Source: Candidatus Cloacimonadaceae bacterium
GTDB taxonomy: Bacteria; Cloacimonadota; Cloacimonadia; Cloacimonadales; Cloacimonadaceae
Reading direction: 5' to 3'
DNA length: 55,681 nucleotides
Assembly: GCA_030693415.1 (NCBI GenBank)
Contig: JAUYAR010000037.1
Span: 1-55,681, forward strand
Shown: positions 1-55,681 of the stretch, piece by piece
How positions within the stretch are numbered: the first letter of the stretch is position 1
Layout of the letters: each line of letters begins with the position of its first letter
Position numbers and translations under genes: made by a program
Notes under the pieces: generated by a model
The model's input: the letters and a program-made list of their open reading frames with translations, nothing else
Told to the model about the DNA's origin: nothing
Database searches by the model: none

Positions 1-52
1 CTTTAACAGTGGCATCAACTACCAAAGGTAATCTCTTTCTTCTCGGGTCCAT
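1..52 (-). CDS. Partial CDS: start of the IS-borne protein, probably transposase N-terminus
   Basis: Seventeen codons are visible, reading MDPRRKRLPLVVDATVK, and then the frame leaves the window. A good ribosome binding site (AGAGGAG, about 6 bases before the ATG) supports this start. It begins about 85 bases inside the IS tip and points inward, as expected for the first codons of a transposase. The peptide is too short to recognise a family. Its identity is inferred from its position inside the terminal repeat. Confidence 0.5.
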   Translation of the reverse strand, partial: MDPRRKRLPLVVDATVK

Positions 53-61
53 GTGTATCTC

Positions 62-84
62 CTCTTGATAAGTATTCTCAAGAG
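62..84 (-). promoter_or_regulatory. Inverted repeat over the leader of the IS gene
   Basis: A perfect 7-base inverted repeat (CTCTTGA, 9-base loop, TCAAGAG) lies just upstream of the partial IS gene. Its left arm overlaps the start of the AGAGGAG ribosome binding site. In RNA it would form a hairpin that partly hides this site. Such hairpins are known to limit transposase translation from outside transcripts in several IS families. It could instead be an operator; function is inferred. Confidence 0.4.
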
Positions 85-194
85 ATAAGATAATCCGAAA
101 CCAAGACTATGCAACATTAAATATGGGACGCTCTACTAGATTACAAATATTTGAAATCCAGCCCCAAAGCAATGTTCAGTCTGTGAGTCGAATA

Positions 195-1013
195 ATGCTT
201 AAAATAGTACGAAAATCACTGTTATATAAAACAGGCGTTGAATACGGAGACTTCACAATAAACCATGTTTTAGGCTGCTCTCATGGTTGTTTGTACCCTT
301 GTTATGCTTTTATGATGGCAAGAAGATTCGGAAGAGTGAAGGATTATGAAGAGTGGATTCACCCCAGGTTGGTAGAAAATGCTATTGATTTGTTAAAGAA
401 GGAGTTACCTAAGTACAGAAATAAGATCAAATCAGTCCATCTCTGCTTCACAACTGATCCATTTATGGTCGGGTATCATGAAGTTCAAGAAATGAGCTTG
501 GAGATTATTAAACTGCTAGATTTTCATGGTGTAAAATGTATCGCTCTTACAAAAGGTACCTTGCCTATCGAATTAGCTGGTTTTCAAAGAATACATGAAT
601 GGGGGATTTCATTAGTTTCTCATGATGAAAACTTCAGAGCATCGTTCGAACCATTTTCATCTTCCTATGAAGATAGAATCCTCAGTATGAACTGTTTGCA
701 TGATCAAGGATGTAAAACTTGGGTTAGTATTGAACCTTATCCAACTCCTAACATATTAGAACAAGACATTATTAAACTTCTTGAAAGTGTAGAATTTGTA
801 GATAGGGTAATATTCGGCAGACTCCATTACAACTATTTAGTCGGTCAGTATAAGCATTATCAGGATTTTTATAATAATTCTGTTATCCAAGTTGTTGACT
901 ATTGTGTTTATCATCAGATGTTTTATCATATTAAAGCAAAGACCATAACCGAAAACAATAAGGAGAATGCATGCCTTACGAAAACTCGGCAATCAATCTT
1001 GAAACTCGTTTAG
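195..1013 (+). CDS. Radical-SAM-like protein with a CX3CX3C motif
   Basis: About 272 residues from the preferred start. The segment GCSHGCLYPCYAFMMARRFG carries three cysteines spaced CX3CX3C; classical radical SAM enzymes use CX3CX2C, so one residue is inserted before the last cysteine. The rest (an LCFTTDPF stretch, an LTKG stretch and a VSIEPYPTP stretch) looks like the TIM-barrel of radical SAM proteins of the spore photoproduct lyase-like or DUF5131-like type. The open frame extends upstream to 123, inside the terminal repeat of the insertion sequence, so those 24 residues are probably not native. ATG 195 (MLKIVRKSLL) fits the conserved start better, although its ribosome binding site is weak. 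Substrate unknown. The next ORF overlaps its 3' end. Confidence 0.7.
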   Translation: MLKIVRKSLLYKTGVEYGDFTINHVLGCSHGCLYPCYAFMMARRFGRVKDYEEWIHPRLVENAIDLLKKELPKYRNKIKSVHLCFTTDPFMVGYHEVQEMSLEIIKLLDFHGVKCIALTKGTLPIELAGFQRIHEWGISLVSHDENFRASFEPFSSSYEDRILSMNCLHDQGCKTWVSIEPYPTPNILEQDIIKLLESVEFVDRVIFGRLHYNYLVGQYKHYQDFYNNSVIQVVDYCVYHQMFYHIKAKTITENNKENACLTKTRQSILKLV

Positions 1014-1042
1014 CTATAACCATTCAGGAAGAGGCAGTATAA
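971..1042 (+). CDS. Short ORF of 23 codons between the radical-SAM-like and DUF1828 genes
   Basis: An ATG at 971 sits 6 bases after a strong AAGGAG site and opens a 23-codon frame (MPYENSAINLETRLAITIQ and four more residues) that overlaps the end of the upstream gene in another frame. It ends in TAATG, sharing one base with the start of the DUF1828 gene. That arrangement suggests a translated coupler or leader, or the remnant of a longer gene with a deleted middle. I do not recognise the peptide. The good binding site and the coupling are the only evidence. Confidence 0.45.
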   Translation: MPYENSAINLETRLAITIQEEAV

Positions 1043-1836
1043 TGAATCCGATTAACGCGTTAGTGGATGATTTTTATAAATTTCTACGTCAGAAGACCAC
1101 GGTCAATTTGGATAATGTTACCAACTGGACACAGATAACGACACCTTTTTTGGGCTTATTCAACGATTCCATTGAGATTTATGTGAAAAAGGAAAAGGAA
1201 AAGCTAATCCTATCTGATGATGGCGAGACCATTCACAATCTGGAGTTAAGCGGGGTATCCCTTTCTCGTTCCGCCAAGCGTAAAGATATTCTGGAGAGTA
1301 TTTTGCTAAACTATGGCGTCACGCTAAACAAGGATTCCGAATTGACGATTGAAGCAAATGAAAAGAGTTTTCCACAAAAGAAATTGAATCTGTTAGCTGC
1401 AATTTCGGAAGCCAATGACCTTTACGTCTTGTCCAAGCAAACCGTGGAATCGGTGTTTAAAGAGGAAGTTCAGTCTTATCTGGAAGAACAGAGAATTATC
1501 TACACTCCTCATTTCATCTCGAAGGGAAGCACCGGACTGGAATTCACCTTTGATTTTCAAATTGCTTATTATCATACTGAGATTGTAATCAAAGCATTTA
1601 ATACAGTAAATAAAATGAATTTGCCTCATTTCTTATTTACCTGGAGTGATATCCAACAAGTTCGTGAACGCCAATCAGGGAAAAGAGTAATTGGTTTGGC
1701 AATCATCAACGATACTGACCGGGAAGTAAAGTCCGAATACTTGGAAGCTTTAACCAGCAAGGAAGCAGATTATATTCTGTGGGAAAACCGTCATGCTCCA
1801 GGAAGTATTTGCAAATTAAAAGCCGTGAATGAATAA
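1042..1836 (+). CDS. DUF1828/DUF1829 domain protein
   Basis: 264 residues. The first half matches the DUF1828 pattern: TPFLGLFNDSIEIYVKKE, then LSDDGETIHNLELSG, then a KRKDILESILLNYGV block and a later AISEANDLYVL stretch. The second half, from about residue 135 (VFKEEVQSYLEEQ, then GLEFTFDFQI), matches DUF1829. Both domains are of unknown function and are often found in accessory islands. Translation is probably coupled to the 23-codon ORF through TAATG. With the radical-SAM-like gene it forms a small plus-strand unit beside an insertion sequence and facing the end of the dcw operon. A role in a defence or toxin-type module is possible but unproven. Confidence 0.75.
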   Translation: MNPINALVDDFYKFLRQKTTVNLDNVTNWTQITTPFLGLFNDSIEIYVKKEKEKLILSDDGETIHNLELSGVSLSRSAKRKDILESILLNYGVTLNKDSELTIEANEKSFPQKKLNLLAAISEANDLYVLSKQTVESVFKEEVQSYLEEQRIIYTPHFISKGSTGLEFTFDFQIAYYHTEIVIKAFNTVNKMNLPHFLFTWSDIQQVRERQSGKRVIGLAIINDTDREVKSEYLEALTSKEADYILWENRHAPGSICKLKAVNE

Positions 1837-1862
1837 CTTGTATTAAATTGGAATATGCTAAT

Positions 1863-2084
1863 TTAAGTATCAAAAGCAGTTGTCGTCCTACAGTTCCAAT
1901 GAAAGGGCGGGAATGGAGTATGTGTTCCAGAGAGTCCTATAGGATTCAGGTCTGAGTCGTATTCGATCTGATCATCTTTGATCCAAGAGGCAAGGGCTTT
2001 GATGTAACCTTGCAGCCTTCCAAACTCCCTGATTCTTTTGTGCAGTATATTCTGCAAGTCCCTGCCGGTAACTGTGCTTTTCAC
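1863..2084 (-). pseudogene. Possible fragment of a phage head morphogenesis (Mu gpF / SPP1 gp7-like) gene
   Basis: A 73-codon minus-strand frame ends with PFPPFHWNCRTTTAFDT. This resembles the C-terminal PPxHxNCR motif of phage minor head proteins (Mu gpF, SPP1 gp7). The preceding residues (DDQIEYDSDLNPIG) sit where those proteins have a 'dGkvy' type segment. No full gene or other phage gene is nearby, and there is no convincing ribosome binding site, so a decayed fragment is more likely than a working gene. The start coincides with the region just past the ftsZ terminator. Confidence 0.3.
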
Positions 2085-2087
2085 AAC

Positions 2088-2120
2088 AAAAAAGAGCCGC
2101 CGGCAGGGGGCGCCGACGGC
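2088..2120 (-). terminator. Rho-independent terminator downstream of ftsZ
   Basis: On the minus strand a 9-base-pair stem (arms 2096-2104 and 2112-2120, one mismatch, GC-rich) with a 7-base loop is followed by six T residues. It lies about 55 bases after the ftsZ stop and probably ends the whole dcw transcript. Confidence 0.8.
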
Positions 2121-2173
2121 GAATCGGACAAGGATGTCCGTTGTGAGACCTAAGCAGGGAAGCTTAAATTATT

Positions 2174-3364
2174 TTAGTCCAAGGCTTTCAGGAAGGAGGG
2201 CAGATCAGTGCGCGGGGTCAACGGCATTGGGATTACCTCATCCTGATTCCTTTGATCTTTATCATCCTTTTTGGCTGGCTGGTTGATATTGAGACGGGTG
2301 AAGATATCTTCGATCTCTTCATCGTCGGATTTTGTTTTCGTGATTTGCGGCCCGGTGCCCGGCTGGCTGATTGGGAGCTTGGGAAAATCCAGCACTCGCT
2401 GTCCTTCGTTGCGGTTCAGACCGGTGGCGATGATGGTGACGGATACCTTGCCGACCATGTTGGGATCGATGATGATGCCCATGATGATGTTTGCGGCAGA
2501 GCCGGTCTCGTTGACGATAACGGAGGAGACTTCCTCAAATTCATTCATGATGATGTCTGGTCCGGCGGTGACGTTGATGAGCAGGGATTGGCAACCGTGG
2601 AGGTTGATATCGCTCAAAAGAGGATTATTGATAGCTGCCTTGGCTGCCATGACGGCACGGTTGTCTCCTTCTGCGGTGCCTGTTCCCATCAAGGCGTGTC
2701 CCATGTTTTGCATGATAGTTTTCACGTCCGCGAAGTCCACATTGACCAAGCCGCTCACGTTGATGATGTCCGAGACTGCCTTCGCGGCTTCAAAGAGGAT
2801 GCCGTCTGCTTTGTGGAAAGCGTTGATCAGGGTCTGGTCGGCATAGATATCGCAGAGCTTGGAATTGGGGATGATGATCAAAGTATCCACATACTCGCTG
2901 AGGTTGCGGATGCCTTCCTCCGCGTTGCTGTGGCGTTTTTTGCCTTCAAAAGTGAATGGAGTGGTGACGATTCCGAGAGTGAGGATGCCCAGCTCGCGAG
3001 CGATCTTGGCGATCACGGGAGCCGCGCCGGTTCCTGTTCCGCCACCCATACCGGCGGCGATAAACACCATGTCCGCGCCCTCGAGATGAGATTTGATGTC
3101 GTCCTTGGATTCATCCGCGCTGCGGGAGCCGGTATCCGGATTGGCACCGGTGCCGAGTCCGCGAGTTAGTTTTCTGCCGATCTGGAGTTTCATCTTGGCT
3201 TTGGATTTGTGCAGATCGGTGATGTCCGTGTTGGCAGCGATGAATTCCACGCCGAAAAGATCGTTGGCAATCATGGTGTTGATGGCGTTTCCGCCGGCTC
3301 CGCCGACTCCGACGATCTTGATGTTGGTACCGATCTGTGTGGGTTTTTCGTCAAATTCGATCAT
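2174..3364 (-). CDS. ftsZ: Cell division protein FtsZ
   Basis: Tubulin-like GTPase that polymerises into the Z ring at midcell. 396 residues, a normal length. The glycine-rich start of the nucleotide site (VGVGGAGGNAINTM, about 18-31) and the tubulin signature GGGTGTG (about 107-113) are intact. The T7-loop region (NVDFADVKTIM) is present. A variable, charged linker follows residue 330, and the protein ends in DLPSFLKALD, resembling the conserved tail that binds FtsA. It is the last gene of the dcw operon, 11 bases after ftsA, and is followed by a terminator. Confidence 0.98.
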   Translation of the reverse strand: MIEFDEKPTQIGTNIKIVGVGGAGGNAINTMIANDLFGVEFIAANTDITDLHKSKAKMKLQIGRKLTRGLGTGANPDTGSRSADESKDDIKSHLEGADMVFIAAGMGGGTGTGAAPVIAKIARELGILTLGIVTTPFTFEGKKRHSNAEEGIRNLSEYVDTLIIIPNSKLCDIYADQTLINAFHKADGILFEAAKAVSDIINVSGLVNVDFADVKTIMQNMGHALMGTGTAEGDNRAVMAAKAAINNPLLSDINLHGCQSLLINVTAGPDIIMNEFEEVSSVIVNETGSAANIIMGIIIDPNMVGKVSVTIIATGLNRNEGQRVLDFPKLPISQPGTGPQITKTKSDDEEIEDIFTRLNINQPAKKDDKDQRNQDEVIPMPLTPRTDLPSFLKALD

Positions 3365-3375
3365 TATTTCCCCCT

Positions 3376-4653
3376 TTATGGTTGTGTGAAGTCTTTTAGA
3401 ACTTTCTTTATTTTATCGAATATCTTTAGTTTTGAGAGTCCGCTCAGCATTGAAGAGCCGCTTTTGAAATCCCTGCCCAAGCTTTCAGCATAATAGAGCA
3501 TGCCCAGCGCCGTGGCGAAAGCGGGATCGTCCAGCCTGCTGATCATACCGTTGGTGCGGGAAATATCGGGAACGGAGATCTTGACGTGGAGGTTGAAGGC
3601 GTTTTCCACCACCTGGGCGATTTCCTGCAGCTTGGCGCTTCCGCCGGTGATCACGATTCCGGCGGTGATCAGTTCCGGAGTGTAGAGGTTTTTGAGCTTG
3701 TTGTAGCAAAGCGCGAGCATCTCTTCAACGCGGTGCTGGATCACATGGCTGACCAGTTGTTGAGATTTGCGTTGATTTGCGCGTCCGCTGATGCCTTCCA
3801 CCTCGATCTCGCTTTTGGGATCTACTCCGGAAGCGAGCGCGATGCCAAACTGGGTCTTGATGTATTCGGCATTGGCGATCGTGGTCTTGAGCCCGATGGC
3901 GAGATCTTCGGTGACCGCTTTTCCCGCCATGGGAACGACGATGACCTTTTCCAGGGTGCCGCGGTTAAATAGCGAGATATCGCAAGTGCCGCCGCCGATG
4001 TCAATCAGGATCGTGCCGAGGCGTCTTTCATCGTCGGAGAGCACCGATTGACCGATGGCGATGTGGTTGAGGACAAAATTATCCGGATCGACCTCATATC
4101 CTGCAAGCTCGATGCATTTGCTTAGGTTTCGCATCGGAGTGACGTCCGCGAAGATCGTATAGACGCGGGCAATGAGATGAAAGCCGTTCATGTTGATCGG
4201 ATTGTGGATGTCATCCTGACCGTCGATGATAAAGCATTGCGGGATGCCGTGCAGGATTTTTGAGCGTTCGAAGCCTTTTTGGATCTTGACGCTGTTTTTG
4301 GCATCGTTGATCACCTGTTCCACGTGCTCGATGCTGATCTCTCCGGGTTCGTTGGGACTCATGGTCGGAATCGAGATGCGTCCGTCACCCACATGCGTTT
4401 TGATGTGTTCACCGGTGATGTTGACGTAGATATTATCGGCTTTGATGCCGGCGATCTTTTCCGCTTCCTCAAGGGCTTTGCGGATGGTGTTTGCCACAGC
4501 TTGAATATCTTTAACGACGCCTTTTTCGATTCCTTCGGACGGAACTTCGCTGATACCAAGGATTTCCAGACGCGAATCCTTGCCCGGACGGGCTATTATC
4601 GTCCTTATAAAGGAGGAGCCAACATCCAGAGCAGTTATCGTATTGTTTTTCAT
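3376..4653 (-). CDS. ftsA: Cell division protein FtsA
   Basis: Actin-like ATPase that tethers FtsZ to the inner membrane. 425 residues. The phosphate 1 motif (ALDVGSSFIRTII) lies at the N-terminus, the phosphate 2 region (ILIDIGGGTCDISLF) near the middle, and an adenosine-type motif (GIVITGGSAKL) near residue 345. The SHS2/1C domain lies between the first two. The C-terminus (LKIFDKIKKVLKDF) can form the amphipathic membrane-targeting helix typical of FtsA. The start directly follows the ftsQ stop. Confidence 0.97.
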   Translation of the reverse strand: MKNNTITALDVGSSFIRTIIARPGKDSRLEILGISEVPSEGIEKGVVKDIQAVANTIRKALEEAEKIAGIKADNIYVNITGEHIKTHVGDGRISIPTMSPNEPGEISIEHVEQVINDAKNSVKIQKGFERSKILHGIPQCFIIDGQDDIHNPINMNGFHLIARVYTIFADVTPMRNLSKCIELAGYEVDPDNFVLNHIAIGQSVLSDDERRLGTILIDIGGGTCDISLFNRGTLEKVIVVPMAGKAVTEDLAIGLKTTIANAEYIKTQFGIALASGVDPKSEIEVEGISGRANQRKSQQLVSHVIQHRVEEMLALCYNKLKNLYTPELITAGIVITGGSAKLQEIAQVVENAFNLHVKISVPDISRTNGMISRLDDPAFATALGMLYYAESLGRDFKSGSSMLSGLSKLKIFDKIKKVLKDFTQP

Positions 4654-5412
4654 TTACTTACCTTCCTTTACCACCACTTGGTTATCGAAACGCAGATCGA
4701 CCAACGAATTGCGGTCGATATTGCCGTTGTCTTGAACGAACAGATAGCGTTGTAGTTGTTTGGCAATGTTATTTTCACAGGGAATTATCCGCGTTCCATA
4801 TTTGGCATCGACAAGATAGATCGTGTCGTCGATAAAATAATACTCGGAGATCAGGGGGGAAAAATCAGGAGACTGGGCGCAGATATCCTGATGGATTTTG
4901 ATGATGCGTTTCAGATATGGCTTTTGGAGCTTCGTGCCGCTTGTCAGTTGTTTGTTGCTCAGATAGGTAGCCACAATCGGCAGATCCTCGCGATAGATGT
5001 TGTCCGGTTTCTCCAGCACGACAGCGTCTTTGTCGATGGGAAAGAGATCACCTTCCACGCTGCGCAGATAGAGCAAGCCGCTGCGTTCTTCGATCTCACA
5101 AACGAGCGTGTGCAGCAGGCTCTTTTTGATCTTCACGTCCTTGACCCTCGCAAAGCGGAGAATCTTTTTCTCGATCTCCGAGGAGGGGATGGACAAGAGA
5201 TTCGTATCCATGTAGGGATTGATGATAGCGATGATGGTGCTGTCCGATATGCTGCTATTGCCGCTGATCTTGATTTCCTGAAGATCGATCCACGGAAGGT
5301 TCACGCCAACTAAGTACGCTGCGGCGCCCACGCTGGTGACAATCACGAGCGAAAGCACGAAAAACAGGTAGTACCTGCTGTTGCCACGGCGTTTGCGGGT
5401 TTCAGTTTTCAA
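4654..5412 (-). CDS. ftsQ: Cell division protein FtsQ/DivIB
   Basis: Single-pass inner membrane protein that links early and late division proteins. 252 residues: a short basic cytoplasmic tail (KTETRKRRGN), one membrane segment (about 14-36), then a periplasmic POTRA domain beginning LQEIKISGNSSIS and a FtsQ/DivIB domain. Sequence is poorly conserved in this family, so identity rests on the topology, the POTRA start and the position between murC and ftsA. murB and ddl, which often lie here, are missing. Confidence 0.9.
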   Translation of the reverse strand: MKTETRKRRGNSRYYLFFVLSLVIVTSVGAAAYLVGVNLPWIDLQEIKISGNSSISDSTIIAIINPYMDTNLLSIPSSEIEKKILRFARVKDVKIKKSLLHTLVCEIEERSGLLYLRSVEGDLFPIDKDAVVLEKPDNIYREDLPIVATYLSNKQLTSGTKLQKPYLKRIIKIHQDICAQSPDFSPLISEYYFIDDTIYLVDAKYGTRIIPCENNIAKQLQRYLFVQDNGNIDRNSLVDLRFDNQVVVKEGK

Positions 5413-5475
5413 TTCAGCACCTTATTGTTATTTATATAGTTTAGAACGATATTGGCGTAATATGAATAATCCATG

Positions 5476-6894
5476 CTATGTCTCTAAGTTACTAAGATTT
5501 TTATACTTACTGTTTGTGTCAACTGATTTTTGCAGCGAAGCCAATATTTCTTCACCATATTGCCAGACATTGCCAGCGCCCATGGTAACTAAGATGTCAT
5601 TTGGCATCAAGATAGCCAATGTTTTTGCCACGATATCGGCGTTAGATTCAATGAGATGAACGTTGTGATGTCCGGATTGGATTGCGACATCGGCGATGAG
5701 TTTGGAATTGATGCCGGGGATCGGTTCTTCGCGAGCGGGATAGATCGGTGCCAGGACAAGGCAGTCGCAGGAAAAGAAGGCTTTGCCGAATTCCTCGAAG
5801 AGATCTCTGGTTCTGGAATAAAGGTGCGGTTGAAAGAGCGCCACGATTCGCCGGTCGGTGCTGTCCTTGAAACCTTCGAGGGTTGCGAGAATCTCGGTGG
5901 GGTGATGCGCATAATCGTCATAAATGGTGATATCCGCTTCCGTTCCCTTGAGCTCAAATCTGCGATAGACCCCGCTGTATTTGGCAAGACCGGCTTGGAT
6001 AAACTCAAAGGGAACATCCAGTTCCAAGCCAATACCCGCAGCTAACAGCGAGTTTTGCACATTGTGTTTTCCGGTGACGTGCATGGAAATCCTCCCCAGT
6101 TTTTTGCCCATGTAGCTGAGGTCATATTCCGTAACAAAGTTTTGCATCACAATATTATGCGCCTGGATATCCGCTTGTCTGGAAAGCCCGTAGGTCACGA
6201 TCTTTTTATTGATCATGGGCAGGATTGCCTGCACTCCGGAATCGTCCAGACAGCAGATGACGCTGCCGAAGAAGGGAACTTTGTTGGCATATTCGATGAA
6301 AGCGCCCTTGATGTCGTCCAAATTGTGATAGCAATCCAGGTGATCGGTATCGACGTTGGTGATTCCCGCGATGCAGGGAGTCAAAGAAAGGAATGAATGA
6401 TCATATTCATCGGCTTCCACGACGATGTATTTGCCGGAGCCCATGACGTTGTTGGAGCCAAAGTTTTTGACCTTGCCGCCCACGATGATGGTGGGATCGA
6501 GTCCTGCGGTTTCCAGCACCAAGCCCGCCATCGAGGTTGCGGTGGTCTTGCCATGCGTGCCGGAAATGCCGATGCTAAAGCTCATACGGGTGATTTCCGC
6601 CAACATTTCAGCGCGGCGAATGACGGGAATCTTGATCGCTTTGGCGGCAACTATCTCAGGATTGTCGTCTCTGACGGCGGAGGATTTGACTACGACATCG
6701 ACCTGGCTGATATTGGCGGGATCGTGCCCTTCCACGATTTTGATGCCGATTTCTTCAAGATGTTTGGTCAAATCGGTCTTTTTCAAATCCGACCCGCTGA
6801 TCTCGAGTCCCTGGTTGTGGAGGAATTCGGCGATGCCGCTCATACCGATGCCGCCGATGCCGATAAAGTGGATCTTTTTAGTTCTGCCTAACAT
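5476..6894 (-). CDS. murC: UDP-N-acetylmuramate--L-alanine ligase MurC
   Basis: Cytoplasmic ATP-dependent ligase that adds L-alanine to UDP-MurNAc. 472 residues from the chosen start. N-terminal Rossmann-like motif IHFIGIGGIGMSGIAEFL, P-loop GISGTHGKTTATSM and DDYAHHPTEI of the central and C-terminal domains are present. The open frame extends 19 codons further upstream, into murG. ATG 6894 (MLGRTKKIHFIG) has a clear GGAGAAAG site and matches family starts; it overlaps the end of murG by 17 bases. Confidence 0.96.
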   Translation of the reverse strand: MLGRTKKIHFIGIGGIGMSGIAEFLHNQGLEISGSDLKKTDLTKHLEEIGIKIVEGHDPANISQVDVVVKSSAVRDDNPEIVAAKAIKIPVIRRAEMLAEITRMSFSIGISGTHGKTTATSMAGLVLETAGLDPTIIVGGKVKNFGSNNVMGSGKYIVVEADEYDHSFLSLTPCIAGITNVDTDHLDCYHNLDDIKGAFIEYANKVPFFGSVICCLDDSGVQAILPMINKKIVTYGLSRQADIQAHNIVMQNFVTEYDLSYMGKKLGRISMHVTGKHNVQNSLLAAGIGLELDVPFEFIQAGLAKYSGVYRRFELKGTEADITIYDDYAHHPTEILATLEGFKDSTDRRIVALFQPHLYSRTRDLFEEFGKAFFSCDCLVLAPIYPAREEPIPGINSKLIADVAIQSGHHNVHLIESNADIVAKTLAILMPNDILVTMGAGNVWQYGEEILASLQKSVDTNSKYKNLSNLET

Positions 6895-7972
6895 GATCTT
6901 TCTCCTTGTCGGACAAATGATTGATGAGATATTGCGCGATGTCCGCGGCATGGGTGTTTGGTTTCAATTGTTTGAAACGGGCATGGAAATCCGCCTGATG
7001 GGTGTCTATGTAAGCTATATTTTCGCAGAGGGTTTCGGTGTTCAGATGCTTTTGTTCGAGCAATATTGCCAAACCGCGTTTTTCCTGTTCTTGCGCGTTA
7101 AAAAACTGATGATTTTCAGCCGAACTGGGAAGTGGGATCAGGATCGCGGGCAAAGCTTGGTGTTCAAGCTCAGCCAAAGTCAGCGCACCAGCCCGGCAAA
7201 TCGCTATTTTGGCTTTTGGGAAGAGGGAGGTAAGCTTGGTGGAGAAATCAAACATCAGTAGCCCGGTTTTGGATGAGTGTTTCGCTTTGAAGGTCGCGTA
7301 GCCGGTTTTCCCAGTCTGCCAGATGAGCTCAAAACCCATGGACTGGATTCTGTCCAGAGCTTTATCGATGGCGTTGTTGATCGCCAGGGATCCCTGAGAG
7401 CCGCCGGTGACGAGGATGATAGGTTTCGTTCCGCTTAGTCCGTATTTAGAAAAGTCAAAATCGCCCTCATCGTTTTCACGCTCCATGATCGGCACTCCGG
7501 AATCGATCAGATTTCCCTTTTTAAGGTGTTTTCTGGCTCCGGGGAAGGAAATGAAGGTCGCTTTCAGATACGGCGCAAAAAGCTTGGTCGTGATGCCCGG
7601 CAGGCTGTTGCTTTCATGGAAATAGCAGGGTATCCGGCAAAGCAAAGCAGCGAGAGCAACGGGACCGGATACGAAGCCCCCGGTGCAGAGAACGGTTTCC
7701 GCCGAGAACATTTTCAAGATCGTAATGCTCCGCAAAGTGCTGCTGAGCAGATAGAATGGAAAAAGCAGATGAGAAAGGCTGAGCTTGCGATAGAGCTTTT
7801 GCACATGGATGCCTGCAAAGGAAAATCCCGCTTCGGGTACGAGACGTGATTCCATCGAATCACGATTGCCGATGAAGAGACATTCGTGTCCGAGTTTTTG
7901 AATCCGCTTCGCGATCGCGATCGCGGGAACGATGTGTCCGCCGGTGCCGCCGCAGCCAAAGACGAATTTCAT
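6878..7972 (-). CDS. murG: UDP-GlcNAc:lipid I N-acetylglucosaminyltransferase MurG
   Basis: GT-B (family GT28) enzyme acting at the inner face of the cytoplasmic membrane, where it turns lipid I into lipid II. 364 residues, a normal length. The N-terminal glycine-rich loop GCGGTGGHIVPAIAIA, the HESN motif (CYFHESNSLPG) and the C-terminal donor-site region (VTGGSQGS, then CRAGALTLAEL) are visible. Its ATG overlaps the ftsW stop (ATGA, 7969-7972). Confidence 0.96.
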   Translation of the reverse strand: MKFVFGCGGTGGHIVPAIAIAKRIQKLGHECLFIGNRDSMESRLVPEAGFSFAGIHVQKLYRKLSLSHLLFPFYLLSSTLRSITILKMFSAETVLCTGGFVSGPVALAALLCRIPCYFHESNSLPGITTKLFAPYLKATFISFPGARKHLKKGNLIDSGVPIMERENDEGDFDFSKYGLSGTKPIILVTGGSQGSLAINNAIDKALDRIQSMGFELIWQTGKTGYATFKAKHSSKTGLLMFDFSTKLTSLFPKAKIAICRAGALTLAELEHQALPAILIPLPSSAENHQFFNAQEQEKRGLAILLEQKHLNTETLCENIAYIDTHQADFHARFKQLKPNTHAADIAQYLINHLSDKEKDHVRQN

Positions 7973-9108
7973 ACTTGTCTCCGTTTGGCACTGATATTCA
8001 GGATCACGCCCACCGAGGCGGAATCAATGATCAAAGCGGTGCCTCCGTAGCTGATGAAAGGAAGCGTATTCCCGGTGGCCGGCAGGATGGACATCGCCAC
8101 TCCAGTATTGACCAAAGCGTTGTAAAATATATTCATTGCCAACCCGGCACAGAGAAATTTCAGATATCGGCTCTCTTGGGTATTCGCGATACGGAACGCC
8201 CTGAAAAACAGCAGGCAATGCAAACCAAAGACGATCATCGCTCCGATGAAACCAAATTCTTCTCCGATAATGGTATAGACATAGTCCGTGCGCGCTTCGG
8301 GGAGATAATAGTGCTTGGCGCGTCCGCGTCCAATTCCGGTGCCGAAAATGCCTCCGCTGGTAAGCGCGGTGAGGCTTTCCTTCACCTGATATTCCTCGGC
8401 AGCGTTGGTGGGTTCGGGGCGGTTTCTCAAAAACTGGGTATAGATCATGTAGGTGCGGATGCGGTTTCCGCGATATTCTGCACCCATAGTGATGACCACG
8501 ACACCCAGCAGCATTGCCGCTAAAACAAGAATTCCGACGATGCGTTTTTTTGCTCCTGCATAGGTGAGCAACGTGAGCAACGTCAAGCCTCCGATCACGA
8601 GAGTACTGAGGTGGCGTTCCAGGATGATGAGGGTGAAAGTGGCAACAGCGACGGTAAGCATCGGATAGAAGTGTTTCAAAAAGTCAAGCGGATTGGATTC
8701 AAGGAGTTGATTATGTTTTTTATCCAGATATCCGGCAAAGAAAAAGACCAAAGCCATTCTGGCAATAAAGCTCGGCTGCAAACCGATGAACCCGAGATCA
8801 AGCTGCCGTGTGGCGCCCTTAACGGTATTTCCCTGGATCAGCACGATCACCAAGAGTAGAATGGCGAAACCGACAAATGGATAGTTCAGAACCCTAAGCT
8901 TCTCAATATTGAGGTAATGCAAAACCAGGATCGCGGTCAGGACTCCGAGGGCTACGAATACAACGTGGCGGTAGAAAAAGTTCATGGAGCTCTGCATGGA
9001 AGTGATATCCAGCATCACCAAAATGCCGATCAGGCACAGCGTCAGATAGGTGAAAAAAATCACCTTATCATAACTGATGATATAGTTTTGAGCTTTATTT
9101 CTTTTCAT
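7969..9108 (-). CDS. ftsW: SEDS peptidoglycan glycosyltransferase FtsW
   Basis: Polytopic membrane glycosyltransferase that polymerises lipid II at the septum with its partner FtsI. 379 residues, about ten hydrophobic segments. The SEDS signatures are seen in the segments with TDYVYTIIGEEFGFIGA and NTGVAMSILPATGNTLPFIS near the C-terminus. It starts 14 bases inside the end of murD. FtsW rather than RodA is chosen from its position in the dcw operon. Confidence 0.95.
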   Translation of the reverse strand: MKRNKAQNYIISYDKVIFFTYLTLCLIGILVMLDITSMQSSMNFFYRHVVFVALGVLTAILVLHYLNIEKLRVLNYPFVGFAILLLVIVLIQGNTVKGATRQLDLGFIGLQPSFIARMALVFFFAGYLDKKHNQLLESNPLDFLKHFYPMLTVAVATFTLIILERHLSTLVIGGLTLLTLLTYAGAKKRIVGILVLAAMLLGVVVITMGAEYRGNRIRTYMIYTQFLRNRPEPTNAAEEYQVKESLTALTSGGIFGTGIGRGRAKHYYLPEARTDYVYTIIGEEFGFIGAMIVFGLHCLLFFRAFRIANTQESRYLKFLCAGLAMNIFYNALVNTGVAMSILPATGNTLPFISYGGTALIIDSASVGVILNISAKRRQV

Positions 9109-10450
9109 TTTCCATGGCTATTTTGTGCACTATATCCGTGAATGTCTCGCCGCGATGCTCGAAATTGCGGAATTTGTCGAAGCTGGCGCAGGCAGGTGAC
9201 AAAACGATGATATCTCCGGCGAGGGATTCCTCAAAAGCCGTCTTGATGCACTTTTCAAAATCGTTGATGCAGACCAGCGGAATCTTGCCCAACCAAGCCT
9301 GACGCATCTTTGCCTCCGTCTCACCGGTGATATAGACTTTCAGTGCCCAGGTTTTGAGCATCTCCGTGAGCACGCTGAAATCCTCGCCTTTGTCGCTGCC
9401 GCCCATCACCACACGGATGGGACGTCCGAAAGACATCAGCGCGGATTTGACCGAATCCGAATTGGTGGCTTTGGAATCGTTGTAAAAGCTTACCCCTGCG
9501 ATGGTAGCCACATATTCCAGGCGATGCGTGAGCGGTGCGAATCCCACAACGCTGTCCAGGACAAGAGGAACGTTGTCGGTCAGCGCAGTCACACTCAAAA
9601 GCGATGCCATTGTATTGGCATGATTGTGGGGACCCTTGATGCTCAGATCATGGATGGAAAGACGCTGTTTTTTATTTAAATAGATAAAGACGCCGTCGAT
9701 CCAAGCATCGGTATCCGGGGCTTTCTTGTCCATTGAGAAACGGAGAATTTGGGAATTGATCGCATGGATATTGTTCATGATCGGCGGAGAATCGATGTTG
9801 ATCACCGCAAAATCGTCCTCAGTCTGGTTTTCGAAAATGCGGAATTTGGATTTACGATAGTGTTCAAAAGTCTCATATCGGTTCATGTGGTCTGGCGTAA
9901 TATTCAGCAGCACAGCCACATCCGGCTTGAAAGTATCGATCAGGTCAAGCTGGAAACTGCTCACTTCGAGGACGATGAAATCATAGCCGGGTTGGTGGAT
10001 GGGGAATCCGCAAAAGGCGTCTCCGATATTGCCGGCAAGTAGCGTTTTGTATCCCATGCCCTTCAGAATATGGTAGATAAGCGAAGCGGTGGTGCTTTTT
10101 CCATTGGAGCCGGTGACCGCGATGATCTTGCTACCCGGATCTTTGATCTGATAGCCGAATTCGAGCTCGCTGATCATGTGTATTCCGCGTTCGCAGCCTT
10201 GTTTGATGATCGGTATATTCAGCGGGATTCCAGGGCTCACGATCCATTCGTCGCATTCAAAGAGGCGTTCGCTATGACCACCGAATTCACATTCGAAATC
10301 TCCGCACAGTTCTTCCGTTCCCTCGATCTTATCCCTTGGATGCAACTCGCTGAGAAAAGCGTGTCCGCCAAACTCCTTGATCTTATAGGCAGCTGCGATC
10401 CCGCTGCGAGCCAAGCCCAAAATACCATAGCGTCGGTTTACGTCAAACAT
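9095..10450 (-). CDS. murD: UDP-N-acetylmuramoyl-L-alanine--D-glutamate ligase MurD
   Basis: Cytoplasmic Mur ligase that adds D-glutamate. 451 residues, a normal length. It has the N-terminal substrate domain (YGILGLARSGIAAAYK), the P-loop (VTGSNGKSTTASLIYH, about residue 115), a central motif (LNITPDHMNRYETFEHY) and the C-terminal segment with NDSKATNSDSV and LSPACASFDKF that is typical of MurD. 12 bases separate it from mraY upstream. Confidence 0.97.
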   Translation of the reverse strand: MFDVNRRYGILGLARSGIAAAYKIKEFGGHAFLSELHPRDKIEGTEELCGDFECEFGGHSERLFECDEWIVSPGIPLNIPIIKQGCERGIHMISELEFGYQIKDPGSKIIAVTGSNGKSTTASLIYHILKGMGYKTLLAGNIGDAFCGFPIHQPGYDFIVLEVSSFQLDLIDTFKPDVAVLLNITPDHMNRYETFEHYRKSKFRIFENQTEDDFAVINIDSPPIMNNIHAINSQILRFSMDKKAPDTDAWIDGVFIYLNKKQRLSIHDLSIKGPHNHANTMASLLSVTALTDNVPLVLDSVVGFAPLTHRLEYVATIAGVSFYNDSKATNSDSVKSALMSFGRPIRVVMGGSDKGEDFSVLTEMLKTWALKVYITGETEAKMRQAWLGKIPLVCINDFEKCIKTAFEESLAGDIIVLSPACASFDKFRNFEHRGETFTDIVHKIAMENEKK

Positions 10451-10462
10451 AATGTATCCTTG

Positions 10463-11566
10463 TCATCTTAATTTTATCGTGCTTAAGCCGAACGCCACCA
10501 AAAGGATCGCGATGATCCAAAAGCGGATGACGATCTTGGTTTCGTGCAGACCCTTGAGCTCAAAGTGGTGATGGATCGGTGCGCAGAGAAAGACCCTTCT
10601 GCCCGTGCCATATTTCTTTTTTGTGTATTTGAACCAACTGCGTTGCGTGATCACGGAAAGGGTTTCGATCACAAAGATCATGCCGATGATCATGAAAAAT
10701 ATCTGTTCCTGCAAGAGAACGGATATTACCGCCAGGATGCCTCCCAGCGTGAGCGAACCCGTATCTCCCATAAAGACTTGCGCAGGATAGGAATTGAACC
10801 ACAGGAAACCGATCAAAGTGCCCACCAGAGCGGAGATAAAAACCGTCAACTCGCCGGCGCTGGGCAAAAACTCCAGATTGAGATACCCCGCGGCGATGAA
10901 GTTTCCCTTCAGATAAGACATCACGCCCAAACCGACTGCGGAAAAAACCAGAGTGCCGGCTGCCAGACCGTCCAGCCCGTCGGTAAGATTTACTGCATTG
11001 GAAGTGCCGACGATCAAAAACACGACGAAGGGGATAAACATCATCCCCAGTTCGATATAGGTGTTTTTGAGAAATGGAATCTGCAGGGCAGAAACGCTAT
11101 CCGAATTGCCGCTGCCGTAATAGATCGCCAGCGTGAGCAATAACGCCACACTGATCTGTCCCCATAACTTGTATTTGGGCACCAAGCCCTTTTTGGATTT
11201 GACGAAATTCTTCAGATAATCGTCCAAAAATCCGAATACCCCCAGCCACACCGTGGTGAGATACATCAACAGGATGGAGCTGTTGCTGAGGTTGTTCCAT
11301 AAGAGCGAGGACACCATCAAGCTCGTCAGAATGATCAGACCTCCCATCGTCGGAGTGCCGGCTTTGACGAAGTGTTTTTCCGGAACGTTATCGTCGATGA
11401 TTTCCACAGCGGCATGGCTTTTAAGCATACGGATGAACCAAGGTCCCACCAAAAGAGTAAGCACCAGCGAAGTGATAAATGCCGCGATCGAGCGGAACGT
11501 CACATAGCGGAGGACGTTAAACGCGATGCTGTATCTTGCCAGAGGGAACAACAGATGGTATAGCAT
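10463..11566 (-). CDS. mraY: Phospho-MurNAc-pentapeptide transferase MraY
   Basis: Integral membrane enzyme that makes lipid I from UDP-MurNAc-pentapeptide and undecaprenyl phosphate. 367 residues with about ten membrane segments. Conserved active-site motifs are visible: TPTMGG, FLDDYLKN with its two aspartates, NAVNLTDGLDGLA, and the C-terminal PIHHHFELKG. Its start immediately follows the stop of murEF, so the two are translated from a continuous message. Confidence 0.97.
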   Translation of the reverse strand: MLYHLLFPLARYSIAFNVLRYVTFRSIAAFITSLVLTLLVGPWFIRMLKSHAAVEIIDDNVPEKHFVKAGTPTMGGLIILTSLMVSSLLWNNLSNSSILLMYLTTVWLGVFGFLDDYLKNFVKSKKGLVPKYKLWGQISVALLLTLAIYYGSGNSDSVSALQIPFLKNTYIELGMMFIPFVVFLIVGTSNAVNLTDGLDGLAAGTLVFSAVGLGVMSYLKGNFIAAGYLNLEFLPSAGELTVFISALVGTLIGFLWFNSYPAQVFMGDTGSLTLGGILAVISVLLQEQIFFMIIGMIFVIETLSVITQRSWFKYTKKKYGTGRRVFLCAPIHHHFELKGLHETKIVIRFWIIAILLVAFGLSTIKLR

Positions 11567-14458
11567 TTAGCCCAATCCTCTCTTCAGATGGGGGAGGCAT
11601 TGCTCCAAATGGACTCCGTGCGACCCTTTGACAAGGATCACGCAGCCGGATTTGATCTCATTTATAATTTCGCTCTCGAGCATTTGGGCGACGTCCGAAA
11701 AGTGCGCACCGCCTCCCAGTTCCGCGTCAAAGTGGTAGGCACGGGATAGATTCCCGACGGTGATCAAGCGGTCAAATTTGTGCTCTGTCAGCATCGCGCC
11801 GATCATGGCATGATAGCTTTCCGAGCCGTTTCCGAGCTCAAGCATGTCCCCCAAGATAGCGAGATGCGGTTTTTCCGGATGCAGAAAGCGCCAAAACTCG
11901 ATTGCTTTTTGCATGGAAAGCGGATTGGCATTATAGCAATCTGCGATCAGAATGCTCTCCCCGATGTGCTCCACTGCCATGCGTAATCCGAGATTCAGAG
12001 GTTGCCCAAGCGCTTTCCTCATCTTCTCTACCGGGATGTGGTGGTGCATGCCCAGAGCGATTGCATAGGCTGCATTTCCGATGAAATGAGGGAAGGGATA
12101 GGAAAGGGAAAAATCGCTTCCGTTCAGTTTGAAAGAGATCGATTCCTCAGCGCGCTCGATATCGGTGATCCGAAAATCCGCGTCTTCACAGTATCCAACC
12201 CCCTTGCCCTTTGCCTTGTATTCCGCGAATCTGGGATCGTCGGCGTCAAAAAGCCGCAGATCGAGTGGACGCTCAAAGAGAGCGGTTTTTTCACGATAGA
12301 CCCCGTCTTCATCGATCAAAGTTTCCAGGTGCGAGGGACCGATATTGACGATGATTCCGCAATCAGGCAATATGATGTCTGCCATGACTTTGATTTCGCC
12401 GAAGTGATTGGTGCCAATCTCAAATACTGCATAGTTATGCTCGGGTTTGATCCTCCTGATGGTGTTGCAGAGCCCCATCAGGTTGTTTTCGTTTGCCAGA
12501 TTTTTCAAAGTGGGCTTGTGGCTGCCAAGTATCTGCCCGACAAATTCTTTGCAGCTCGTCTTGCCGGTGCTGCCGGTGATGGCGATCTTGTAGGGATCGA
12601 ACATCAACAGGTATTTCTGGCAGAGGGCGGCAAGGCAATTCATCGTAGAGTCTGTCCATTTAATTGAGAATTGAGAATCGAGAATTGAGGATTGAGAATT
12701 GAGCATTGAGAATTGATGATTCTCCATTCTTTGTTCTCGCACCACGAGGTTTGCCGGGTCTTTGAGCACATTGCCGATATAGTGATGTCCGTCAAAGCGT
12801 TCGCCCTTGACAGCGAAGAATACGGATCCGGATCTGATTGTGCGGCTGTCTGTGGATAGATAATGATATAGTTTCGGCTCTTTGTAGCCGCGTGGGTTTT
12901 CGATTGACATATTGCCGCATAGGATATCGAGCATCAGTCCGTCGATGGGGATCACGAGCTTGTCGTCATCTTCCATCAGAGTTTCATCGCTTTGAGAAAG
13001 GATCGCTCTCACTACCTCGTGGTCATCAAACACTTGCTTGACGCCCTCGATCTCCTGATAGGTCTCGTGTCCTTTTCCGCAGATTAGAACTATGTCCCCC
13101 GGTTTTGATAGCCGCAAGATGCTCCTGATCGCTTCCCGCCGGTCTCTCACGATCCACCAGGGCAGGCAGGCATGGGCTCCGCTGGTGATGTCCAGGATAA
13201 TGGCATCCGGGTTTTCGCCTCTGGGGTTATCGTCACTGATGATCACGGCATCGCTGTTTTTGAGAGCCGTTTGAAGCATCAGCGGGCGTTTGCCTTTGTC
13301 TCGATCTCCGCCTGCGCCGATCAAAGTGAGGATTCTACGGTTAGCAAGGTCCCTGCAGGTTTTGAGCACGTTTTCGATCGCGTCCGGAGTGTGGGCATAA
13401 TCTATGAAGATGCCGATGCCGCGGTCATTTGGTATAAGCTCAAATCTGCCGCGCACGGGCTCGATATCTTTGATGCTTGCGGAAATCTGCTTTGTTTCAA
13501 ATCCCATGAGACTCAAGGTCGCAGCCGCCAATGCGAGGTTGTTTACATTGAAGTTTCCCAGCAAGCGGGATTCGATATTGATCTCGCCTTCTCGGGTTTG
13601 CAGGCTGAAACTACTGCGCTCGAAGCCGGTTTCCACATCCTTTACCACGAAATTGGCGTCGGCATGACCCAGCGAGAACGAATAAGCGCCCGCTTGGATG
13701 AGCCGAGTGTGGATGGTTTTACCAAAGGGATCGTCGATATTGATGAGCGAAACAGCTTGTTTCCGCTTCGAAGTATCGAAGAGCTTGAACTTCGCCGCGC
13801 CATATTCTTCCATGTTGGCATGAAAATCCAGATGGTCACGGCTAAGATTGCTAAACAAGCAATAATCAAATTCCACGCCGTAAACGCGATCCAGCGCCAG
13901 GGCGTGTGAGGAAACCTCCATAATCACATAACTGAGCTCGGCTTTTGCCATGCGGGCAAAAATTGAATTCAACTCGATGCTGTCGGGAGTGGTGTGATCG
14001 GTTTTATATATTTCGTCGTTGATCTGATAACCGAGGGTGCCGATCAGTCCGGCTTTAATCCCCATGCTTCTGAGGGCTTTGAAAAGGATGATCGAAGTCG
14101 TCGTCTTACCGTTGGTTCCGGTGATTCCCACGAGGCGGAAATTGCTTACCGGATTTCTGTAATATAGCTTTGCGGCAAGCGCGGCGGCTTTGCGGGAGTC
14201 ACTCACTCGGATGGATGGAAGCTCGTCGTTGGATTCGGTTTCGCGGATGATCAGAGACGCGCCTTTGGCACTGGCGGCTTCGATAAAGTCATGCCCGTCA
14301 TGGCTGAAACCCTTGATGCAGATAAAGATATCACCCTTTGATAACAGACGGTTGTCCGTAATCGGAGCGCCTTCGATCCGGGTGAGGTCATCAATGCCCT
14401 TGCTTTCTATAAAAAGCCCATGTTCTTGCAGGATCTTGATCAAATCCCCGATCTTCAT
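11567..14458 (-). CDS. murEF: MurE-MurF fusion (UDP-MurNAc-tripeptide synthetase / tripeptide D-Ala-D-Ala ligase)
   Basis: A 963-residue two-enzyme fusion replacing separate murE and murF genes. MurE half (1 to about 490): P-loop GTNGKTTT (114-121), DNPR at about 410-413, the mark of meso-diaminopimelate-specific enzymes, and GKGHE near 461. MurF half (about 500 to 963): N-terminal STDSRTIRSGSVFFAVKGERFDG and P-loop GSTGKTS (629-635). Between the MurF substrate domain and its P-loop, residues about 578-600 are encoded by a tandem heptamer array. MurE-MurF fusions are known in a few bacteria. The start overlaps the ftsI stop by 4 bases. Confidence 0.96.
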   Translation of the reverse strand: MKIGDLIKILQEHGLFIESKGIDDLTRIEGAPITDNRLLSKGDIFICIKGFSHDGHDFIEAASAKGASLIIRETESNDELPSIRVSDSRKAAALAAKLYYRNPVSNFRLVGITGTNGKTTTSIILFKALRSMGIKAGLIGTLGYQINDEIYKTDHTTPDSIELNSIFARMAKAELSYVIMEVSSHALALDRVYGVEFDYCLFSNLSRDHLDFHANMEEYGAAKFKLFDTSKRKQAVSLINIDDPFGKTIHTRLIQAGAYSFSLGHADANFVVKDVETGFERSSFSLQTREGEINIESRLLGNFNVNNLALAAATLSLMGFETKQISASIKDIEPVRGRFELIPNDRGIGIFIDYAHTPDAIENVLKTCRDLANRRILTLIGAGGDRDKGKRPLMLQTALKNSDAVIISDDNPRGENPDAIILDITSGAHACLPWWIVRDRREAIRSILRLSKPGDIVLICGKGHETYQEIEGVKQVFDDHEVVRAILSQSDETLMEDDDKLVIPIDGLMLDILCGNMSIENPRGYKEPKLYHYLSTDSRTIRSGSVFFAVKGERFDGHHYIGNVLKDPANLVVREQRMENHQFSMLNSQSSILDSQFSIKWTDSTMNCLAALCQKYLLMFDPYKIAITGSTGKTSCKEFVGQILGSHKPTLKNLANENNLMGLCNTIRRIKPEHNYAVFEIGTNHFGEIKVMADIILPDCGIIVNIGPSHLETLIDEDGVYREKTALFERPLDLRLFDADDPRFAEYKAKGKGVGYCEDADFRITDIERAEESISFKLNGSDFSLSYPFPHFIGNAAYAIALGMHHHIPVEKMRKALGQPLNLGLRMAVEHIGESILIADCYNANPLSMQKAIEFWRFLHPEKPHLAILGDMLELGNGSESYHAMIGAMLTEHKFDRLITVGNLSRAYHFDAELGGGAHFSDVAQMLESEIINEIKSGCVILVKGSHGVHLEQCLPHLKRGLG
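12663..12718. repeat. Eight tandem ATTGAGA heptamers inside the murF half of murEF
   Basis: Eight consecutive 7-base units, consensus ATTGAGA: units 1, 2, 5 and 7 are perfect; units 3, 4, 6 and 8 differ by one or two bases. They are read on the minus strand as serine/asparagine/glutamine-rich residues (about 582-600 of MurEF). Seven is not a multiple of three, so only changes of three units keep the reading frame. Confidence 0.95.
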
Positions 14459-16629
14459 AACGTTGCCTCTACTAAGCAGGTGGCGCGGGGAAGTATTCTT
14501 GATCCCGGTTGGATGGATTGTCTGCGCACGATCCCACTGCCTTGGATACTAAGCGCAACATTTTGGCTGCTTGCAAGCTGCAGCGCTTTTCGGAGAGTGA
14601 GTCCGCTCAGATCCGGCATGATGTCTTTGTCGATTACCGGATGGGATTTGTTTGCGCTTTTTCCGATCCGGATGGTGATTGGGTGGTTGCGATCGACCGA
14701 GACGTTTGCCTTGGGAAATTGATCGACCACGATGGATGAGGAATCCGCTCCCTCGATTTTGTATAGAAATCCATAGCGGTTCAATATCGCCTCTGCCTGG
14801 ATGAGCGGCTTGCCCTTCAGATCCGGCATTTTAAGGGTCGATTGCATCAATCTTTCATTGAAGGCGAGGATCTTGCAATTTGGCATAAAGAGGATATCCT
14901 CCACAATTTTCTTGAAGGTCGGTGCCGCGCTGGTGCTTCCATAGTGAAAACCGATGGCGGGTTCGTCATAGAAGACCACAATCACCATCTGTGGGTTCTC
15001 GGCGGGAAACATGCCCACCCACACTGAATTGTATTTGCCACTGGAATAGCCGCGTGTGCCTTCGACGTTTTTCTGCGCCGTGCCGGTCTTGCCGGCGAGG
15101 CTGATATAGTCCATCTTGATATGCTTGCCCGTGCCGCGGTCCACCACTGCCTGCATATAGGTCACGATCGTGTCCGCGACCGCTTTTCCGCTAATCTGGC
15201 GCAAAACAGTTGGTTCAAACTGTTCCACGACCCTGCCGTTTTCATCCAGATAGGCATCCACGATCATCGGTTTCATAAATTTACCGCCGTTGGAGACGGC
15301 GCTGAAGGCTGCTGCGTGTTGCATCGCGGTGACGGACATCCCCTGTCCAAAGCTAACCGAGTGCAAAGTGTAGGAATCCCAATTGTCCAGCTTGCTAAAC
15401 ATCCCGCTGGATTCTCCGTAGAAATTGAGCCCGCTCTTTTGGCCATAGCCCAGGGAAATAAACTTTTCATAGAGCTTGACAGATCCGACGCGTTCCGCCA
15501 ATCTCGCCACGCCCACGTTGCTGGATTTGGCGATGATGTCCATGCCGTTCAGCGGACCATAATAATGGGTGTCGCTAATGGTTCTGCGCCCCACTTGATA
15601 GGTGCCGCAGGGGATCAATTCGGTGGGAGTGATGGCTTTGTTTTCGATCACGGAGAGCATGGTCAGCGGTTTCTGCGTCGAGCCTGGTTCAAACATGAAA
15701 GATAGCGGGATGTTTGGTCTCACCCTCACCATGCCGGGATCGATTGTTCTGTCATCTGCCGCGACGCCTGCCAGAGCGAGGATTCTTCCGGTGTGAGGCT
15801 CCATCACGACTGCGCCTGCGTTTTTGGCGTTGTATTTGATAACGCCATCATACAGCGCGTTTTCCACGATCTCCTGGATGCTGGAATCGATCGTGAGGCG
15901 CACGCTGAGACCGTTCACCGGCTTTTTTTGATGCAGATTGGGGTAGGGAACTCTTTTCTGATTGGCGTCCACGACATATTCGCGCCAGCCGTATTCACCG
16001 GCAAGCATTTTGTCATAGGTTGCCTCCACACCGCAGATCCCTTTGAGTTTATAGAGGGATTTGCTCATCGTGGCGGGGTCGAATCCGTCCGATTCCGCTT
16101 TGACGGAACCGAGCAACCGAGCTGCCAAAATATCTTTGGAATAGATCCTGCGCATTGAAGAAAAGCTGTGAATCAAGCCCGGGAGTTGGCCTGTTTCGAA
16201 ACAGCGGATGATCTTTTCCAGCTCCGATTCGCGGATGCGGTTCGTGATTTGAATGGAATTGAGGCGGTTGCCCATCCTGAGGCGTTGCAATACCTCGTCT
16301 TTTCCGATCGAAGAATTACCGCCAATTGCAGCTGCGATCTTTTGAAAGCCTTCTTCGAGGGATATACTTCGCCGCCTTGCCCAAAGGTCCACTGCAGTGC
16401 GATCGATATCTATCTGATAATGGCTGATCGAACTGACCAGGAGGCTGCCGTTGGCGTCATAAACCGCTCCGCGGGTGGGGATCAGGATTTCTTTGTGCGG
16501 AGTGTAGCGGACGCGCCGGTCGCGGGATAGATTGAAGGGATCAAAGACTTGCAGGCTGAACAGATAGACCGTCCAGAGAACCGCCACTGAGGCAAACATG
16601 AAAACCAAGAATACATATCTGGATTTCAT
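14455..16629 (-). CDS. ftsI: Penicillin-binding protein FtsI/PBP2-type with two PASTA domains
   Basis: Septal D,D-transpeptidase that cross-links peptidoglycan. 724 residues: N-terminal membrane anchor (about 5-27), dimerisation domain, then the transpeptidase domain with catalytic STQK (317-320), SSN (369-371) and KTGTAQ (514-519). Two C-terminal PASTA domains follow, starting at MPDLKGKPL (about 613) and MPDLSGLTL (about 676). PASTA domains are usual in SpoVD/PBP2x-type enzymes and less usual in diderm FtsI. It lies 4 bases after ftsL and overlaps murEF by 4 bases. Confidence 0.95.
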   Translation of the reverse strand: MKSRYVFLVFMFASVAVLWTVYLFSLQVFDPFNLSRDRRVRYTPHKEILIPTRGAVYDANGSLLVSSISHYQIDIDRTAVDLWARRRSISLEEGFQKIAAAIGGNSSIGKDEVLQRLRMGNRLNSIQITNRIRESELEKIIRCFETGQLPGLIHSFSSMRRIYSKDILAARLLGSVKAESDGFDPATMSKSLYKLKGICGVEATYDKMLAGEYGWREYVVDANQKRVPYPNLHQKKPVNGLSVRLTIDSSIQEIVENALYDGVIKYNAKNAGAVVMEPHTGRILALAGVAADDRTIDPGMVRVRPNIPLSFMFEPGSTQKPLTMLSVIENKAITPTELIPCGTYQVGRRTISDTHYYGPLNGMDIIAKSSNVGVARLAERVGSVKLYEKFISLGYGQKSGLNFYGESSGMFSKLDNWDSYTLHSVSFGQGMSVTAMQHAAAFSAVSNGGKFMKPMIVDAYLDENGRVVEQFEPTVLRQISGKAVADTIVTYMQAVVDRGTGKHIKMDYISLAGKTGTAQKNVEGTRGYSSGKYNSVWVGMFPAENPQMVIVVFYDEPAIGFHYGSTSAAPTFKKIVEDILFMPNCKILAFNERLMQSTLKMPDLKGKPLIQAEAILNRYGFLYKIEGADSSSIVVDQFPKANVSVDRNHPITIRIGKSANKSHPVIDKDIMPDLSGLTLRKALQLASSQNVALSIQGSGIVRRQSIQPGSRILPRATCLVEATL

Positions 16630-16633
16630 CTTG

Positions 16634-16990
16634 TCAGTCCAATATCACTTGCACTTCTTTGGCGATCGCTTTGGAAGCGATCAGATCGACGATGCAATAG
16701 TTTCCTACTTCCTGTTGAGCGCCGGGTTCGTGGATATAGATGATTTTTCCCTGTTGCTGCCGGGGCACGAAATTGCCTAACTCGATACGGACGAGGCTGG
16801 CGATGTGCTTGCCGCTGCGCAGATCATCATGTTCGACCCACATTTCCGTGTTGATGTTTTTTTCCGCGGCTTGTGTTTTTTCCAGAGTGGAAAGCAGGCG
16901 GGTATAGCCTAATACTTTGTTCGCGTTCCAGAAATTGAAAAACACGGCAAATACCAAAACAATAATCAGGATGATCGATCTTCCTCTCAT
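16634..16990 (-). CDS. ftsL: FtsL-like small division protein
   Basis: 118 residues from ATG 16990, which overlaps the rsmH stop as ATGA. The open frame continues upstream within rsmH, but those residues lack membrane protein character. The protein has a short basic N-terminus (MRGRS), one membrane segment (SIILIIVLVFAVFFNFW) and a periplasmic helical stretch, then an unusual C-terminal tail that ends IASKAIAKEVQVILD. FtsL proteins are identified largely by topology and position between rsmH and ftsI, as here. It would form a complex with FtsQ and a FtsB-like partner. Confidence 0.75.
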   Translation of the reverse strand: MRGRSIILIIVLVFAVFFNFWNANKVLGYTRLLSTLEKTQAAEKNINTEMWVEHDDLRSGKHIASLVRIELGNFVPRQQQGKIIYIHEPGAQQEVGNYCIVDLIASKAIAKEVQVILD

Positions 16991-17928
16991 GATTCCCCCA
17001 TGATCTTTTCCGCTGCCCTCAACTTGGCGCTGCGGGAGCGTTTGTTGGTTAAAACTTCGTTTTCGTCCGCGCAGAGCGGGTTCTTGGTCAATATTTTTAG
17101 GCTGCGTTTGTGTCCGCAGATGCATTTGAGTGCCTGCGGAGGGCATTTACAATCCAGCGCGGCATCGCGAAAAATGTTCTTTACGATTCTGTCCTCAAGG
17201 GAGTGATAGCTCATGACCACGATCCTGCCTCCGGGCGAGAGCAGATGGATCGCGTCCGTCAATGCGGGGCTGAGGACTTCCAATTCACGGTTCACATGGA
17301 TGCGTAGGCTTTGAAAGATGCGCGCCTTGGTCTTGAGCGATTCCTTGCTCCCTATTCCAGCGACGGATTCGATCACGCGGGCAAGCTCTGTGGTGCTTTT
17401 GATCTCTTTTGCGGAGCGATAGGTCTCTATCGCTCTGGCGATTCTGCCGGAGTGCTTTTCTTCACTATAGTTCCAGAAAATGTGGGTCAATTCGCGCACC
17501 GGAAGTTTGTTCACTGCGTCGAAGGCGCTGGTCTCCTGTTCGCGGTTCATGCGCATATCCAATTCCGCGTCGGTGTCAAAGCTGAAACCCCGTCTGCCAT
17601 TGTCCAATTGATGGGAGGAAACTCCCAGGTCAAAGAGTATTCCGTCGATGGAGGGGATCTTTCTCAGTGCCAGTTCGCTGCGTAGGTTTTGGAAATTGGC
17701 ATGGATAAATTCCACCCTAGCCCGATGGGCTTGTAGTGTGGTATGGGCATGCTCGATGGCTTCGATATCCTGATCAAAAGCAAAGAGCCGGATCGAAGGC
17801 TCGTGATCAAACATCGCCGAGCTGTGTCCACCACCGCCCAGAGTGGCATCAACATAGATCCCGGCAGGCACGAGCCTGAGATACTCCACGCACTTGTCTG
17901 CCATCACGGGTTGGTGGTATTTGCTCAT
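16987..17928 (-). CDS. rsmH: 16S rRNA (cytosine1402-N4)-methyltransferase RsmH (MraW)
   Basis: SAM-dependent methyltransferase acting on the ribosomal decoding centre. 313 residues, a normal length. The SAM-binding motif VDATLGGGGHS lies near residue 28, followed by FDQD and by GILFDLGVSSHQLD; the C-terminal SYHSLEDRIVKN is typical. A cysteine-rich stretch (CKCPPQALKCICGHK) precedes the C-terminus. It begins two bases after mraZ. Confidence 0.97.
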   Translation of the reverse strand: MSKYHQPVMADKCVEYLRLVPAGIYVDATLGGGGHSSAMFDHEPSIRLFAFDQDIEAIEHAHTTLQAHRARVEFIHANFQNLRSELALRKIPSIDGILFDLGVSSHQLDNGRRGFSFDTDAELDMRMNREQETSAFDAVNKLPVRELTHIFWNYSEEKHSGRIARAIETYRSAKEIKSTTELARVIESVAGIGSKESLKTKARIFQSLRIHVNRELEVLSPALTDAIHLLSPGGRIVVMSYHSLEDRIVKNIFRDAALDCKCPPQALKCICGHKRSLKILTKNPLCADENEVLTNKRSRSAKLRAAEKIMGES

Positions 17929-17930
17929 AA

Positions 17931-18368
17931 TTACTGATAGTGTTTGGTGCTAAATTTCTTGCGGTGAATGTCTTTCTTGTCTCTGAGGACTTCCTGGAAT
18001 TCCTCAGGATTCCACAAGGTGATATAGTGCAGCTCGCCTTTGATGATCACTTTGTCCGTGATATTGGCATCGATAAGGAGTTGCTCGTAGATGCGAATCC
18101 TACCTGGTCCCTCAAGTTCCTGCTCTGTCATCGCAAAATCTATCATCTGGGTGCGCAATTCCTGGTCTTCCTCACCTCCAGTGGCGAGACGCTCCAACCT
18201 ACTGTACCAGCAATCCAGCGGATAGATCGCGATAGTGTTATTTGGTCCCAAAGTCACCACCACGGTCCGGTTTGCTTCCGCGGCAAATTTCTTCTTGAAA
18301 GCCGCGGGAATGATCACGCGCTGTTTGTGGACGGAGTTTTCAAAGTATCCGGTAAACTGACCTGACAT
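17931..18368 (-). CDS. mraZ: Transcriptional regulator MraZ
   Basis: First gene of the dcw operon. 145 residues with two SpoVT/AbrB-like repeats: FENSVHKQRVIIPAAFKKKF (about 9-28) and GPGRIRIYEQLLIDANI (about 91-107), each with the usual basic-G-R-I/V-x-IP pattern. MraZ forms ring oligomers and binds direct repeats upstream of its own gene, normally repressing the cluster. Two exact 10-base repeats at 18451-18470 are candidates for such sites. Confidence 0.96.
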   Translation of the reverse strand: MSGQFTGYFENSVHKQRVIIPAAFKKKFAAEANRTVVVTLGPNNTIAIYPLDCWYSRLERLATGGEEDQELRTQMIDFAMTEQELEGPGRIRIYEQLLIDANITDKVIIKGELHYITLWNPEEFQEVLRDKKDIHRKKFSTKHYQ

Positions 18369-18450
18369 ACTGACGACCTTTAATTTTCATTTAGTCCCTT
18401 TTTTCTATAACTTCAATACTATCGATAACATAATCAACGCTATAACTGAG

Positions 18451-18470
18451 TTTTTTTGACTTTTTTTGAC
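18451..18470. promoter_or_regulatory. Candidate MraZ operator: two exact 10-base direct repeats
   Basis: TTTTTTTGAC occurs twice in tandem, 83 to 102 bases before the mraZ start. On the operon strand this reads GTCAAAAAAA twice. MraZ boxes in other bacteria are short direct repeats with a 10-base period (TGGG-type in enterobacteria, AAAGTG-type in Mycoplasma), so the spacing fits; the sequence fits only loosely. No clear -35/-10 pair could be fixed beside it. Confidence 0.45.
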
Positions 18471-18538
18471 ATATTCTGAGATACTGTGGTGCTTATATGA
18501 CATACCATGTTTTATGTCAAGCACAAAATGATTTTTTT

Positions 18539-18679
18539 TCATTTTTTTTGAGATTTCTTGAATTTTCTCGGTTCTGAATCGCCGGTATCCCCGTCTACGA
18601 AGGCTTTTTCGCCAACGCCAAGTTTGACAAATAATGATGACATATCTGGTAAAATCCCAGATTCCACACCCTCATTCAT
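18539..18679 (-). pseudogene. Possible gene remnant, unknown
   Basis: A 46-codon minus-strand frame (starts MNEGVESGILPDMSSLFVKL, ends in a basic tail SEPRKFKKSQKK). Its composition is protein-like at the C-terminal end, but the frame upstream runs into the REP-like hairpins at 18731-18901 and there is no ribosome binding site. It may be the tail of a gene broken by these repeats. I do not recognise it and it may not be a gene. Confidence 0.2.
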
Positions 18680-18730
18680 ACACAATAGTTTTGCAAAGTG
18701 CAAAATCACATGAAACGCTACCTCATGGAA

Positions 18731-18901
18731 CGCCGACGTCCCCGTCGGCGACAGCAGCAATGAACCTGACACATCCACCAATTTCGTAAACCGATCCACA
18801 AATCTGTTGCTGATCCACAATCTGTAACTGATCCTGCGGACCCGAACCGACGGGGACGTCGGTAGTTCCATAATCATGGAGCGCCGACGTCCCCGTCGGC
18901 G
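18731..18901. repeat. REP-like hairpins, family A, three copies
   Basis: Three short palindromes: CGCCGACG-TCCC-CGTCGGCG at 18731-18750 and 18882-18901, and the opposite orientation ACCGACG-GGGA-CGTCGGT at 18846-18863. Each forms a 7- to 8-base-pair stem with a 4-base loop. Opposite-facing pairs resemble the BIME arrangement of REP elements. Three more copies lie at 31933-32114. Confidence 0.85.
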
Positions 18902-19005
18902 ACAGCAGCGATGAACCTGCCAGATATGCTCAAATTGAGTACTTTTTCATCATGCTCCAACATCTAAAAGATATAAATCCGCGTAGAGCTGGATTTTGCC
19001 TATAT

Positions 19006-19115
19006 AAAAAAAAAGAGCCGCGGACGCGGCTCTTGCGGGTAGTGACCGGACAGGTTATCCTGCTTCCTCGATCGTTCCCATCCTTCTCAGTGGGCAGGCA
19101 CTCAGGATGGTTCAC
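19006..19115 (-). ncRNA. Small RNA gene, copy 1 (about 110 nt, unknown family)
   Basis: A transcript starting at GTGAACC is predicted from a promoter 6 bases upstream and a strong terminator at its end. Stem 1 is CCATCC/GGATGG and encloses stem 2, AGTG/CACT; both are conserved with copy 2, while the loops differ. The middle can form CAGG-ATAA-CCTG. The terminator (arms 19015-19021 and 19026-19032, loop 4) is followed by nine T residues. There is no gene in the same direction for about 640 bases, so it is not an obvious riboswitch. It does not match RNAs I know (6S, SRP, tmRNA, RNase P, common riboswitches). Confidence 0.7.
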
Positions 19116-19122
19116 GTTTCAC

Positions 19123-19150
19123 ATTAAAATCAGCTTCCCTTTTTTGGCAA
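19123..19150 (-). promoter_or_regulatory. Promoter of small RNA copy 1
   Basis: Minus-strand TTGCCA (19145-19150), 16-base spacer, TTTAAT (19123-19128), then 6 bases to the conserved CGTGAACC. Copy 2 has the same 16-base spacer and the same 6-base distance with different spacer sequence. Confidence 0.7.
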
Positions 19151-19300
19151 GTTCTTTTTCATCTCTTCTATCACCCTATCGGCTAATATGGCAATATAAT
19201 GAGATACATCTTTGTGAGACGCGATACCTTTACAGTGGAAGGTTTTATTATTGCCGGATATCCTTGCGTTGGAATGGTAGAGTACGATAGTGCAGGCATG

Positions 19301-19325
19301 AAAAAGGAGCTGCCGAAGCAGCTCC
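19301..19325 (-). terminator. Rho-independent terminator after the subtilisin gene
   Basis: Perfect 8-base-pair stem GGAGCTGC/GCAGCTCC with tetraloop CGAA (plus-strand view; TTCG in the RNA), followed by five T on the minus strand, 9 bases after the stop codon. Confidence 0.92.
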
Positions 19326-19333
19326 TTTTGATA

Positions 19334-22300
19334 TTATTTGGACAAAAGCATCTTTCGGATGGAGGCATAATCCCCGCTACGGAATCTGTAATAGTAGATG
19401 CCGCTGGCAAGAGCTCTGCCGCCAGAGTCTCTACCGTCAAAGTTTATCAGGTAGTGCCCAGGGCTTTCGTGAATTCTTTCATAGGAGCGCAGCTTCTGAC
19501 CACGGACGTTGAAGATATCAAGGCTGACATATCCAGCTTTGTGGATGCTGTATCCGATCGTTGTATTGGGATTGAAGGGATTGGGATAGGCTTGCCTTAC
19601 TTCGGTGACCAAAGGGATATTTGGGATGCCGTTATCAGTGGAGGCAGTAGTTATATGGATCGGTCCATGATACTGTGTCCAGCCGTCCATGTCCATGCTT
19701 TGCAGCCAATAGTAATAGATTGTTCCCGCTTCGGTTTCGCTGTCCGTGAAGCTATAGCTTTGCTGCTGGGAGGTGTTGGTAGCGAGGATCAGCGGAGAAA
19801 CCATGATCGCTGAATCGAGTTGATCGCTATCGTGCCTGTGCAGATAATAGCCCAAGGCGCCGCTTTCCGTCTGAGTGACCCAATCCAGCCGCACGTAGTT
19901 CTGGTTGCTGAGTACCGCGTTAAAGGAAGATAGCGTCACTGGGAGTGTGCTGTCCTGGTTGTTTGGAAACGCGAGGATCAGGTATTCACCCGCTTTCGCG
20001 GTAGGGATGGTGATGGCGAGCGAACTGTTTGTCCACGAACCGGTGTTGGTGATCAGGTTCCAGCCCCCGCCTTCTCCGAGGAGGTAGGCAATCCTGTTCG
20101 GCACAAAACCCAGGTTGTGGATCACGTTGATCGTGCTGCCGGCAAAGCTCCCTCCATAGAAACTGAGGCAAAGCCCTGCCTCCGGCAGATTTACTTCCGG
20201 TGGCGCGTAGGATGTTTTGACGATGATGAAATCAATATCACCGCTCAGATTTGTTACCGTGATCTGTGGAGATAAAGGATTGGACTGAGGATCATTGACA
20301 GGTGGTGGGGAGACAGAGACTGATTGATTGATTACCACTGCCGCGTCGCTCTGAGAGCCAATGATGACCCTGATGTTATCCACGGCAATTGGAGGTTGAG
20401 TCCCTGCGCTATTGTCGTTGAACCAGGTAAAAACGAGACGTTTTGTTTGTCCCGAAGGTGCTGTCCCCAGGTCGATGGTGTCTTCCTGCCAGGTGTTGTT
20501 CAAATTGTAGAGAGTGCCGATCTGCCCCGATCCAAGCTGAGTTCCGGCTACGGGAGCAATCGAAGGATCGACGAGATAGACCTTCATTCCGTCAAGAGTG
20601 GTTTGTCCGTTGCCTTTCCAGGCAAAGCGAAGCTTGAAACCTTCGGTCGAGGAGGGAAAAACGATGCGCTGATATAAATGGGATACCGATGCATTGGTCA
20701 AAGAGTATGCATTGGAGGTTCCAGCGTTGTTGCTGATATATGCGGACTTGATGCCGGTGTGAGAAATTGCATTTCCGGTCTCCCATATATTGGTCTGTGT
20801 GCCGTTCACGGTTTTCCACCCGTTCCATCCAGCTTCAAAGCCTTCTGCGAAGGGTGCTGTCAGATCCCCTTGATAAAGTGGAAACGTGATATGATCGATC
20901 CAGGCACGATCGCTATTTGAAGAAACGGTGCCATCCTTGGAATATGTCCAGCTAAAAGTCCTGGCCCCTGCTGAAACCGCATAGCTTTGCATCGCCCATA
21001 GCCCGGCGCCGGACCATTGCCCTTGCTGGATTCCGTCGATAAAGAACCGGAGATAATCATAGCTTGCTTCGGAGGAAACTCTTTGATAGAAAGTAATGTT
21101 GCCCGCCTGAGCTACATCAAGCTGGATGGATAAGGATGAGCTCTGATTGTGGGTGATCGCTCCCGAGCCGGCTGCATAGTTTCCATAGTATTTTTCCACG
21201 GTTTGGGTTGTCCATGGTAGATTGCCGGAATGTGTCCAGTCCAATGTATTGAAATTGTTTGTTTCAAATCCCTCGTCGGCGGGATATAGCAAATTGACGA
21301 TGATCTGAGCAGCAGTTATGTTATTGTCATTATCGATCGCCTTTGCCACGATCGTATGATTTCCCAAGCTTGCTCCGCCGCTGTTCCAAAACCATGAATA
21401 GGGGGCGGAGTAATCGATAAAAACCGGTGTCGGCGAAGCATCGAGATAGAACTCGACCCTTACGACACTCCCCGGAGCGGGATCCTGTGCATTGACCAAG
21501 ACATTGATCTGATCACCGATGATGAGCTTTTCGCCGGTGAGCGGTTGGGTGATTACACACGTCGGAGGGTTTAACTCGATCAATGTCAGCGCCGCGTTTG
21601 CGTTGATCATGCCATATCCTGTGAAGCGATCCCATCCTGCACCGCCATCGATGGTCATATCCGTGGCGGAACTTGTGAGCACTGAACGAATCTGGGCAGG
21701 AGTGAGTGACGGAGACTGAGATTTGAGCAATGCGGCGACTCCGGCAACGTATGGCGTGGCGCAGGATGTGCCATTGAACCACATATAATAATCCGTGGTG
21801 GAATATCCCGTCGCACCTGAAATATCGGTGGTGGGGAGAATCGTGGGAGCGGTGATATCCACCGATGCCCGATGATCCTGAGGTTCGGACGTTTTACAGT
21901 AGATCGATCCCCACCATGTTTCACCGTCGGATGAAGTATAGCTCTTTCTCTGTGCAGTGGGACTGGCAGCCGCGACACTGATCACGTTGGGGTGATTGGC
22001 GGGATAGTTCACAAAATCCTGAGTCGTGTTTGAGGAGCTATAGTTTCCGGTTGCGGCAAAAATACACACACCCTGATTGTAGGCATAGGCGATGGCATTG
22101 TCCGTAGCGGAATCGTATCCGTAGGAAACATAGGCGCCCAGACTGAGGCTGACGATGTGGGCACCGTTGTTTGCCGCGTAGGTGATCGCGTTGGCTATCG
22201 CGGTAAAAGTCATTGTCCCTGCTGAGTTTGCCACCTTCAAGGGCATGACGCTGCTGCCACCGGCAATTCCAGTAACGCCGAGACTGTTGTTTGCCCTTGC

Positions 22301-23029
22301 CGCTGCCACTCCGGCACACGCGGTTCCATGTCCCTTTTGGGAACTGTCGTCCATCGGATTATTGTCGTTATCCCCAAAATCGTATCCAGTCACCAGGCGC
22401 AAATCGAGATGCGCGGTATCCACACCGGTATCTATAATAGCGATGATGACCGCGGCGCTGCCATATCCCTGTGATTTGTCCCAGGCAAGCTGTGCGCGGC
22501 TGTCAAACCCGATCGTTCCCACTCCGGGACCGGAATGGCTGCCGCTTTGATACACGGGAAGCTGCGCGGTGTTGTTGTGTCCCCAGTTATTTGGGTAAAA
22601 CGTATCGTTTGGAACCGCAGTGCTATAGGCAAGGTATTCCAAAATGGCGTCCTCGACATAGCGGTTGGCTTTGAAGGACGCAATTGCAGCTGCGACATCT
22701 GCTTTTCCATCCAACAGGATGACGAACCAGCGGTCAAAACCGGTGTTCGATTCCCAAGTTTGGTCATCTACTCTGCGATGGGCACGAATGATCCTTCTGC
22801 CGCTATAGCGGGCGAAAAGCTGATCCAGTTCGTTGATTCCAAAGCTGCCGGCTTCAGCGTAGAGCCCTTGCGGAAGCGAAGTTCTTAGGATGGCATCGGA
22901 GCTGAGTTTGATCTTGATTCTGTCTTGGGCAAAAAGCGGTTTCTCTATATTTTCACCCGGTAGCGCGTCTGCGCAGAGTAAACCAAAGGTGAAGAATATA
23001 GTCACAAGTAATAATAGTGTCGTTTTCAT
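19334..23029 (-). CDS. Secreted subtilisin-like (S8) protease with C-terminal sorting domain
   Basis: 1231 residues. A signal peptide (about 1-21) precedes a propeptide-like region to about 140. The S8 catalytic domain shows Asp200 (IAIIDTGVDTAHLD), His234 (GHGTACAGV) and Ser422 (NGTSCATPYVAG). An Ig-like domain (about 475-575) and two beta-sandwich modules follow, each beginning with an aromatic GFE motif. The last 90 residues (AYPNPFNPNTTIGYSIHKAG, ending RKMLLSK) are the FlgD-like / Por-type tail that directs proteins to a type IX-like exporter in FCB bacteria. Probably exported to the cell surface or medium for protein digestion. Single gene with its own terminator. Confidence 0.95.
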   Translation of the reverse strand: MKTTLLLLVTIFFTFGLLCADALPGENIEKPLFAQDRIKIKLSSDAILRTSLPQGLYAEAGSFGINELDQLFARYSGRRIIRAHRRVDDQTWESNTGFDRWFVILLDGKADVAAAIASFKANRYVEDAILEYLAYSTAVPNDTFYPNNWGHNNTAQLPVYQSGSHSGPGVGTIGFDSRAQLAWDKSQGYGSAAVIIAIIDTGVDTAHLDLRLVTGYDFGDNDNNPMDDSSQKGHGTACAGVAAARANNSLGVTGIAGGSSVMPLKVANSAGTMTFTAIANAITYAANNGAHIVSLSLGAYVSYGYDSATDNAIAYAYNQGVCIFAATGNYSSSNTTQDFVNYPANHPNVISVAAASPTAQRKSYTSSDGETWWGSIYCKTSEPQDHRASVDITAPTILPTTDISGATGYSTTDYYMWFNGTSCATPYVAGVAALLKSQSPSLTPAQIRSVLTSSATDMTIDGGAGWDRFTGYGMINANAALTLIELNPPTCVITQPLTGEKLIIGDQINVLVNAQDPAPGSVVRVEFYLDASPTPVFIDYSAPYSWFWNSGGASLGNHTIVAKAIDNDNNITAAQIIVNLLYPADEGFETNNFNTLDWTHSGNLPWTTQTVEKYYGNYAAGSGAITHNQSSSLSIQLDVAQAGNITFYQRVSSEASYDYLRFFIDGIQQGQWSGAGLWAMQSYAVSAGARTFSWTYSKDGTVSSNSDRAWIDHITFPLYQGDLTAPFAEGFEAGWNGWKTVNGTQTNIWETGNAISHTGIKSAYISNNAGTSNAYSLTNASVSHLYQRIVFPSSTEGFKLRFAWKGNGQTTLDGMKVYLVDPSIAPVAGTQLGSGQIGTLYNLNNTWQEDTIDLGTAPSGQTKRLVFTWFNDNSAGTQPPIAVDNIRVIIGSQSDAAVVINQSVSVSPPPVNDPQSNPLSPQITVTNLSGDIDFIIVKTSYAPPEVNLPEAGLCLSFYGGSFAGSTINVIHNLGFVPNRIAYLLGEGGGWNLITNTGSWTNSSLAITIPTAKAGEYLILAFPNNQDSTLPVTLSSFNAVLSNQNYVRLDWVTQTESGALGYYLHRHDSDQLDSAIMVSPLILATNTSQQQSYSFTDSETEAGTIYYYWLQSMDMDGWTQYHGPIHITTASTDNGIPNIPLVTEVRQAYPNPFNPNTTIGYSIHKAGYVSLDIFNVRGQKLRSYERIHESPGHYLINFDGRDSGGRALASGIYYYRFRSGDYASIRKMLLSK

Positions 23030-23141
23030 GGCAGATCCTTCATGGGTATCAATTATTCTTTAAATGGGAGGAAATTAGGGAGGGGGATATTTGTCAACCA
23101 CAAAGTTCAAACAATGTTGTTTTTGTGGGTAAAAGATGTAG

Positions 23142-23161
23142 CGCAGCATGCCGATGCTGCG
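23142..23161. repeat. REP-like hairpin, family B, copy 1
   Basis: CGCAGCAT-GCCG-ATGCTGCG, 8-base-pair perfect stem with a 4-base loop, preceded by GTAG. The inverted copy with the same GTAG context lies at 32787-32806; a relative lies at 43196-43215. It sits between the divergent subtilisin and TetR genes. Confidence 0.8.
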
Positions 23162-23163
23162 AA

Positions 23164-23217
23164 GGTGGAAAGGTGGAACGCCGAATCTCATCTCTCTCCT
23201 CTTCCACCTTTCCATCC
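23164..23217. repeat. Dispersed inverted-repeat element, family C, copy 1
   Basis: Arms GGAAAGGTGGAA (23167-23178) and TTCCACCTTTCC (23202-23213), exact over 12 bases, enclose a GAGAGATGAGATTC-type centre on the minus strand. A diverged copy, with GAGATGGGTT in the centre and one decayed arm, is at 55319-55376. Confidence 0.65.
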
Positions 23218-23301
23218 TCACATTCAAGATAAATCCTTGACAATAATCATGGATGAGAGAGTTGTGTTTCAGAGAGCAAAATGATTTCGAGAGGAAGTGG
23301 A

Positions 23302-23913
23302 ATGAACATGTATCCCAAACCCCGCAAAAAATCCGTCCTGCCGGTAGATTACAGGAATAAGATACTGGTTGCGGCGATTAAGGTCTTTGCCCAGAAGGGC
23401 TTTGTAGCCAGCACGATGTCCGATGTCTCGATTCACGCCAAGGTCGGCATCGGAACGCCTTACAACTATTTCCGCAACAAGGACGACCTCCTTCTTCAAT
23501 GTATGAAAAAAACCATAGAGGACGAGATTCATCAGATCAAAGACCTTAGCAGCAATGTTCCGGACCCCGTGGATAAGCTGCAAACCTTTTTCCAAAAACA
23601 CACCGAACTGATGATGAGCAAGCCCTATATCGCCAGGTTTCTTGTGGTGGAGCTGCGCCAAAGCGAAGGTTTTTACAAACGCAACCCAAGCTACAATCCG
23701 ATGAACTATTACCTGGACTATGTGCGCGGAATCTGCAAAGAAGCAATGGAAACCGGACGTATCCGCACCGTCGATCCCGACGCCTTGTCCTATATGATCA
23801 TCGGTGCGATGGATATGATCCTCACCCAGTGGTTGATCAGCGGCAAGACCATGGACATGATGCCTTTGACCGGTAAGATCCGTAATATCATCGAAAACGG
23901 GCTCTTGCAATAG
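23302..23913 (+). CDS. TetR/AcrR family transcriptional regulator
   Basis: 203 residues from ATG 23302, which has the AGAGGAAG site at a good distance; an upstream in-frame ATG at 23281 has none. The N-terminal helix-turn-helix (ILVAAIKVFAQKGFVASTMSDVSIHAKVGIGTPYNYFRNKDDLL) is typical of TetR regulators. The C-terminal domain resembles those of fatty-acid regulators of the FadR/YsiA type in layout, but the ligand cannot be read from sequence. One base separates it from the next gene, so it probably controls its own operon with the downstream outer-membrane-type protein. Confidence 0.92.
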   Translation: MNMYPKPRKKSVLPVDYRNKILVAAIKVFAQKGFVASTMSDVSIHAKVGIGTPYNYFRNKDDLLLQCMKKTIEDEIHQIKDLSSNVPDPVDKLQTFFQKHTELMMSKPYIARFLVVELRQSEGFYKRNPSYNPMNYYLDYVRGICKEAMETGRIRTVDPDALSYMIIGAMDMILTQWLISGKTMDMMPLTGKIRNIIENGLLQ

Positions 23914-23914
23914 G

Positions 23915-24964
23915 ATGCATAATCCTCGCTCGCTTGAGTCTTTCACGATTTCGACATTAGGGCTGAGCACCTCTGTTCTCCTACTGATGTGCATAGCCGC
24001 GAGTGTGTTAGGGGCGGTGGACATCCCTGTCTTCGTCTCTTTTGATTCTGATAACCGGGTGGATTGGTTCTATGAACGCGAGGAAAAGCAAGTAAGCTGG
24101 GACGAAAAGTATCTGCTCCGTTTCGGCATCGACGATCTGAAGCACAAACAGCTCGGTTTTGATCTCGGCATGATAACCAGCGCCAATTTCATCGAACAGC
24201 AGGTTCTCCTCGATCACATCCGTTTGTCCTACATGGAGGGCAAACACAAACTGGAAGCGGCAAGCGAGGTTATCGGTTTCGGCGAGGATTACATCCTGCA
24301 GGATCTGCTCTTGACCGACCCCCGCTTTGACGGATTTCTCTTTCGGGAAATGCGGTGGAATGGACTGTGCTATTCATTTTCCCGCAATTATCTGGAAACG
24401 GGAATCGGCATCGGGGGTAACATCCACAACCAGGCAAGCGCCAAAGCGCAGCTAATCTTGAGCTTGCATAGATTGCAACTACGCCTTGCCGCGCGCACTG
24501 AAACATTTGATTCCCATCACTACGAACCAGCTTTCACGTTATCCTTGGGAGCCGATATCGATATTAAGCGGATTCGATACAAGACGGATACGGTATATAG
24601 CGGCATCTGGTTCTTCAAATCCGGCGAACCAAAGGAATTGTATCACATCAGCCAGATTGATCTGCCATTGAAGGAAAACAACTGCCTCTACAGCGGAATC
24701 GTTTATGAAGACATAGACATCTATTCAAGCCAAAACGTGGAGCTGTTTTTGGGGGGAAAGGCATACTTTGGCAGACTCGGCATCATTCCCTGGTTTGATC
24801 TCAGACAACTCACGGACGACCAAATCCTCAGCGCCAATCTCAGATGCGACTGGCAATTTTATCCCTCCGGCAGGATCGGTATCTATCTGAAACATCTGGA
24901 CGTATCCAATGGAACAAAGCATGCGACGATCGGTCTGCAAAGCTCGCTGCGCTTTGATTTTTAG
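23915..24964 (+). CDS. Probable outer membrane beta-barrel protein, unknown function
   Basis: 349 residues. A hydrophobic segment at about 14-34 ending in A-S-V-L-G-A looks like a signal peptide. The rest consists of alternating amphipathic strands (for example YLETGIGIGG, AQLILSLHRLQLRLAARTE, RIGIYLKHLD) and ends in an aromatic residue (SSLRFDF), a hallmark of BAM-inserted barrels. I recognise no named family. It follows the TetR gene by one base and overlaps the deacetylase gene, so the three probably share a transcript. Confidence 0.6.
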   Translation: MHNPRSLESFTISTLGLSTSVLLLMCIAASVLGAVDIPVFVSFDSDNRVDWFYEREEKQVSWDEKYLLRFGIDDLKHKQLGFDLGMITSANFIEQQVLLDHIRLSYMEGKHKLEAASEVIGFGEDYILQDLLLTDPRFDGFLFREMRWNGLCYSFSRNYLETGIGIGGNIHNQASAKAQLILSLHRLQLRLAARTETFDSHHYEPAFTLSLGADIDIKRIRYKTDTVYSGIWFFKSGEPKELYHISQIDLPLKENNCLYSGIVYEDIDIYSSQNVELFLGGKAYFGRLGIIPWFDLRQLTDDQILSANLRCDWQFYPSGRIGIYLKHLDVSNGTKHATIGLQSSLRFDF

Positions 24965-25664
24965 CCTGCTGCTGTGCTTGGCAGGTTGCAGATTCATTTC
25001 CGAGGAAAGAGCAAAAAGTCCGATTATCGTCTTCACTTTTGATGACGCGCATGTCAGCATTATTCGGCATGGGTTTCCGATCCTGAGCGAATATGGCTTC
25101 CGCGGCACGAACTTTGTGAATTCCGGCAGGATCGGCAATCCCAACCGCATGACCTGGGATGATTTGCGGACTCTCGAACACATCTATGGATGGGAAACAG
25201 GCGGGCACACCATGAACCACGAAGATCTGCCGGAAATCAGCTTTGCCGAAGCGGAGACCACCATCAGGGACGACTATCGCAACCTCGTTCAAAATGAATT
25301 GAATCCGCGTTCCTTCGCACTTCCCAAGGGAGCATGCCCACAGGAATACTATCAGATCATTCTGCGCTACTACAAAAATATCCGCAATAGCAGCGACTTT
25401 GCCATGCAGGCTCCGGTGAACCGTCTGGCATTGGGATATCTGCCTTTCCTGGGCGAGTGGACGGCGGCGCAAATCAAAGATCGGATTATGCGCGGTATCG
25501 CCAACCGCGAAAGCATCATCATCATCGGATTTCATCACATCGAAACTCCGGATGCGCCCACCTATGATAATTGTCCCACGAGCGAATTGCGGGAAATCAT
25601 GCGTTTTGTGAGTGAAAGAGGCTTGCGCGTGCTGCCTCTGGCGGAAGCGATCGAAGAATTGTGA
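24909..25664 (+). CDS. Polysaccharide deacetylase (NodB-type) lipoprotein
   Basis: 251 residues. The signal sequence ends in the lipobox LAGC (cysteine about residue 27), so it should be a membrane-anchored lipoprotein. The NodB homology domain shows TFDDAHVS near residue 44, the metal-binding H-T-M-N-H pattern (GGHTMNHEDLP) and a late IGFHHIE motif. Likely removes acyl groups from surface or cell-wall sugars. The start overlaps the preceding gene by 56 bases; ATG 24921 is an alternative. Confidence 0.85.
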   Translation: MEQSMRRSVCKARCALIFSLLLCLAGCRFISEERAKSPIIVFTFDDAHVSIIRHGFPILSEYGFRGTNFVNSGRIGNPNRMTWDDLRTLEHIYGWETGGHTMNHEDLPEISFAEAETTIRDDYRNLVQNELNPRSFALPKGACPQEYYQIILRYYKNIRNSSDFAMQAPVNRLALGYLPFLGEWTAAQIKDRIMRGIANRESIIIIGFHHIETPDAPTYDNCPTSELREIMRFVSERGLRVLPLAEAIEEL

Positions 25665-25734
25665 AGATTTTACTTGTCAAATGACCTTCATCTAAAAAAG
25701 CTGGAATAATCAGAATAATACTATAGAGGATACA

Positions 25735-26934
25735 ATGAAGCTATCGCAGCGCGCAATCGAGATACAGGCATCACCGATCCGCAAGCTGATGCCCTATGCC
25801 AACAACGCAAAGAAAAGAGGGATAACGGTTTATCATCTCAATATCGGCCAGCCGGACATCCCTACTCCCCCGGAAATGATCCGCGTCTATCACGAGTTTT
25901 CCGAAAAAGTGCTCGCCTACGGTCCTTCACAGGGCTTGGACGTCTATCGCAAAGGCTTGGTGGAATATTACGGGAAAAACAGCATCCCGCTTGAGGAAAA
26001 CGACATCCTAGTCACCACCGCGGGCAGCGAAGCGGTCACTTTTGCCATGCTTGTCGTCTGTGGCGTGGGCGATGAGATCATTGTTCCCGAACCTTTCTAT
26101 ACGAACTACAACGGCTTTGCATCGATGACGGGCATCACCATCAAACCGCTCACCACCTATGCCGAGACCGGTTTCCAACTTCCAGATAACGACGCCATCG
26201 AAGCTGTTATCGGCACAAAGACCAAAGCAATCATGATCTGCAACCCCGGCAATCCCACCGGCACGGTCTATTCCAAAGAGGATATCTTCCGTCTGGCTAG
26301 TCTGGCGAAAAAGCACGGACTCTATCTGATCTCGGACGAGGTCTATCGCGAATTTGTCTATGACGGAATGACCCATACCAGCATCTTGCAAATACCCGGC
26401 ATCGAGGAACATGCGATCATGGTGGACAGCGTTTCCAAACGCTACAGCGCCTGTGGAGCGCGCATCGGTTGCATCGTTTCGCGCAACAAAGCTTTGATGG
26501 ACGCAACGCTCAAATTTGCCCAGGCAAGGCTGTGTCCGCCAACGGTGGATCAGCTTGCCGCCAATGCCTGCGTGGCGCTTGGTGATGAATTCTTTGTTCC
26601 TCTGATCGGCGAATATCAAAGACGCAGAGACTTGGTTTACAATGAACTCATCAAGATTCCCGGCATCGTCTGCGTGAAACCGGAAGGCGCATTTTACATC
26701 GTCGCCAAGCTGCCGATCGAGGATGCCGAGGACTTTGTTATCTGGCTTTTGGACAAGTTTCAGATCAACAACGAAACTGTGATGACGGCGCCCGCAGAGG
26801 GTTTCTATGCCACTCCCGGCTTGGGCAGAAACGAGCTGCGCATCGCGTATGTATTGAACGAAAACGACCTGATGGCGGCGATGAATATCTTCCGCCTGGG
26901 CTTTGAAACCTACTGCAAAGAAAAACAATCGTGA
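25735..26934 (+). CDS. Pyridoxal phosphate-dependent aminotransferase (class I/II, AAT-like)
   Basis: 399 residues, a normal length for fold-type I aminotransferases. Seen: NIGQPDIPTPPEM near residue 36, the ICNPGNPTGTVYSKED substrate/PLP region, ISDEVYREFVY with the PLP-binding aspartate, and SVSKRYSACGARIG with the lysine that binds PLP. Closest in pattern to aspartate aminotransferase AspC/PatA-like enzymes; the amino-acid substrate is not certain. Ribosome binding site AGAGGA just before the ATG. It stands ahead of the sugar permeases with a 33-base gap. Confidence 0.92.
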   Translation: MKLSQRAIEIQASPIRKLMPYANNAKKRGITVYHLNIGQPDIPTPPEMIRVYHEFSEKVLAYGPSQGLDVYRKGLVEYYGKNSIPLEENDILVTTAGSEAVTFAMLVVCGVGDEIIVPEPFYTNYNGFASMTGITIKPLTTYAETGFQLPDNDAIEAVIGTKTKAIMICNPGNPTGTVYSKEDIFRLASLAKKHGLYLISDEVYREFVYDGMTHTSILQIPGIEEHAIMVDSVSKRYSACGARIGCIVSRNKALMDATLKFAQARLCPPTVDQLAANACVALGDEFFVPLIGEYQRRRDLVYNELIKIPGIVCVKPEGAFYIVAKLPIEDAEDFVIWLLDKFQINNETVMTAPAEGFYATPGLGRNELRIAYVLNENDLMAAMNIFRLGFETYCKEKQS

Positions 26935-26967
26935 ATAAATCCTAAACTCATGCACGAGAGGTGAGCA

Positions 26968-27900
26968 ATGAAAACCAGATGGAAGATATCTCCCTATCTT
27001 TATATTCTACCGGCTTTCGGGCTGCTGTTTCTGTTTCGACTGATTCCGATTCTCATGTCTTTTTTGATCAGTTTCTACGATTGGGGAATCACCGGCACCG
27101 GCAAGTTCATCGCCTTTGACAACTATGGCACGATGTTCAAGGACCCGGTGTTTTGGAAATCGCTCATGAACACGTTTTGGGTAGTGATTTTCATGGTTCC
27201 CGCCAGCATCGTCTTTTCCCTGATTTTTGCCGTGCTGCTCAATCAGATCAAACGCCTCAAAGGGCTTTTTCGAACGATCTACTTCCTGCCCTTCGTGACC
27301 TCGCTCGTAGCGGTCTCCATCGTGTGGAAGATCATCTATTCGGAGCAGTCCGGACTGGCAAACAGCTTTCTGGGTCTCGTCGGAATCGCTCCACAGAAAT
27401 GGCTCTCCGAGGCGCGCGGCATCTTCGATATCTTCTTTTCCGGCATAGGCATATCGCTGCCGGCTTGGATGCACGGTCCGTCCCAGGCACTTTTTGCGAT
27501 CATCATCATGACAATTTGGAAAGGTTTGGGCTACAACACGATCATCTATCTTGCCGGACTTCAAAACATCCCCAAGGACTATTATGAAGCTGCGGAGATC
27601 GATGGCGCCGGCAAGCTCAAACAGTTCTTCCGCATCACTTTGCCATTGGTCTCCCCCACCACCTTTTATGTGCTGCTGATGACCACGATTGTCTCATTTC
27701 AGACTTTTGCCCAGATCTATCTGATGACGGACAAGGGTGGACCATTGAATTCGACCAAGCTGATCGTCTATTACATCTATGAAAAGGGGTTTGACACTCT
27801 GGATATGGGCTATGCCAGCGCGGTGGCGCTATTCCTCTTCGTCCTGGTATTGGGGCTTACGCTATTCCAGAGACGCCTTGAGAAAAAGGTCAACTACTAG
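26968..27900 (+). CDS. Carbohydrate ABC transporter permease, MalF/UgpA-like
   Basis: 310 residues with about six membrane segments. The cytoplasmic EAA motif that docks the ATPase is clear: DYYEAAEIDGAGKLKQFFRI followed by TLPLVSP. Typical of CUT1-family sugar importers. RBS GAGGTGAG before the ATG. It is followed by its partner permease after 12 bases. No solute-binding protein or ATPase gene is in this window. Confidence 0.93.
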   Translation: MKTRWKISPYLYILPAFGLLFLFRLIPILMSFLISFYDWGITGTGKFIAFDNYGTMFKDPVFWKSLMNTFWVVIFMVPASIVFSLIFAVLLNQIKRLKGLFRTIYFLPFVTSLVAVSIVWKIIYSEQSGLANSFLGLVGIAPQKWLSEARGIFDIFFSGIGISLPAWMHGPSQALFAIIIMTIWKGLGYNTIIYLAGLQNIPKDYYEAAEIDGAGKLKQFFRITLPLVSPTTFYVLLMTTIVSFQTFAQIYLMTDKGGPLNSTKLIVYYIYEKGFDTLDMGYASAVALFLFVLVLGLTLFQRRLEKKVNY

Positions 27901-27912
27901 GAGGAGGGCACC

Positions 27913-28899
27913 ATGAACAAAATGATAAGAATGACGATCATCTACACCTTCCTCACGATCTTTGGGCTCTTTATGATCGTGCCCTTCATCTGGATGATCT
28001 CTACTTCGCTGATGACGCAATCCGAATTTAACAAACACGATTCCATCTTCATTCCCAAGGAAGAATATCACGTCTGGCACAATCAGAATAAGGATCAGCG
28101 CATCATCTTCGTGACCACAAAGGGAGACAGCGCGATTGTGCACATCCTGAACAAAGATCATCAGATCGAGCGGGAATATGTATCCGTGCTTGCCAAAGAT
28201 GTGGAACTGATCAAAAAGGTGCCTTCCCTCAATTGGGGAAACTTTATCAAGGCATTTAAGAAAGTGCCTTTCGCCACCTATTTTGCCAATACCTTGTTTG
28301 TCTCCTTTCTATCGCTGATCGGCGTGCTCATCACATCGCTTTTGGCGGCATACGCTTTGGCGAGGATGGAGTTTCGAGGCAGGGAATTTATCTTCGTGCT
28401 TTTCCTGAGCATGTTGATGGTGCCGGAACCGATCTATCTGATATCTTCCTACGTGCTGCTGGATAAAATCAATTGGCTGGATACCTATAAAGCGTTGATC
28501 GTTCCCTGGTGCGTGAATATCTTCACCATTTTCCTCTTCCGCCAGCACTTCAAATCCCTGCCCAAGGAGCTTTTCGATGCCGCCGCCATCGATGGTTGCA
28601 GCACCTTCGGCATGCTTCGCCGGATTATTTTGCCGCTTTCCAAACCCATAATCGCCACCGCGTCGATCTTTTCGTTGATTGGATCCTGGAATAGCTTCAT
28701 GTGGCCATTAGTGATGACCAACCGTCCCGAACTGCGCGTTTTGCAGGTGGGCTTGAGCTATTTCAATCAGGAAGCTTCCACCCAGACGACTCTTTTGATG
28801 GCGGCTTCCACTTTCAGCATCCTGCCCATCCTCATCCTCTTTATCATCGCGCAAAAACAGATCATCGCCAGCAGTGCCAAAGCGGGCATGAAAGATTAG
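27913..28899 (+). CDS. Carbohydrate ABC transporter permease, MalG/UgpE-like, with a long periplasmic loop
   Basis: 328 residues; MalG-type permeases are usually about 270-300. The extra length sits between membrane segments 1 and 2 (about residues 35-105: HDSIFIPKEEYHVWHNQNKD, and a stretch with IVHILNKDHQIEREYVSVLA). The EAA motif ELFDAAAIDGCSTFGMLRRI plus LPLSKP is intact. It pairs with the upstream permease. An AGGAGG site precedes the ATG. Confidence 0.93.
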   Translation: MNKMIRMTIIYTFLTIFGLFMIVPFIWMISTSLMTQSEFNKHDSIFIPKEEYHVWHNQNKDQRIIFVTTKGDSAIVHILNKDHQIEREYVSVLAKDVELIKKVPSLNWGNFIKAFKKVPFATYFANTLFVSFLSLIGVLITSLLAAYALARMEFRGREFIFVLFLSMLMVPEPIYLISSYVLLDKINWLDTYKALIVPWCVNIFTIFLFRQHFKSLPKELFDAAAIDGCSTFGMLRRIILPLSKPIIATASIFSLIGSWNSFMWPLVMTNRPELRVLQVGLSYFNQEASTQTTLLMAASTFSILPILILFIIAQKQIIASSAKAGMKD

Positions 28900-28915
28900 A
28901 GCTTTTGGAGTATAA

Positions 28916-31687
28916 ATGAATAAACAAAAACTGGATCTGAAAAAGATCAAGGAACTCGCCCAAATGGGCAAGATACCAGCTACCACGGGAAAAGAATACC
29001 AGAAACCCCGGCCCCGCGTCCCGATTGACGATGCGGATCTCAGACCCTGCGAATTGGTGAAACCCAAGATAAACTGGATCGCCGCGGGCATTGTCTTCTC
29101 CCTCACGTTGATCGTCTATATGCTCACTCAGGCACGCACATTGTCCTTTTGGGATTCTGGAGAATATGCCACCTGCATCAGCATCCTCGGTGTGCCCCAT
29201 CCCCCCGGAAATCCTTTCTACATCCTCTTTGGCAGAGCCGTCGTAGCATTGTTTGGAAGGGGTTTTTCCCATGCCGTGATCGCGGCATTTATTTCCGGAA
29301 TCACTTCCGCGTTAGCGGTGATGTTTACCTATCTGATGACGGTGCAGCTCGTCAGCATGTTTCGCATCAAAGCCTGGGAAGCGATGTATGCCGGGATCGT
29401 GGCGGCGTTTTTCACCGCTTTTTCCTTCACTTTCTGGATGAACGCGATCGAGGCGGAGGTCTATGCCGGGCTTGTTTTCTTCGTCAATCTGATTATCTGG
29501 CTCATTCTTTACTGGGTGCAAAAATCACGTGATATGAACCGGCAAAACATCCTGCTCCTAATCCTCTACCTCTTTTTCCTGGGTTTCTGCGTGCACCAAA
29601 CAGCTTTGCAGATCGCTCCGGCGGTGCTTTTTATCGTCATCTATCCTCTCTTGCGCGGCGGCACCACCAAAAGTAGTTTCTGGCCCAAAGTCATTGGCTA
29701 CACGATCGCCCTCCTCTTTGGTTATATCATCTTCGGACGGATCGGAAAAGGGTTTGGCATTGATGACTTTGACAAATGGGGCTTTGCCTTGGTTGCCTTT
29801 TTACTGCTCTATATCGAGCTCAGGGACGTCATCGACCGCCGCGTTTGGTGGATCGGCATCGGGCTTGTGCTTGTCGGTTTGTCCTCACATCTGTATCTGA
29901 TGGTGCGCGCCAGCGATAGACCCTTCATCAACGAAGGACACCCCAGCACCATGTCGATGTTCAAAGACTACGTGTTGCGCAAGCAATACGGAGAGACCTC
30001 GTTTTTTGTCCGCCGCGGACATTTCATCAAAGACCAGCTCGGCTACCATTTTCTCCGCTATTTCAATATGCAGTGGTTCAACGCGGAAATGCTCTCCAAG
30101 TGGCTGAGCGTTCCGGCAAACCTGATCAACTCGATCGGAACCGCTATCGTCGCTCTGCTGGGTCTATTTGGAGCTATCTTTCATCAGCGCCGCAACCGCC
30201 ATAGCTTCTACTATTTCTTGTCGATCATGATCGTCACCACCATCGTGATGGTCTTCGTGATGAATCTATCGGATGGCGAAGTGCGCGACCGGGACTATTT
30301 CTTTGTCGTAGCCTATAACATGTGGGCTGTCTGGCTGGGCATCGGCGCCCTCGGCATACTCTATCTCTTCAAGACCGAGATGCCGAAATACATCCTCGCG
30401 GGCTTGATTCTGATCCTGCCTCTCATCAATTTCGTATCCCAATATCACGTGCATGACCGATCCAAAGAGTTCATCGCGCTCGACTATGGCGTCAATTTCC
30501 TGAACTCAATGGAGGAAAACGCCATCATCTTTACCAATGGAGACAACGACACCTTCCCCATCTGGTATGCCCAGGCGGTACATGATCCTTATGCCAAAGA
30601 GCATGTCTATCCGGCAAAAGATGTCTATCCATATCCCGCGGCACTGGAATCGATCAAGAGCGCCATGGACTTCAAGACCAAAAACCTCCGCGGCATCCGC
30701 AAGGACGTTTCCGTGGCGAATCTGTCGTTGCTGAACACTCCCTGGTACATCAAACAACTGCGGGACAAGGAAGGCATCCTTTTCAACTGGACGGATGAGC
30801 AGATTGACGAGCTCAGACCACGCGAGATCACTCAACCGTTGACGATTTCCGCAGGAGCCGCGGCACCCGATATGCGTTTCAGGGTCGATTATGAAAAAAG
30901 CCCCCCCTGGCGACAAAACGAACCAGTCTATCGGATCTCGGACCTCGCCGTCATGCAGATCATCAAAGCTAACTTCGGCAAGCGCCCCATCTATTTTGCC
31001 GTCACCTGCGAAAGCTACATCGGTTTTGACGATTATCTGCGCAACGAAGGCATGGTCAGCCGCCTCACTCACGTCAAAACGGACGAAGACGTCGCCGTCG
31101 AAATCAACCGTCTGCTGAACAATATCGACAAGGTCTATGAATATCGCTCCATCCTCGATGACAAGGTATATAAAGACGACAACATGCGCCGCCTGGTCAT
31201 GAACTATGGATCCGGCTACGTTCGCGCTTCCACCTGGTTCATTAAAAAACGGGAATTTGAGAAAGCGAAACATTATATCGACAAAGCCCGCAAATTTGTC
31301 ACCGACGAGATCCGCCTGATCGATTTCCACGTTCGCTACAATGCCGGCACCGGAAATTGGACGGCGCTGGACAAGTTCATCGAGGACAACGTTTTCAGAC
31401 ACAGCGACGGCTGGCGCATCTACCTCTCCTACGTGATGAGCTATCTGATGGACACCTATCCGGAAAAAGCTATGTCCTATTTCCGCAAAGGAATGCTCCA
31501 ATATCCCGACCAGGATTACATGGCGGCCTTCACCTCCCATTTTGCCAAAAACACCGGCAAACAAGCAGAGGCGATCGCAATGTTTGATTCCATCCAACCC
31601 CTGATCAGATATGACCTGAGCAAACACAAAGCGTTCCTGATGCAGCGTCAATTACCCAGCACAAATGATTCGGATATGTTTGAATGA
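28916..31687 (+). CDS. DUF2723 membrane protein, probable glycosyltransferase-like
   Basis: 923 residues. After a hydrophilic N-terminus, a DUF2723 domain begins near residue 50 with SFWDSGEYATCISILGVPHP and PGNPFYILFGR; the acidic D-S-G-E motif sits in the first outer loop as in GT-C (PMT-like) transferases. About ten membrane segments are followed by a soluble C-terminal half (from about residue 530) that ends in a TPR-like helical region. DUF2723 proteins are common in the FCB group and have been linked to protein O-glycosylation; the reaction here is not shown. 16 bases after the MalG-type gene. Confidence 0.85.
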   Translation: MNKQKLDLKKIKELAQMGKIPATTGKEYQKPRPRVPIDDADLRPCELVKPKINWIAAGIVFSLTLIVYMLTQARTLSFWDSGEYATCISILGVPHPPGNPFYILFGRAVVALFGRGFSHAVIAAFISGITSALAVMFTYLMTVQLVSMFRIKAWEAMYAGIVAAFFTAFSFTFWMNAIEAEVYAGLVFFVNLIIWLILYWVQKSRDMNRQNILLLILYLFFLGFCVHQTALQIAPAVLFIVIYPLLRGGTTKSSFWPKVIGYTIALLFGYIIFGRIGKGFGIDDFDKWGFALVAFLLLYIELRDVIDRRVWWIGIGLVLVGLSSHLYLMVRASDRPFINEGHPSTMSMFKDYVLRKQYGETSFFVRRGHFIKDQLGYHFLRYFNMQWFNAEMLSKWLSVPANLINSIGTAIVALLGLFGAIFHQRRNRHSFYYFLSIMIVTTIVMVFVMNLSDGEVRDRDYFFVVAYNMWAVWLGIGALGILYLFKTEMPKYILAGLILILPLINFVSQYHVHDRSKEFIALDYGVNFLNSMEENAIIFTNGDNDTFPIWYAQAVHDPYAKEHVYPAKDVYPYPAALESIKSAMDFKTKNLRGIRKDVSVANLSLLNTPWYIKQLRDKEGILFNWTDEQIDELRPREITQPLTISAGAAAPDMRFRVDYEKSPPWRQNEPVYRISDLAVMQIIKANFGKRPIYFAVTCESYIGFDDYLRNEGMVSRLTHVKTDEDVAVEINRLLNNIDKVYEYRSILDDKVYKDDNMRRLVMNYGSGYVRASTWFIKKREFEKAKHYIDKARKFVTDEIRLIDFHVRYNAGTGNWTALDKFIEDNVFRHSDGWRIYLSYVMSYLMDTYPEKAMSYFRKGMLQYPDQDYMAAFTSHFAKNTGKQAEAIAMFDSIQPLIRYDLSKHKAFLMQRQLPSTNDSDMFE

Positions 31688-31747
31688 TCCGGTGATGGGA
31701 AGCATCTTCGGCAAGCAAGCCATGTGCAATCCGCCTCTTGCATATAA

Positions 31748-31774
31748 CAAGAGCCTTCCACAAGAAGGTTCTTG
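31748..31774 (+). terminator. Possible terminator after the DUF2723 gene
   Basis: Eleven-base-pair stem CAAGAGCCTTC/GAAGGTTCTTG (one G-U pair) with a 5-base loop, about 60 bases after the stop. There is no T run, so it may be an RNA-stabilising hairpin rather than a true terminator. Confidence 0.45.
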
Positions 31775-31932
31775 CCTGAGTTTAACCGGCTTTACGCCAC
31801 CGGGGCACGTCCACATCCTTCATTCACGGGCGCTCGCTAAAGATGCTTCACATCGCAAATTATATTCAGTTTCCAGCCTTCTGCCAAACTCTTTTTCTCT
31901 TACCCTATGTATATACCGTCCTGCGGAAAAGA

Positions 31933-32114
31933 ACCGACGGGGACGTCGGTGATTCCATAATCACATGAAACGCTACATCATGAAACGCTACATCATGGAA
32001 CGCCGACGTCCCCGTCGGCGACAGTCGCGAGGAACCTGTCACATCCACCAATTTTGTAAACCATCTACAAATCGGTAACCGATCCTGCGGAAAAGAACCG
32101 ACGGGGACGTCGGT
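31933..32114. repeat. REP-like hairpins, family A, three further copies
   Basis: ACCGACG-GGGA-CGTCGGT at 31933-31950 and 32097-32114, and the opposite orientation CGCCGACG-TCCC-CGTCGGCG at 32001-32020. Same family as 18731-18901. A doubled CGCTACATCATG stretch lies between the first two. Confidence 0.85.
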
Positions 32115-32254
32115 AATTCCATAACATAAACCGCTACGACAAAAACATTGTGCTGATTGCCGAACTTGCCAAAGATAACCAAATTGAATACTTTAACATC
32201 ATGCTCCAACATCTAAAAGAAATAAATCAGCTTAGAGCTGGATTTTGCCTATAT

Positions 32255-32362
32255 AAAATAAGAAAGAGCCGCTTTAGCGGCTCTTTCCGGATGATCAACG
32301 ACCTTCCTTCTGTCTGACCAGTTCCCATCCATCGCAGTGTGAAGGCACTCAGGATGGTTCAC
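32255..32362 (-). ncRNA. Small RNA gene, copy 2 (about 108 nt, unknown family)
   Basis: Same design as the copy at 19006-19115. It starts at GTGAACC, keeps stem CCATCC/GGATGG and inner stem AGTG/CACT, followed by a conserved GGAAC; the inner loop reads CCTTCA here and CCTGCC in copy 1. The middle part is different in sequence. The terminator has a perfect 10-base-pair stem (32263-32272 and 32277-32286) with a different loop, followed by a T-rich stretch. It points toward the convergent end of the DUF2723 gene, so it leads no protein gene. Confidence 0.7.
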
Positions 32363-32369
32363 GCTATAC

Positions 32370-32397
32370 AATATAATCTGCATGTCCACTTTGTCAA
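32370..32397 (-). promoter_or_regulatory. Promoter of small RNA copy 2
   Basis: Minus-strand TTGACA (32392-32397), 16-base spacer, TATATT (32370-32375), then 6 bases to CGTGAACC. Near-consensus sigma-70 type; geometry identical to copy 1. Confidence 0.8.
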
Positions 32398-32654
32398 GCT
32401 TTGATTTTCTTTTTCGGTTTCTTAAGGCGTCGACACAATATTCAACATAACCATAATAAAACTGAAAAACGCTGCTCAGCTTTGACTTAAAACTCAGCCT
32501 GTCAAGAATTTAGTGCTTTTGCCAAGGTCTGCGCCGGAGTTTTGGGTTAAAGTGAAGTCTCAGCTAAATTGAGGCGTGAAATTCATAGATTGGCAGACTG
32601 ATAATTAAGGGGTTGAAGCTTGAATCTCAGCATCTTCCAGATCCGTAATTCTGG

Positions 32655-32727
32655 TTTTAACTCAAAATAAGCCCTTTATCATCAGCGGGTTATGTCAATT
32701 CTTTTTAGGGCTTATTTTGAGTCAAAA
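32655..32727. repeat. Inverted repeat with 21-base arms
   Basis: Arms 32655-32675 and 32707-32727 (core ACTCAAAATAAGCCCT and its complement) with one mismatch in 21 and a 31-base loop. It is not followed by a T run. May be a cruciform, a MITE-like remnant or a bidirectional RNA hairpin. Confidence 0.85.
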
Positions 32728-32786
32728 CTGAACGCGAGCTAAATCTTATCCTTTTGTGATCCTTTTTGTGGGGATTTTTTCGTATC

Positions 32787-32806
32787 CGCAGCATCGGCAT
32801 GCTGCG
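32787..32806. repeat. REP-like hairpin, family B, copy 2
   Basis: CGCAGCAT-CGGC-ATGCTGCG followed by CTAC: the exact reverse complement of the element at 23142-23161 including its GTAG flank. Confidence 0.8.
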
Positions 32807-32817
32807 CTACTACTTGA

Positions 32818-32905
32818 CAGCGTTAATCAAGCCTTAATCAAGCGTTAATCAAGCGTAATAAAACTAACGCTTGATTAACGCTTGATTAAGGCTTGATTGA
32901 CGCTG
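32818..32905. repeat. 39-base near-perfect inverted repeat built from TTAATCAAGC units
   Basis: Arms 32818-32856 and 32867-32905 differ at one position (a G-U pair in RNA) and enclose AATAAAACTA. Each arm is itself three direct repeats of about 11 bases, (G)TTAATCAAGC. The structure would extrude as a large cruciform or form a 39-base-pair RNA hairpin. No T run follows. Confidence 0.93.
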
Positions 32906-33047
32906 TGGGACGGTGAGGGATAGTGCAGCATGAACTGATCTGTTAACTGGTGATCTGTGCACTGGTGATCAATGAACGGGTGAACGGGTGAACTCGCTAA
33001 AAGCGCAGAAAGCTGATTTTGCCTATTTGATCAAATCATTCGCGGTC

Positions 33048-34349
33048 TTAAGTATCCCGTGCGTTAGTCACGCATTCATCGCAGAGGCGATAGCGGCAAA
33101 AGCGATAGTAGATCTCGATCAAGCCTTGCTGGTGGATGGATTTGCCGAGGGCGAGCTTGATCAGATTGGGGTTGGTGTGATTTGCCATGAAGCGGGTGAT
33201 GTGGTTGTCCTGCAAGGCGGGGAAACTCTGATATTCATCGAGGATGCGGCTCAGGTTCTTGGTATCCGAGATCTTTTCGTGATAGAGATGGACGACGGGG
33301 AGGAAAATATTCAGATAGATGTTTCCGATCACGCCTTTTCCGGGTTTGGGAAATTTCTCCGCGCCGGGAAGGACGTTTTTGGCAAAGATGGCATTGAAGC
33401 CGCGATACCAATCTCCCTCCTTCAGCGAAAAATCCCGGACATGGCTGATGAAATAGTTGATCAAGCCGGAATCCGTGGTCTTGAGGATCAGGCTGCACAA
33501 GGCGATGATGCGGTAGATGGGATGGCTTGTGGGTCGGATGCGAAAGAGCTGCCAGGGGATGTCCAACCTTTGGGCAAAGAAACCCTGCGCTTCAAAGCGC
33601 TGTCTGAGCAACGCGGCAAAGCCTTCGTCCACAAGCTTTTGGCTCTTTTCCAACAGTCCGCTGCTCACGCAGATGATGGAGATCAGATCGAGGGCGTCCA
33701 TGCCTTGCTGATGCCATTCGCGGATGAGCCGATAGGGGATGAGCTGGGCTATTTTCAGTAGGTTAAGCTTGTTTTTGTCATAGCCGACCGCTTCCATCAT
33801 GCCTTCATAGAGCACCTGATCAAAATCGCTGAGAATGAGCGAGGCGTTGAAACGTTTGACCTTGCTCCGAAAGCGTCGCATACCATAGTAGCCGAGAATT
33901 GATGAAAGGGTATCCGCGTCCACTGCGGAGAGCAGGTCGCAATAGGAGATGGAGGCAGGTTTTTCACCTGGTCTCTGGCGTGCCAGGAGCTTGTCGATAT
34001 CCTCACTGAGCTGGTTTTTAAGCTCCAGAATCTCGATCGTTTCGCCGTTTTCCTTGATCGTGAGATGGGAGTTTTGCCTGTGTTCCAGCACCACGTGCAG
34101 GACGGTGTTGTTGAAGAAATGATCCTCGTGGTGGGAATGGGCGATCCAGTCATAGGTGTTGAGGTGGATTTCGATGTCTCCACCAATGGCATTGCCATCG
34201 ATGGAGATGATCGCGTTGCAAAAGTCGGGGCCGCGATTGGTGTTATATTGACCGGGATAGATGATGCGCAGGGATTTTCCGCCGGCGGTTTTCAGCTCCG
34301 GATTGAGGTGTCCTTCATCCCAGATGTGATAGAGAAACTTCTCTTCCAC
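33048..34349 (-). CDS. DUF2851 family protein
   Basis: 433 residues. The N-terminal region is the recognisable part of DUF2851: EKFLYHIWDEGHLNPELKT, IIYPGQYNTNRGPDF, GDIEIHLNTYDW and NNTVLHVVLEH. The family is soluble, common in Bacteroidota and related phyla, and has no established function. The end CDECVTNARDT carries two late cysteines. It follows mtgA by 25 bases and may be its co-transcribed partner. Confidence 0.88.
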   Translation of the reverse strand: MEEKFLYHIWDEGHLNPELKTAGGKSLRIIYPGQYNTNRGPDFCNAIISIDGNAIGGDIEIHLNTYDWIAHSHHEDHFFNNTVLHVVLEHRQNSHLTIKENGETIEILELKNQLSEDIDKLLARQRPGEKPASISYCDLLSAVDADTLSSILGYYGMRRFRSKVKRFNASLILSDFDQVLYEGMMEAVGYDKNKLNLLKIAQLIPYRLIREWHQQGMDALDLISIICVSSGLLEKSQKLVDEGFAALLRQRFEAQGFFAQRLDIPWQLFRIRPTSHPIYRIIALCSLILKTTDSGLINYFISHVRDFSLKEGDWYRGFNAIFAKNVLPGAEKFPKPGKGVIGNIYLNIFLPVVHLYHEKISDTKNLSRILDEYQSFPALQDNHITRFMANHTNPNLIKLALGKSIHQQGLIEIYYRFCRYRLCDECVTNARDT

Positions 34350-34374
34350 CCCGTATGTCTCAAGGTGCTCTTGC

Positions 34375-35043
34375 TCAATACCAGCGTGCCAGCATTGTAT
34401 AGCGCTGGCGGGCTGAATGAGACCGGTGAAAGGTTTGGAGGCTATAGTCGATGGGGTTGGTGAGGATGGAGATGAGCTTCATGGATTGACTGCGGTCGAT
34501 GCGGTTGCAGCTTTTGCCATAGTAGTGGCGGCTGGCGCTTTCGATGCCATAGACGCCTTTGCCCCATTCCACATAGTTGAAATATAGCTCCAGCATGCGG
34601 CGCTTGCTCATGACCGCTTCCATGATCACGGTGATCTGGATTTCCAGATACTTGCGAAAATAGTTGCGGTGCGTGGTGAGAAAGAGCGTGCGTGCGAGTT
34701 GGTTGCTGATCGTGCTGGCGCCAAATCTGATCTTTCCGGCTTTCTGATTGCGTTGCCAGGCTTCTTTGACCATGCTCCACTCAAAGCCGAAATGATTGTA
34801 ATAATTACCGTCCTCGAGGGACAGGGTCATATTTACCGTGCGCTTGGGAATGCGTTCCAACTCAATGAAGTCCCGCTTTTGCCAATCATAGCCGCGCACC
34901 AGATAGCGATGCAGCATCAGCGGCGTGACTGGTGGATTGATGAAACTGTAGAGCAGACAAAAGAAGGCGACGACCCCCCAAAACCACAAATGGGCAAAAA
35001 GGAGAAACCGGAGGATCCGGACAAGGATGGATCTGCGTTTCAT
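34375..35043 (-). CDS. mtgA: Monofunctional peptidoglycan glycosyltransferase MtgA
   Basis: Family GT51 enzyme that polymerises lipid II in the periplasm. 222 residues from ATG 35043; a TTG two codons earlier is possible. One N-terminal membrane anchor (about 8-35), then motif 1 SLEDGNYYNHFGFEW with the catalytic glutamate, motif 2 GASTISNQLARTLFL, and KRRMLELYFNYVEWGKGVYGIE. There is no transpeptidase domain, so it works beside separate PBPs. It follows rpsT. Confidence 0.94.
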   Translation of the reverse strand: MKRRSILVRILRFLLFAHLWFWGVVAFFCLLYSFINPPVTPLMLHRYLVRGYDWQKRDFIELERIPKRTVNMTLSLEDGNYYNHFGFEWSMVKEAWQRNQKAGKIRFGASTISNQLARTLFLTTHRNYFRKYLEIQITVIMEAVMSKRRMLELYFNYVEWGKGVYGIESASRHYYGKSCNRIDRSQSMKLISILTNPIDYSLQTFHRSHSARQRYTMLARWY

Positions 35044-35095
35044 AAGCAACTGAGGAAGCCGCTGCTTCCCGGGCTTTATTACATGTCAGATATGC

Positions 35096-35365
35096 TTATT
35101 CGGTTTTGTCTTTGAGTTCTTTATTCAGGTAGTTGGCGATGCGGGCTTTTCTGCGTGAGGCGGTGCGCTTGTGGATGACGCCTTTCTTGGCGGCTTTGTC
35201 CAATTGGGCATAGAGCTTGTTTAGCATGTCCTGCTTTTCCTCGGTTTTTTCAGCGACGAGCAGTTGCTTGGAGAGAGTTTTCAGAGTGCGTTTGACATAG
35301 TTGTTGCGCGCCTGTCTCTTCTTGTCTGTCTTCATTCTTTTCATGGGTGATTTGTGTTGTGGCAT
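35096..35365 (-). CDS. rpsT: Small ribosomal subunit protein S20
   Basis: 89 residues, very basic, a typical S20 length. It shows the usual helical hairpin layout with SPMKRMKTDKKRQARN at the start and HKRTASRRKARIANYL near the end. Binds 16S rRNA early in 30S assembly. The ribosome binding site GAGAGGAAA lies just before the ATG. It sits alone among unrelated genes. Confidence 0.96.
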   Translation of the reverse strand: MPQHKSPMKRMKTDKKRQARNNYVKRTLKTLSKQLLVAEKTEEKQDMLNKLYAQLDKAAKKGVIHKRTASRRKARIANYLNKELKDKTE

Positions 35366-35421
35366 TGTTTCCTCTCAAGTGTTTAATTATTTGGTGTCAA
35401 ACTAAATGGTAGCATATTCTG

Positions 35422-36684
35422 TCAATGACTATTTTTCGTATTAAGCTCCATGATCAGCCTAAGTGATTGCTGTTTCGAGCTTAATGCGGATAGATCGCTG
35501 GCGTTTCTGAGATCGGATCTCTTATGCCAAGCTTGCTTGACGATCGAGGCAAAGTCCAGGGCTAACCTGAGCTCGCTCTTGTCAAAATATGCACCGGCAT
35601 GATGCTCCAGGAGGCACTTTTCCGCTTCGCCGCCATGAGGTCCCAAAGCGAGGATCGGAGTGCGCGAGCCGATGTATTCAAAGAGTTTTGTGGTCAGCAT
35701 CCCTTGTGAACCTTCATAATAATTGATCATGAGTATGAGCAGCTCGGAATTGATCATTTCGCAAAGCGCATCGGTTTGCTTTTGATGGGGTAGCAGCCTT
35801 GCCCGGTCTCCGAGCGCGTCTTTGAGCTGACGGCTTTGCATGGGGCTGAGCTTGGTGCCGATGAAAGATATCTCAGCATCGTCCCTGAGCCCGCTGATGA
35901 TGCTGAGCAAACCTTCCCAGTCCTGTCCTGCGGTAATCTGTCCGATGTATTTGACCCGAAAGTTGCTATTGGGGATATAGGCGATCTTGTCCATTTTATC
36001 CGCGTCAAAACCGTTGTAGATAACCGTTTTGTTGCCTTCGGGAAGTCTGGCGCTGATGTTGTGGGAAACGACGAGGCATTTATCAGCGGATGAAACGACC
36101 TTTCTTTCCATGCGTTTATGGAAATAAAGGCTGAGCTTGGAGGGAGGGTTCAGCTTCAGATAGTGGATTTCTGACCAGGGATCGCGGAAATCGGCGATCC
36201 AGCGCAGGTGAAAGCGTTTTTTAAGTTTCAAACCGATCAGATGGCTTGAATGGGGCGGGCCGGTGGTGACGATGAGGTCAAAAGGGGTTTCGCGGATCAG
36301 CTTTCGCGCCAGTCGATATGCCCATGGGTTCCAAAAGACGCGCAGGTCCGGAATGACGAGATTGAGCCGCAGCCACAAAAGTATGCGTTTGAGCATTCCC
36401 CGATGCTCGTGATATTCCAATGAACCATGGGGCATCCGGCTGTCTTTGCCAAAAAGCTTTAGCCAGATACTTCCCAGCCTGGGAGCCGGACTGCGCCAGA
36501 TCTTTACAGATGGCGGAACCTCCTGGAGGAGGCTGTCATCCAGAATGGGATAATCACCGCCCTCGGATGTGAGAACCTGAACCTCGATCCCGGATTTGAC
36601 CAGATGCGGCAGCCAGCGATGCCATCTTTGCACTGCCGCGCCACCGCAGGGTGGGAAGTAGTAGCTGATCAAGAGGATACGCAT
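35422..36684 (-). CDS. Glycosyltransferase, GT4-like
   Basis: 420 residues, GT-B fold. The N-terminal acceptor domain begins MRILLISYYFPPCGGAAVQRW; the DFRDPWSEI motif and, in the C-terminal donor domain, a TTKLFEYIGSRTPILALGP segment with the conserved glutamate fit family 4 transferases. Donor and acceptor cannot be told. It overlaps closely (4-base gap) with the next glycosyltransferase gene, so both probably build the same surface glycan. Confidence 0.9.
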   Translation of the reverse strand: MRILLISYYFPPCGGAAVQRWHRWLPHLVKSGIEVQVLTSEGGDYPILDDSLLQEVPPSVKIWRSPAPRLGSIWLKLFGKDSRMPHGSLEYHEHRGMLKRILLWLRLNLVIPDLRVFWNPWAYRLARKLIRETPFDLIVTTGPPHSSHLIGLKLKKRFHLRWIADFRDPWSEIHYLKLNPPSKLSLYFHKRMERKVVSSADKCLVVSHNISARLPEGNKTVIYNGFDADKMDKIAYIPNSNFRVKYIGQITAGQDWEGLLSIISGLRDDAEISFIGTKLSPMQSRQLKDALGDRARLLPHQKQTDALCEMINSELLILMINYYEGSQGMLTTKLFEYIGSRTPILALGPHGGEAEKCLLEHHAGAYFDKSELRLALDFASIVKQAWHKRSDLRNASDLSALSSKQQSLRLIMELNTKNSH

Positions 36685-36688
36685 AATC

Positions 36689-37795
36689 TCAGGGCTCCAA
36701 AACCAATGTTGCCAGGCTTTTCCAGGAATATCTATGTTTGTGACCGCAAACGGCTTTGCTCATGCGCTCACACAGGTTTTCTTCATAACAGCGGATGATC
36801 CCCGCTGCGAGGGCTTCGGGATCGTTTGCAAGCACCACGAGACCGGTTTCTCCCTCTTCCACGTATTCGTTCAAACCTCCGGCATCGGTCACAATCACCG
36901 GCAGGTCAAAATTGTAGGACATAGCGATGATCCCGCTCTGGGTGGCGCTTTTATAGGGTAGGACACATAAAGATGCGGAGCGGAAAAATGAGGCAACTTC
37001 GTCCTCTGGGATGTATCTGAAATGCGTCTGCACGACGTCTTCAAGCCCCAGCGAGCGGATCAGTTTGGCATAGACCTCCGCTTTGCCATAGACTTCTCCC
37101 GCGACGGTCAATCTCAAGTCCGGCAGACGTTTGTGCACCTGTTGCATGGCTTTGATCAGGACATCCAATCCTTTGTAGGGTTTGATCAGACCGAAGAAAA
37201 GCAGGGTTTTGTCTCTATCAGGATATCCTTGCCGACCTATTTGAGTTTCCGGATATGAATCATAGACGGGATGGAAGCCGAGCACGCCTTGATTCGCGAT
37301 TTCCTTTGGCATGATGCGTTTCAGGTCACTGTGGCAGGCTTGAGAGAGCACCATGATCTTTTCGCAGTGTCTGAGCAATTTCTTGGTCATAAGATTTGCT
37401 CCCATCCAGCGTTCGTGAAACTCGATATTATGAGCAAGGACAACGCGCTTTGTATTGCTTAAGCGCTTACAAAGATATGTATATGCGGGAGCGAAGAAAG
37501 GCAGGAAGTAGGAGACGATGACCATGTCCGGCTGCCAGTCCCGGATCGCGGATAGGGCTCTGTTCCAGGTGCGCGGATCGTAAGGAGTGAGGACGTTCTC
37601 TATCTCAAGTCCTTCGCCATCAGAACTTTGGGCGGTCTGGCTTTTGCCCGGAAAGATGAGCGCGGGGTATTGCCGGATAAAACTGAACATCCGAACCTGA
37701 TGCCCTTCGCTCTGCAGTTCAAGAGCCAGTCTCACGGCAAATCTGGAGATGCCGCCTCTAAAGGGAGGTGCGGGACCGATGAATCCGATGCGCAT
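36689..37795 (-). CDS. Glycosyltransferase, GT4 family
   Basis: 368 residues, GT-B fold. Start MRIGFIGPAPPFRGGISRF; C-terminal Glycos_transf_1 domain with LLFFGLIKPYKGLDVLIKAM, LCVLPYKSATQSGIIAMSYNFD and PVIVTDAGGLNEYV. Acts at the cytoplasmic face of the inner membrane, with an unknown acceptor. 4 bases upstream of the other GT4 gene. Confidence 0.93.
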   Translation of the reverse strand: MRIGFIGPAPPFRGGISRFAVRLALELQSEGHQVRMFSFIRQYPALIFPGKSQTAQSSDGEGLEIENVLTPYDPRTWNRALSAIRDWQPDMVIVSYFLPFFAPAYTYLCKRLSNTKRVVLAHNIEFHERWMGANLMTKKLLRHCEKIMVLSQACHSDLKRIMPKEIANQGVLGFHPVYDSYPETQIGRQGYPDRDKTLLFFGLIKPYKGLDVLIKAMQQVHKRLPDLRLTVAGEVYGKAEVYAKLIRSLGLEDVVQTHFRYIPEDEVASFFRSASLCVLPYKSATQSGIIAMSYNFDLPVIVTDAGGLNEYVEEGETGLVVLANDPEALAAGIIRCYEENLCERMSKAVCGHKHRYSWKSLATLVLEP

Positions 37796-37818
37796 AGCCT
37801 AAGTCTCTCCCTGCATGA

Positions 37819-38799
37819 TCAATCCGTGTTTTGAAGGAAGAACCGGCGCACGCTGTCCGCGTCCTCATATTTGCCAAAGAGAGCCATCAGTTTGAGCCGG
37901 ACTTTGACTCCTTTGAGATCTCCGGCGAGGATGGCGCCCCGGCTTTGCAGATCCATGCCTCCGCCCTCATAACCATATTCGGGAAGCACGCGCCCGGTCG
38001 AAGTGCGGGAGCAGACGACAATGAGGACATTATTGGCAATGGCGGTTTCGAGCTCGACGAGGATATCCTTAGGCAGATTTCCTCTGCCAAATGCTTCAAT
38101 GACAATAGCTTTGGCTCCATGTTCGATGGAGCATCGGATATGGCGTGCGTCCATTCCCGCAACAGCTTTGATCAGGTCAATGTTGGTATCAATCTCGTCT
38201 GTCCAAACGCTTTCCCGATAAAGGGAGGTGCGGTGATATACGATCATGTCCGGATCGACGTTTCCAAGCGGTCCATAACCAGGAGAGACGAAGGAATCGA
38301 CCTTGCCGGTGTCGGACTTTGTCACATCCCGAGCGGTGTGGATCTCATCGTTCATCACCACTAACACGCCTTTGTCCATCGAATCGTGATGGCAAACGAC
38401 TCTCACGGCTCCAATGATATTGCGCGGTCCGTCAAGCCCAAGATCACTGCCGCTTCGCATTGCCGCAGTGAAAACCACCGGTTTGCGGGTCGTCAAAACC
38501 AGATCGCATAAAAATGCCGTTTCCTCAAGCGTGTCCGTCCCGTGGGTGATCACTACGCCGTCATAATCGATGATTTTCAGATCAATCATCTTTGCCAGCT
38601 CCAGCATCATTTTGGGTGTCATATAGGGGCTGGGAACGTTTAGATAGTCTATCACCCGGATGTTTGCCACGTTGTTGAGCTGGGGAAATTGGGCTAAAAA
38701 GCCGGCGAATTGGGTGGTGGGAATCACTCCCAGGGTGCCGGAAATCTTCATCGAGATCGTTCCGCCGGTGAGGATGATCAGTATATTCTTCTTGCTCAA
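37819..38799 (-). CDS. ansA: Asparaginase (L-asparaginase type I/II)
   Basis: 326 residues, a normal length. The two threonine motifs are present: ILTGGTISM at the N-terminus and VITHGTDTLEETAFL near residue 83, with the lysine-containing AAMRSGSDLGLDGPRN following. No signal peptide is visible, so it should be cytoplasmic (type I). Hydrolyses asparagine to aspartate and ammonia. 3 bases after queC. Confidence 0.93.
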   Translation of the reverse strand: MSKKNILIILTGGTISMKISGTLGVIPTTQFAGFLAQFPQLNNVANIRVIDYLNVPSPYMTPKMMLELAKMIDLKIIDYDGVVITHGTDTLEETAFLCDLVLTTRKPVVFTAAMRSGSDLGLDGPRNIIGAVRVVCHHDSMDKGVLVVMNDEIHTARDVTKSDTGKVDSFVSPGYGPLGNVDPDMIVYHRTSLYRESVWTDEIDTNIDLIKAVAGMDARHIRCSIEHGAKAIVIEAFGRGNLPKDILVELETAIANNVLIVVCSRTSTGRVLPEYGYEGGGMDLQSRGAILAGDLKGVKVRLKLMALFGKYEDADSVRRFFLQNTD

Positions 38800-38802
38800 G
38801 GT

Positions 38803-39483
38803 TTATATCCCCCAGATGCGGTAAGGGATCGGATCGCAGGAGCCCGCTGCTGCAAAGGCTTTGAGCCTCAGGCGGCAACTGTCGCAGATTCCGCAGGCTG
38901 TTTCGTTATCCTGATAGCAGCTCCAGGAATAGACAAATGGAGCACTCAGTTCGATGCCCAGTTTCACGATCTCCGCCTTGCTTTTGTGCAAGATTGGAGT
39001 GATGATCCGGATGAGGATTTCGGTGGTGGTGCCCAGTTCGATCGTCCTTTGCATGGCATCCAGAAATACTTCGCGGCAATCAGGATAGCCGGAGCTGTCT
39101 TCTTCCACAGCACCAAGCCAGATGGAATCAGCACCAATCACTTCCGCCCAGGAAACCGCAGCGCAAATGAGATTGGCATTACGAAAGGGAACATAGCTAA
39201 CAGGGATGCCATTGCCTTTGCCCGAAAGCTCCAGAGCGATTGACTGATCAGTCAAAGCCGAGCCCCCGATCTCCCCAAGCCAATGCATGTCAAATACTTG
39301 AGCACGTTTGGGATGATAGTGGTTGCATAGCAGTTCAAAACACTCGCGTTCCTTGCTTTCAGTTCGCTGACCATAAGAGACGTGAAGGAAATTGACTTCG
39401 GCACAAGAGCTTACGGCAATGGCGGCAGTCACAAGACTGTCCATTCCTCCGCTGAGCAGGACGATTGCAGATTTCATTGACAT
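38803..39483 (-). CDS. queC: 7-cyano-7-deazaguanine synthase QueC
   Basis: ATP-dependent enzyme making preQ0, a precursor of queuosine in tRNA. 226 residues from ATG 39483, which has GGGGAAAGG upstream; the longer frame lacks family similarity at its start. PP-loop AIVLLSGGMDSLVTA at the N-terminus, a YVPFRNANLI region, and the zinc site WSCYQDNETACGICDSC at the C-terminus. No queD, queE or queF is in this window. Confidence 0.95.
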   Translation of the reverse strand: MSMKSAIVLLSGGMDSLVTAAIAVSSCAEVNFLHVSYGQRTESKERECFELLCNHYHPKRAQVFDMHWLGEIGGSALTDQSIALELSGKGNGIPVSYVPFRNANLICAAVSWAEVIGADSIWLGAVEEDSSGYPDCREVFLDAMQRTIELGTTTEILIRIITPILHKSKAEIVKLGIELSAPFVYSWSCYQDNETACGICDSCRLRLKAFAAAGSCDPIPYRIWGI

Positions 39484-39541
39484 CACCTTTCCCCTAATTT
39501 TGCACCCTGATATCATGCCGCCAAAAGCTGTCAAGCAAAGC

Positions 39542-40537
39542 TCAATCCATGCCGATGACACTGCGTAGAAATATGATCTTGGCGGATGCCAGTTCGCGGG
39601 CTTGGTTTGATCCTTTGATCAAGGTTTGCAGGATGTAATCCTTGTTGTTCATCAAGTCCAAATACCTATCGCGCAGGGGTTTGAGATGTTCGTTCATTAT
39701 ATCGAAAAGTTCTTGTTTGGCATGTCCCCAACCCATGCCGCCGGCAAGATAGCGTCTGCGCAGAGTTTCGATCTGATCAGTAGTCGCAAAATTGCGGTAG
39801 ATGGAAAAGATGCTGCAGGTTTCAGGATCCTTGGGATCTTCGACACCCTGGGAATTGGTGACAATCCGCATCACCAGCTTGCGCAATTCCTTCTCGGGAG
39901 AGAACATAGGGATGGTGTTGTTGTAGCTTTTGGACATCTTTCTGCCGTCCAGACCCACGAGCGTTTTGCTGTGTTCGGTCGCCAGTGCCTGAGGCAGACG
40001 AAAACACTCGCAGCCATAGGTGAAATTGAAAGTTTGGGCGATATCCACAGCCATTTCAACGTGTTGAAACTGGTCATTGCCCACCGGAACAAAGTCCGTG
40101 TCAAAGAGCAGGATGTCCGCCGCCATCAACACCGGATAGGAAAACAAACCCATGTTGACTCCGTCATCGGGATCGCGTCCTGATTCGCTATTTGATTGCA
40201 GTATTGCCTTATAGGCGTGGGCGCGGTTCATCAGACCCTTGGGAGTGAAAGCGAGCAGCATGGTGAGCAGCTCAAAGGTCTCCGGTACCAGCGATTGCTT
40301 GTAAAACAGAACCGTATCGGGATTGAGCCCGCTTGCAAGCCAGGCGGCGGCAATCTCGATAGTCATTTGACGGATTTCATCGGGGTTCTTGCAAGAATTG
40401 AGCGCGTGGTAATCCGCGATAAAATAACGTGCCTGACAGGTCTCTGAGAGTTTCAGCGCCGGTTTGATGGCGCCCAGATAGTTTCCGATGTGCGGAATGC
40501 CGGTGGGTTTGATCCCTGTGAGCGATACTTTTTTCAT
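39542..40537 (-). CDS. trpS: Tryptophan--tRNA ligase
   Basis: 331 residues, a normal bacterial length. Class I signatures: TGIPHIGNYLGA (HIGH-type) and GRKMSKSYNN (KMSKS). The Rossmann core has ADYHALNSCKNPDEI and LMAADILLFDTDFVPVGNDQ. 20 bases after rimO and 58 bases before queC. Confidence 0.97.
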   Translation of the reverse strand: MKKVSLTGIKPTGIPHIGNYLGAIKPALKLSETCQARYFIADYHALNSCKNPDEIRQMTIEIAAAWLASGLNPDTVLFYKQSLVPETFELLTMLLAFTPKGLMNRAHAYKAILQSNSESGRDPDDGVNMGLFSYPVLMAADILLFDTDFVPVGNDQFQHVEMAVDIAQTFNFTYGCECFRLPQALATEHSKTLVGLDGRKMSKSYNNTIPMFSPEKELRKLVMRIVTNSQGVEDPKDPETCSIFSIYRNFATTDQIETLRRRYLAGGMGWGHAKQELFDIMNEHLKPLRDRYLDLMNNKDYILQTLIKGSNQARELASAKIIFLRSVIGMD

Positions 40538-40557
40538 GATCTATAAATCCTTGTCTT

Positions 40558-41856
40558 TCATTTGGATGGGAGCACATTGCCAAAGAGATCGAGATCGATG
40601 ACGTCGTTGATCTCCACTTTCACAATGCTGCCGGAACGCAGTTTTCTCCCATTTACAAAGGTTCTGCCATCGATATCCATTGCCTGAAACCACGCTCTGC
40701 CGACGAATAGGTTCTTGTCGTCTGGATCGCTATCCTCGATCAAGACTTCGACAGTGCTACCGATATAACTTTCCAGAAGCTTTTGAGACTCTGCGCGATG
40801 CATGGTCAACAACCTCATTCGACGGCGCTCCGCAGTGGTGAAAACAATCTGATCGGGCAGATCAAAAGCGTGGGTTCCAGGCTCGGGCGAATAGCAAAAA
40901 GCGCCCAGATGGTGGAAGCCGGTTTCGCGCACAAACTTATGCAGGGCAAGAGCCTCGCCTTTGCTTTCTCCGGGAAAGCCGCTGATCAGGGTAGTGCGCA
41001 ACGCCGCTTCCGGCAGCTCTTTCTTGATCACAGCAAAGAGCTCGCGCAGTTCATTTCCGCGTCGATTCCGATTCATCGCTTTAAGGATTCTATCTTCGCT
41101 GTGTTGAACAGGTATCTCAAAGTAGGGCAACAGCTTGGGATATTCCTGCCAGAGTTTGAGCCAATGGGTTTCAAAGTGATCGGGATGCATATACATCACC
41201 CTGATCCACTTGATCCCGTCGATCTTCAGGAGTTCGGTTAACAGCTCAGGCAGCATCTTTTTACCATAAATATCCATACCATAGCTGCAAGTATCCTGCG
41301 CAATGACAATGAGTTCGGTGCATGGGGAAGCTTTGTCTTCCGCTAACGCTTTGGCTTCATCGATCAGCTTTTCCATCGGAACGCTGCACAGCGAGCCGCG
41401 GATCGAGGGAATCGTGCAATACGAACAGCGGTTTGAGCAGCCGTCGCTGATCCGCAGGTAGGCATGACTGCCATGTTCCAACCGCACTCTTCCCAATGTG
41501 TTATGTTCTCGGACGTTGATCAGCTCTTCCAAGCGGGCAAAGTCTTTTAGTGGAATCCAGGCATCCACTTCGGGAAAAAGGGGCTGGAAATCCTCAAGCG
41601 CGCGGTTCATCACGCAACCGGAGACAAAGAGACGCCCGATCAATCCCTGGTTTTTGAGCTCCGCTAATTGGCATAAAACGTCGTCCAGCTCTGCCAAGGC
41701 GCTTTGCAGAAAGGCGCAGGTGTTTAACATGACGATGTCCGCACCTTCGGCAGATTCCCATGATTGATAGCCCCGCCGCTCCAAGATATAGGCAAATGTT
41801 TCGCTATCCACGAGGTTTTTTGCGCAGCCGAGGCTCTCGATATAGTACGATTTCAT
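40558..41856 (-). CDS. rimO: Ribosomal protein S12 methylthiotransferase RimO
   Basis: Radical SAM enzyme that thiomethylates an aspartate of ribosomal protein S12. 432 residues. An UPF0004 domain at the N-terminus (YIESLGCAKNLVDSE) carries the auxiliary cluster cysteines, followed by radical SAM CSNRCSYC near 137-144 and a TRAM domain at the C-terminus. The ESLGCAKN start and IRGSLCS motif favour RimO over MiaB. Its start overlaps DUF1015 as ATGA. Confidence 0.96.
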   Translation of the reverse strand: MKSYYIESLGCAKNLVDSETFAYILERRGYQSWESAEGADIVMLNTCAFLQSALAELDDVLCQLAELKNQGLIGRLFVSGCVMNRALEDFQPLFPEVDAWIPLKDFARLEELINVREHNTLGRVRLEHGSHAYLRISDGCSNRCSYCTIPSIRGSLCSVPMEKLIDEAKALAEDKASPCTELIVIAQDTCSYGMDIYGKKMLPELLTELLKIDGIKWIRVMYMHPDHFETHWLKLWQEYPKLLPYFEIPVQHSEDRILKAMNRNRRGNELRELFAVIKKELPEAALRTTLISGFPGESKGEALALHKFVRETGFHHLGAFCYSPEPGTHAFDLPDQIVFTTAERRRMRLLTMHRAESQKLLESYIGSTVEVLIEDSDPDDKNLFVGRAWFQAMDIDGRTFVNGRKLRSGSIVKVEINDVIDLDLFGNVLPSK

Positions 41857-43103
41857 TGCAGCGGATGGATGAAGAGTCCGGAGCGAAGCTTCGGCTCAAA
41901 CCAAGTGGATTTTGGCGGCATGATCTCACCGGCATCGGCAATGGCGATCAGCTCATCCATGGAAGTGGGATACATGGCAAAGGCAACCGCTTCGCGACCG
42001 CTATCCACCCTGCGCACCAATTCTTCAAGACCGCGGATACCGCCAACGAAGTCGATGCGTTTGTCCCTGCGGGGATCACCGATGCCGAGGATCGGCTCCA
42101 AGAGGTTGTTTTGCAGGATGGAAACATCCAGCGAATCCACCAAATTTGCTTCATTCCAGGAGCCCGTTTTAGCGGTGAGACAATACCATGCTTTGTCCAG
42201 ATACATACAGAATTTATGCGGCTTTTCCGGATGACATATTCTTTCGGGATTGACCGCTTCAATATGGAATTTCTCTGCCACTTTGCCGAGGAAATCTTCT
42301 TTGCTATTGCCGTTCAGGTCTTTCACGACGCGGTTGTAATCAAATATCCTGAGGTGGTTATCCGGAAAGATCACCGCCATGAAAAAATTGAATTCCTCCT
42401 CCCCGGTGTAGTCCGGGAATTGTTCCCGACGCAAAAGACCCACCTTGGCGGCGCTGGCAGTTCGGTGATGTCCATCCGCCACATAAAGAAAGTCCATCTG
42501 CGCGAAGGCGTTTTGGATGGTCTCGAGATCTTGCGGATCGTCCATCAGCCAGAGGGAATGAACGATGCCATCATCCGAAACGAAATCATAGACCGGATTT
42601 GATGATTCCATCACCTTATCCACGGTGGTATCAATGACATCCTGATGGCGATAGGTGAAAAAGACCGGCGAGGCATGAGCATCGCAAGCATCGACGTGTT
42701 TGATGCGGTCGGCTTCTTTATCGGCGCGGGTGAGCTCATGTTTTTTGATGATGCCGTCCATGTATTCGTCCACGGAAGTCAACCCGACAAGTCCGATTTG
42801 AGCTCGTCCATTCATCTGTAGGCGATAGATGTAGTACATCGGTAGGACGTCCTGTTTCATCAATCCTTGATTGCTGTAATTGTCCAGATTTTCCTTTGCC
42901 TTGGCATAGACGTCGGGATCATAGAGATCGGTTCCCGGAGGCATATCCACCTCAGGTTTTTCCACGTGCAGATACGAAAGCGGGTTCTTTTCCACTTCGA
43001 TCCGGGCTTCATCCGAATCCATCACATCGTATGGAAGGGATGCGATCGCCGCGGCTTTTTCCGGGATAGGTCGCAACGCTTTGAAGGGTTTGAAAACTGC
43101 CAT
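41853..43103 (-). CDS. DUF1015 family protein
   Basis: 416 residues, matching DUF1015 over its whole length: VFKPFKALRPIPEKAAAIASLPYDV at the start, then NPLSYLHVEKPE, HELTRADKEADRIKH, ADGHHRTASAAKVG and FNFFMAVIFPDN. Biochemical function unknown; in some genomes it neighbours serine biosynthesis genes. The four-base overlap shows translational coupling to rimO. Confidence 0.9.
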   Translation of the reverse strand: MAVFKPFKALRPIPEKAAAIASLPYDVMDSDEARIEVEKNPLSYLHVEKPEVDMPPGTDLYDPDVYAKAKENLDNYSNQGLMKQDVLPMYYIYRLQMNGRAQIGLVGLTSVDEYMDGIIKKHELTRADKEADRIKHVDACDAHASPVFFTYRHQDVIDTTVDKVMESSNPVYDFVSDDGIVHSLWLMDDPQDLETIQNAFAQMDFLYVADGHHRTASAAKVGLLRREQFPDYTGEEEFNFFMAVIFPDNHLRIFDYNRVVKDLNGNSKEDFLGKVAEKFHIEAVNPERICHPEKPHKFCMYLDKAWYCLTAKTGSWNEANLVDSLDVSILQNNLLEPILGIGDPRRDKRIDFVGGIRGLEELVRRVDSGREAVAFAMYPTSMDELIAIADAGEIMPPKSTWFEPKLRSGLFIHPLQ

Positions 43104-43195
43104 TGTTTTTATTCTCCTCAGTGTATCATAGTTTGGATGTTTTTCGTAATTCTATGGGGATTGGTTGCCGGGTGTGGCGCAACCTTGATTGCAAA

Positions 43196-43215
43196 AGCAG
43201 GATGCCGATCCTGCT
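43196..43215. repeat. REP-like hairpin, family B variant
   Basis: AGCAGGAT-GCCG-ATCCTGCT, 8-base-pair perfect stem with the GCCG loop seen at 23142. It sits in the 144-base gap between the M18 aminopeptidase stop and the DUF1015 start and, read on the minus strand, is followed by TTTTGC, so it might also end the aminopeptidase transcript. Confidence 0.6.
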
Positions 43216-43247
43216 AAGGAAATTATCGTTCAAACTAACCACTGCGT

Positions 43248-44525
43248 TCAAAGCGCGTTCCAATAGCTCTTCAACACTTTGATCAGATCCTCGTGATCGC
43301 GGACGCCGCAGGTCTCGCGGACTGAGTGCATCGCCCACATCGGATTGCCGATATCGACGGTCTGGATGCCAAGATCGGCAGCAACGATGGGTCCGACAGT
43401 GCTGCCGCAGGGCAGATCCGAACGGACGGCAAATTTCTGATAATTCACTCCCGCTTTCTCGCAATGTGTGATAAAGCGCGTGCTACTTTCGGCGGTAGAG
43501 GCATAGCGGATATTGGCATTGAGCTTGATCACGGGACCTTTGTTCATCACCGGAGCGTAGGCAGGATCGTATTTTTCCGGATATCCGGGATGAAAGGCGT
43601 GCGCCATATCGGCAGAGATGAGAAAAGATTTGCGCAAAGCTCTGAAATAGCTGTCCCGATCACATTTATGCGCTAACGTGATGCGTTCCATGATCTCCGA
43701 AAGCAGCGATGAAAAAGCTCCCTGAGGTGTCTGACTGCCGATCTCTTCATGATCAAAAAACACCGCCACGGATGTGCTTGAGGGCTTATCTACAGCGATC
43801 AAAGCGGAGAGAATGGCATGCGTCATCGCCAGGTTGTCCAATCGCCCTGAAAGAATCATGCTTGCATCGATTCCCGTCAGACTTGCCTTCGCATAGTCAT
43901 AAAGAAATAGTTCCATATCGACGATTTGTTCCGGACTCGTGGAAATAGCTTCGGCGATTGCCGAGAGGAGTGGATTTTCAGCATCGGTATTTGTGGTCAA
44001 AAAAGCTTGCAGATGGATCTGCTTATTATATTCAAAGCCTTTGTTGATATCACGGTTGAGGTGGATGGCGGCATTGGGGATCACCGCGACGGGCTTTTTC
44101 AGATCCACAAGATGGGTGGTAAAAGTGCCGTTTTCCATGACCACGACCTTGCCGGCGATGCCGAGTTCGCGATCGATCCAAGTGCCGATGATTGGTCCGC
44201 CATAGACCTCCACTCCGATGCGTGAAACGGAGTTTTCCGTCTTTAACGTGTTTGCCTTGATCTTGAGGCTTGGGCTGTCGATGTGCGAAGCCGCAAGCAG
44301 AAATCCGCTTTCGCAAGGTGTTTGACTGCCCACGCAGAAAGCGATCACGGCAGTTTCGCCTCTGCAGATATAGTATTTGCCACCGGGCTTGAGGTTCAGC
44401 GCTTCGCCTTCATCGATACTCATGTATCCTGCCGTTTCCAGACGCGCACGTATTTCCCGCGAAGCCTGAAAGCTGGTGGGCGAAGCGTCCAAAAAGGACA
44501 AAAAGTCGCTAATATAGCTATTCAT
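43248..44525 (-). CDS. apeB: M18 family aspartyl aminopeptidase
   Basis: Cytosolic zinc aminopeptidase, 425 residues from ATG 44525. That start has TTGGAGAAA upstream; the frame extends 7 codons further without such a site. First metal histidine ASHIDSPSLKIK (residue about 78), then VFFDHEEIGSQTPQGAFS with metal aspartate and catalytic glutamate pair, and MHSVRETCGVRD near the C-terminus. Removes N-terminal acidic residues from peptides. Single gene, with a gene-free upstream stretch. Confidence 0.94.
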   Translation of the reverse strand: MNSYISDFLSFLDASPTSFQASREIRARLETAGYMSIDEGEALNLKPGGKYYICRGETAVIAFCVGSQTPCESGFLLAASHIDSPSLKIKANTLKTENSVSRIGVEVYGGPIIGTWIDRELGIAGKVVVMENGTFTTHLVDLKKPVAVIPNAAIHLNRDINKGFEYNKQIHLQAFLTTNTDAENPLLSAIAEAISTSPEQIVDMELFLYDYAKASLTGIDASMILSGRLDNLAMTHAILSALIAVDKPSSTSVAVFFDHEEIGSQTPQGAFSSLLSEIMERITLAHKCDRDSYFRALRKSFLISADMAHAFHPGYPEKYDPAYAPVMNKGPVIKLNANIRYASTAESSTRFITHCEKAGVNYQKFAVRSDLPCGSTVGPIVAADLGIQTVDIGNPMWAMHSVRETCGVRDHEDLIKVLKSYWNAL

Positions 44526-44639
44526 GTATTTCTCCAAACTGATCAATTGAGGACTATCTTTTTAAGCCGCGCGATCCTGTCAAAGAGATTATCTATCAGC
44601 TATGTATATAGCGCTTTATCTACTGCTTAGTTGGCTTCT

Positions 44640-45031
44640 GGGAGGGCTGCTGTGCGAAATGTCTCATCAATCATGCCCTAGTCCACAAGCCCTTTTGTAT
44701 TGTATATTTCATTCTCCCCAAGGTGTGCAATGATGCCGAGAAGTTTAGAATTGCCTAAGAAACCGGTCAAGCTGGATGATGACTCGGGTAGTCAGATTAC
44801 ATGAAACAATGCTGAAAGATCCAGTAATGTTGAGTCCCAAATGTTGGTATAAATTACAACTCATTATTTCTCATATTATTTGAAGACCTGTCAGCAACTC
44901 TTCCCAAGGCTTGGCAGCCAGGTACTTGATGACAGCAGAGTTTCATTCCCAATCAAGATTCCGGAATCACTTCCCGTCGCCTGGATCAGTAGTGGAAGCG
45001 GGTCTATCTTTGGTTAAGCGTGAGCTCTGGC
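44640..45031. other. Gene-free stretch of about 390 bases
   Basis: Lies between the M18 start and the stop of the divergent deacetylase gene. No protein gene, RNA or strong hairpin could be supported. A short minus-strand stretch around 44880-44930 could encode KYLAAKPWEELLTGLQ and may be a decayed coding fragment, but it is bounded by stops on both sides. Confidence 0.5.
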
Positions 45032-45997
45032 TTAGCGATTTCCGGCGATGGAGGGGGGCTGAAAGGCTTCCGCCAAAGAGATGATGCGCACTCCCTTTGC
45101 GGTGATCTGGTCGATGAACTTCTTGAGGGCGTTGAGTTTGGAGAAGTTGTGGCAATGGGTGAGGATGATTACCGGTTCTTTTCTGCCTTTGAAGGAGCCG
45201 AGTTGTGAGATCCGGGCGGCGATGGTGGTGTCGCTATTATCCGGAACGTCCAGAAAGAGGTCGCGTTTTATGCCTCGGTAGCCGAGGGTGCGGGCAAGTT
45301 TATAAGCGATGGTATTTGAGGTGGTGGCGCTGTCGATGAAATATAAGTTCTTGGAATTGAGGTGGTTGAGCACGACGGACATGAGATACTTGTTGTCTGT
45401 GGCGCTGCTGCCCATGTGGTTATTGGCAGCGATCGCCATGGGAAGTTGGAGGTGAAAATCATCGAGCATTTTGGTGATTGATTCCTGGCTGTCCGTGGTT
45501 TTGAGGTATCTTTCCCCAGGTTTGATCTTGGCGGCTTTGGCTTCCATCGGGATGTGGATGATGACTTCGTGCCCATATTGGATAGCGATCTCGGCGCTCT
45601 TTTTGGTCATACGGAGGTCCGGCAACACTGCAAAAACGACTTGGGGAGGAAGCTCTGCAAAGCCTTTGAGCAAATCACCACCGGCATAGCCAAAGTCATC
45701 GACGATGATCACCACTGGAGGGATGTCCTTGGAATCCGTCCAAGTGTATTTATAGGAAGCGAGATTGACGCTGTCATATTTTGTGCTGATATACTTTTCG
45801 ATGCCGTTTGCCTCGACGTGATCCGATTCCTCGGAATAAACCGGGATGGAATCGTTTACCACCGATGCAGCGGATGATTCTCCGGTTTCCATGTCTTGTT
45901 TTTGGACTGATTCTTTCCGGCAGCCAAAGCTGACCATCAATGCCGCGATCAATACCGCAGCCCCGATCACACTGATCTTCAATCTATTCGTTTCCAT
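45032..45997 (-). CDS. Divergent polysaccharide deacetylase family lipoprotein
   Basis: 321 residues. The signal sequence ends in a lipobox (MVSFGC), so it is a probable lipoprotein. After a low-complexity acidic linker, the divergent polysaccharide deacetylase domain begins PPVVIIVDDFGYAGG (about residue 93), continues VVFAVLPDLRMT and HEVIIHIPMEAK, and includes NHMGSSATD and FIDSATTSN. Related proteins sit with envC-type murein hydrolase activators in other bacteria; none is here. It overlaps the DUF192 gene by 19 bases. Confidence 0.9.
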   Translation of the reverse strand: METNRLKISVIGAAVLIAALMVSFGCRKESVQKQDMETGESSAASVVNDSIPVYSEESDHVEANGIEKYISTKYDSVNLASYKYTWTDSKDIPPVVIIVDDFGYAGGDLLKGFAELPPQVVFAVLPDLRMTKKSAEIAIQYGHEVIIHIPMEAKAAKIKPGERYLKTTDSQESITKMLDDFHLQLPMAIAANNHMGSSATDNKYLMSVVLNHLNSKNLYFIDSATTSNTIAYKLARTLGYRGIKRDLFLDVPDNSDTTIAARISQLGSFKGRKEPVIILTHCHNFSKLNALKKFIDQITAKGVRIISLAEAFQPPSIAGNR

Positions 45998-46473
45998 GCT
46001 ATTCTGTCACCTTTGCGGATGTTATATTTTTTAGTTAAGCCGGCATTTATCTCTAATGTATATTTATTCAAGCCTTCGGCACTGATGTTGTCTTCGCTGA
46101 AGGGAACCGTATTTTCCACAATCTGGAAGATGTTTCCATCGGAATCGATGAAAAGCATGTCCAGAGGGATGTAGGTATCCTGCATCCAAAACCCGTGAGA
46201 TTGGTTTCCGTCAAAGATAAACAGCATGCCTTGGCTCTCTTCCATGCTTTCACGAAATTTGAGCCCGCGCTTCAGTTCCTCTTCGCCAATAACGATTTCG
46301 ATGTCAAAGCCGGCTTTCTCCTCTCCGGAAGGGCTCAGAATCTTCAGCTCTCCATCCTTGCGGAAACGGTAGCCGGTTTTGTCCGGCTCGCTCTCGCTTT
46401 TTGGCGCGCATTTCATCCCGGAAACTACGAGCACAAGGAAGAGCGCTATCATCAGGATAGGCGTTCTCTTCAC
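45979..46473 (-). CDS. DUF192 family lipoprotein
   Basis: 164 residues. Signal sequence with a cysteine at residue 22 (VVSGMKCAPK) suggests an exported, possibly lipidated protein; the box is not ideal. The DUF192 domain spans about residues 50-164 with GLKFRESMEESQGMLFIF, GFWMQDTYIPLDMLFID and the AGLTKKYNIRKGDRI end. Function unknown. It lies 8 bases after the carboxypeptidase gene and overlaps the deacetylase, so the three share a transcript. Confidence 0.92.
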   Translation of the reverse strand: MKRTPILMIALFLVLVVSGMKCAPKSESEPDKTGYRFRKDGELKILSPSGEEKAGFDIEIVIGEEELKRGLKFRESMEESQGMLFIFDGNQSHGFWMQDTYIPLDMLFIDSDGNIFQIVENTVPFSEDNISAEGLNKYTLEINAGLTKKYNIRKGDRIAWKRID

Positions 46474-46481
46474 TTGGCAGC

Positions 46482-49379
46482 CTATTTAAGCAGGATCATT
46501 TTGCGGACTTGGTGTGCACTACCGCTTTGCAGGACATAAAGATAGACGCCGGAGCCGACTTCGCGCATTGCATTGTCCCTGCCATCCCAGACGCGTTGAT
46601 GATGACCGGCGGGGAGCTGTTCGTCCATGAGGTTTCTGACGATCTGCCCGCGAGTGTTGTAGATCAGCAGTTTGACGGCTTGGTTATTTCCGCCGACGCT
46701 AAATCTGATCGTCGTGCTCGGATTGAAGGGATTGGGATGATTCTGCAAGAGTTGGAAAGCAGCGGGAATCGTGGCTGGGTCTTCGTTTGAGCTTGTGACG
46801 GAGACGACTGCGCTGCCCGGATTGCCGTTGATATTGTATGCACAGGTTACTTCGGTAAGCTGGGTCAGCAGATCGAGGTCCACTGTGCCGATGGCGCTAC
46901 CTTTTCTTGCCCAAGCGATGAAGTTGGCAGCGGGATTGATCGCAGTGATGCCGTTTTGATCAGCGTTTTGCCAATCGATGACGCCGATATCAACATTTTC
47001 CGTGGGTAAGATCTGCAAAGAAAAGCCCTTGAGGTTTGCGGCGGGATTGAAGCTCATCGAGATGCCTCCATTGGAAGCTATGACCGGATCGCAGGCACCG
47101 GGTTGAAATGCAGCAGCGCCTTGTGCCGCAAAACGATAGCTTGGATCAACGAGGTAGTTCAGGATCAAAAAGGCGTCCATCGCGGTGATCAATCCATCGT
47201 TATCCACATCCGCGGCATCGTATCTGTGAGCTTCCCAAGGCAAGGCATCGATGGCAGGAATAGGATCAAGCAGCGTGGCATATTCAAGCACTGCCTGGGC
47301 GTCCGCACGGTTGATCACCCAGTTGGCATCGATATCGCCAAAAACGGTTTGCGCGTTGTTGAAACCTAGGATGCGCACGTTGTCGATATAGATCCCGTCC
47401 GCGATAACGCTGTTGTCCGTTTGCAGGCGAAAACGCACATAACAATTGCCGCCGCTAAATGCCGCCAGCGAAACTGAAACGTCGATCCAGTCGTTCTGCG
47501 TTCCCGTGAAACTGGTCAGTTCCGTCCAAGTATTGTTGTTTGCGGACGCCTCCACAAACACGTTATCATAGCCTGTTTCGAGAAAATACTTGGTTTTGAA
47601 GCTGAGGATGGTGTTCTGAACGGATTGCAGATTGATGGGGTTTGTAAGACGCACGGCGCGGTTGATGTTGTTGGCATAATTTCCTGCTGGAGAATCGGTC
47701 AAAACGTTGTTTCCGTTCTGCAACACAATGCCCCAGGGACTGGTGGCAGTCCAATTTGCGATGCCGTTTTCAAAGTCATCGACAAACTGAGGGCTTGGAA
47801 GCACCATGACGCAGGGACCTGTGTCTCCACGCACTGAAACCGTCTTTTGGAAATATGTCCAATTGGCGTCCGAGACCGACACCTGATAATCGCCTTCGTA
47901 AATGCCGGGAATTGTGAAAGTTCCGTTCGCGGCGGTGGTTACGCTGATCGGAGGAATTGTATTGAGCCGCACATTCAGAGCGCCGATGCCGTTTCCGGTT
48001 TGGTTGCGGATAATACCTTGCAATGAAGTAATTTGTGCAGGTTCGAGGACAAAGTTTTGCACGATTGCATTAAAAGCTGATACAGTAACACCCACGCTCT
48101 GTGGCAGATAACCGGTCGCTGCCGCGGTGACGGTATAAGTTCCCGGCAGCAACAGACGATGATAATCTCCCAAAGCAGGATCGGTATTGATCCGTTTCGC
48201 GTTTCCAGAAACTGAAATATTTGCCGCCAGAGGAGCTCCACCGGAGTTTGTCACCAATCCCCGGACGCCGCGAGAAGCAAACTCCAAATAGGAGAGCATG
48301 GATTCCTGGTTTTGTGCCCAGAAAGTGGGTAAGGTCGATGGGACAGGCCAGTATTCATTGCTGACCTCGGCGGTGATGTCGATCGCGTTTGTGTAATAAT
48401 AGAACCAATCCTGCATCGACCCGGTGATGACATACCACGCGGCGCCGTTGGTGATTCCTTGGGGAAATTCGGGGTTGTTATACATTGGAAGGTTGTGTTG
48501 CGAATAGACGAGCGAGGCTTGGATGAGAAGGGCATCGTCCGTTGCCAGAGTATAAGTGTAGTCCCAAGGATAGTTCATGACCAGCGCTCCGCCATGGAAG
48601 TTTGCGGAAAGGACGATGTTTCTATCGGCAAAAAAACCCATGATGGCGGTGTTTTCCGGTGCCCACGCGTTTCCATCCGGGTTCTGAACCCCCGTGGGCA
48701 TGGGGAAATTGCGGTTGAGATCGATCCCTGCGGCATTGTATCTTTGTCCTGCCACATATCCGTCCGGATTCATCATCGGGCAGATCCAGATCTCGGTATT
48801 ATTGACCAGATTTGCGATGCGATTGTTGGTGGCATATCCGCTTGTGATCAGTTGGATCAAACGGATGAGCAGGTCAAAGCCGAGCACTTCGTTTCCGTGC
48901 ATGCTGCTGATGTATCTGACCTCGGGCTCGGCTTCGTTGATCGCCACATTGTCCGAAATCTTCAAAAAATAGAGCGGTCTGTTTTGCACGGAGCTTCCAG
49001 CCTGCACGAGCTGGCAGATTTGAGGATACTGCGCAGCGGTTTGGATCATGAATTGATGGTATTGATCGATAGTATAATACTGGTTCTGCGGAGGCGGATA
49101 AACAGGAAGGCTTGCTCGCATCAAACGGGCGTTTTCTTTGGCGGGGTCGGGTAGCTTGACAGCGTCCAAACCACTGGAAAGCAAGCGGTTAAACTCTATA
49201 TCATCACGCAAATAGACGATGATGGAACCAGTGGAACGGTTCACATGATCGATACTGACACTCATCAAATTGAGGGTCTTGAGATCGTCGTCCAGGTTCC
49301 ATGAATCGATTTTCACCGGAAAAGCGGCGAGCAGAGCCAGCGACAAAGCCAGCAGCGCAGATAGGAAAAAGCGTTTCAT
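46482..49379 (-). CDS. Secreted M14 zinc carboxypeptidase with dockerin-like segment and sorting tail
   Basis: 965 residues from ATG 49379, chosen because it starts the signal peptide (MKRFFLSALLALSLALLAAF) and follows AAGGAT; the frame runs further upstream without one. M14 zinc ligands His161 and Glu164 (HGNE) and His262 (NFHGG), substrate-binding NR at 222-223, and catalytic Glu338 (DITAEVS). Carboxypeptidase-regulatory Ig-like domains follow, then a beta-sandwich. A segment with two dockerin-like calcium loops (GDIDANWVINRADAQAV and ADVDNDGLITAMDAF) precedes the FlgD-like tail that ends VRKMILLK. Probably degrades peptides outside the cell. Confidence 0.94.
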   Translation of the reverse strand: MKRFFLSALLALSLALLAAFPVKIDSWNLDDDLKTLNLMSVSIDHVNRSTGSIIVYLRDDIEFNRLLSSGLDAVKLPDPAKENARLMRASLPVYPPPQNQYYTIDQYHQFMIQTAAQYPQICQLVQAGSSVQNRPLYFLKISDNVAINEAEPEVRYISSMHGNEVLGFDLLIRLIQLITSGYATNNRIANLVNNTEIWICPMMNPDGYVAGQRYNAAGIDLNRNFPMPTGVQNPDGNAWAPENTAIMGFFADRNIVLSANFHGGALVMNYPWDYTYTLATDDALLIQASLVYSQHNLPMYNNPEFPQGITNGAAWYVITGSMQDWFYYYTNAIDITAEVSNEYWPVPSTLPTFWAQNQESMLSYLEFASRGVRGLVTNSGGAPLAANISVSGNAKRINTDPALGDYHRLLLPGTYTVTAAATGYLPQSVGVTVSAFNAIVQNFVLEPAQITSLQGIIRNQTGNGIGALNVRLNTIPPISVTTAANGTFTIPGIYEGDYQVSVSDANWTYFQKTVSVRGDTGPCVMVLPSPQFVDDFENGIANWTATSPWGIVLQNGNNVLTDSPAGNYANNINRAVRLTNPINLQSVQNTILSFKTKYFLETGYDNVFVEASANNNTWTELTSFTGTQNDWIDVSVSLAAFSGGNCYVRFRLQTDNSVIADGIYIDNVRILGFNNAQTVFGDIDANWVINRADAQAVLEYATLLDPIPAIDALPWEAHRYDAADVDNDGLITAMDAFLILNYLVDPSYRFAAQGAAAFQPGACDPVIASNGGISMSFNPAANLKGFSLQILPTENVDIGVIDWQNADQNGITAINPAANFIAWARKGSAIGTVDLDLLTQLTEVTCAYNINGNPGSAVVSVTSSNEDPATIPAAFQLLQNHPNPFNPSTTIRFSVGGNNQAVKLLIYNTRGQIVRNLMDEQLPAGHHQRVWDGRDNAMREVGSGVYLYVLQSGSAHQVRKMILLK

Positions 49380-49744
49380 TTTATATCCTTGTTGCATATT
49401 AATATTTGTATCTGAGGCAACCGCATGCTGTTCGGTTGCCGATATTATTTGTTTGATGCACATTTCATACCGATTGTGGATAAAACAATGCCAGGCGAAC
49501 AGTGGCACATGAATAGCCTTGCTTAATGCTGCTTCATTCCTGATCTGACATGGTTCACACGCATCCATTGCACTGTGCCTGGCGCGGTCAAAGTTATCCG
49601 GCAGTGGTATTTGTCAATCGAAATCGTGGGGATATAGTCTCAAGGTATCGAGCCAAGGCATTGAAACAATTGGGTTAAATAACCTAAATAAACATAAATC
49701 CTTGTGTGGCAATAGGATACTTGTTAGTGCCTCTATCCTCTCTC

Positions 49745-49810
49745 CTTAGCATTACGGAGTCAATACGGACTTAGTCCGTAATGAGTCCGTATTGATTCCG
49801 TATTGCTAAG
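49745..49810. repeat. 27-base inverted repeat built from TACGGA units
   Basis: Arms 49745-49771 and 49784-49810 match at 25 of 27 positions around a 12-base loop; each arm repeats a TACGGA-type unit, and the loop side allows an alternative inner hairpin (TACGGACT-TA-GTCCGTA). Like the 32818 structure it is a palindrome made of short repeats. It lies between divergent genes. Confidence 0.85.
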
Positions 49811-49955
49811 GGGGAAGAAATGATTATACTGTAATCGTGAACGCAGTGGTTGAGGCGGTCTAATAAGCGGCTAACACATGCGCAATGCGTTGCAGATAAA
49901 TGATTTGAACACAAGAAACGATATAAAAAGAACTGAAATAAGGAGAACTGAAACC

Positions 49956-50399
49956 ATGAAAGTCAGATCGAAAGTCAACTTCGGTGAATTCACCGGACGC
50001 ACGGAAGACCTCATCTATTACCGCAGCCGCATCACGGGAAAGATTTATGCGCGGAAGCGGTGGACCTTCAAAGACCACCCTGGTCAGGCGCCTTTCGCCG
50101 CCGCTCAGAAAGCGATCTATGCCCTCAACCCATCCAAGGAATATCGTCAGAATCTTTCCGATTATCTGATCGCCTACAACAAATTGCCGGAAAACGCGGA
50201 ACGCCGCGTGCTGTCTTGGGGGAATCTCTATAACAAACTGATGTTCGCCATGCAAAAAATGATGCCTGTTGAGCTCAAAAACATCACCCGCGAGCAGATC
50301 TTCCAGCTCCGGCTTCCCTGCATCAGCGTCAAAGACGCGGTCGAGAACGACTTACTGCCCGTAGTGAAAGACTTTGAGAAATTGAACAAAGAGCTCTGA
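49956..50399 (+). CDS. Conserved-looking small protein of unknown function
   Basis: 147 residues from ATG 49956 (AAGGAG site 11 bases upstream); the frame continues upstream to 49878 with low-complexity residues. It is basic, has no signal or membrane segment, starts MKVRSKVNFGEFTGRTEDLI and contains RSRITGKIYARKRWTFKDH. I do not recognise the family. A decayed copy of its start lies 70 bases downstream. Confidence 0.6.
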   Translation: MKVRSKVNFGEFTGRTEDLIYYRSRITGKIYARKRWTFKDHPGQAPFAAAQKAIYALNPSKEYRQNLSDYLIAYNKLPENAERRVLSWGNLYNKLMFAMQKMMPVELKNITREQIFQLRLPCISVKDAVENDLLPVVKDFEKLNKEL

Positions 50400-50402
50400 A
50401 GC

Positions 50403-50422
50403 ATCCGGTTTATTTGCCGGAT
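50403..50422 (+). terminator. Possible terminator hairpin after the unknown small gene
   Basis: ATCCGG/CCGGAT stem of six base pairs around TTTATTTG, directly after the stop codon. No T run follows, so termination is uncertain. Confidence 0.35.
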
Positions 50423-50467
50423 CATCTACCAATAATAGCGGATATCTGTGACAGGAGGGATTGGCTA

Positions 50468-50536
50468 CTGAAGGTGATAAGTACATGGTGGAGCGGCAAT
50501 AACTATGGGCAGTTTAGCGGTGTAGTGTACAAATAG
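50468..50536 (+). pseudogene. Decayed short paralogue of the gene at 49956
   Basis: A 22-codon frame, KVISTWWSGNNYGQFSGVVYK after its first codon CTG, resembles MKVRSKVNFGEFTG of the gene at 49956. An excellent AGGAGG site lies 9 bases before that CTG, exactly where an ATG would be expected. The frame ends in a stop after VVYK. It looks like the start of a former tandem gene copy, with start codon lost and body deleted. Confidence 0.45.
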
Positions 50537-50540
50537 TTTA

Positions 50541-50624
50541 GATGATTTGTTTGCAGCTATGTATAAATACTCTGGATAATTTGTCTGGCACTATGTAATT
50601 TTTATCTTGATAATTTGTACCCTG
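50541..50624. repeat. Degenerate 34-base tandem repeat, about 2.5 units
   Basis: GAT(G/A)ATTTGT begins at 50541, 50575 and 50609, exactly 34 bases apart, with CTATGTA in the middle of the first two units. It lies between the pseudogene and the GNAT gene. Confidence 0.6.
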
Positions 50625-50646
50625 TTAAAAAAATCGGCACCGGCAA

Positions 50647-51165
50647 TCACAGCCAATATCTGTATGCCACTACCGGGATGTTTTCCTCGCAGATGATCAT
50701 AATCCTGCGATCGACCAATTCTCCGCCCATCCATTGATAGAAATGCGTGGCGGGGTTTTTCTCCGCGCACCAGGAAACCATCGATTTGTAGCCGAGCGAA
50801 CGCATCTTGGCAGAAAAAGCCTCGAACAAAGCTCTGCCGATTCCATGTCCCTGGCATTCCTCCAACAGATACATGGCGGTCAATTCAGATTCGCAGGCAT
50901 TGCCGATACCTGTTTCGCAATCGCTGTTTTCACGATTCTTGCCTCCGGAGACGAAACCGACAACGCGCTCTTCCACAAGTGCCACAAAGACGGCTTCGGA
51001 AGTTTCGATGGCGTTTTGCCAGTGGAGGACGCCGCGTTCGATGTTCAGGGACGCGATCTTCTTTTGGGGCATGATTCCCGGATAGGTTTCCCTCCAGCTT
51101 TGGATATGCACTTTGGCGATGGCGTTCGCGTCTTCCGGCTTTGCCAGGCGAATGCTGTGGTTCAT
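50647..51165 (-). CDS. GNAT family N-acetyltransferase
   Basis: 172 residues. Typical GNAT layout: IRLAKPEDANAIAKVHIQSW at the start, then VFVALVEERVVGFVSGG and the acetyl-CoA motif LLEECQGHGIGRALFEAF (QGHGIG). The acceptor substrate is unknown. It is the last gene of the minus-strand operon, 16 bases after the ApgM-like gene. Confidence 0.92.
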   Translation of the reverse strand: MNHSIRLAKPEDANAIAKVHIQSWRETYPGIMPQKKIASLNIERGVLHWQNAIETSEAVFVALVEERVVGFVSGGKNRENSDCETGIGNACESELTAMYLLEECQGHGIGRALFEAFSAKMRSLGYKSMVSWCAEKNPATHFYQWMGGELVDRRIMIICEENIPVVAYRYWL

Positions 51166-51181
51166 ACCATACTGCCTTTGC

Positions 51182-52390
51182 TTAGTTCTGCTTCAGCAGT
51201 TCCTTCATGAAGTCATCGCCTTTGAACATGCCATAGTATCCCGCTTTCGCGGCTTCTTCGTCATAGCGGGTTACGGAATCTGGGGTTTTTCCCGGTTTAT
51301 AGATGATGAAGGGGATGGGGACATGGGTGTGGGTTCTGAGCTTGCAGGGCGTGGGATGATCGGGCAAAAAAGCGATGCACACTTCCTCGCCTTGGTCGAT
51401 TGTTGCTTGCATGATCGGTTTGACGACTCTGGAATCAAGAGCTTCGATGCACTTGGTTTTCAGCACAAAATCGCCTTCGTGTCCCGCTTCGTCTGCCGCT
51501 TCGATATGTAGATAGACCAGGTCCACTTCTTTGAGAGCATTCAAAGCCGCTGCCACTTTGCCTTCGTAATTGGTGTTGTAAAGCCCGGTGGCGCCTTCCA
51601 CGTAGATGACTTGGAATCCGGCATAGATTCCGATGCCATGCAAGAGATCGACGGCTGAGATCACTGCTCCGGTCTTGCCATAAAGCTCCATGAAGGTCTT
51701 CATATCAGGTTTCATACCGGCAGACCAAAACCAGACGCAATTTGCCGGGTCTTTGCCTGCTGCGCTGCGTTTGATATTTACCGGATGCTGTGCCAGAAAG
51801 GTTTGGGAACGCCTGATCAGATCGGTGAGCAGCTCTGCCGTCTCGATACCTTCAGGCTTGATGGATTGGGGCAGAACATCCATCCATGCAGTACCCGGAA
51901 CATCATGCGGCGGAGTGAGTTTGATCTCGTTGCTGCCGTTTTTGAGCACTAACAGATGACGATAGCTCACACCGGCATGGAAGCTGATCTTATCATTGGC
52001 AAATTCATCGTTCAGGGCGGCGATCAATTCTCTGCCTTCAGGGGTTGAGATATGTCCCGCGGAGTGGTTTTTGATCTTATCTCCTTCCAGACAAATCAGG
52101 TTGCAGCGCATTGCCAGATCGCCGGGAAGGATATCCACTCCCATCGCCGCGCCTTCCAAAACTCCGCGTCCCTGATAGACGGCACGCACGTCATAGCCAA
52201 GGACGGCGAGATTTGCCACTTCGGAACCGGGGGGCATGTCGTCCGGAACGGTTTTATACATACCGGAACAGCCGATTTGCGCCAAACGATCTATGTTTGG
52301 GGTGTTTGCCGCCATCAAAGGAGTCCGGTTGCCGAGTTCCGGGATCGGTAAATCCGCCATGCCGTCGCCGAGAATGATGATCGTCTTCAT
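51182..52390 (-). CDS. Cofactor-independent phosphoglycerate mutase-like protein (ApgM family), possible homoserine kinase analogue
   Basis: 402 residues, the AP-superfamily ApgM length. Start IIILGDGMADLPIPELGNRTPL with the metal aspartate, then PPGSEVANLAVLGYD with the nucleophilic serine region, and late metal ligands DLVYLHIEAADEAGHEGD and PDHPTPCKLRTHTHVP. ApgM members beside thrC have been proposed as functional replacements for homoserine kinase; here it is directly translationally coupled to thrC (ATGA-type overlap) and no thrB gene is seen. Confidence 0.9.
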   Translation of the reverse strand: MKTIIILGDGMADLPIPELGNRTPLMAANTPNIDRLAQIGCSGMYKTVPDDMPPGSEVANLAVLGYDVRAVYQGRGVLEGAAMGVDILPGDLAMRCNLICLEGDKIKNHSAGHISTPEGRELIAALNDEFANDKISFHAGVSYRHLLVLKNGSNEIKLTPPHDVPGTAWMDVLPQSIKPEGIETAELLTDLIRRSQTFLAQHPVNIKRSAAGKDPANCVWFWSAGMKPDMKTFMELYGKTGAVISAVDLLHGIGIYAGFQVIYVEGATGLYNTNYEGKVAAALNALKEVDLVYLHIEAADEAGHEGDFVLKTKCIEALDSRVVKPIMQATIDQGEEVCIAFLPDHPTPCKLRTHTHVPIPFIIYKPGKTPDSVTRYDEEAAKAGYYGMFKGDDFMKELLKQN

Positions 52391-53742
52391 GGCTGATAGT
52401 TCTCCAACAAGTGTTTGGCAAAGGCATCGTAGTCATGATGCATGGTCAGAATATACTCCGGTTTATCTTCCAGGTTTTGCAGTGATGGAGGCAAAGCGGG
52501 ATCAAAGCCAAGCAGTTCCTTGATCTTTTCCGGAAACTTTGCGGGATGTGCGGTTTCCAATGATACGCAAAGGCGATCTGCTGCTTCGGGATGATTTATC
52601 AGATAATCCGAAAGCCCTGCCCAACCAACCGCTCCGTGGGGTTCGAGCAGGAGTTTATGCTCTTTCCAGGCGGAACTGATGGTCGCTGCTGTTTCGCTCT
52701 CGCCGATGCTGACGGCATACATGTCTTTGTGGATGGCTTCCATGTCCGCAGGTTTGTGAATGACTCCTTTTTCGTCCATCCTGCCTCCATAAAGAGCGAT
52801 CAAACGGGCTACGTTGCTGGGGTGTCCAACGTTCATGGCGCTGGAGATGCAATTTCGCGAGGGCGCGATCGCTTTGTAGATGCCGGTATTGTAATAGACA
52901 GGGTATTCGTCGTTGGAATTGGTCGCCACCACGAATTTGTGCACCGGCAAACCCATGCGCTTGGCGATCAATCCACCCATCAGATCTCCGAAATTGCCGG
53001 AGGGAACGCTGAACACAATCTTCTCGCCTAGTTTGTCATAGAGCCTGGCATAGGCATAGAAATAATACATGGTCTGGGGAATGAGGCGTCCGATGTTGAT
53101 CGAATTTGCGCTTGATAGTTTCAGATGCTCCATCGCGGGATCGGTGAAGGCGCGCTTGACCAAAGCCTGACAATCGTCAAACTTGCCGTCGATGGAGATC
53201 AATTCGATGTTTTTGCCCAGCGTGCTCATCTGTTTGCGTTGTCTGGCGGTCACTTCCAATTCGGGATAGAGCACCACGACCTTGATGTTTTCCAGTCCGT
53301 AGAAGGCGTTGGCAATGGCGCTGCCCGTGTCTCCGGAAGTGGCGGTCAGGATCAGCAGTTTGCGGTTTTCCTGATGCAGATAGTATTGCATCAAACGTCC
53401 CATAAGTCTGGCGGCAAAATCCTTGAAAGAAGCGGTTGGTCCCTGATCCAGACGCATCACATAGCGACGCTCGCATACGTGTTCCAAGGGTATGGCATGG
53501 TCATAGGCGTCATCGATCAGAGATTTCAGATCAAAAGCGGAAATCTCATCCGCGAGGAATCTGTGCGCGACTTGAAAGGCGATTTCGGGATAGCTAAGCC
53601 CTTTCATTGCCATGATTTCATCGAGTCCGATGGTCGGAATCGTTTCCGGCATATAGAGCCCGCCATCATCCGCCAAGCCTTTGATCAAGGCTTCGCGAAA
53701 TGACACCCGGGCGGATTTGAGATTGGTGGAATAATACCTCAT
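52387..53742 (-). CDS. thrC: Threonine synthase
   Basis: PLP enzyme turning O-phosphohomoserine into threonine. 451 residues. The N-terminal MRYYSTNLKSARVSFREAL is typical of the longer, class of ThrC found in enterobacteria and Bacteroidota. The PLP lysine lies in TASFKDFAARLM; a glycine-rich phosphate loop (TATSGDTGSAIANAF) and SVPSGNFGDLMGG follow. It sits between the Cys/Met enzyme (17-base gap) and the ApgM-like gene. Confidence 0.96.
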   Translation of the reverse strand: MRYYSTNLKSARVSFREALIKGLADDGGLYMPETIPTIGLDEIMAMKGLSYPEIAFQVAHRFLADEISAFDLKSLIDDAYDHAIPLEHVCERRYVMRLDQGPTASFKDFAARLMGRLMQYYLHQENRKLLILTATSGDTGSAIANAFYGLENIKVVVLYPELEVTARQRKQMSTLGKNIELISIDGKFDDCQALVKRAFTDPAMEHLKLSSANSINIGRLIPQTMYYFYAYARLYDKLGEKIVFSVPSGNFGDLMGGLIAKRMGLPVHKFVVATNSNDEYPVYYNTGIYKAIAPSRNCISSAMNVGHPSNVARLIALYGGRMDEKGVIHKPADMEAIHKDMYAVSIGESETAATISSAWKEHKLLLEPHGAVGWAGLSDYLINHPEAADRLCVSLETAHPAKFPEKIKELLGFDPALPPSLQNLEDKPEYILTMHHDYDAFAKHLLENYQP

Positions 53743-53759
53743 CTGGTCTTTGAACTCCC

Positions 53760-55223
53760 TTATCCCTTTCTCAGACGAGCGGATGAAGCTCCGCCGGCGG
53801 AATAGTTTGGCGCGCTGTGCATGATCGCTCTTCCGTCCAGAACCAGCAGTGCCTGATCAAGATCGTTGATCACGTCACTGGGATGTTCGGCACCGACGCT
53901 GAGGCGGATCAGGTTTCCGGGAATGGCTGCCAGCTTTCTGCCTTCCTCGCCTTGTTGGGCGTGAGTGGAAATTGCGGGAATCGTGGCGACGGATTTGATC
54001 CTTCCGAGATCGGTGGCTCTCCAGATGCGGGTCAGTCCGTCAAAGACGTCGCGTGTCTTTTCGGCTCCGCCCTTCACTTCAAAGCTCATCAGATGCCCAT
54101 AACGGTTGGTGGGTTTCATATAGTTGGGATCGTCCTCGGCATCCACGAGGAACATAAATTGTTTCGCAAGCGGATGCAGGTCATGGCTTTCAAGCCCCAG
54201 GTAATTGACCTTGGCGATGTGCTTGTGCCCCGAGAGGAATTCCGCCACTATCATTGTGTTTTGGGACATGACATCCATCTTCATGCGCAGGGTGCGGATG
54301 TCGTTGATGATCAGGATGCACTGTAGTGGAGAGATGTTGGGTCCATAATCACGCGCGGGCAGGAGCTTCAGATAGGTGCAGAAATCCGCCTTGAGGGCTT
54401 CATTATCGACCTTGGCGATGATATTCTTGCGGGAAATGATCGCTCCCGCGGTGCCAAAACCGCTGGTGGAAAGGGATTTGGTGACGGATTGGACGACAAT
54501 GTCCGCGCCCAAAGCAAGGGGACGCATCAAAGCGGGCGTGGCGACCGTGGAATCGACAATCAACGGAATGCCGTATTTGTGAGCCAGATCGGCGACCTTG
54601 CGCACGTCAAAGAATCCGAGCGTGGGATTGGAGGGTAATTCTCCATAGAGGAAACGCGTGTTTTCATCGATCAAAGATTCCCATTCTTCGATATTTGCGG
54701 AATCGATCACCTTGCGCCACCGGCAAAGAGATTCACCGTCCTCGCGGACTGAAAAAAGCTGGTAGGTGCCGCCATAGACTTGGGAAGTCGCCACAAAATT
54801 GCGGGGACGGGAAGGATCTTTGGGATCGGGATGCAAAAACTCCTCCACTGCGGTGCGGATGGCGCTCATGCCTGATGAAGTGGCAAGACAGGAAGCTTCC
54901 ACGCCGCTGCGGTATTCCTCCAAAAGAGCTAACAATCCCTCAAGATAATACATGCTGGGATTGGCAATGCGCGAATAGCACCAGGTGGGAATCTGATAGC
55001 CCAATGCCAGTTCCATTTCATCCGAATCCCTAAAGGTCTGCGAAGTGGATAGATATGCCGGTTCGATGATCGAACCCTGATTAAAATCCAATGCTTCCTG
55101 CATGGAATAAAGTCCGTGCACGGCGATCGTGTCGAATCTGCACTTCCGCATTTGCTTGCGATATTCACCATGCCATTGCATAGCTTGCTGTGCAGCATCA
55201 AGATAGCGTTGTTTTCCGTCCAT
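53760..55223 (-). CDS. Cys/Met metabolism PLP-dependent enzyme (O-acyl-homoserine sulfhydrylase / cystathionine gamma-synthase type)
   Basis: 487 residues from ATG 55223, which has AAGGAG upstream; a TTG seven codons earlier is possible but lacks spacing. Cys_Met_Meta_PP motifs: PAYLSTSQTFRD, CLATSSGMSAI, VDSTVATPALMRPLALGADIV and the PLP lysine in VVQSVTKSLSTSG. Longer than usual (about 400) through inserts and an N-terminal extension. Likely puts sulfur into homoserine for methionine, next to thrC that uses the same precursor. Exact reaction not certain. Confidence 0.9.
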   Translation of the reverse strand: MDGKQRYLDAAQQAMQWHGEYRKQMRKCRFDTIAVHGLYSMQEALDFNQGSIIEPAYLSTSQTFRDSDEMELALGYQIPTWCYSRIANPSMYYLEGLLALLEEYRSGVEASCLATSSGMSAIRTAVEEFLHPDPKDPSRPRNFVATSQVYGGTYQLFSVREDGESLCRWRKVIDSANIEEWESLIDENTRFLYGELPSNPTLGFFDVRKVADLAHKYGIPLIVDSTVATPALMRPLALGADIVVQSVTKSLSTSGFGTAGAIISRKNIIAKVDNEALKADFCTYLKLLPARDYGPNISPLQCILIINDIRTLRMKMDVMSQNTMIVAEFLSGHKHIAKVNYLGLESHDLHPLAKQFMFLVDAEDDPNYMKPTNRYGHLMSFEVKGGAEKTRDVFDGLTRIWRATDLGRIKSVATIPAISTHAQQGEEGRKLAAIPGNLIRLSVGAEHPSDVINDLDQALLVLDGRAIMHSAPNYSAGGASSARLRKG

Positions 55224-55252
55224 GTTTGGTCTCCTTGTTTTCAATGTTTTCC

Positions 55253-55281
55253 AACAAAGACAATGGCATTTGAAGTGTCAA
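55253..55281 (-). promoter_or_regulatory. Possible promoter of the threonine/methionine operon
   Basis: Minus-strand TTGACA (55276-55281), 17-base spacer, TTTGTT (55253-55258), about 30 bases before the start codon. The -35 is perfect, the -10 poor. Confidence 0.35.
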
Positions 55282-55318
55282 TGTTTTTTTGCTTTTATTC
55301 TGCGGGACGCTTCCGAAA

Positions 55319-55376
55319 TGTGGAAAATATGGAAGATGAGAGATGGGTTAAGGTGCAACCCTTCCACCTTTCCACC
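55319..55376. repeat. Dispersed inverted-repeat element, family C, copy 2
   Basis: Diverged copy of the element at 23164-23217 in opposite orientation: TGGAAA..ATGGAAGATGAGAGATG, then CCCTTCCACCTTTCCACC. The left arm has lost three of twelve matching bases. Confidence 0.6.
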
Positions 55377-55385
55377 GCTCCAAAC

Positions 55386-55415
55386 AAAAAACCCGGCGAT
55401 CGCTCACCGGGTTTT
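55386..55415 (-). terminator. Terminator after the sorting-tail remnant (bidirectional in form)
   Basis: ACCCGG/CCGGGT stem around CGATCGCTCA with A residues on one side and T residues on the other, 22 bases after the stop of the truncated gene at 55437. It could end transcription on both strands. Confidence 0.8.
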
Positions 55416-55436
55416 CTGAATTATATTGTTTTTCGT

Positions 55437-55541
55437 TTACTTCATCAACACGGCTTTGCGCACGAAGCTGTCCTTTCCGGCTTGCATTTGGAAGTAATAG
55501 ATTCCAGTGCCGCGGAGAAACATGCATGAGTTGATTTTTGA
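55437..55541 (-). pseudogene. Truncated C-terminus of a secreted protein with sorting tail, cut by an IS
   Basis: The last 25 or so codons of a minus-strand gene survive: GTGIYYFQMQAGKDSFV, then RKAVLMK and stop, followed by a terminator. This is the end of the same FlgD-like / type IX-like tail seen in the S8 and M14 proteins (RKMLLSK and RKMILLK). Upstream, the frame meets a stop at the insertion sequence tip at 55542, so the rest of the gene has been separated or lost. Confidence 0.8.
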
Positions 55542-55544
55542 CTA

Positions 55545-55681
55545 GTAGAGCGTCCCATAATTAACGTTCTATAATTGAACTTCATTCATTTTATACTTCC
55601 ATCTAAACACGACCGGTGTTTTATTGATTTCATCCAACCCTTGGTAGATGCGTTCGACCAGTTCTTGCTTTGATCCAACTC
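55545..55681 (-). mobile_element. Partial insertion sequence (IS630-like), right edge
   Basis: Tip GTAGAGCGTCCCATA, then TTAACGTT, matching the inward sequence at the left edge of the window (23 or so bases, few differences). TA and C flank it (CTA before the tip), as expected for a CTAG target. It contains the 3' end of a transposase-like gene and leaves the window. Confidence 0.7.
55569..55681 (-). CDS. Partial CDS: C-terminus of a transposase, IS630-like
   Basis: Thirty-six codons visible before the stop: they include KQELVERIYQGLDEINKTP and VVFRWKYKMNEVQL. This resembles the C-terminal end of IS630/IS-type DDE transposases, where a 'E-x-x-N-x-x-P-x-x-(F/Y)-x-W' pattern is common. The stop is 24 bases inside the IS tip. 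Family assignment is from this pattern and the TA flank, not from a search. Confidence 0.6.
   Translation of the reverse strand, partial: VGSKQELVERIYQGLDEINKTPVVFRWKYKMNEVQL

What the first reader, a model, noticed from the sequence alone, without database searches (positions are those of the whole stretch)
12663..12718. Heptamer array inside an essential cell-wall gene fusion
Eight ATTGAGA units lie in frame between the MurF substrate domain and its P-loop. Slippage by one or two units would shift the frame of an essential enzyme; changes by three units would not. This is either a tolerated linker expansion or a slippage-prone site affecting MurF. The array interrupts a domain junction that is normally short.
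Basis: partly seen in the sequence, partly recalled or inferred. Interest (0 to 1): 0.7.

Follow-up and report, generated by a model that had tools for sequence, protein, structure and literature searches.

The report
Mobile-element repeat footprint inside murF
The seven-letter repeat inside this cell-wall gene is one of about 35 copies of a genome-wide repeat, and the same repeat forms the two mirror-image arms around a small gene of unknown function; across several bacterial phyla such genes carry arms of this kind, which suggests an overlooked type of genetic element behind many of the mysterious short repeats in bacteria.

Summary
The array is real: eight AATTGAG units (12662-12717, four perfect) in frame inside a MurE-MurF fusion of a Candidatus Cloacimonadota genome, followed by about three decayed units in inverted orientation. 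None of 31 related MurEF proteins has it. It encodes a disordered loop of the MurF N-domain, about 35 residues before the P-loop, in the only orientation free of stops. Gain or loss of one or two units would truncate MurF; nothing shows that slippage occurs.

It is not a murF feature. The same heptamer forms about 35 arrays in this genome, many at gene boundaries of a prophage. One inverted pair encloses a four-helix-bundle gene (TIGR02436/PF05635, the 'S23p' of 23S rRNA intervening sequences). This is general: 45 of 59 such genes in Cloacimonadota have 6-9-bp arrays within 200 bp (controls 0.5-3%), mostly inverted pairs of equal period. Complete cyanobacterial plasmids show the same. The unit follows the protein's sequence (permutation p = 5e-5), and ORF-less arrays concentrate in genomes holding the cognate gene. 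One orthologous site is occupied by different gene-arm combinations, or empty, in seven sister species.

Best reading: the murF array is an ORF-less footprint of such an element. How the elements spread is not shown.

The parts
12662..12717 (+). Array of eight AATTGAG heptamers, four perfect (read TTCTCAA on the murF coding strand)
12718..12738 (-). About three degenerate heptamers in inverted orientation (GATTCTC CATTCTT TGTTCTC), the second arm of the inverted pair
   Evidence: 16/21 matches to the periodic reverse-complement unit; 2 of 111,078 windows as good
11567..14458 (-). MurE-MurF fusion gene, 963 aa
   Evidence: fusion conserved across the order
12674..12727 (-). Codons 578-595: the loop encoded by the arrays, predicted disordered
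   Evidence: AlphaFold2 model, pLDDT below 50 at MurF residues 84-101; absent in 31 relatives
12557..12574 (-). MurF P-loop codons (GSTGKT, residues 629-634), intact
   Evidence: alignment

Best explanation
The murF array is an ORF-less copy (footprint) of a dispersed AATTGAG repeat family. The same repeat forms the inverted arms of a small element that carries a four-helix-bundle gene of the S23p/IVP family (contig C179 of this genome). Shown here: the element layout (array - gene - inverted array of equal period), its recurrence in many genomes, the match between repeat unit and protein clade, the concentration of solo arrays in genomes with the cognate gene, and presence/absence at an orthologous site. 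Inferred: the element or its arms move, probably into transcribed spacers; arms then lengthen or shorten by slippage and can lose the gene. In murF an inverted pair landed in a surface loop and survived because the coding strand reads TTCTCAA, which has no stop in any frame, and because its net length kept the frame. The molecular mechanism of spread is unknown. The lead is that the protein acts on its own array as DNA, or as the RNA stem that the arms form.
For: Genome-wide family: 117 + 107 exact hits of three units, 0 for the reversed control; about 35 arrays read. C179: inverted arrays enclose a TIGR02436 gene, and the RNA folds at -246.7 kcal/mol against -139 +/- 9 in shuffles. Generality: of 58 PF05635 genes with both 200-bp flanks, 39 have an array on the left, 41 on the right, 35 on both; all 35 have equal period, 29 are inverted, 6 direct; control tiles 5/1024. 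In a random 400 kb of a single-contig genome 67/2000 tiles have an array and 1 of 51 short ORFs has arrays on both sides. Other phyla: 12 of 27 genes with an array, controls 9/1755. Complete plasmids of cyanobacteria and Riemerella: 7 of 10 above threshold. Cognate units: identity of 80% or more gives the same unit in 4/4 pairs, below 35% none; permutation p = 5e-5. GGTGGAAA arrays occur only in the two of 37 genomes whose IVP gene carries that unit, and likewise AGGTGTT. Occupied, re-occupied and empty site in one genus. Literature: heptamers of strain-variable number precede the S23p ORF in the Coxiella IVS (PMC4990558).
Against: Movement was never observed. No target-site duplication or precise insertion boundary could be defined, because the nearest relatives of this genome are only about 55% identical in MurEF. 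Most solo arrays have no IVP gene nearby, and two genomes with AATTGAG arrays have no detected IVP gene (G042, G050). In G009 43 of 67 dispersed arrays match no IVP unit of that genome. Fourteen of 59 IVP genes show no array above threshold. The RNA fold of the murF array alone is no better than shuffles.
Confidence: 0.66

Rival explanations
1. Heptamer arrays arise and spread by themselves (replication slippage, recombination, gene conversion), and IVP elements prefer to insert into arrays that already exist.
For: Solo arrays far outnumber IVP genes, and many dispersed units have no IVP gene in the same genome. The over-representation of heptamers in bacteria has been ascribed to polymerase slippage (PMC4692102).
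Against: The two arms are mostly inverted and always of equal period; arm units follow the protein clade between genomes; at the orthologous site of one genus the empty spacer has no array (G033).
Confidence: 0.2
2. The murF array is a contingency (phase-variation) locus in which slippage switches MurF on and off.
For: Unit changes of +/-1 or +/-2 truncate MurF.
Against: Half of the units are imperfect, the gene is essential and single-copy, the repeat is genome-wide and mostly intergenic, and the insert is absent in relatives.
Confidence: 0.04
3. The arrays are added by a telomerase-like or retron-like reverse transcriptase.
For: Very pure arrays of one unit at many loci; the IVP fold is related to Avd, the partner protein of diversity-generating reverse transcriptases (family knowledge; weak PF05635 hits lie next to RT genes).
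Against: G006 has 30 hits of the repeat but no RT found (74% complete); G008, G010, G013 and G041 hold IVP genes but no RT; RT-adjacent Avd-like genes lack arrays above threshold.
Confidence: 0.06
4. The arrays, including the one in murF, are assembly artefacts of a metagenome-assembled genome.
For: Several contigs end inside arrays.
Against: The murF array sits in the middle of a 55-kb contig in an intact frame; the same architecture occurs in a single-contig genome (G009) and in complete isolate plasmids.
Confidence: 0.03

Closest known systems
23S rRNA intervening sequences (IVS) with an S23p ORF (Coxiella, Leptospira; PMC4990558)
   Same: Same protein family; ORF inside a stem made by inverted repeats; in Coxiella tandem heptamers (GACAGAT) of strain-variable number precede the ORF
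   Different: Here the elements lie between protein genes, the arms are short-tandem arrays on both sides, the unit is specific to the protein clade, and ORF-less arrays are scattered through the genome. RNase III excision not tested.
Intergenic heptamer repeats: TAACTGA in Beggiatoaceae, cyanobacteria and Bacteroidetes (PMC4679880); GGGAATC and GGGGATT in Xanthomonas and Nostoc (PMC4692102)
   Same: Dispersed, mostly intergenic heptamer arrays; within ORFs mainly in stop-free orientation, with an example in murG; 70 inverted pairs reported in Xanthomonas campestris
   Different: The passages and sections read there propose no link to a gene family (PMC4692102 generally found no association with mobile elements); here the arrays form the arms of four-helix-bundle genes
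REP sequences with RAYT transposases; MITEs such as BrickBuilt (PMC4596501)
   Same: A protein gene flanked by repeats that also occur alone throughout the genome
   Different: REPs are palindromes mobilised by an HUH (Y1) transposase; here tandem 6-9-mers and a four-helix-bundle protein with no known nuclease activity
Diversity-generating retroelements (Avd protein)
   Same: Related four-helix-bundle protein, weak match to PF05635
   Different: Avd-like genes next to an RT lack flanking arrays above threshold

Membership tests
S23p/IVP four-helix-bundle protein (TIGR02436, PF05635): gene enclosed by AATTGAG arrays in this genome | Match above the curated cut-off | tested here: met
   TIGR02436 109.7 bits, cut-off 24; PF05635 E 3.9e-26; solved homologue 2rld, E 2.5e-37
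23S rRNA intervening sequence | Located inside a 23S rRNA gene | tested here: not met
   Flanked by protein genes; no Rfam match in L181, L192, L016
23S rRNA intervening sequence | Inverted repeats forming a stem around the ORF | tested here: met
   C179 element: long stem, z = -12; 29 of 35 array pairs inverted
23S rRNA intervening sequence | Excision from the transcript by RNase III | not testable with these tools
   needs RNA data
AATTGAG repeat family of this genome (murF array) | Same unit in tandem, as in the other arrays and the C179 arms | tested here: met
   Sequence model E 2.7e-13, among the better hits of the genome; this array was one of nine used to build the model, so the score is partly circular; unit identity is direct
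AATTGAG repeat family of this genome (murF array) | Inverted partner array | tested here: met
   Three degenerate inverted units at 12718-12738
REP/RAYT | HUH (Y1) transposase gene plus palindromic unit | tested here: not met
   PF05635 protein and tandem units; separate REP-like palindromes do occur beside some arrays
Phase-variable contingency locus | Pure repeats whose number varies between cells or strains | tested here: inconclusive
   4 of 8 units imperfect; no reads or strains available
MITE | Target-site duplication at the insertion | tested here: inconclusive
   relatives too divergent at murF to define the boundaries

The most novel reading that the evidence does not exclude
Four-helix-bundle (S23p/IVP) proteins and cognate 6-9-bp tandem arrays together form a widespread and so far undescribed class of mobile element. 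Each protein clade recognises and propagates its own repeat unit, as a RAYT does for its REP, and its ORF-less arrays account for a large part of the unexplained heptamer repeats of Cloacimonadota, cyanobacteria, Bacteroidota and perhaps Xanthomonas. The murF insertion would be a domesticated footprint of such an element in an essential enzyme.
Probability: 0.45. Interest if true: 0.9.

Novelty: new variant of a known kind. Interest (0 to 1): 0.74.

Why it matters
Short tandem heptamers in bacterial spacers have been reported in several lineages without an accepted origin, and S23p/IVP proteins have been described as of no known function. The data tie the two together: each IVP clade carries its own repeat unit as arms, solo copies of a unit concentrate where the cognate gene is present, and one spacer site is empty, filled or refilled in sister species. 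That makes both questions testable in culturable bacteria such as Nostoc. For murF it shows how repeat DNA can add a loop to an essential single-copy enzyme when orientation (stop-free strand) and net length allow.

Tried and rejected
Slippage switch in murF: frame arithmetic confirmed but no evidence of variation; rejected as the main explanation. Reverse transcriptase (telomerase-like) origin: RT presence does not follow the arrays. RAYT (PF01797): a fragment that I read by eye as a RAYT C-terminus lies between inverted arrays at C7, but Y1 genes are found in 42 of 61 genomes against 12 of 61 with the repeat; not pursued. Hairpin in the murF mRNA: fold no better than shuffles. Defence system: no PADLOC match for three IVP proteins. 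Known RNA family: none. Papers quoting the repeat sequence: only unrelated matches; the combination S23/IVS/heptamer brought up one relevant paper, the Coxiella IVS. Second empty-site test with L193: the flanking gene is not conserved in the genus, so uninformative. Viral contigs with the array: no IVP gene in the stretches held. A first count of the other-phyla loci missed minus-strand genes; it was redone on both strands.

Full report
1. The observation. The array at 12662-12717 is real and is the strongest period-7 signal of the window. It has eight AATTGAG units, four of them perfect, lies in frame in a 963-aa MurE-MurF fusion on the minus strand, and reads TTCTCAA on the coding strand, a sequence without stops in any frame; the opposite orientation has a stop in every frame. 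Immediately beyond it lie about three degenerate units in inverted orientation (12718-12738; 16 of 21 positions; 2 of 111,078 windows as good). Adding or removing one or two units truncates MurF within about 30 codons; three units keep the frame.

2. The protein. The organism belongs to Candidatus Cloacimonadota: its closest MurEF proteins, 55-58% identical, come from that phylum. The fusion is found throughout the order. None of 31 related MurEF proteins has the insert, which is about 18 residues net. In an AlphaFold2 model (mean pLDDT 88.5, MurF fold, best PDB match 4qf5, TM 0.83) the insert is the one long disordered loop of the folded core, between two strands of the N-domain about 35 residues before the P-loop. 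The invariant MurF residues are intact, and the search found no second MurEF copy in a 99.8% complete genome. The insertion is a tolerated loop, not a broken gene. No reads or sister strains were available, so slippage itself is untested.

3. A genome-wide family. Three tandem units match 117 + 107 times in this genome and 0 times for the reversed control pattern. About 35 arrays were read in full: in spacers, at many gene boundaries of a prophage (terminase, portal, tape measure), and in mixtures with an 8-mer (GGTGGAAA), another 8-mer (GGTGAACG) and REP-like hairpins. Twelve of 61 relatives from several families carry the same heptamer.

4. The link to four-helix-bundle genes. On contig C179 inverted AATTGAG arrays enclose a gene of the S23p/IVP family (TIGR02436, PF05635), and the transcript folds into a long stem around it. 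A search for PF05635 in 37 genomes showed that this is the rule: 45 of 59 genes have a 6-9-bp tandem array within 200 bp. Of the 58 with both flanks, 35 have arrays on both sides, all 35 with the same period, 29 inverted and 6 direct. Controls from the same genomes give 5 of 1024 tiles; a random 400 kb of the single-contig genome G009 gives 67 of 2000 tiles and 1 of 51 short ORFs with arrays on both sides. RT-adjacent Avd-like relatives lack arrays above threshold. Most elements sit between two genes pointing the same way as the IVP gene (33 of 36).

5. Unit and protein go together. Between genomes, IVP proteins 80% or more identical share the unit in 4 of 4 pairs, 65-80% in 57%, 55-65% in 38%, below 35% in none; permutation p = 5e-5. 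The AATTGAG genes of three genera form one clade at 61-66% identity. GGTGGAAA arrays occur in only two of 37 genomes, the two whose IVP gene has that unit; AGGTGTT arrays in only two, again the right two. Part of each count is the arms themselves, but both units also occur on other contigs or kilobases away. In G009, 24 of 67 dispersed arrays match units of its own IVP genes, the highest count among 26 genomes' unit sets, although 43 do not match.

6. One site, seven sister species. Downstream of the same conserved gene in one genus, G009 and G015 have the same IVP gene with GAGGTCGA-type arms; G029 has a different gene (45% identical) with GATGGCGA-type arms; G025 and G036 have further combinations; G021 has inverted ATGGAC-type arms without the gene; G033 has a short spacer with neither. 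Gene and arms come and go together.

7. Beyond this phylum. Twelve of 27 IVP genes in genomes of other groups have an array (controls 9 of 1755). On ten complete plasmids (nine cyanobacterial, one Riemerella) seven IVP genes pass the threshold and two more show weak arms, for example AGTAGGG and its complement in Nostoc edaphicum. In a Picosynechococcus plasmid the element lies between cas10 and a cmr3-family gene. This excludes a metagenome-assembly artefact as the general explanation. In the Coxiella 23S rRNA IVS, tandem heptamers of strain-variable number precede the S23p ORF (PMC4990558), an independent report of the same association.

8. Interpretation. Shown: architecture, association, cognate units, site polymorphism. 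Inferred: that the elements are mobile, that ORF-less arrays derive from them, and that the murF array is such a footprint, supported by its unit and its inverted half. Not shown: any movement, the direction of causality for every array, or the biochemical role of the protein. The main rival is that arrays spread on their own and IVP elements are drawn to them.

9. Novelty. Heptamer repeats, S23p proteins and rRNA intervening sequences are all known. I found no report that joins short-tandem arms, cognate units and dispersed solo copies into one element, but only open-access text was searchable. I file it as a new variant of the S23p/IVS kind and leave open that it is a class of its own.

Noticed in passing
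window 23139-23178: REP-like palindrome with a GTAG start (GTAGCGCAGCATGCCGATGCTGCG) directly followed by two units of the 8-mer AAGGTGGA, the unit that flanks the IVP gene on contig C2 (L201).
   Followed up: partly
window 32787-32993: REP-like palindrome, then inverted arrays of an 11-mer (AGCGTTAATCA / TAACGCTTGAT) 8 bp apart, then a 15-mer and an 8-mer (TGAACGGG) array: apparently another ORF-less inverted pair in this window.
   Followed up: no
window 55358-55376: Short array of the 8-mer CCACCTTT/ACCCTTCC, the second dispersed unit of this genome.
   Followed up: partly
L013 (G000:C87) and L015 (G000:C126): A prophage split over contigs carries long pure AATTGAG arrays (7-21 units) at many of its gene boundaries; both contigs end in arrays.
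   Followed up: partly
L009 15877-16615 (G000:C7): Inverted AATTGAG arrays enclose a hairpin-rich 327-bp stretch; part of it, read by eye, resembles the C-terminus of a RAYT transposase.
   Followed up: no
L177 7796-7923 (G000:C145): An array overlaps the 3' end of a 573-aa ORF, so the repeat supplies its last codons and stop.
   Followed up: no
L316 (Picosynechococcus sp. PCC 7003 plasmid NZ_CP016476): A four-helix-bundle gene with inverted 8-mer arms sits between cas10 and a cmr3-family gene of a type III-B CRISPR locus.
   Followed up: partly
L250-L269 (G009 random sample): Other abundant dispersed arrays (8-mer AAAGAGAA, 9-mer CACAGATTA, 7-mer AGTTCAA) have no matching IVP gene in the genome; owners, if any, unknown.
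   Followed up: partly

What the first reader, a model, noticed from the sequence alone, without database searches (positions are those of the whole stretch)
19006..32397. Two copies of an unrecognised small RNA gene with matched promoter geometry
At 19006-19150 and 32255-32397 (both minus strand) a near-consensus promoter (16-base spacer in both) is followed at exactly 6 bases by CGTGAACCATCCTGAGTGCC, a nested stem (CCATCC/GGATGG enclosing AGTG/CACT), a divergent middle, and a strong GC-rich terminator whose stem and loop differ between copies. Conserved ends, variable centre and independent terminators point to a selected, stand-alone RNA of about 110 nt. Neither copy leads a protein gene, which argues against a riboswitch.
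Basis: partly seen in the sequence, partly recalled or inferred. Interest (0 to 1): 0.82.

Follow-up and report, generated by a model that had tools for sequence, protein, structure and literature searches.

The report
Phage-derived folded RNA in Cloacimonadota
The window carries three copies of a small, previously uncatalogued folded RNA that also sits in Mu-like viruses of the same bacteria, right beside the gene for a toxin-like protein those viruses probably inject, so it may protect cells from that protein.

Summary
Both sites carry a sigma-70-type promoter, a conserved ~73-nt core and a GC-rich terminator. A third, diverged copy lies at 31782-31852(-), and a fourth elsewhere in the genome. 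Twelve copies form a family; 11 were aligned and covary strongly (25 pairs, 14 changed on both sides; 0 of 500 shuffles reach the score). No Rfam family matches.

The RNA has two hairpins. The first carries a k-turn signature; its loop is complementary to the loop of the second, with some compensating changes. In five Mu-like (pro)phages it ends 25-57 nt beyond, and convergent with, the stop of a MuF gene ending in a PBECR2 (nuclease-fold) domain. The window copies are orphans beside decayed ends of such a gene.

Most likely mechanism (inferred, about 0.35): an RNA that neutralises the injected MuF-PBECR2 protein; orphan copies would protect against incoming phage. Against it: no conserved catalytic residues in this PBECR2 clade, weak promoters in most phage copies, association confined to one phage clade, no binding or expression data. 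Main rivals: a phage regulatory RNA, a virion-bound RNA.

The parts
19145..19150 (-). copy 1 promoter -35 (TTGCCA), 16-nt spacer
19123..19128 (-). copy 1 promoter -10 (TTTAAT), 6 nt before the RNA core
19044..19116 (-). copy 1 RNA core (hairpin 1 with k-turn signature, hairpin 2, complementary loops)
   Evidence: R1-R3 matches; pair counts; k-turn
19006..19033 (-). copy 1 terminator hairpin (19014-19033) and T-run
18913..19011 (+). decayed 3' end of a MuF-PBECR2 gene, convergent with copy 1 (weak alone, E 0.015-0.74 in small databases; 87% DNA identity to the stronger remnant at copy 2)
32392..32397 (-). copy 2 promoter -35 (TTGACA), 16-nt spacer
32370..32375 (-). copy 2 promoter -10 (TATATT), 6 nt before the RNA core
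32292..32363 (-). copy 2 RNA core
32254..32287 (-). copy 2 terminator hairpin (32262-32287) and T-rich tail
32126..32257 (+). decayed 3' end of a MuF-PBECR2 gene, convergent with copy 2 (44.7% identity over 47 aa; 44% over 63 aa to another phage)
31882..31887 (-). copy 3 promoter -35 (TTGGCA), 17-nt spacer
31859..31864 (-). copy 3 promoter -10 (TATAAT), 6 nt before the RNA core
31782..31852 (-). copy 3: diverged RNA core; k-turn positions partly kept (U at 2n, 4-nt bulge); loop AGCGCC can pair with GGCGT of hairpin 2, register shifted by one; outer part of hairpin 2 decayed (pairing read by eye)
   Evidence: R2 24.0 bits, E 0.0034 in 92 kb, 0.10 genome-wide; R3 24.4 bits, E 0.06; sequence
31748..31774 (-). 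copy 3 terminator hairpin

Best explanation
SHOWN: a structured RNA element (73-nt core followed by a terminator) carried by Mu-like (pro)phages of Cloacimonadota, convergent with and abutting a MuF-PBECR2 gene, and present as orphan copies with good sigma-70-type promoters in bacterial chromosomes, three in this window. SHOWN at sequence level: hairpin 1 has a k-turn signature and its loop is complementary to the loop of hairpin 2, with compensating changes in two sequences. INFERRED: the k-turn folds hairpin 1 back so that the loops kiss and a compact RNA forms. INFERRED, most likely mechanism: this RNA binds and neutralises the PBECR2 domain (nuclease fold resembling colicin D) of the MuF protein that the phage presumably packages and injects. 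It would act as an RNA immunity factor in lysogens, and orphan copies would protect cells against incoming related phages.
For: RNA reality and fold: 11 aligned copies, 93.4% of cells paired, 14 of 25 pairs changed on both sides, covariation score 0.503 against 0.181 for shuffles, 0/500. Kissing pairs co-vary at columns 19-60 and 22-57 (three cells, from L005 and L007). K-turn: 3-nt bulge, G1b, A2b, A1n in 11 of 11, G2n in 9 of 11; U at 2n, as in L018, occurs in natural Kt-23 (PMC5061560, passages). Position: in 5 of 5 RNA-positive phages the core ends 25-57 nt beyond the MuF stop, convergent, and all 5 MuF proteins carry PBECR2 above cut-off. Four RNA-negative relatives examined (L050, L053, L055, L057) have MuF without a PBECR2 match. 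No small same-strand ORF is shared directly after MuF, whereas 89.4% of 191 MuF toxin genes are followed by a small putative immunity ORF (PMC5576092, section 8). The PBECR2 model (pLDDT 87) has four colicin D and two contact-dependent-inhibition entries as its six best VIA rows, Z 5.4-4.0. Orphan retention: MuF is decayed but the RNA intact at copies 1 and 2; at one chromosomal site of G008 and G003, promoter-RNA-terminator match 139 of 151 columns against 67 of 97 in the next stretch, p 4e-6. All seven chromosomal copies in the promoter scan score 9-11 of 12. No Hfq or CsrA match and one L7Ae relative in the genome. A phage-borne RNA that neutralises a toxin by direct binding has precedent: RCd22/AbiF (PMC12373285, abstract).
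Against: No RNA-protein binding, toxicity or expression data. The PBECR2 domains here have no invariant His, Ser or Thr, unlike the H plus S/T site described in PMC5512222, so they may be catalytically dead. In the phage copies the promoter is convincing only in G025 (1/500 shuffles as good), fair in L049 (14/500) and G042 (33/500), weak in L029 (72/500) and absent in L044 (288/500), so phage expression is not shown. The RNA-PBECR2 link is confined to one phage clade and may be shared descent; L052 and L056 (PBECR2 below cut-off), L071 and L136 (similar C-termini) gave no family match (L056 holds only 106 nt beyond MuF). Orphans C17, G008 and G003 show no MuF remnant and G001 only an upstream phage remnant. 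About 50 nt upstream of the promoter are as conserved as the RNA between G008 and G003. VIA Z under 8 and Foldseek E above 0.05 are not proof of a fold match. The A15-U28 pair counted (10 of 11) cannot form together with the k-turn.
Confidence: 0.35

Rival explanations
1. A phage regulatory RNA (in the manner of lambda OOP or P4 CI RNA, recalled) that controls the early-late switch or superinfection, unrelated to the MuF protein; its place facing the head operon would be a regulatory boundary.
For: Convergent with portal-MuF in 5 of 5 phages; in G042 on the same strand as a Mu-type transposase gene; terminator-like hairpin in each copy and good promoters in the chromosomal ones; small HTH-like genes in the RNA-positive phages.
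Against: Most conserved bases lie in helices, k-turn positions or the kissing loop, leaving little for antisense pairing; no Hfq or CsrA match in the genome; the RNA core does not overlap the MuF coding region.
Confidence: 0.25
2. A virion RNA: the PBECR2 domain is a dead nuclease that binds the RNA, so that the RNA is packaged or helps head assembly (remotely like phi29 pRNA, recalled).
For: No invariant His/Ser/Thr; PMC5512222 predicts an RNA-binding role for the inactive PBECR of phage Mu F (passages); adjacency of gene and RNA.
Against: Does not explain intact orphan RNAs in chromosomes beside decayed MuF ends.
Confidence: 0.15
3. The chromosomal copies in this window are inert fossils of a phage RNA.
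For: Neighbouring phage genes are decayed; copy 3 has lost part of hairpin 2.
Against: Promoter, stems, kissing loop and terminator of copies 1 and 2 are intact: 17 of 19 and 19 of 19 stem pairs, 5 of 6 kissing pairs each; conservation at the G008/G003 site.
Confidence: 0.2
4. The element is a short leaderless coding gene starting at GTG at the 5' end.
For: GTG at the second base of the core in 10 of 12 copies, open for 21 to 61 codons in 7 of these.
Against: Stops after 4-5 codons in copy 3, C17 and G001; no start codon there in L044 and L049; changes follow base pairing.
Confidence: 0.02

Closest known systems
MuF polymorphic toxins of temperate phages and their immunity ORFs (PMC5576092, passages and section 8 read)
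   Same: Phage MuF gene with a nuclease-like C-terminal domain; an extra element directly after the gene.
   Different: Here the element after MuF is a convergent structured RNA; no shared small ORF directly follows.
Type III RNA antitoxins and the phage-borne AbiF/RCd22 pair (PMC12373285 abstract; PMC5086642 seen as search listing only)
   Same: Small structured RNA next to a nuclease-type gene on a mobile element.
   Different: Single unit rather than repeats, convergent rather than upstream of the toxin gene, k-turn signature plus kissing loop, no binding shown.
K-turn RNAs such as the SAM-I riboswitch (PMC5061560, passages read)
   Same: A k-turn bends a helix so that its loop can dock elsewhere in the RNA.
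   Different: No downstream gene; docking would be a loop-loop helix; kinked fold not tested here.
lambda OOP / P4 CI phage RNAs (recalled)
   Same: Short phage RNA with a terminator of its own.
   Different: Core has no antisense overlap with the facing coding region; compact, protein-binding-like fold; promoters weak in most phage copies.

Membership tests
Any Rfam 15 family | match at gathering score | tested here: not met
   window and nine relatives: no family at these loci; best relaxed matches are terminator-like
Simple k-turn motif | 3-nt bulge followed by G.A and A.G pairs between two helices | tested here: met
   11 of 11 aligned copies have the bulge, G1b, A2b and A1n; G2n in 9 of 11, U in L018, gap with U before A1n in L049; copy 3, not aligned, has a 4-nt bulge
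Simple k-turn motif | kinked fold in solution or with L7Ae | not testable with these tools
   needs probing or FRET; an L7Ae relative is in the genome
Riboswitch or leader | lies upstream of, and co-directional with, a regulated gene | tested here: not met
   in 5 of 5 phages the RNA faces the MuF stop; in the window copies 1 and 2 end in terminators facing MuF remnants; other chromosomal copies were not examined gene by gene for this
Type III toxin-antitoxin RNA | tandem RNA repeats upstream of and co-directional with the toxin gene (recalled definition) | tested here: not met
   single unit, convergent
Type III toxin-antitoxin RNA | RNA binds and inhibits the toxin | not testable with these tools
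   needs EMSA and co-expression
PBECR2 nuclease domain (MuF C-terminus) | Pfam PF18810 above cut-off | tested here: met
   5 of 5 RNA-positive phages
PBECR2 nuclease domain (MuF C-terminus) | catalytic His plus Ser/Thr (PMC5512222; a sixth PBECR family has Arg for His) | tested here: inconclusive
   no invariant His, Ser or Thr in the C-terminal part of A9 or in A11; invariant Arg columns exist in A9
BECR / colicin D fold | structural similarity | tested here: inconclusive
   best VIA rows: colicin D (four) and contact-dependent inhibition entries (two, chain identity not checked), Z 5.4-4.0, below 8; Foldseek E > 0.05

The most novel reading that the evidence does not exclude
A new kind of immunity: Mu-like phages inject a colicin-D-like MuF nuclease and carry, instead of an immunity protein, a k-turn/kissing-loop RNA that neutralises it; bacteria keep orphan copies of that RNA as protection against related phages.
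Probability: 0.28. Interest if true: 0.87.

Novelty: new variant of a known kind. Interest (0 to 1): 0.66.

Why it matters
It adds a strongly covarying RNA family to a poorly studied phylum, links it to a phage toxin-like gene, and gives a testable case of RNA rather than protein immunity against an injected phage effector, including chromosomal orphan copies. In the open paper library, searches for MuF with small RNA in Mu-like prophages, k-turn with kissing loop, toxin and phage and Cloacimonas with riboswitch returned no paper; Cloacimonadota with noncoding RNA returned one, on sediment metagenomes, not opened. Subscription papers and preprints are not covered.

Tried and rejected
CsrA-sponge idea (several GGA motifs): no CsrA match in the genome. 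Hfq-type antisense RNA: no Hfq match. Rfam relaxed matches (ncS54, rimP leader, isrK) rest on terminator hairpins. Micro-protein reading from GTG rejected. Fourth own-genome pattern hit L004 (3 mismatches) lies in what reads as coding DNA without the fold. Weak R1-R3 matches L008-L012, L025, L030-L032 and L145-L148 (E about 0.12 to 8.4) were not counted; L031 in G004 may be a decayed copy. Known phages and plasmids: no DNA match for copy 2 at E 0.01. A first portal scan gave a single contig that ends before the RNA site. Portal profile scan: 17 loci, of which 4 hold the RNA, 9 run past MuF without a match (L056 for only 106 nt), 4 end before the site (my tally). MuF scan: best 80 of 435 loci kept, 4 with the RNA, all on contigs already known. 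Four other genomes of the phylum with Portal_Mu: no RNA match in the ~3-kb loci nor in the longer stretches, five loci, 44 kb. Foldseek against solved structures gave no E below 0.05. Genome counts are lower bounds, as only part of the first-look candidates is scored in many genomes.
Full report
What is there. Both reported elements are confirmed: promoter, 6-nt gap, identical 20-mer, nested stem, variable centre, terminator. A script that scores -35/-10 pairs found 10/12 and 11/12 matches with 16-nt spacers; 1 and 0 of 500 shuffled upstream sequences reached this. The copies share 39 of 43 bases in the first part and 10 of 29 in the second.

The family. A covariance model from the two copies and a third found in the same genome (G000:C17) was built with a structure read off by me. 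Even with three sequences all six outer pairs of hairpin 2 change on both sides, one cell being unpaired. The model finds six genomes of 124 in the phylum, this one included, all in one family, later three kinds of IMG/VR contig. The three records found by a pattern scan of named genomes are Candidatus Cloacimonadota or Cloacimonetes MAGs; G001 has the size I recall for Cloacimonas acidaminovorans Evry. Model R3 over 40 family genomes adds no further strong match. On 11 copies, 25 pairs: 93.4% of cells paired against 76.9% in shuffles, 14 pairs with two-sided changes against 7.9, covariation 0.503 against 0.181, 0/500 for these three; slid structures give 30-44% paired. The alignment was fitted to the hairpin structure, which favours those hairpins; the kissing pairs were not part of the model.

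Architecture. Hairpin 1: NC-helix CCATCC/GGATGG (or GCATCT/AGATGT and others), a 3-nt bulge with G.A and A.G, and a 3-bp C-helix closed by a 6-nt loop: the simple k-turn pattern. G1b, A2b and A1n are present in 11 of 11, G2n in 9 of 11; L018 has U at 2n, and L049 has U before A1n with an ambiguous gap. Kt-23 naturally carries U most often at 2n (PMC5061560, passages). One pair of the counted structure, A15-U28 (10 of 11), is an alternative to the k-turn, not compatible with it. Hairpin 2 has a loop of about ten bases carrying GCAGG in most copies, complementary to CCTGC of loop 1; in L005 the pair is ACTACC/GGTAGT and in L007 CCTTC/GAAGG. Of the six kissing pairs two show two-sided changes (three cells, from L005 and L007), one varies on one side, two never vary, one is unpaired in 8 of 11.

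Promoters and terminators over 12 copies. A -35/-10 pair as good is found in at most 1 of 500 shuffles for copies 1, 2 and 3, C17, G025, G003 and G001; in 16 for G008, 14 for L049, 33 for G042, 72 for L029 and 288 for L044. Six of the seven chromosomal copies are thus strong, but only one of the five phage copies; in phages the RNA may be transcribed from the operon upstream. A terminator-like hairpin with a T-rich tail was reported for 12 of 12, without a shuffle control.

A third copy in the window. 31782-31852(-) scores 24 bits (E 0.06-0.10 genome-wide, 0.0034 in 92 kb). Alone that would be weak, but it has TTGGCA-17-TATAAT ending 6 nt before the core, a terminator, the P1 helix, k-turn positions with U at 2n and a 4-nt bulge, and a complementary loop pair AGCGCC/GGCGT shifted by one (pairing read by eye). 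I take it as a real, partly decayed copy.

Phage origin. In G042 and G025 the RNA lies in Mu-like prophages and in L029, L044/L046 and L049 in viral contigs: the RNA faces the 3' end of MuF, which follows the portal gene; in G042 a Mu-type transposase gene lies on the RNA's strand. The core ends 25-57 nt beyond the MuF stop in 5 of 5. All five MuF proteins end in PBECR2 above the Pfam cut-off. In the window, the DNA downstream of copy 2 encodes a decayed PBECR2 end (44.7% over 47 aa, E 7e-8 against a small set), and copy 1 has the same stretch at 87% DNA identity with only weak protein similarity (E 0.015 to 0.74). The G001 copy has a phage HTH-like remnant upstream; for C17, G008 and G003 I see in the hits at E 0.05 no MuF or other adjacent phage remnant beyond frames of the RNA itself. 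The sampled genes between the window copies are ordinary chromosomal ones or have no Pfam match, so these are separate insertions or duplications, not one prophage.

Selection. At one site of G008 and G003, with shared sequence downstream (synteny read from ORF lists), promoter, RNA and terminator match 139 of 151 columns, the next 97 columns 67 (p 4e-6); about 50 nt upstream of the promoter are also well conserved, so the RNA is not alone in this. RNA against the neighbouring stretch from +200 on: 68 of 73 against 144 of 173, p 0.04.

Mechanism. Position, retention as orphans, and precedents suggest an RNA counterpart to the MuF-PBECR2 protein. MuF toxin genes are usually followed by a small putative immunity ORF, 89.4% of 191 (PMC5576092, section 8); here no shared same-strand ORF follows directly, although single phages have short ones such as 41 aa in G042. 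An AlphaFold model of the domain (9 sequences, pLDDT 87) has colicin D (four entries) and contact-dependent-inhibition entries (two, chain identity not checked) as its six best VIA rows, Z 5.4 to 4.0, while Foldseek alone is not significant. Against toxicity: no invariant His, Ser or Thr in the domain, whereas PMC5512222 (passages) names H plus S/T as the usual site, a family with Arg instead, and suggests RNA binding for the inactive domain of phage Mu. Either reading predicts that PBECR2 binds RNA; that is the test to do.

Limits. No expression data; association within one phage clade; four RNA-negative relatives without a PBECR2 match (L050, L053, L055, L057) and two with sub-threshold PBECR2 (L052, L056) were scanned, three further ones (L054, L058, L059) were not, so the co-occurrence is small and phylogenetically confounded.

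Noticed in passing
window 18700-18920 and 31900-32130: Palindromic GCCGACGGGGACGTCGGC / ACCGACGTCCCCGTCGGT repeats (REP-like) downstream of both main RNA copies.
   Followed up: no
window 49486-49584(-): Bacterial small SRP RNA (RF00169, 74.8 bits).
   Followed up: no
L071 1483-1683: Convergent to a MuF gene with a PBECR2-like end: TTGCTA-16-TAAGAT, hairpins with complementary 7-nt stretches CTTAATC/GATTAAG and a terminator; possible very distant analogue, fold not certain.
   Followed up: partly
L136 7023-7223: Perfect TTGACA-16-TATAAT promoter facing the end of another MuF gene.
   Followed up: no
L021 2976-3158(+), L029 2485-2670(+) and relatives: Small HTH-like protein (...AERYYLSEVTVRDVVYDKRR; HTH is my reading) 0.3-2.2 kb from the RNA in five RNA-positive phages, with a remnant upstream of the G001 copy; no Pfam family for the two tested.
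   Followed up: partly
L031 1501-1568: Sequence in G004 resembling a decayed copy (CATCTT...AAGATGTGAACTG) without an evident promoter.
   Followed up: partly
L006 and L007 (window copies 1 and 2): Hairpin 2 differs strongly between the window copies (10 of 29 identical) although the MuF remnant beside them is 87% identical over 100 nt, as if that hairpin were swapped or fast-evolving.
   Followed up: no
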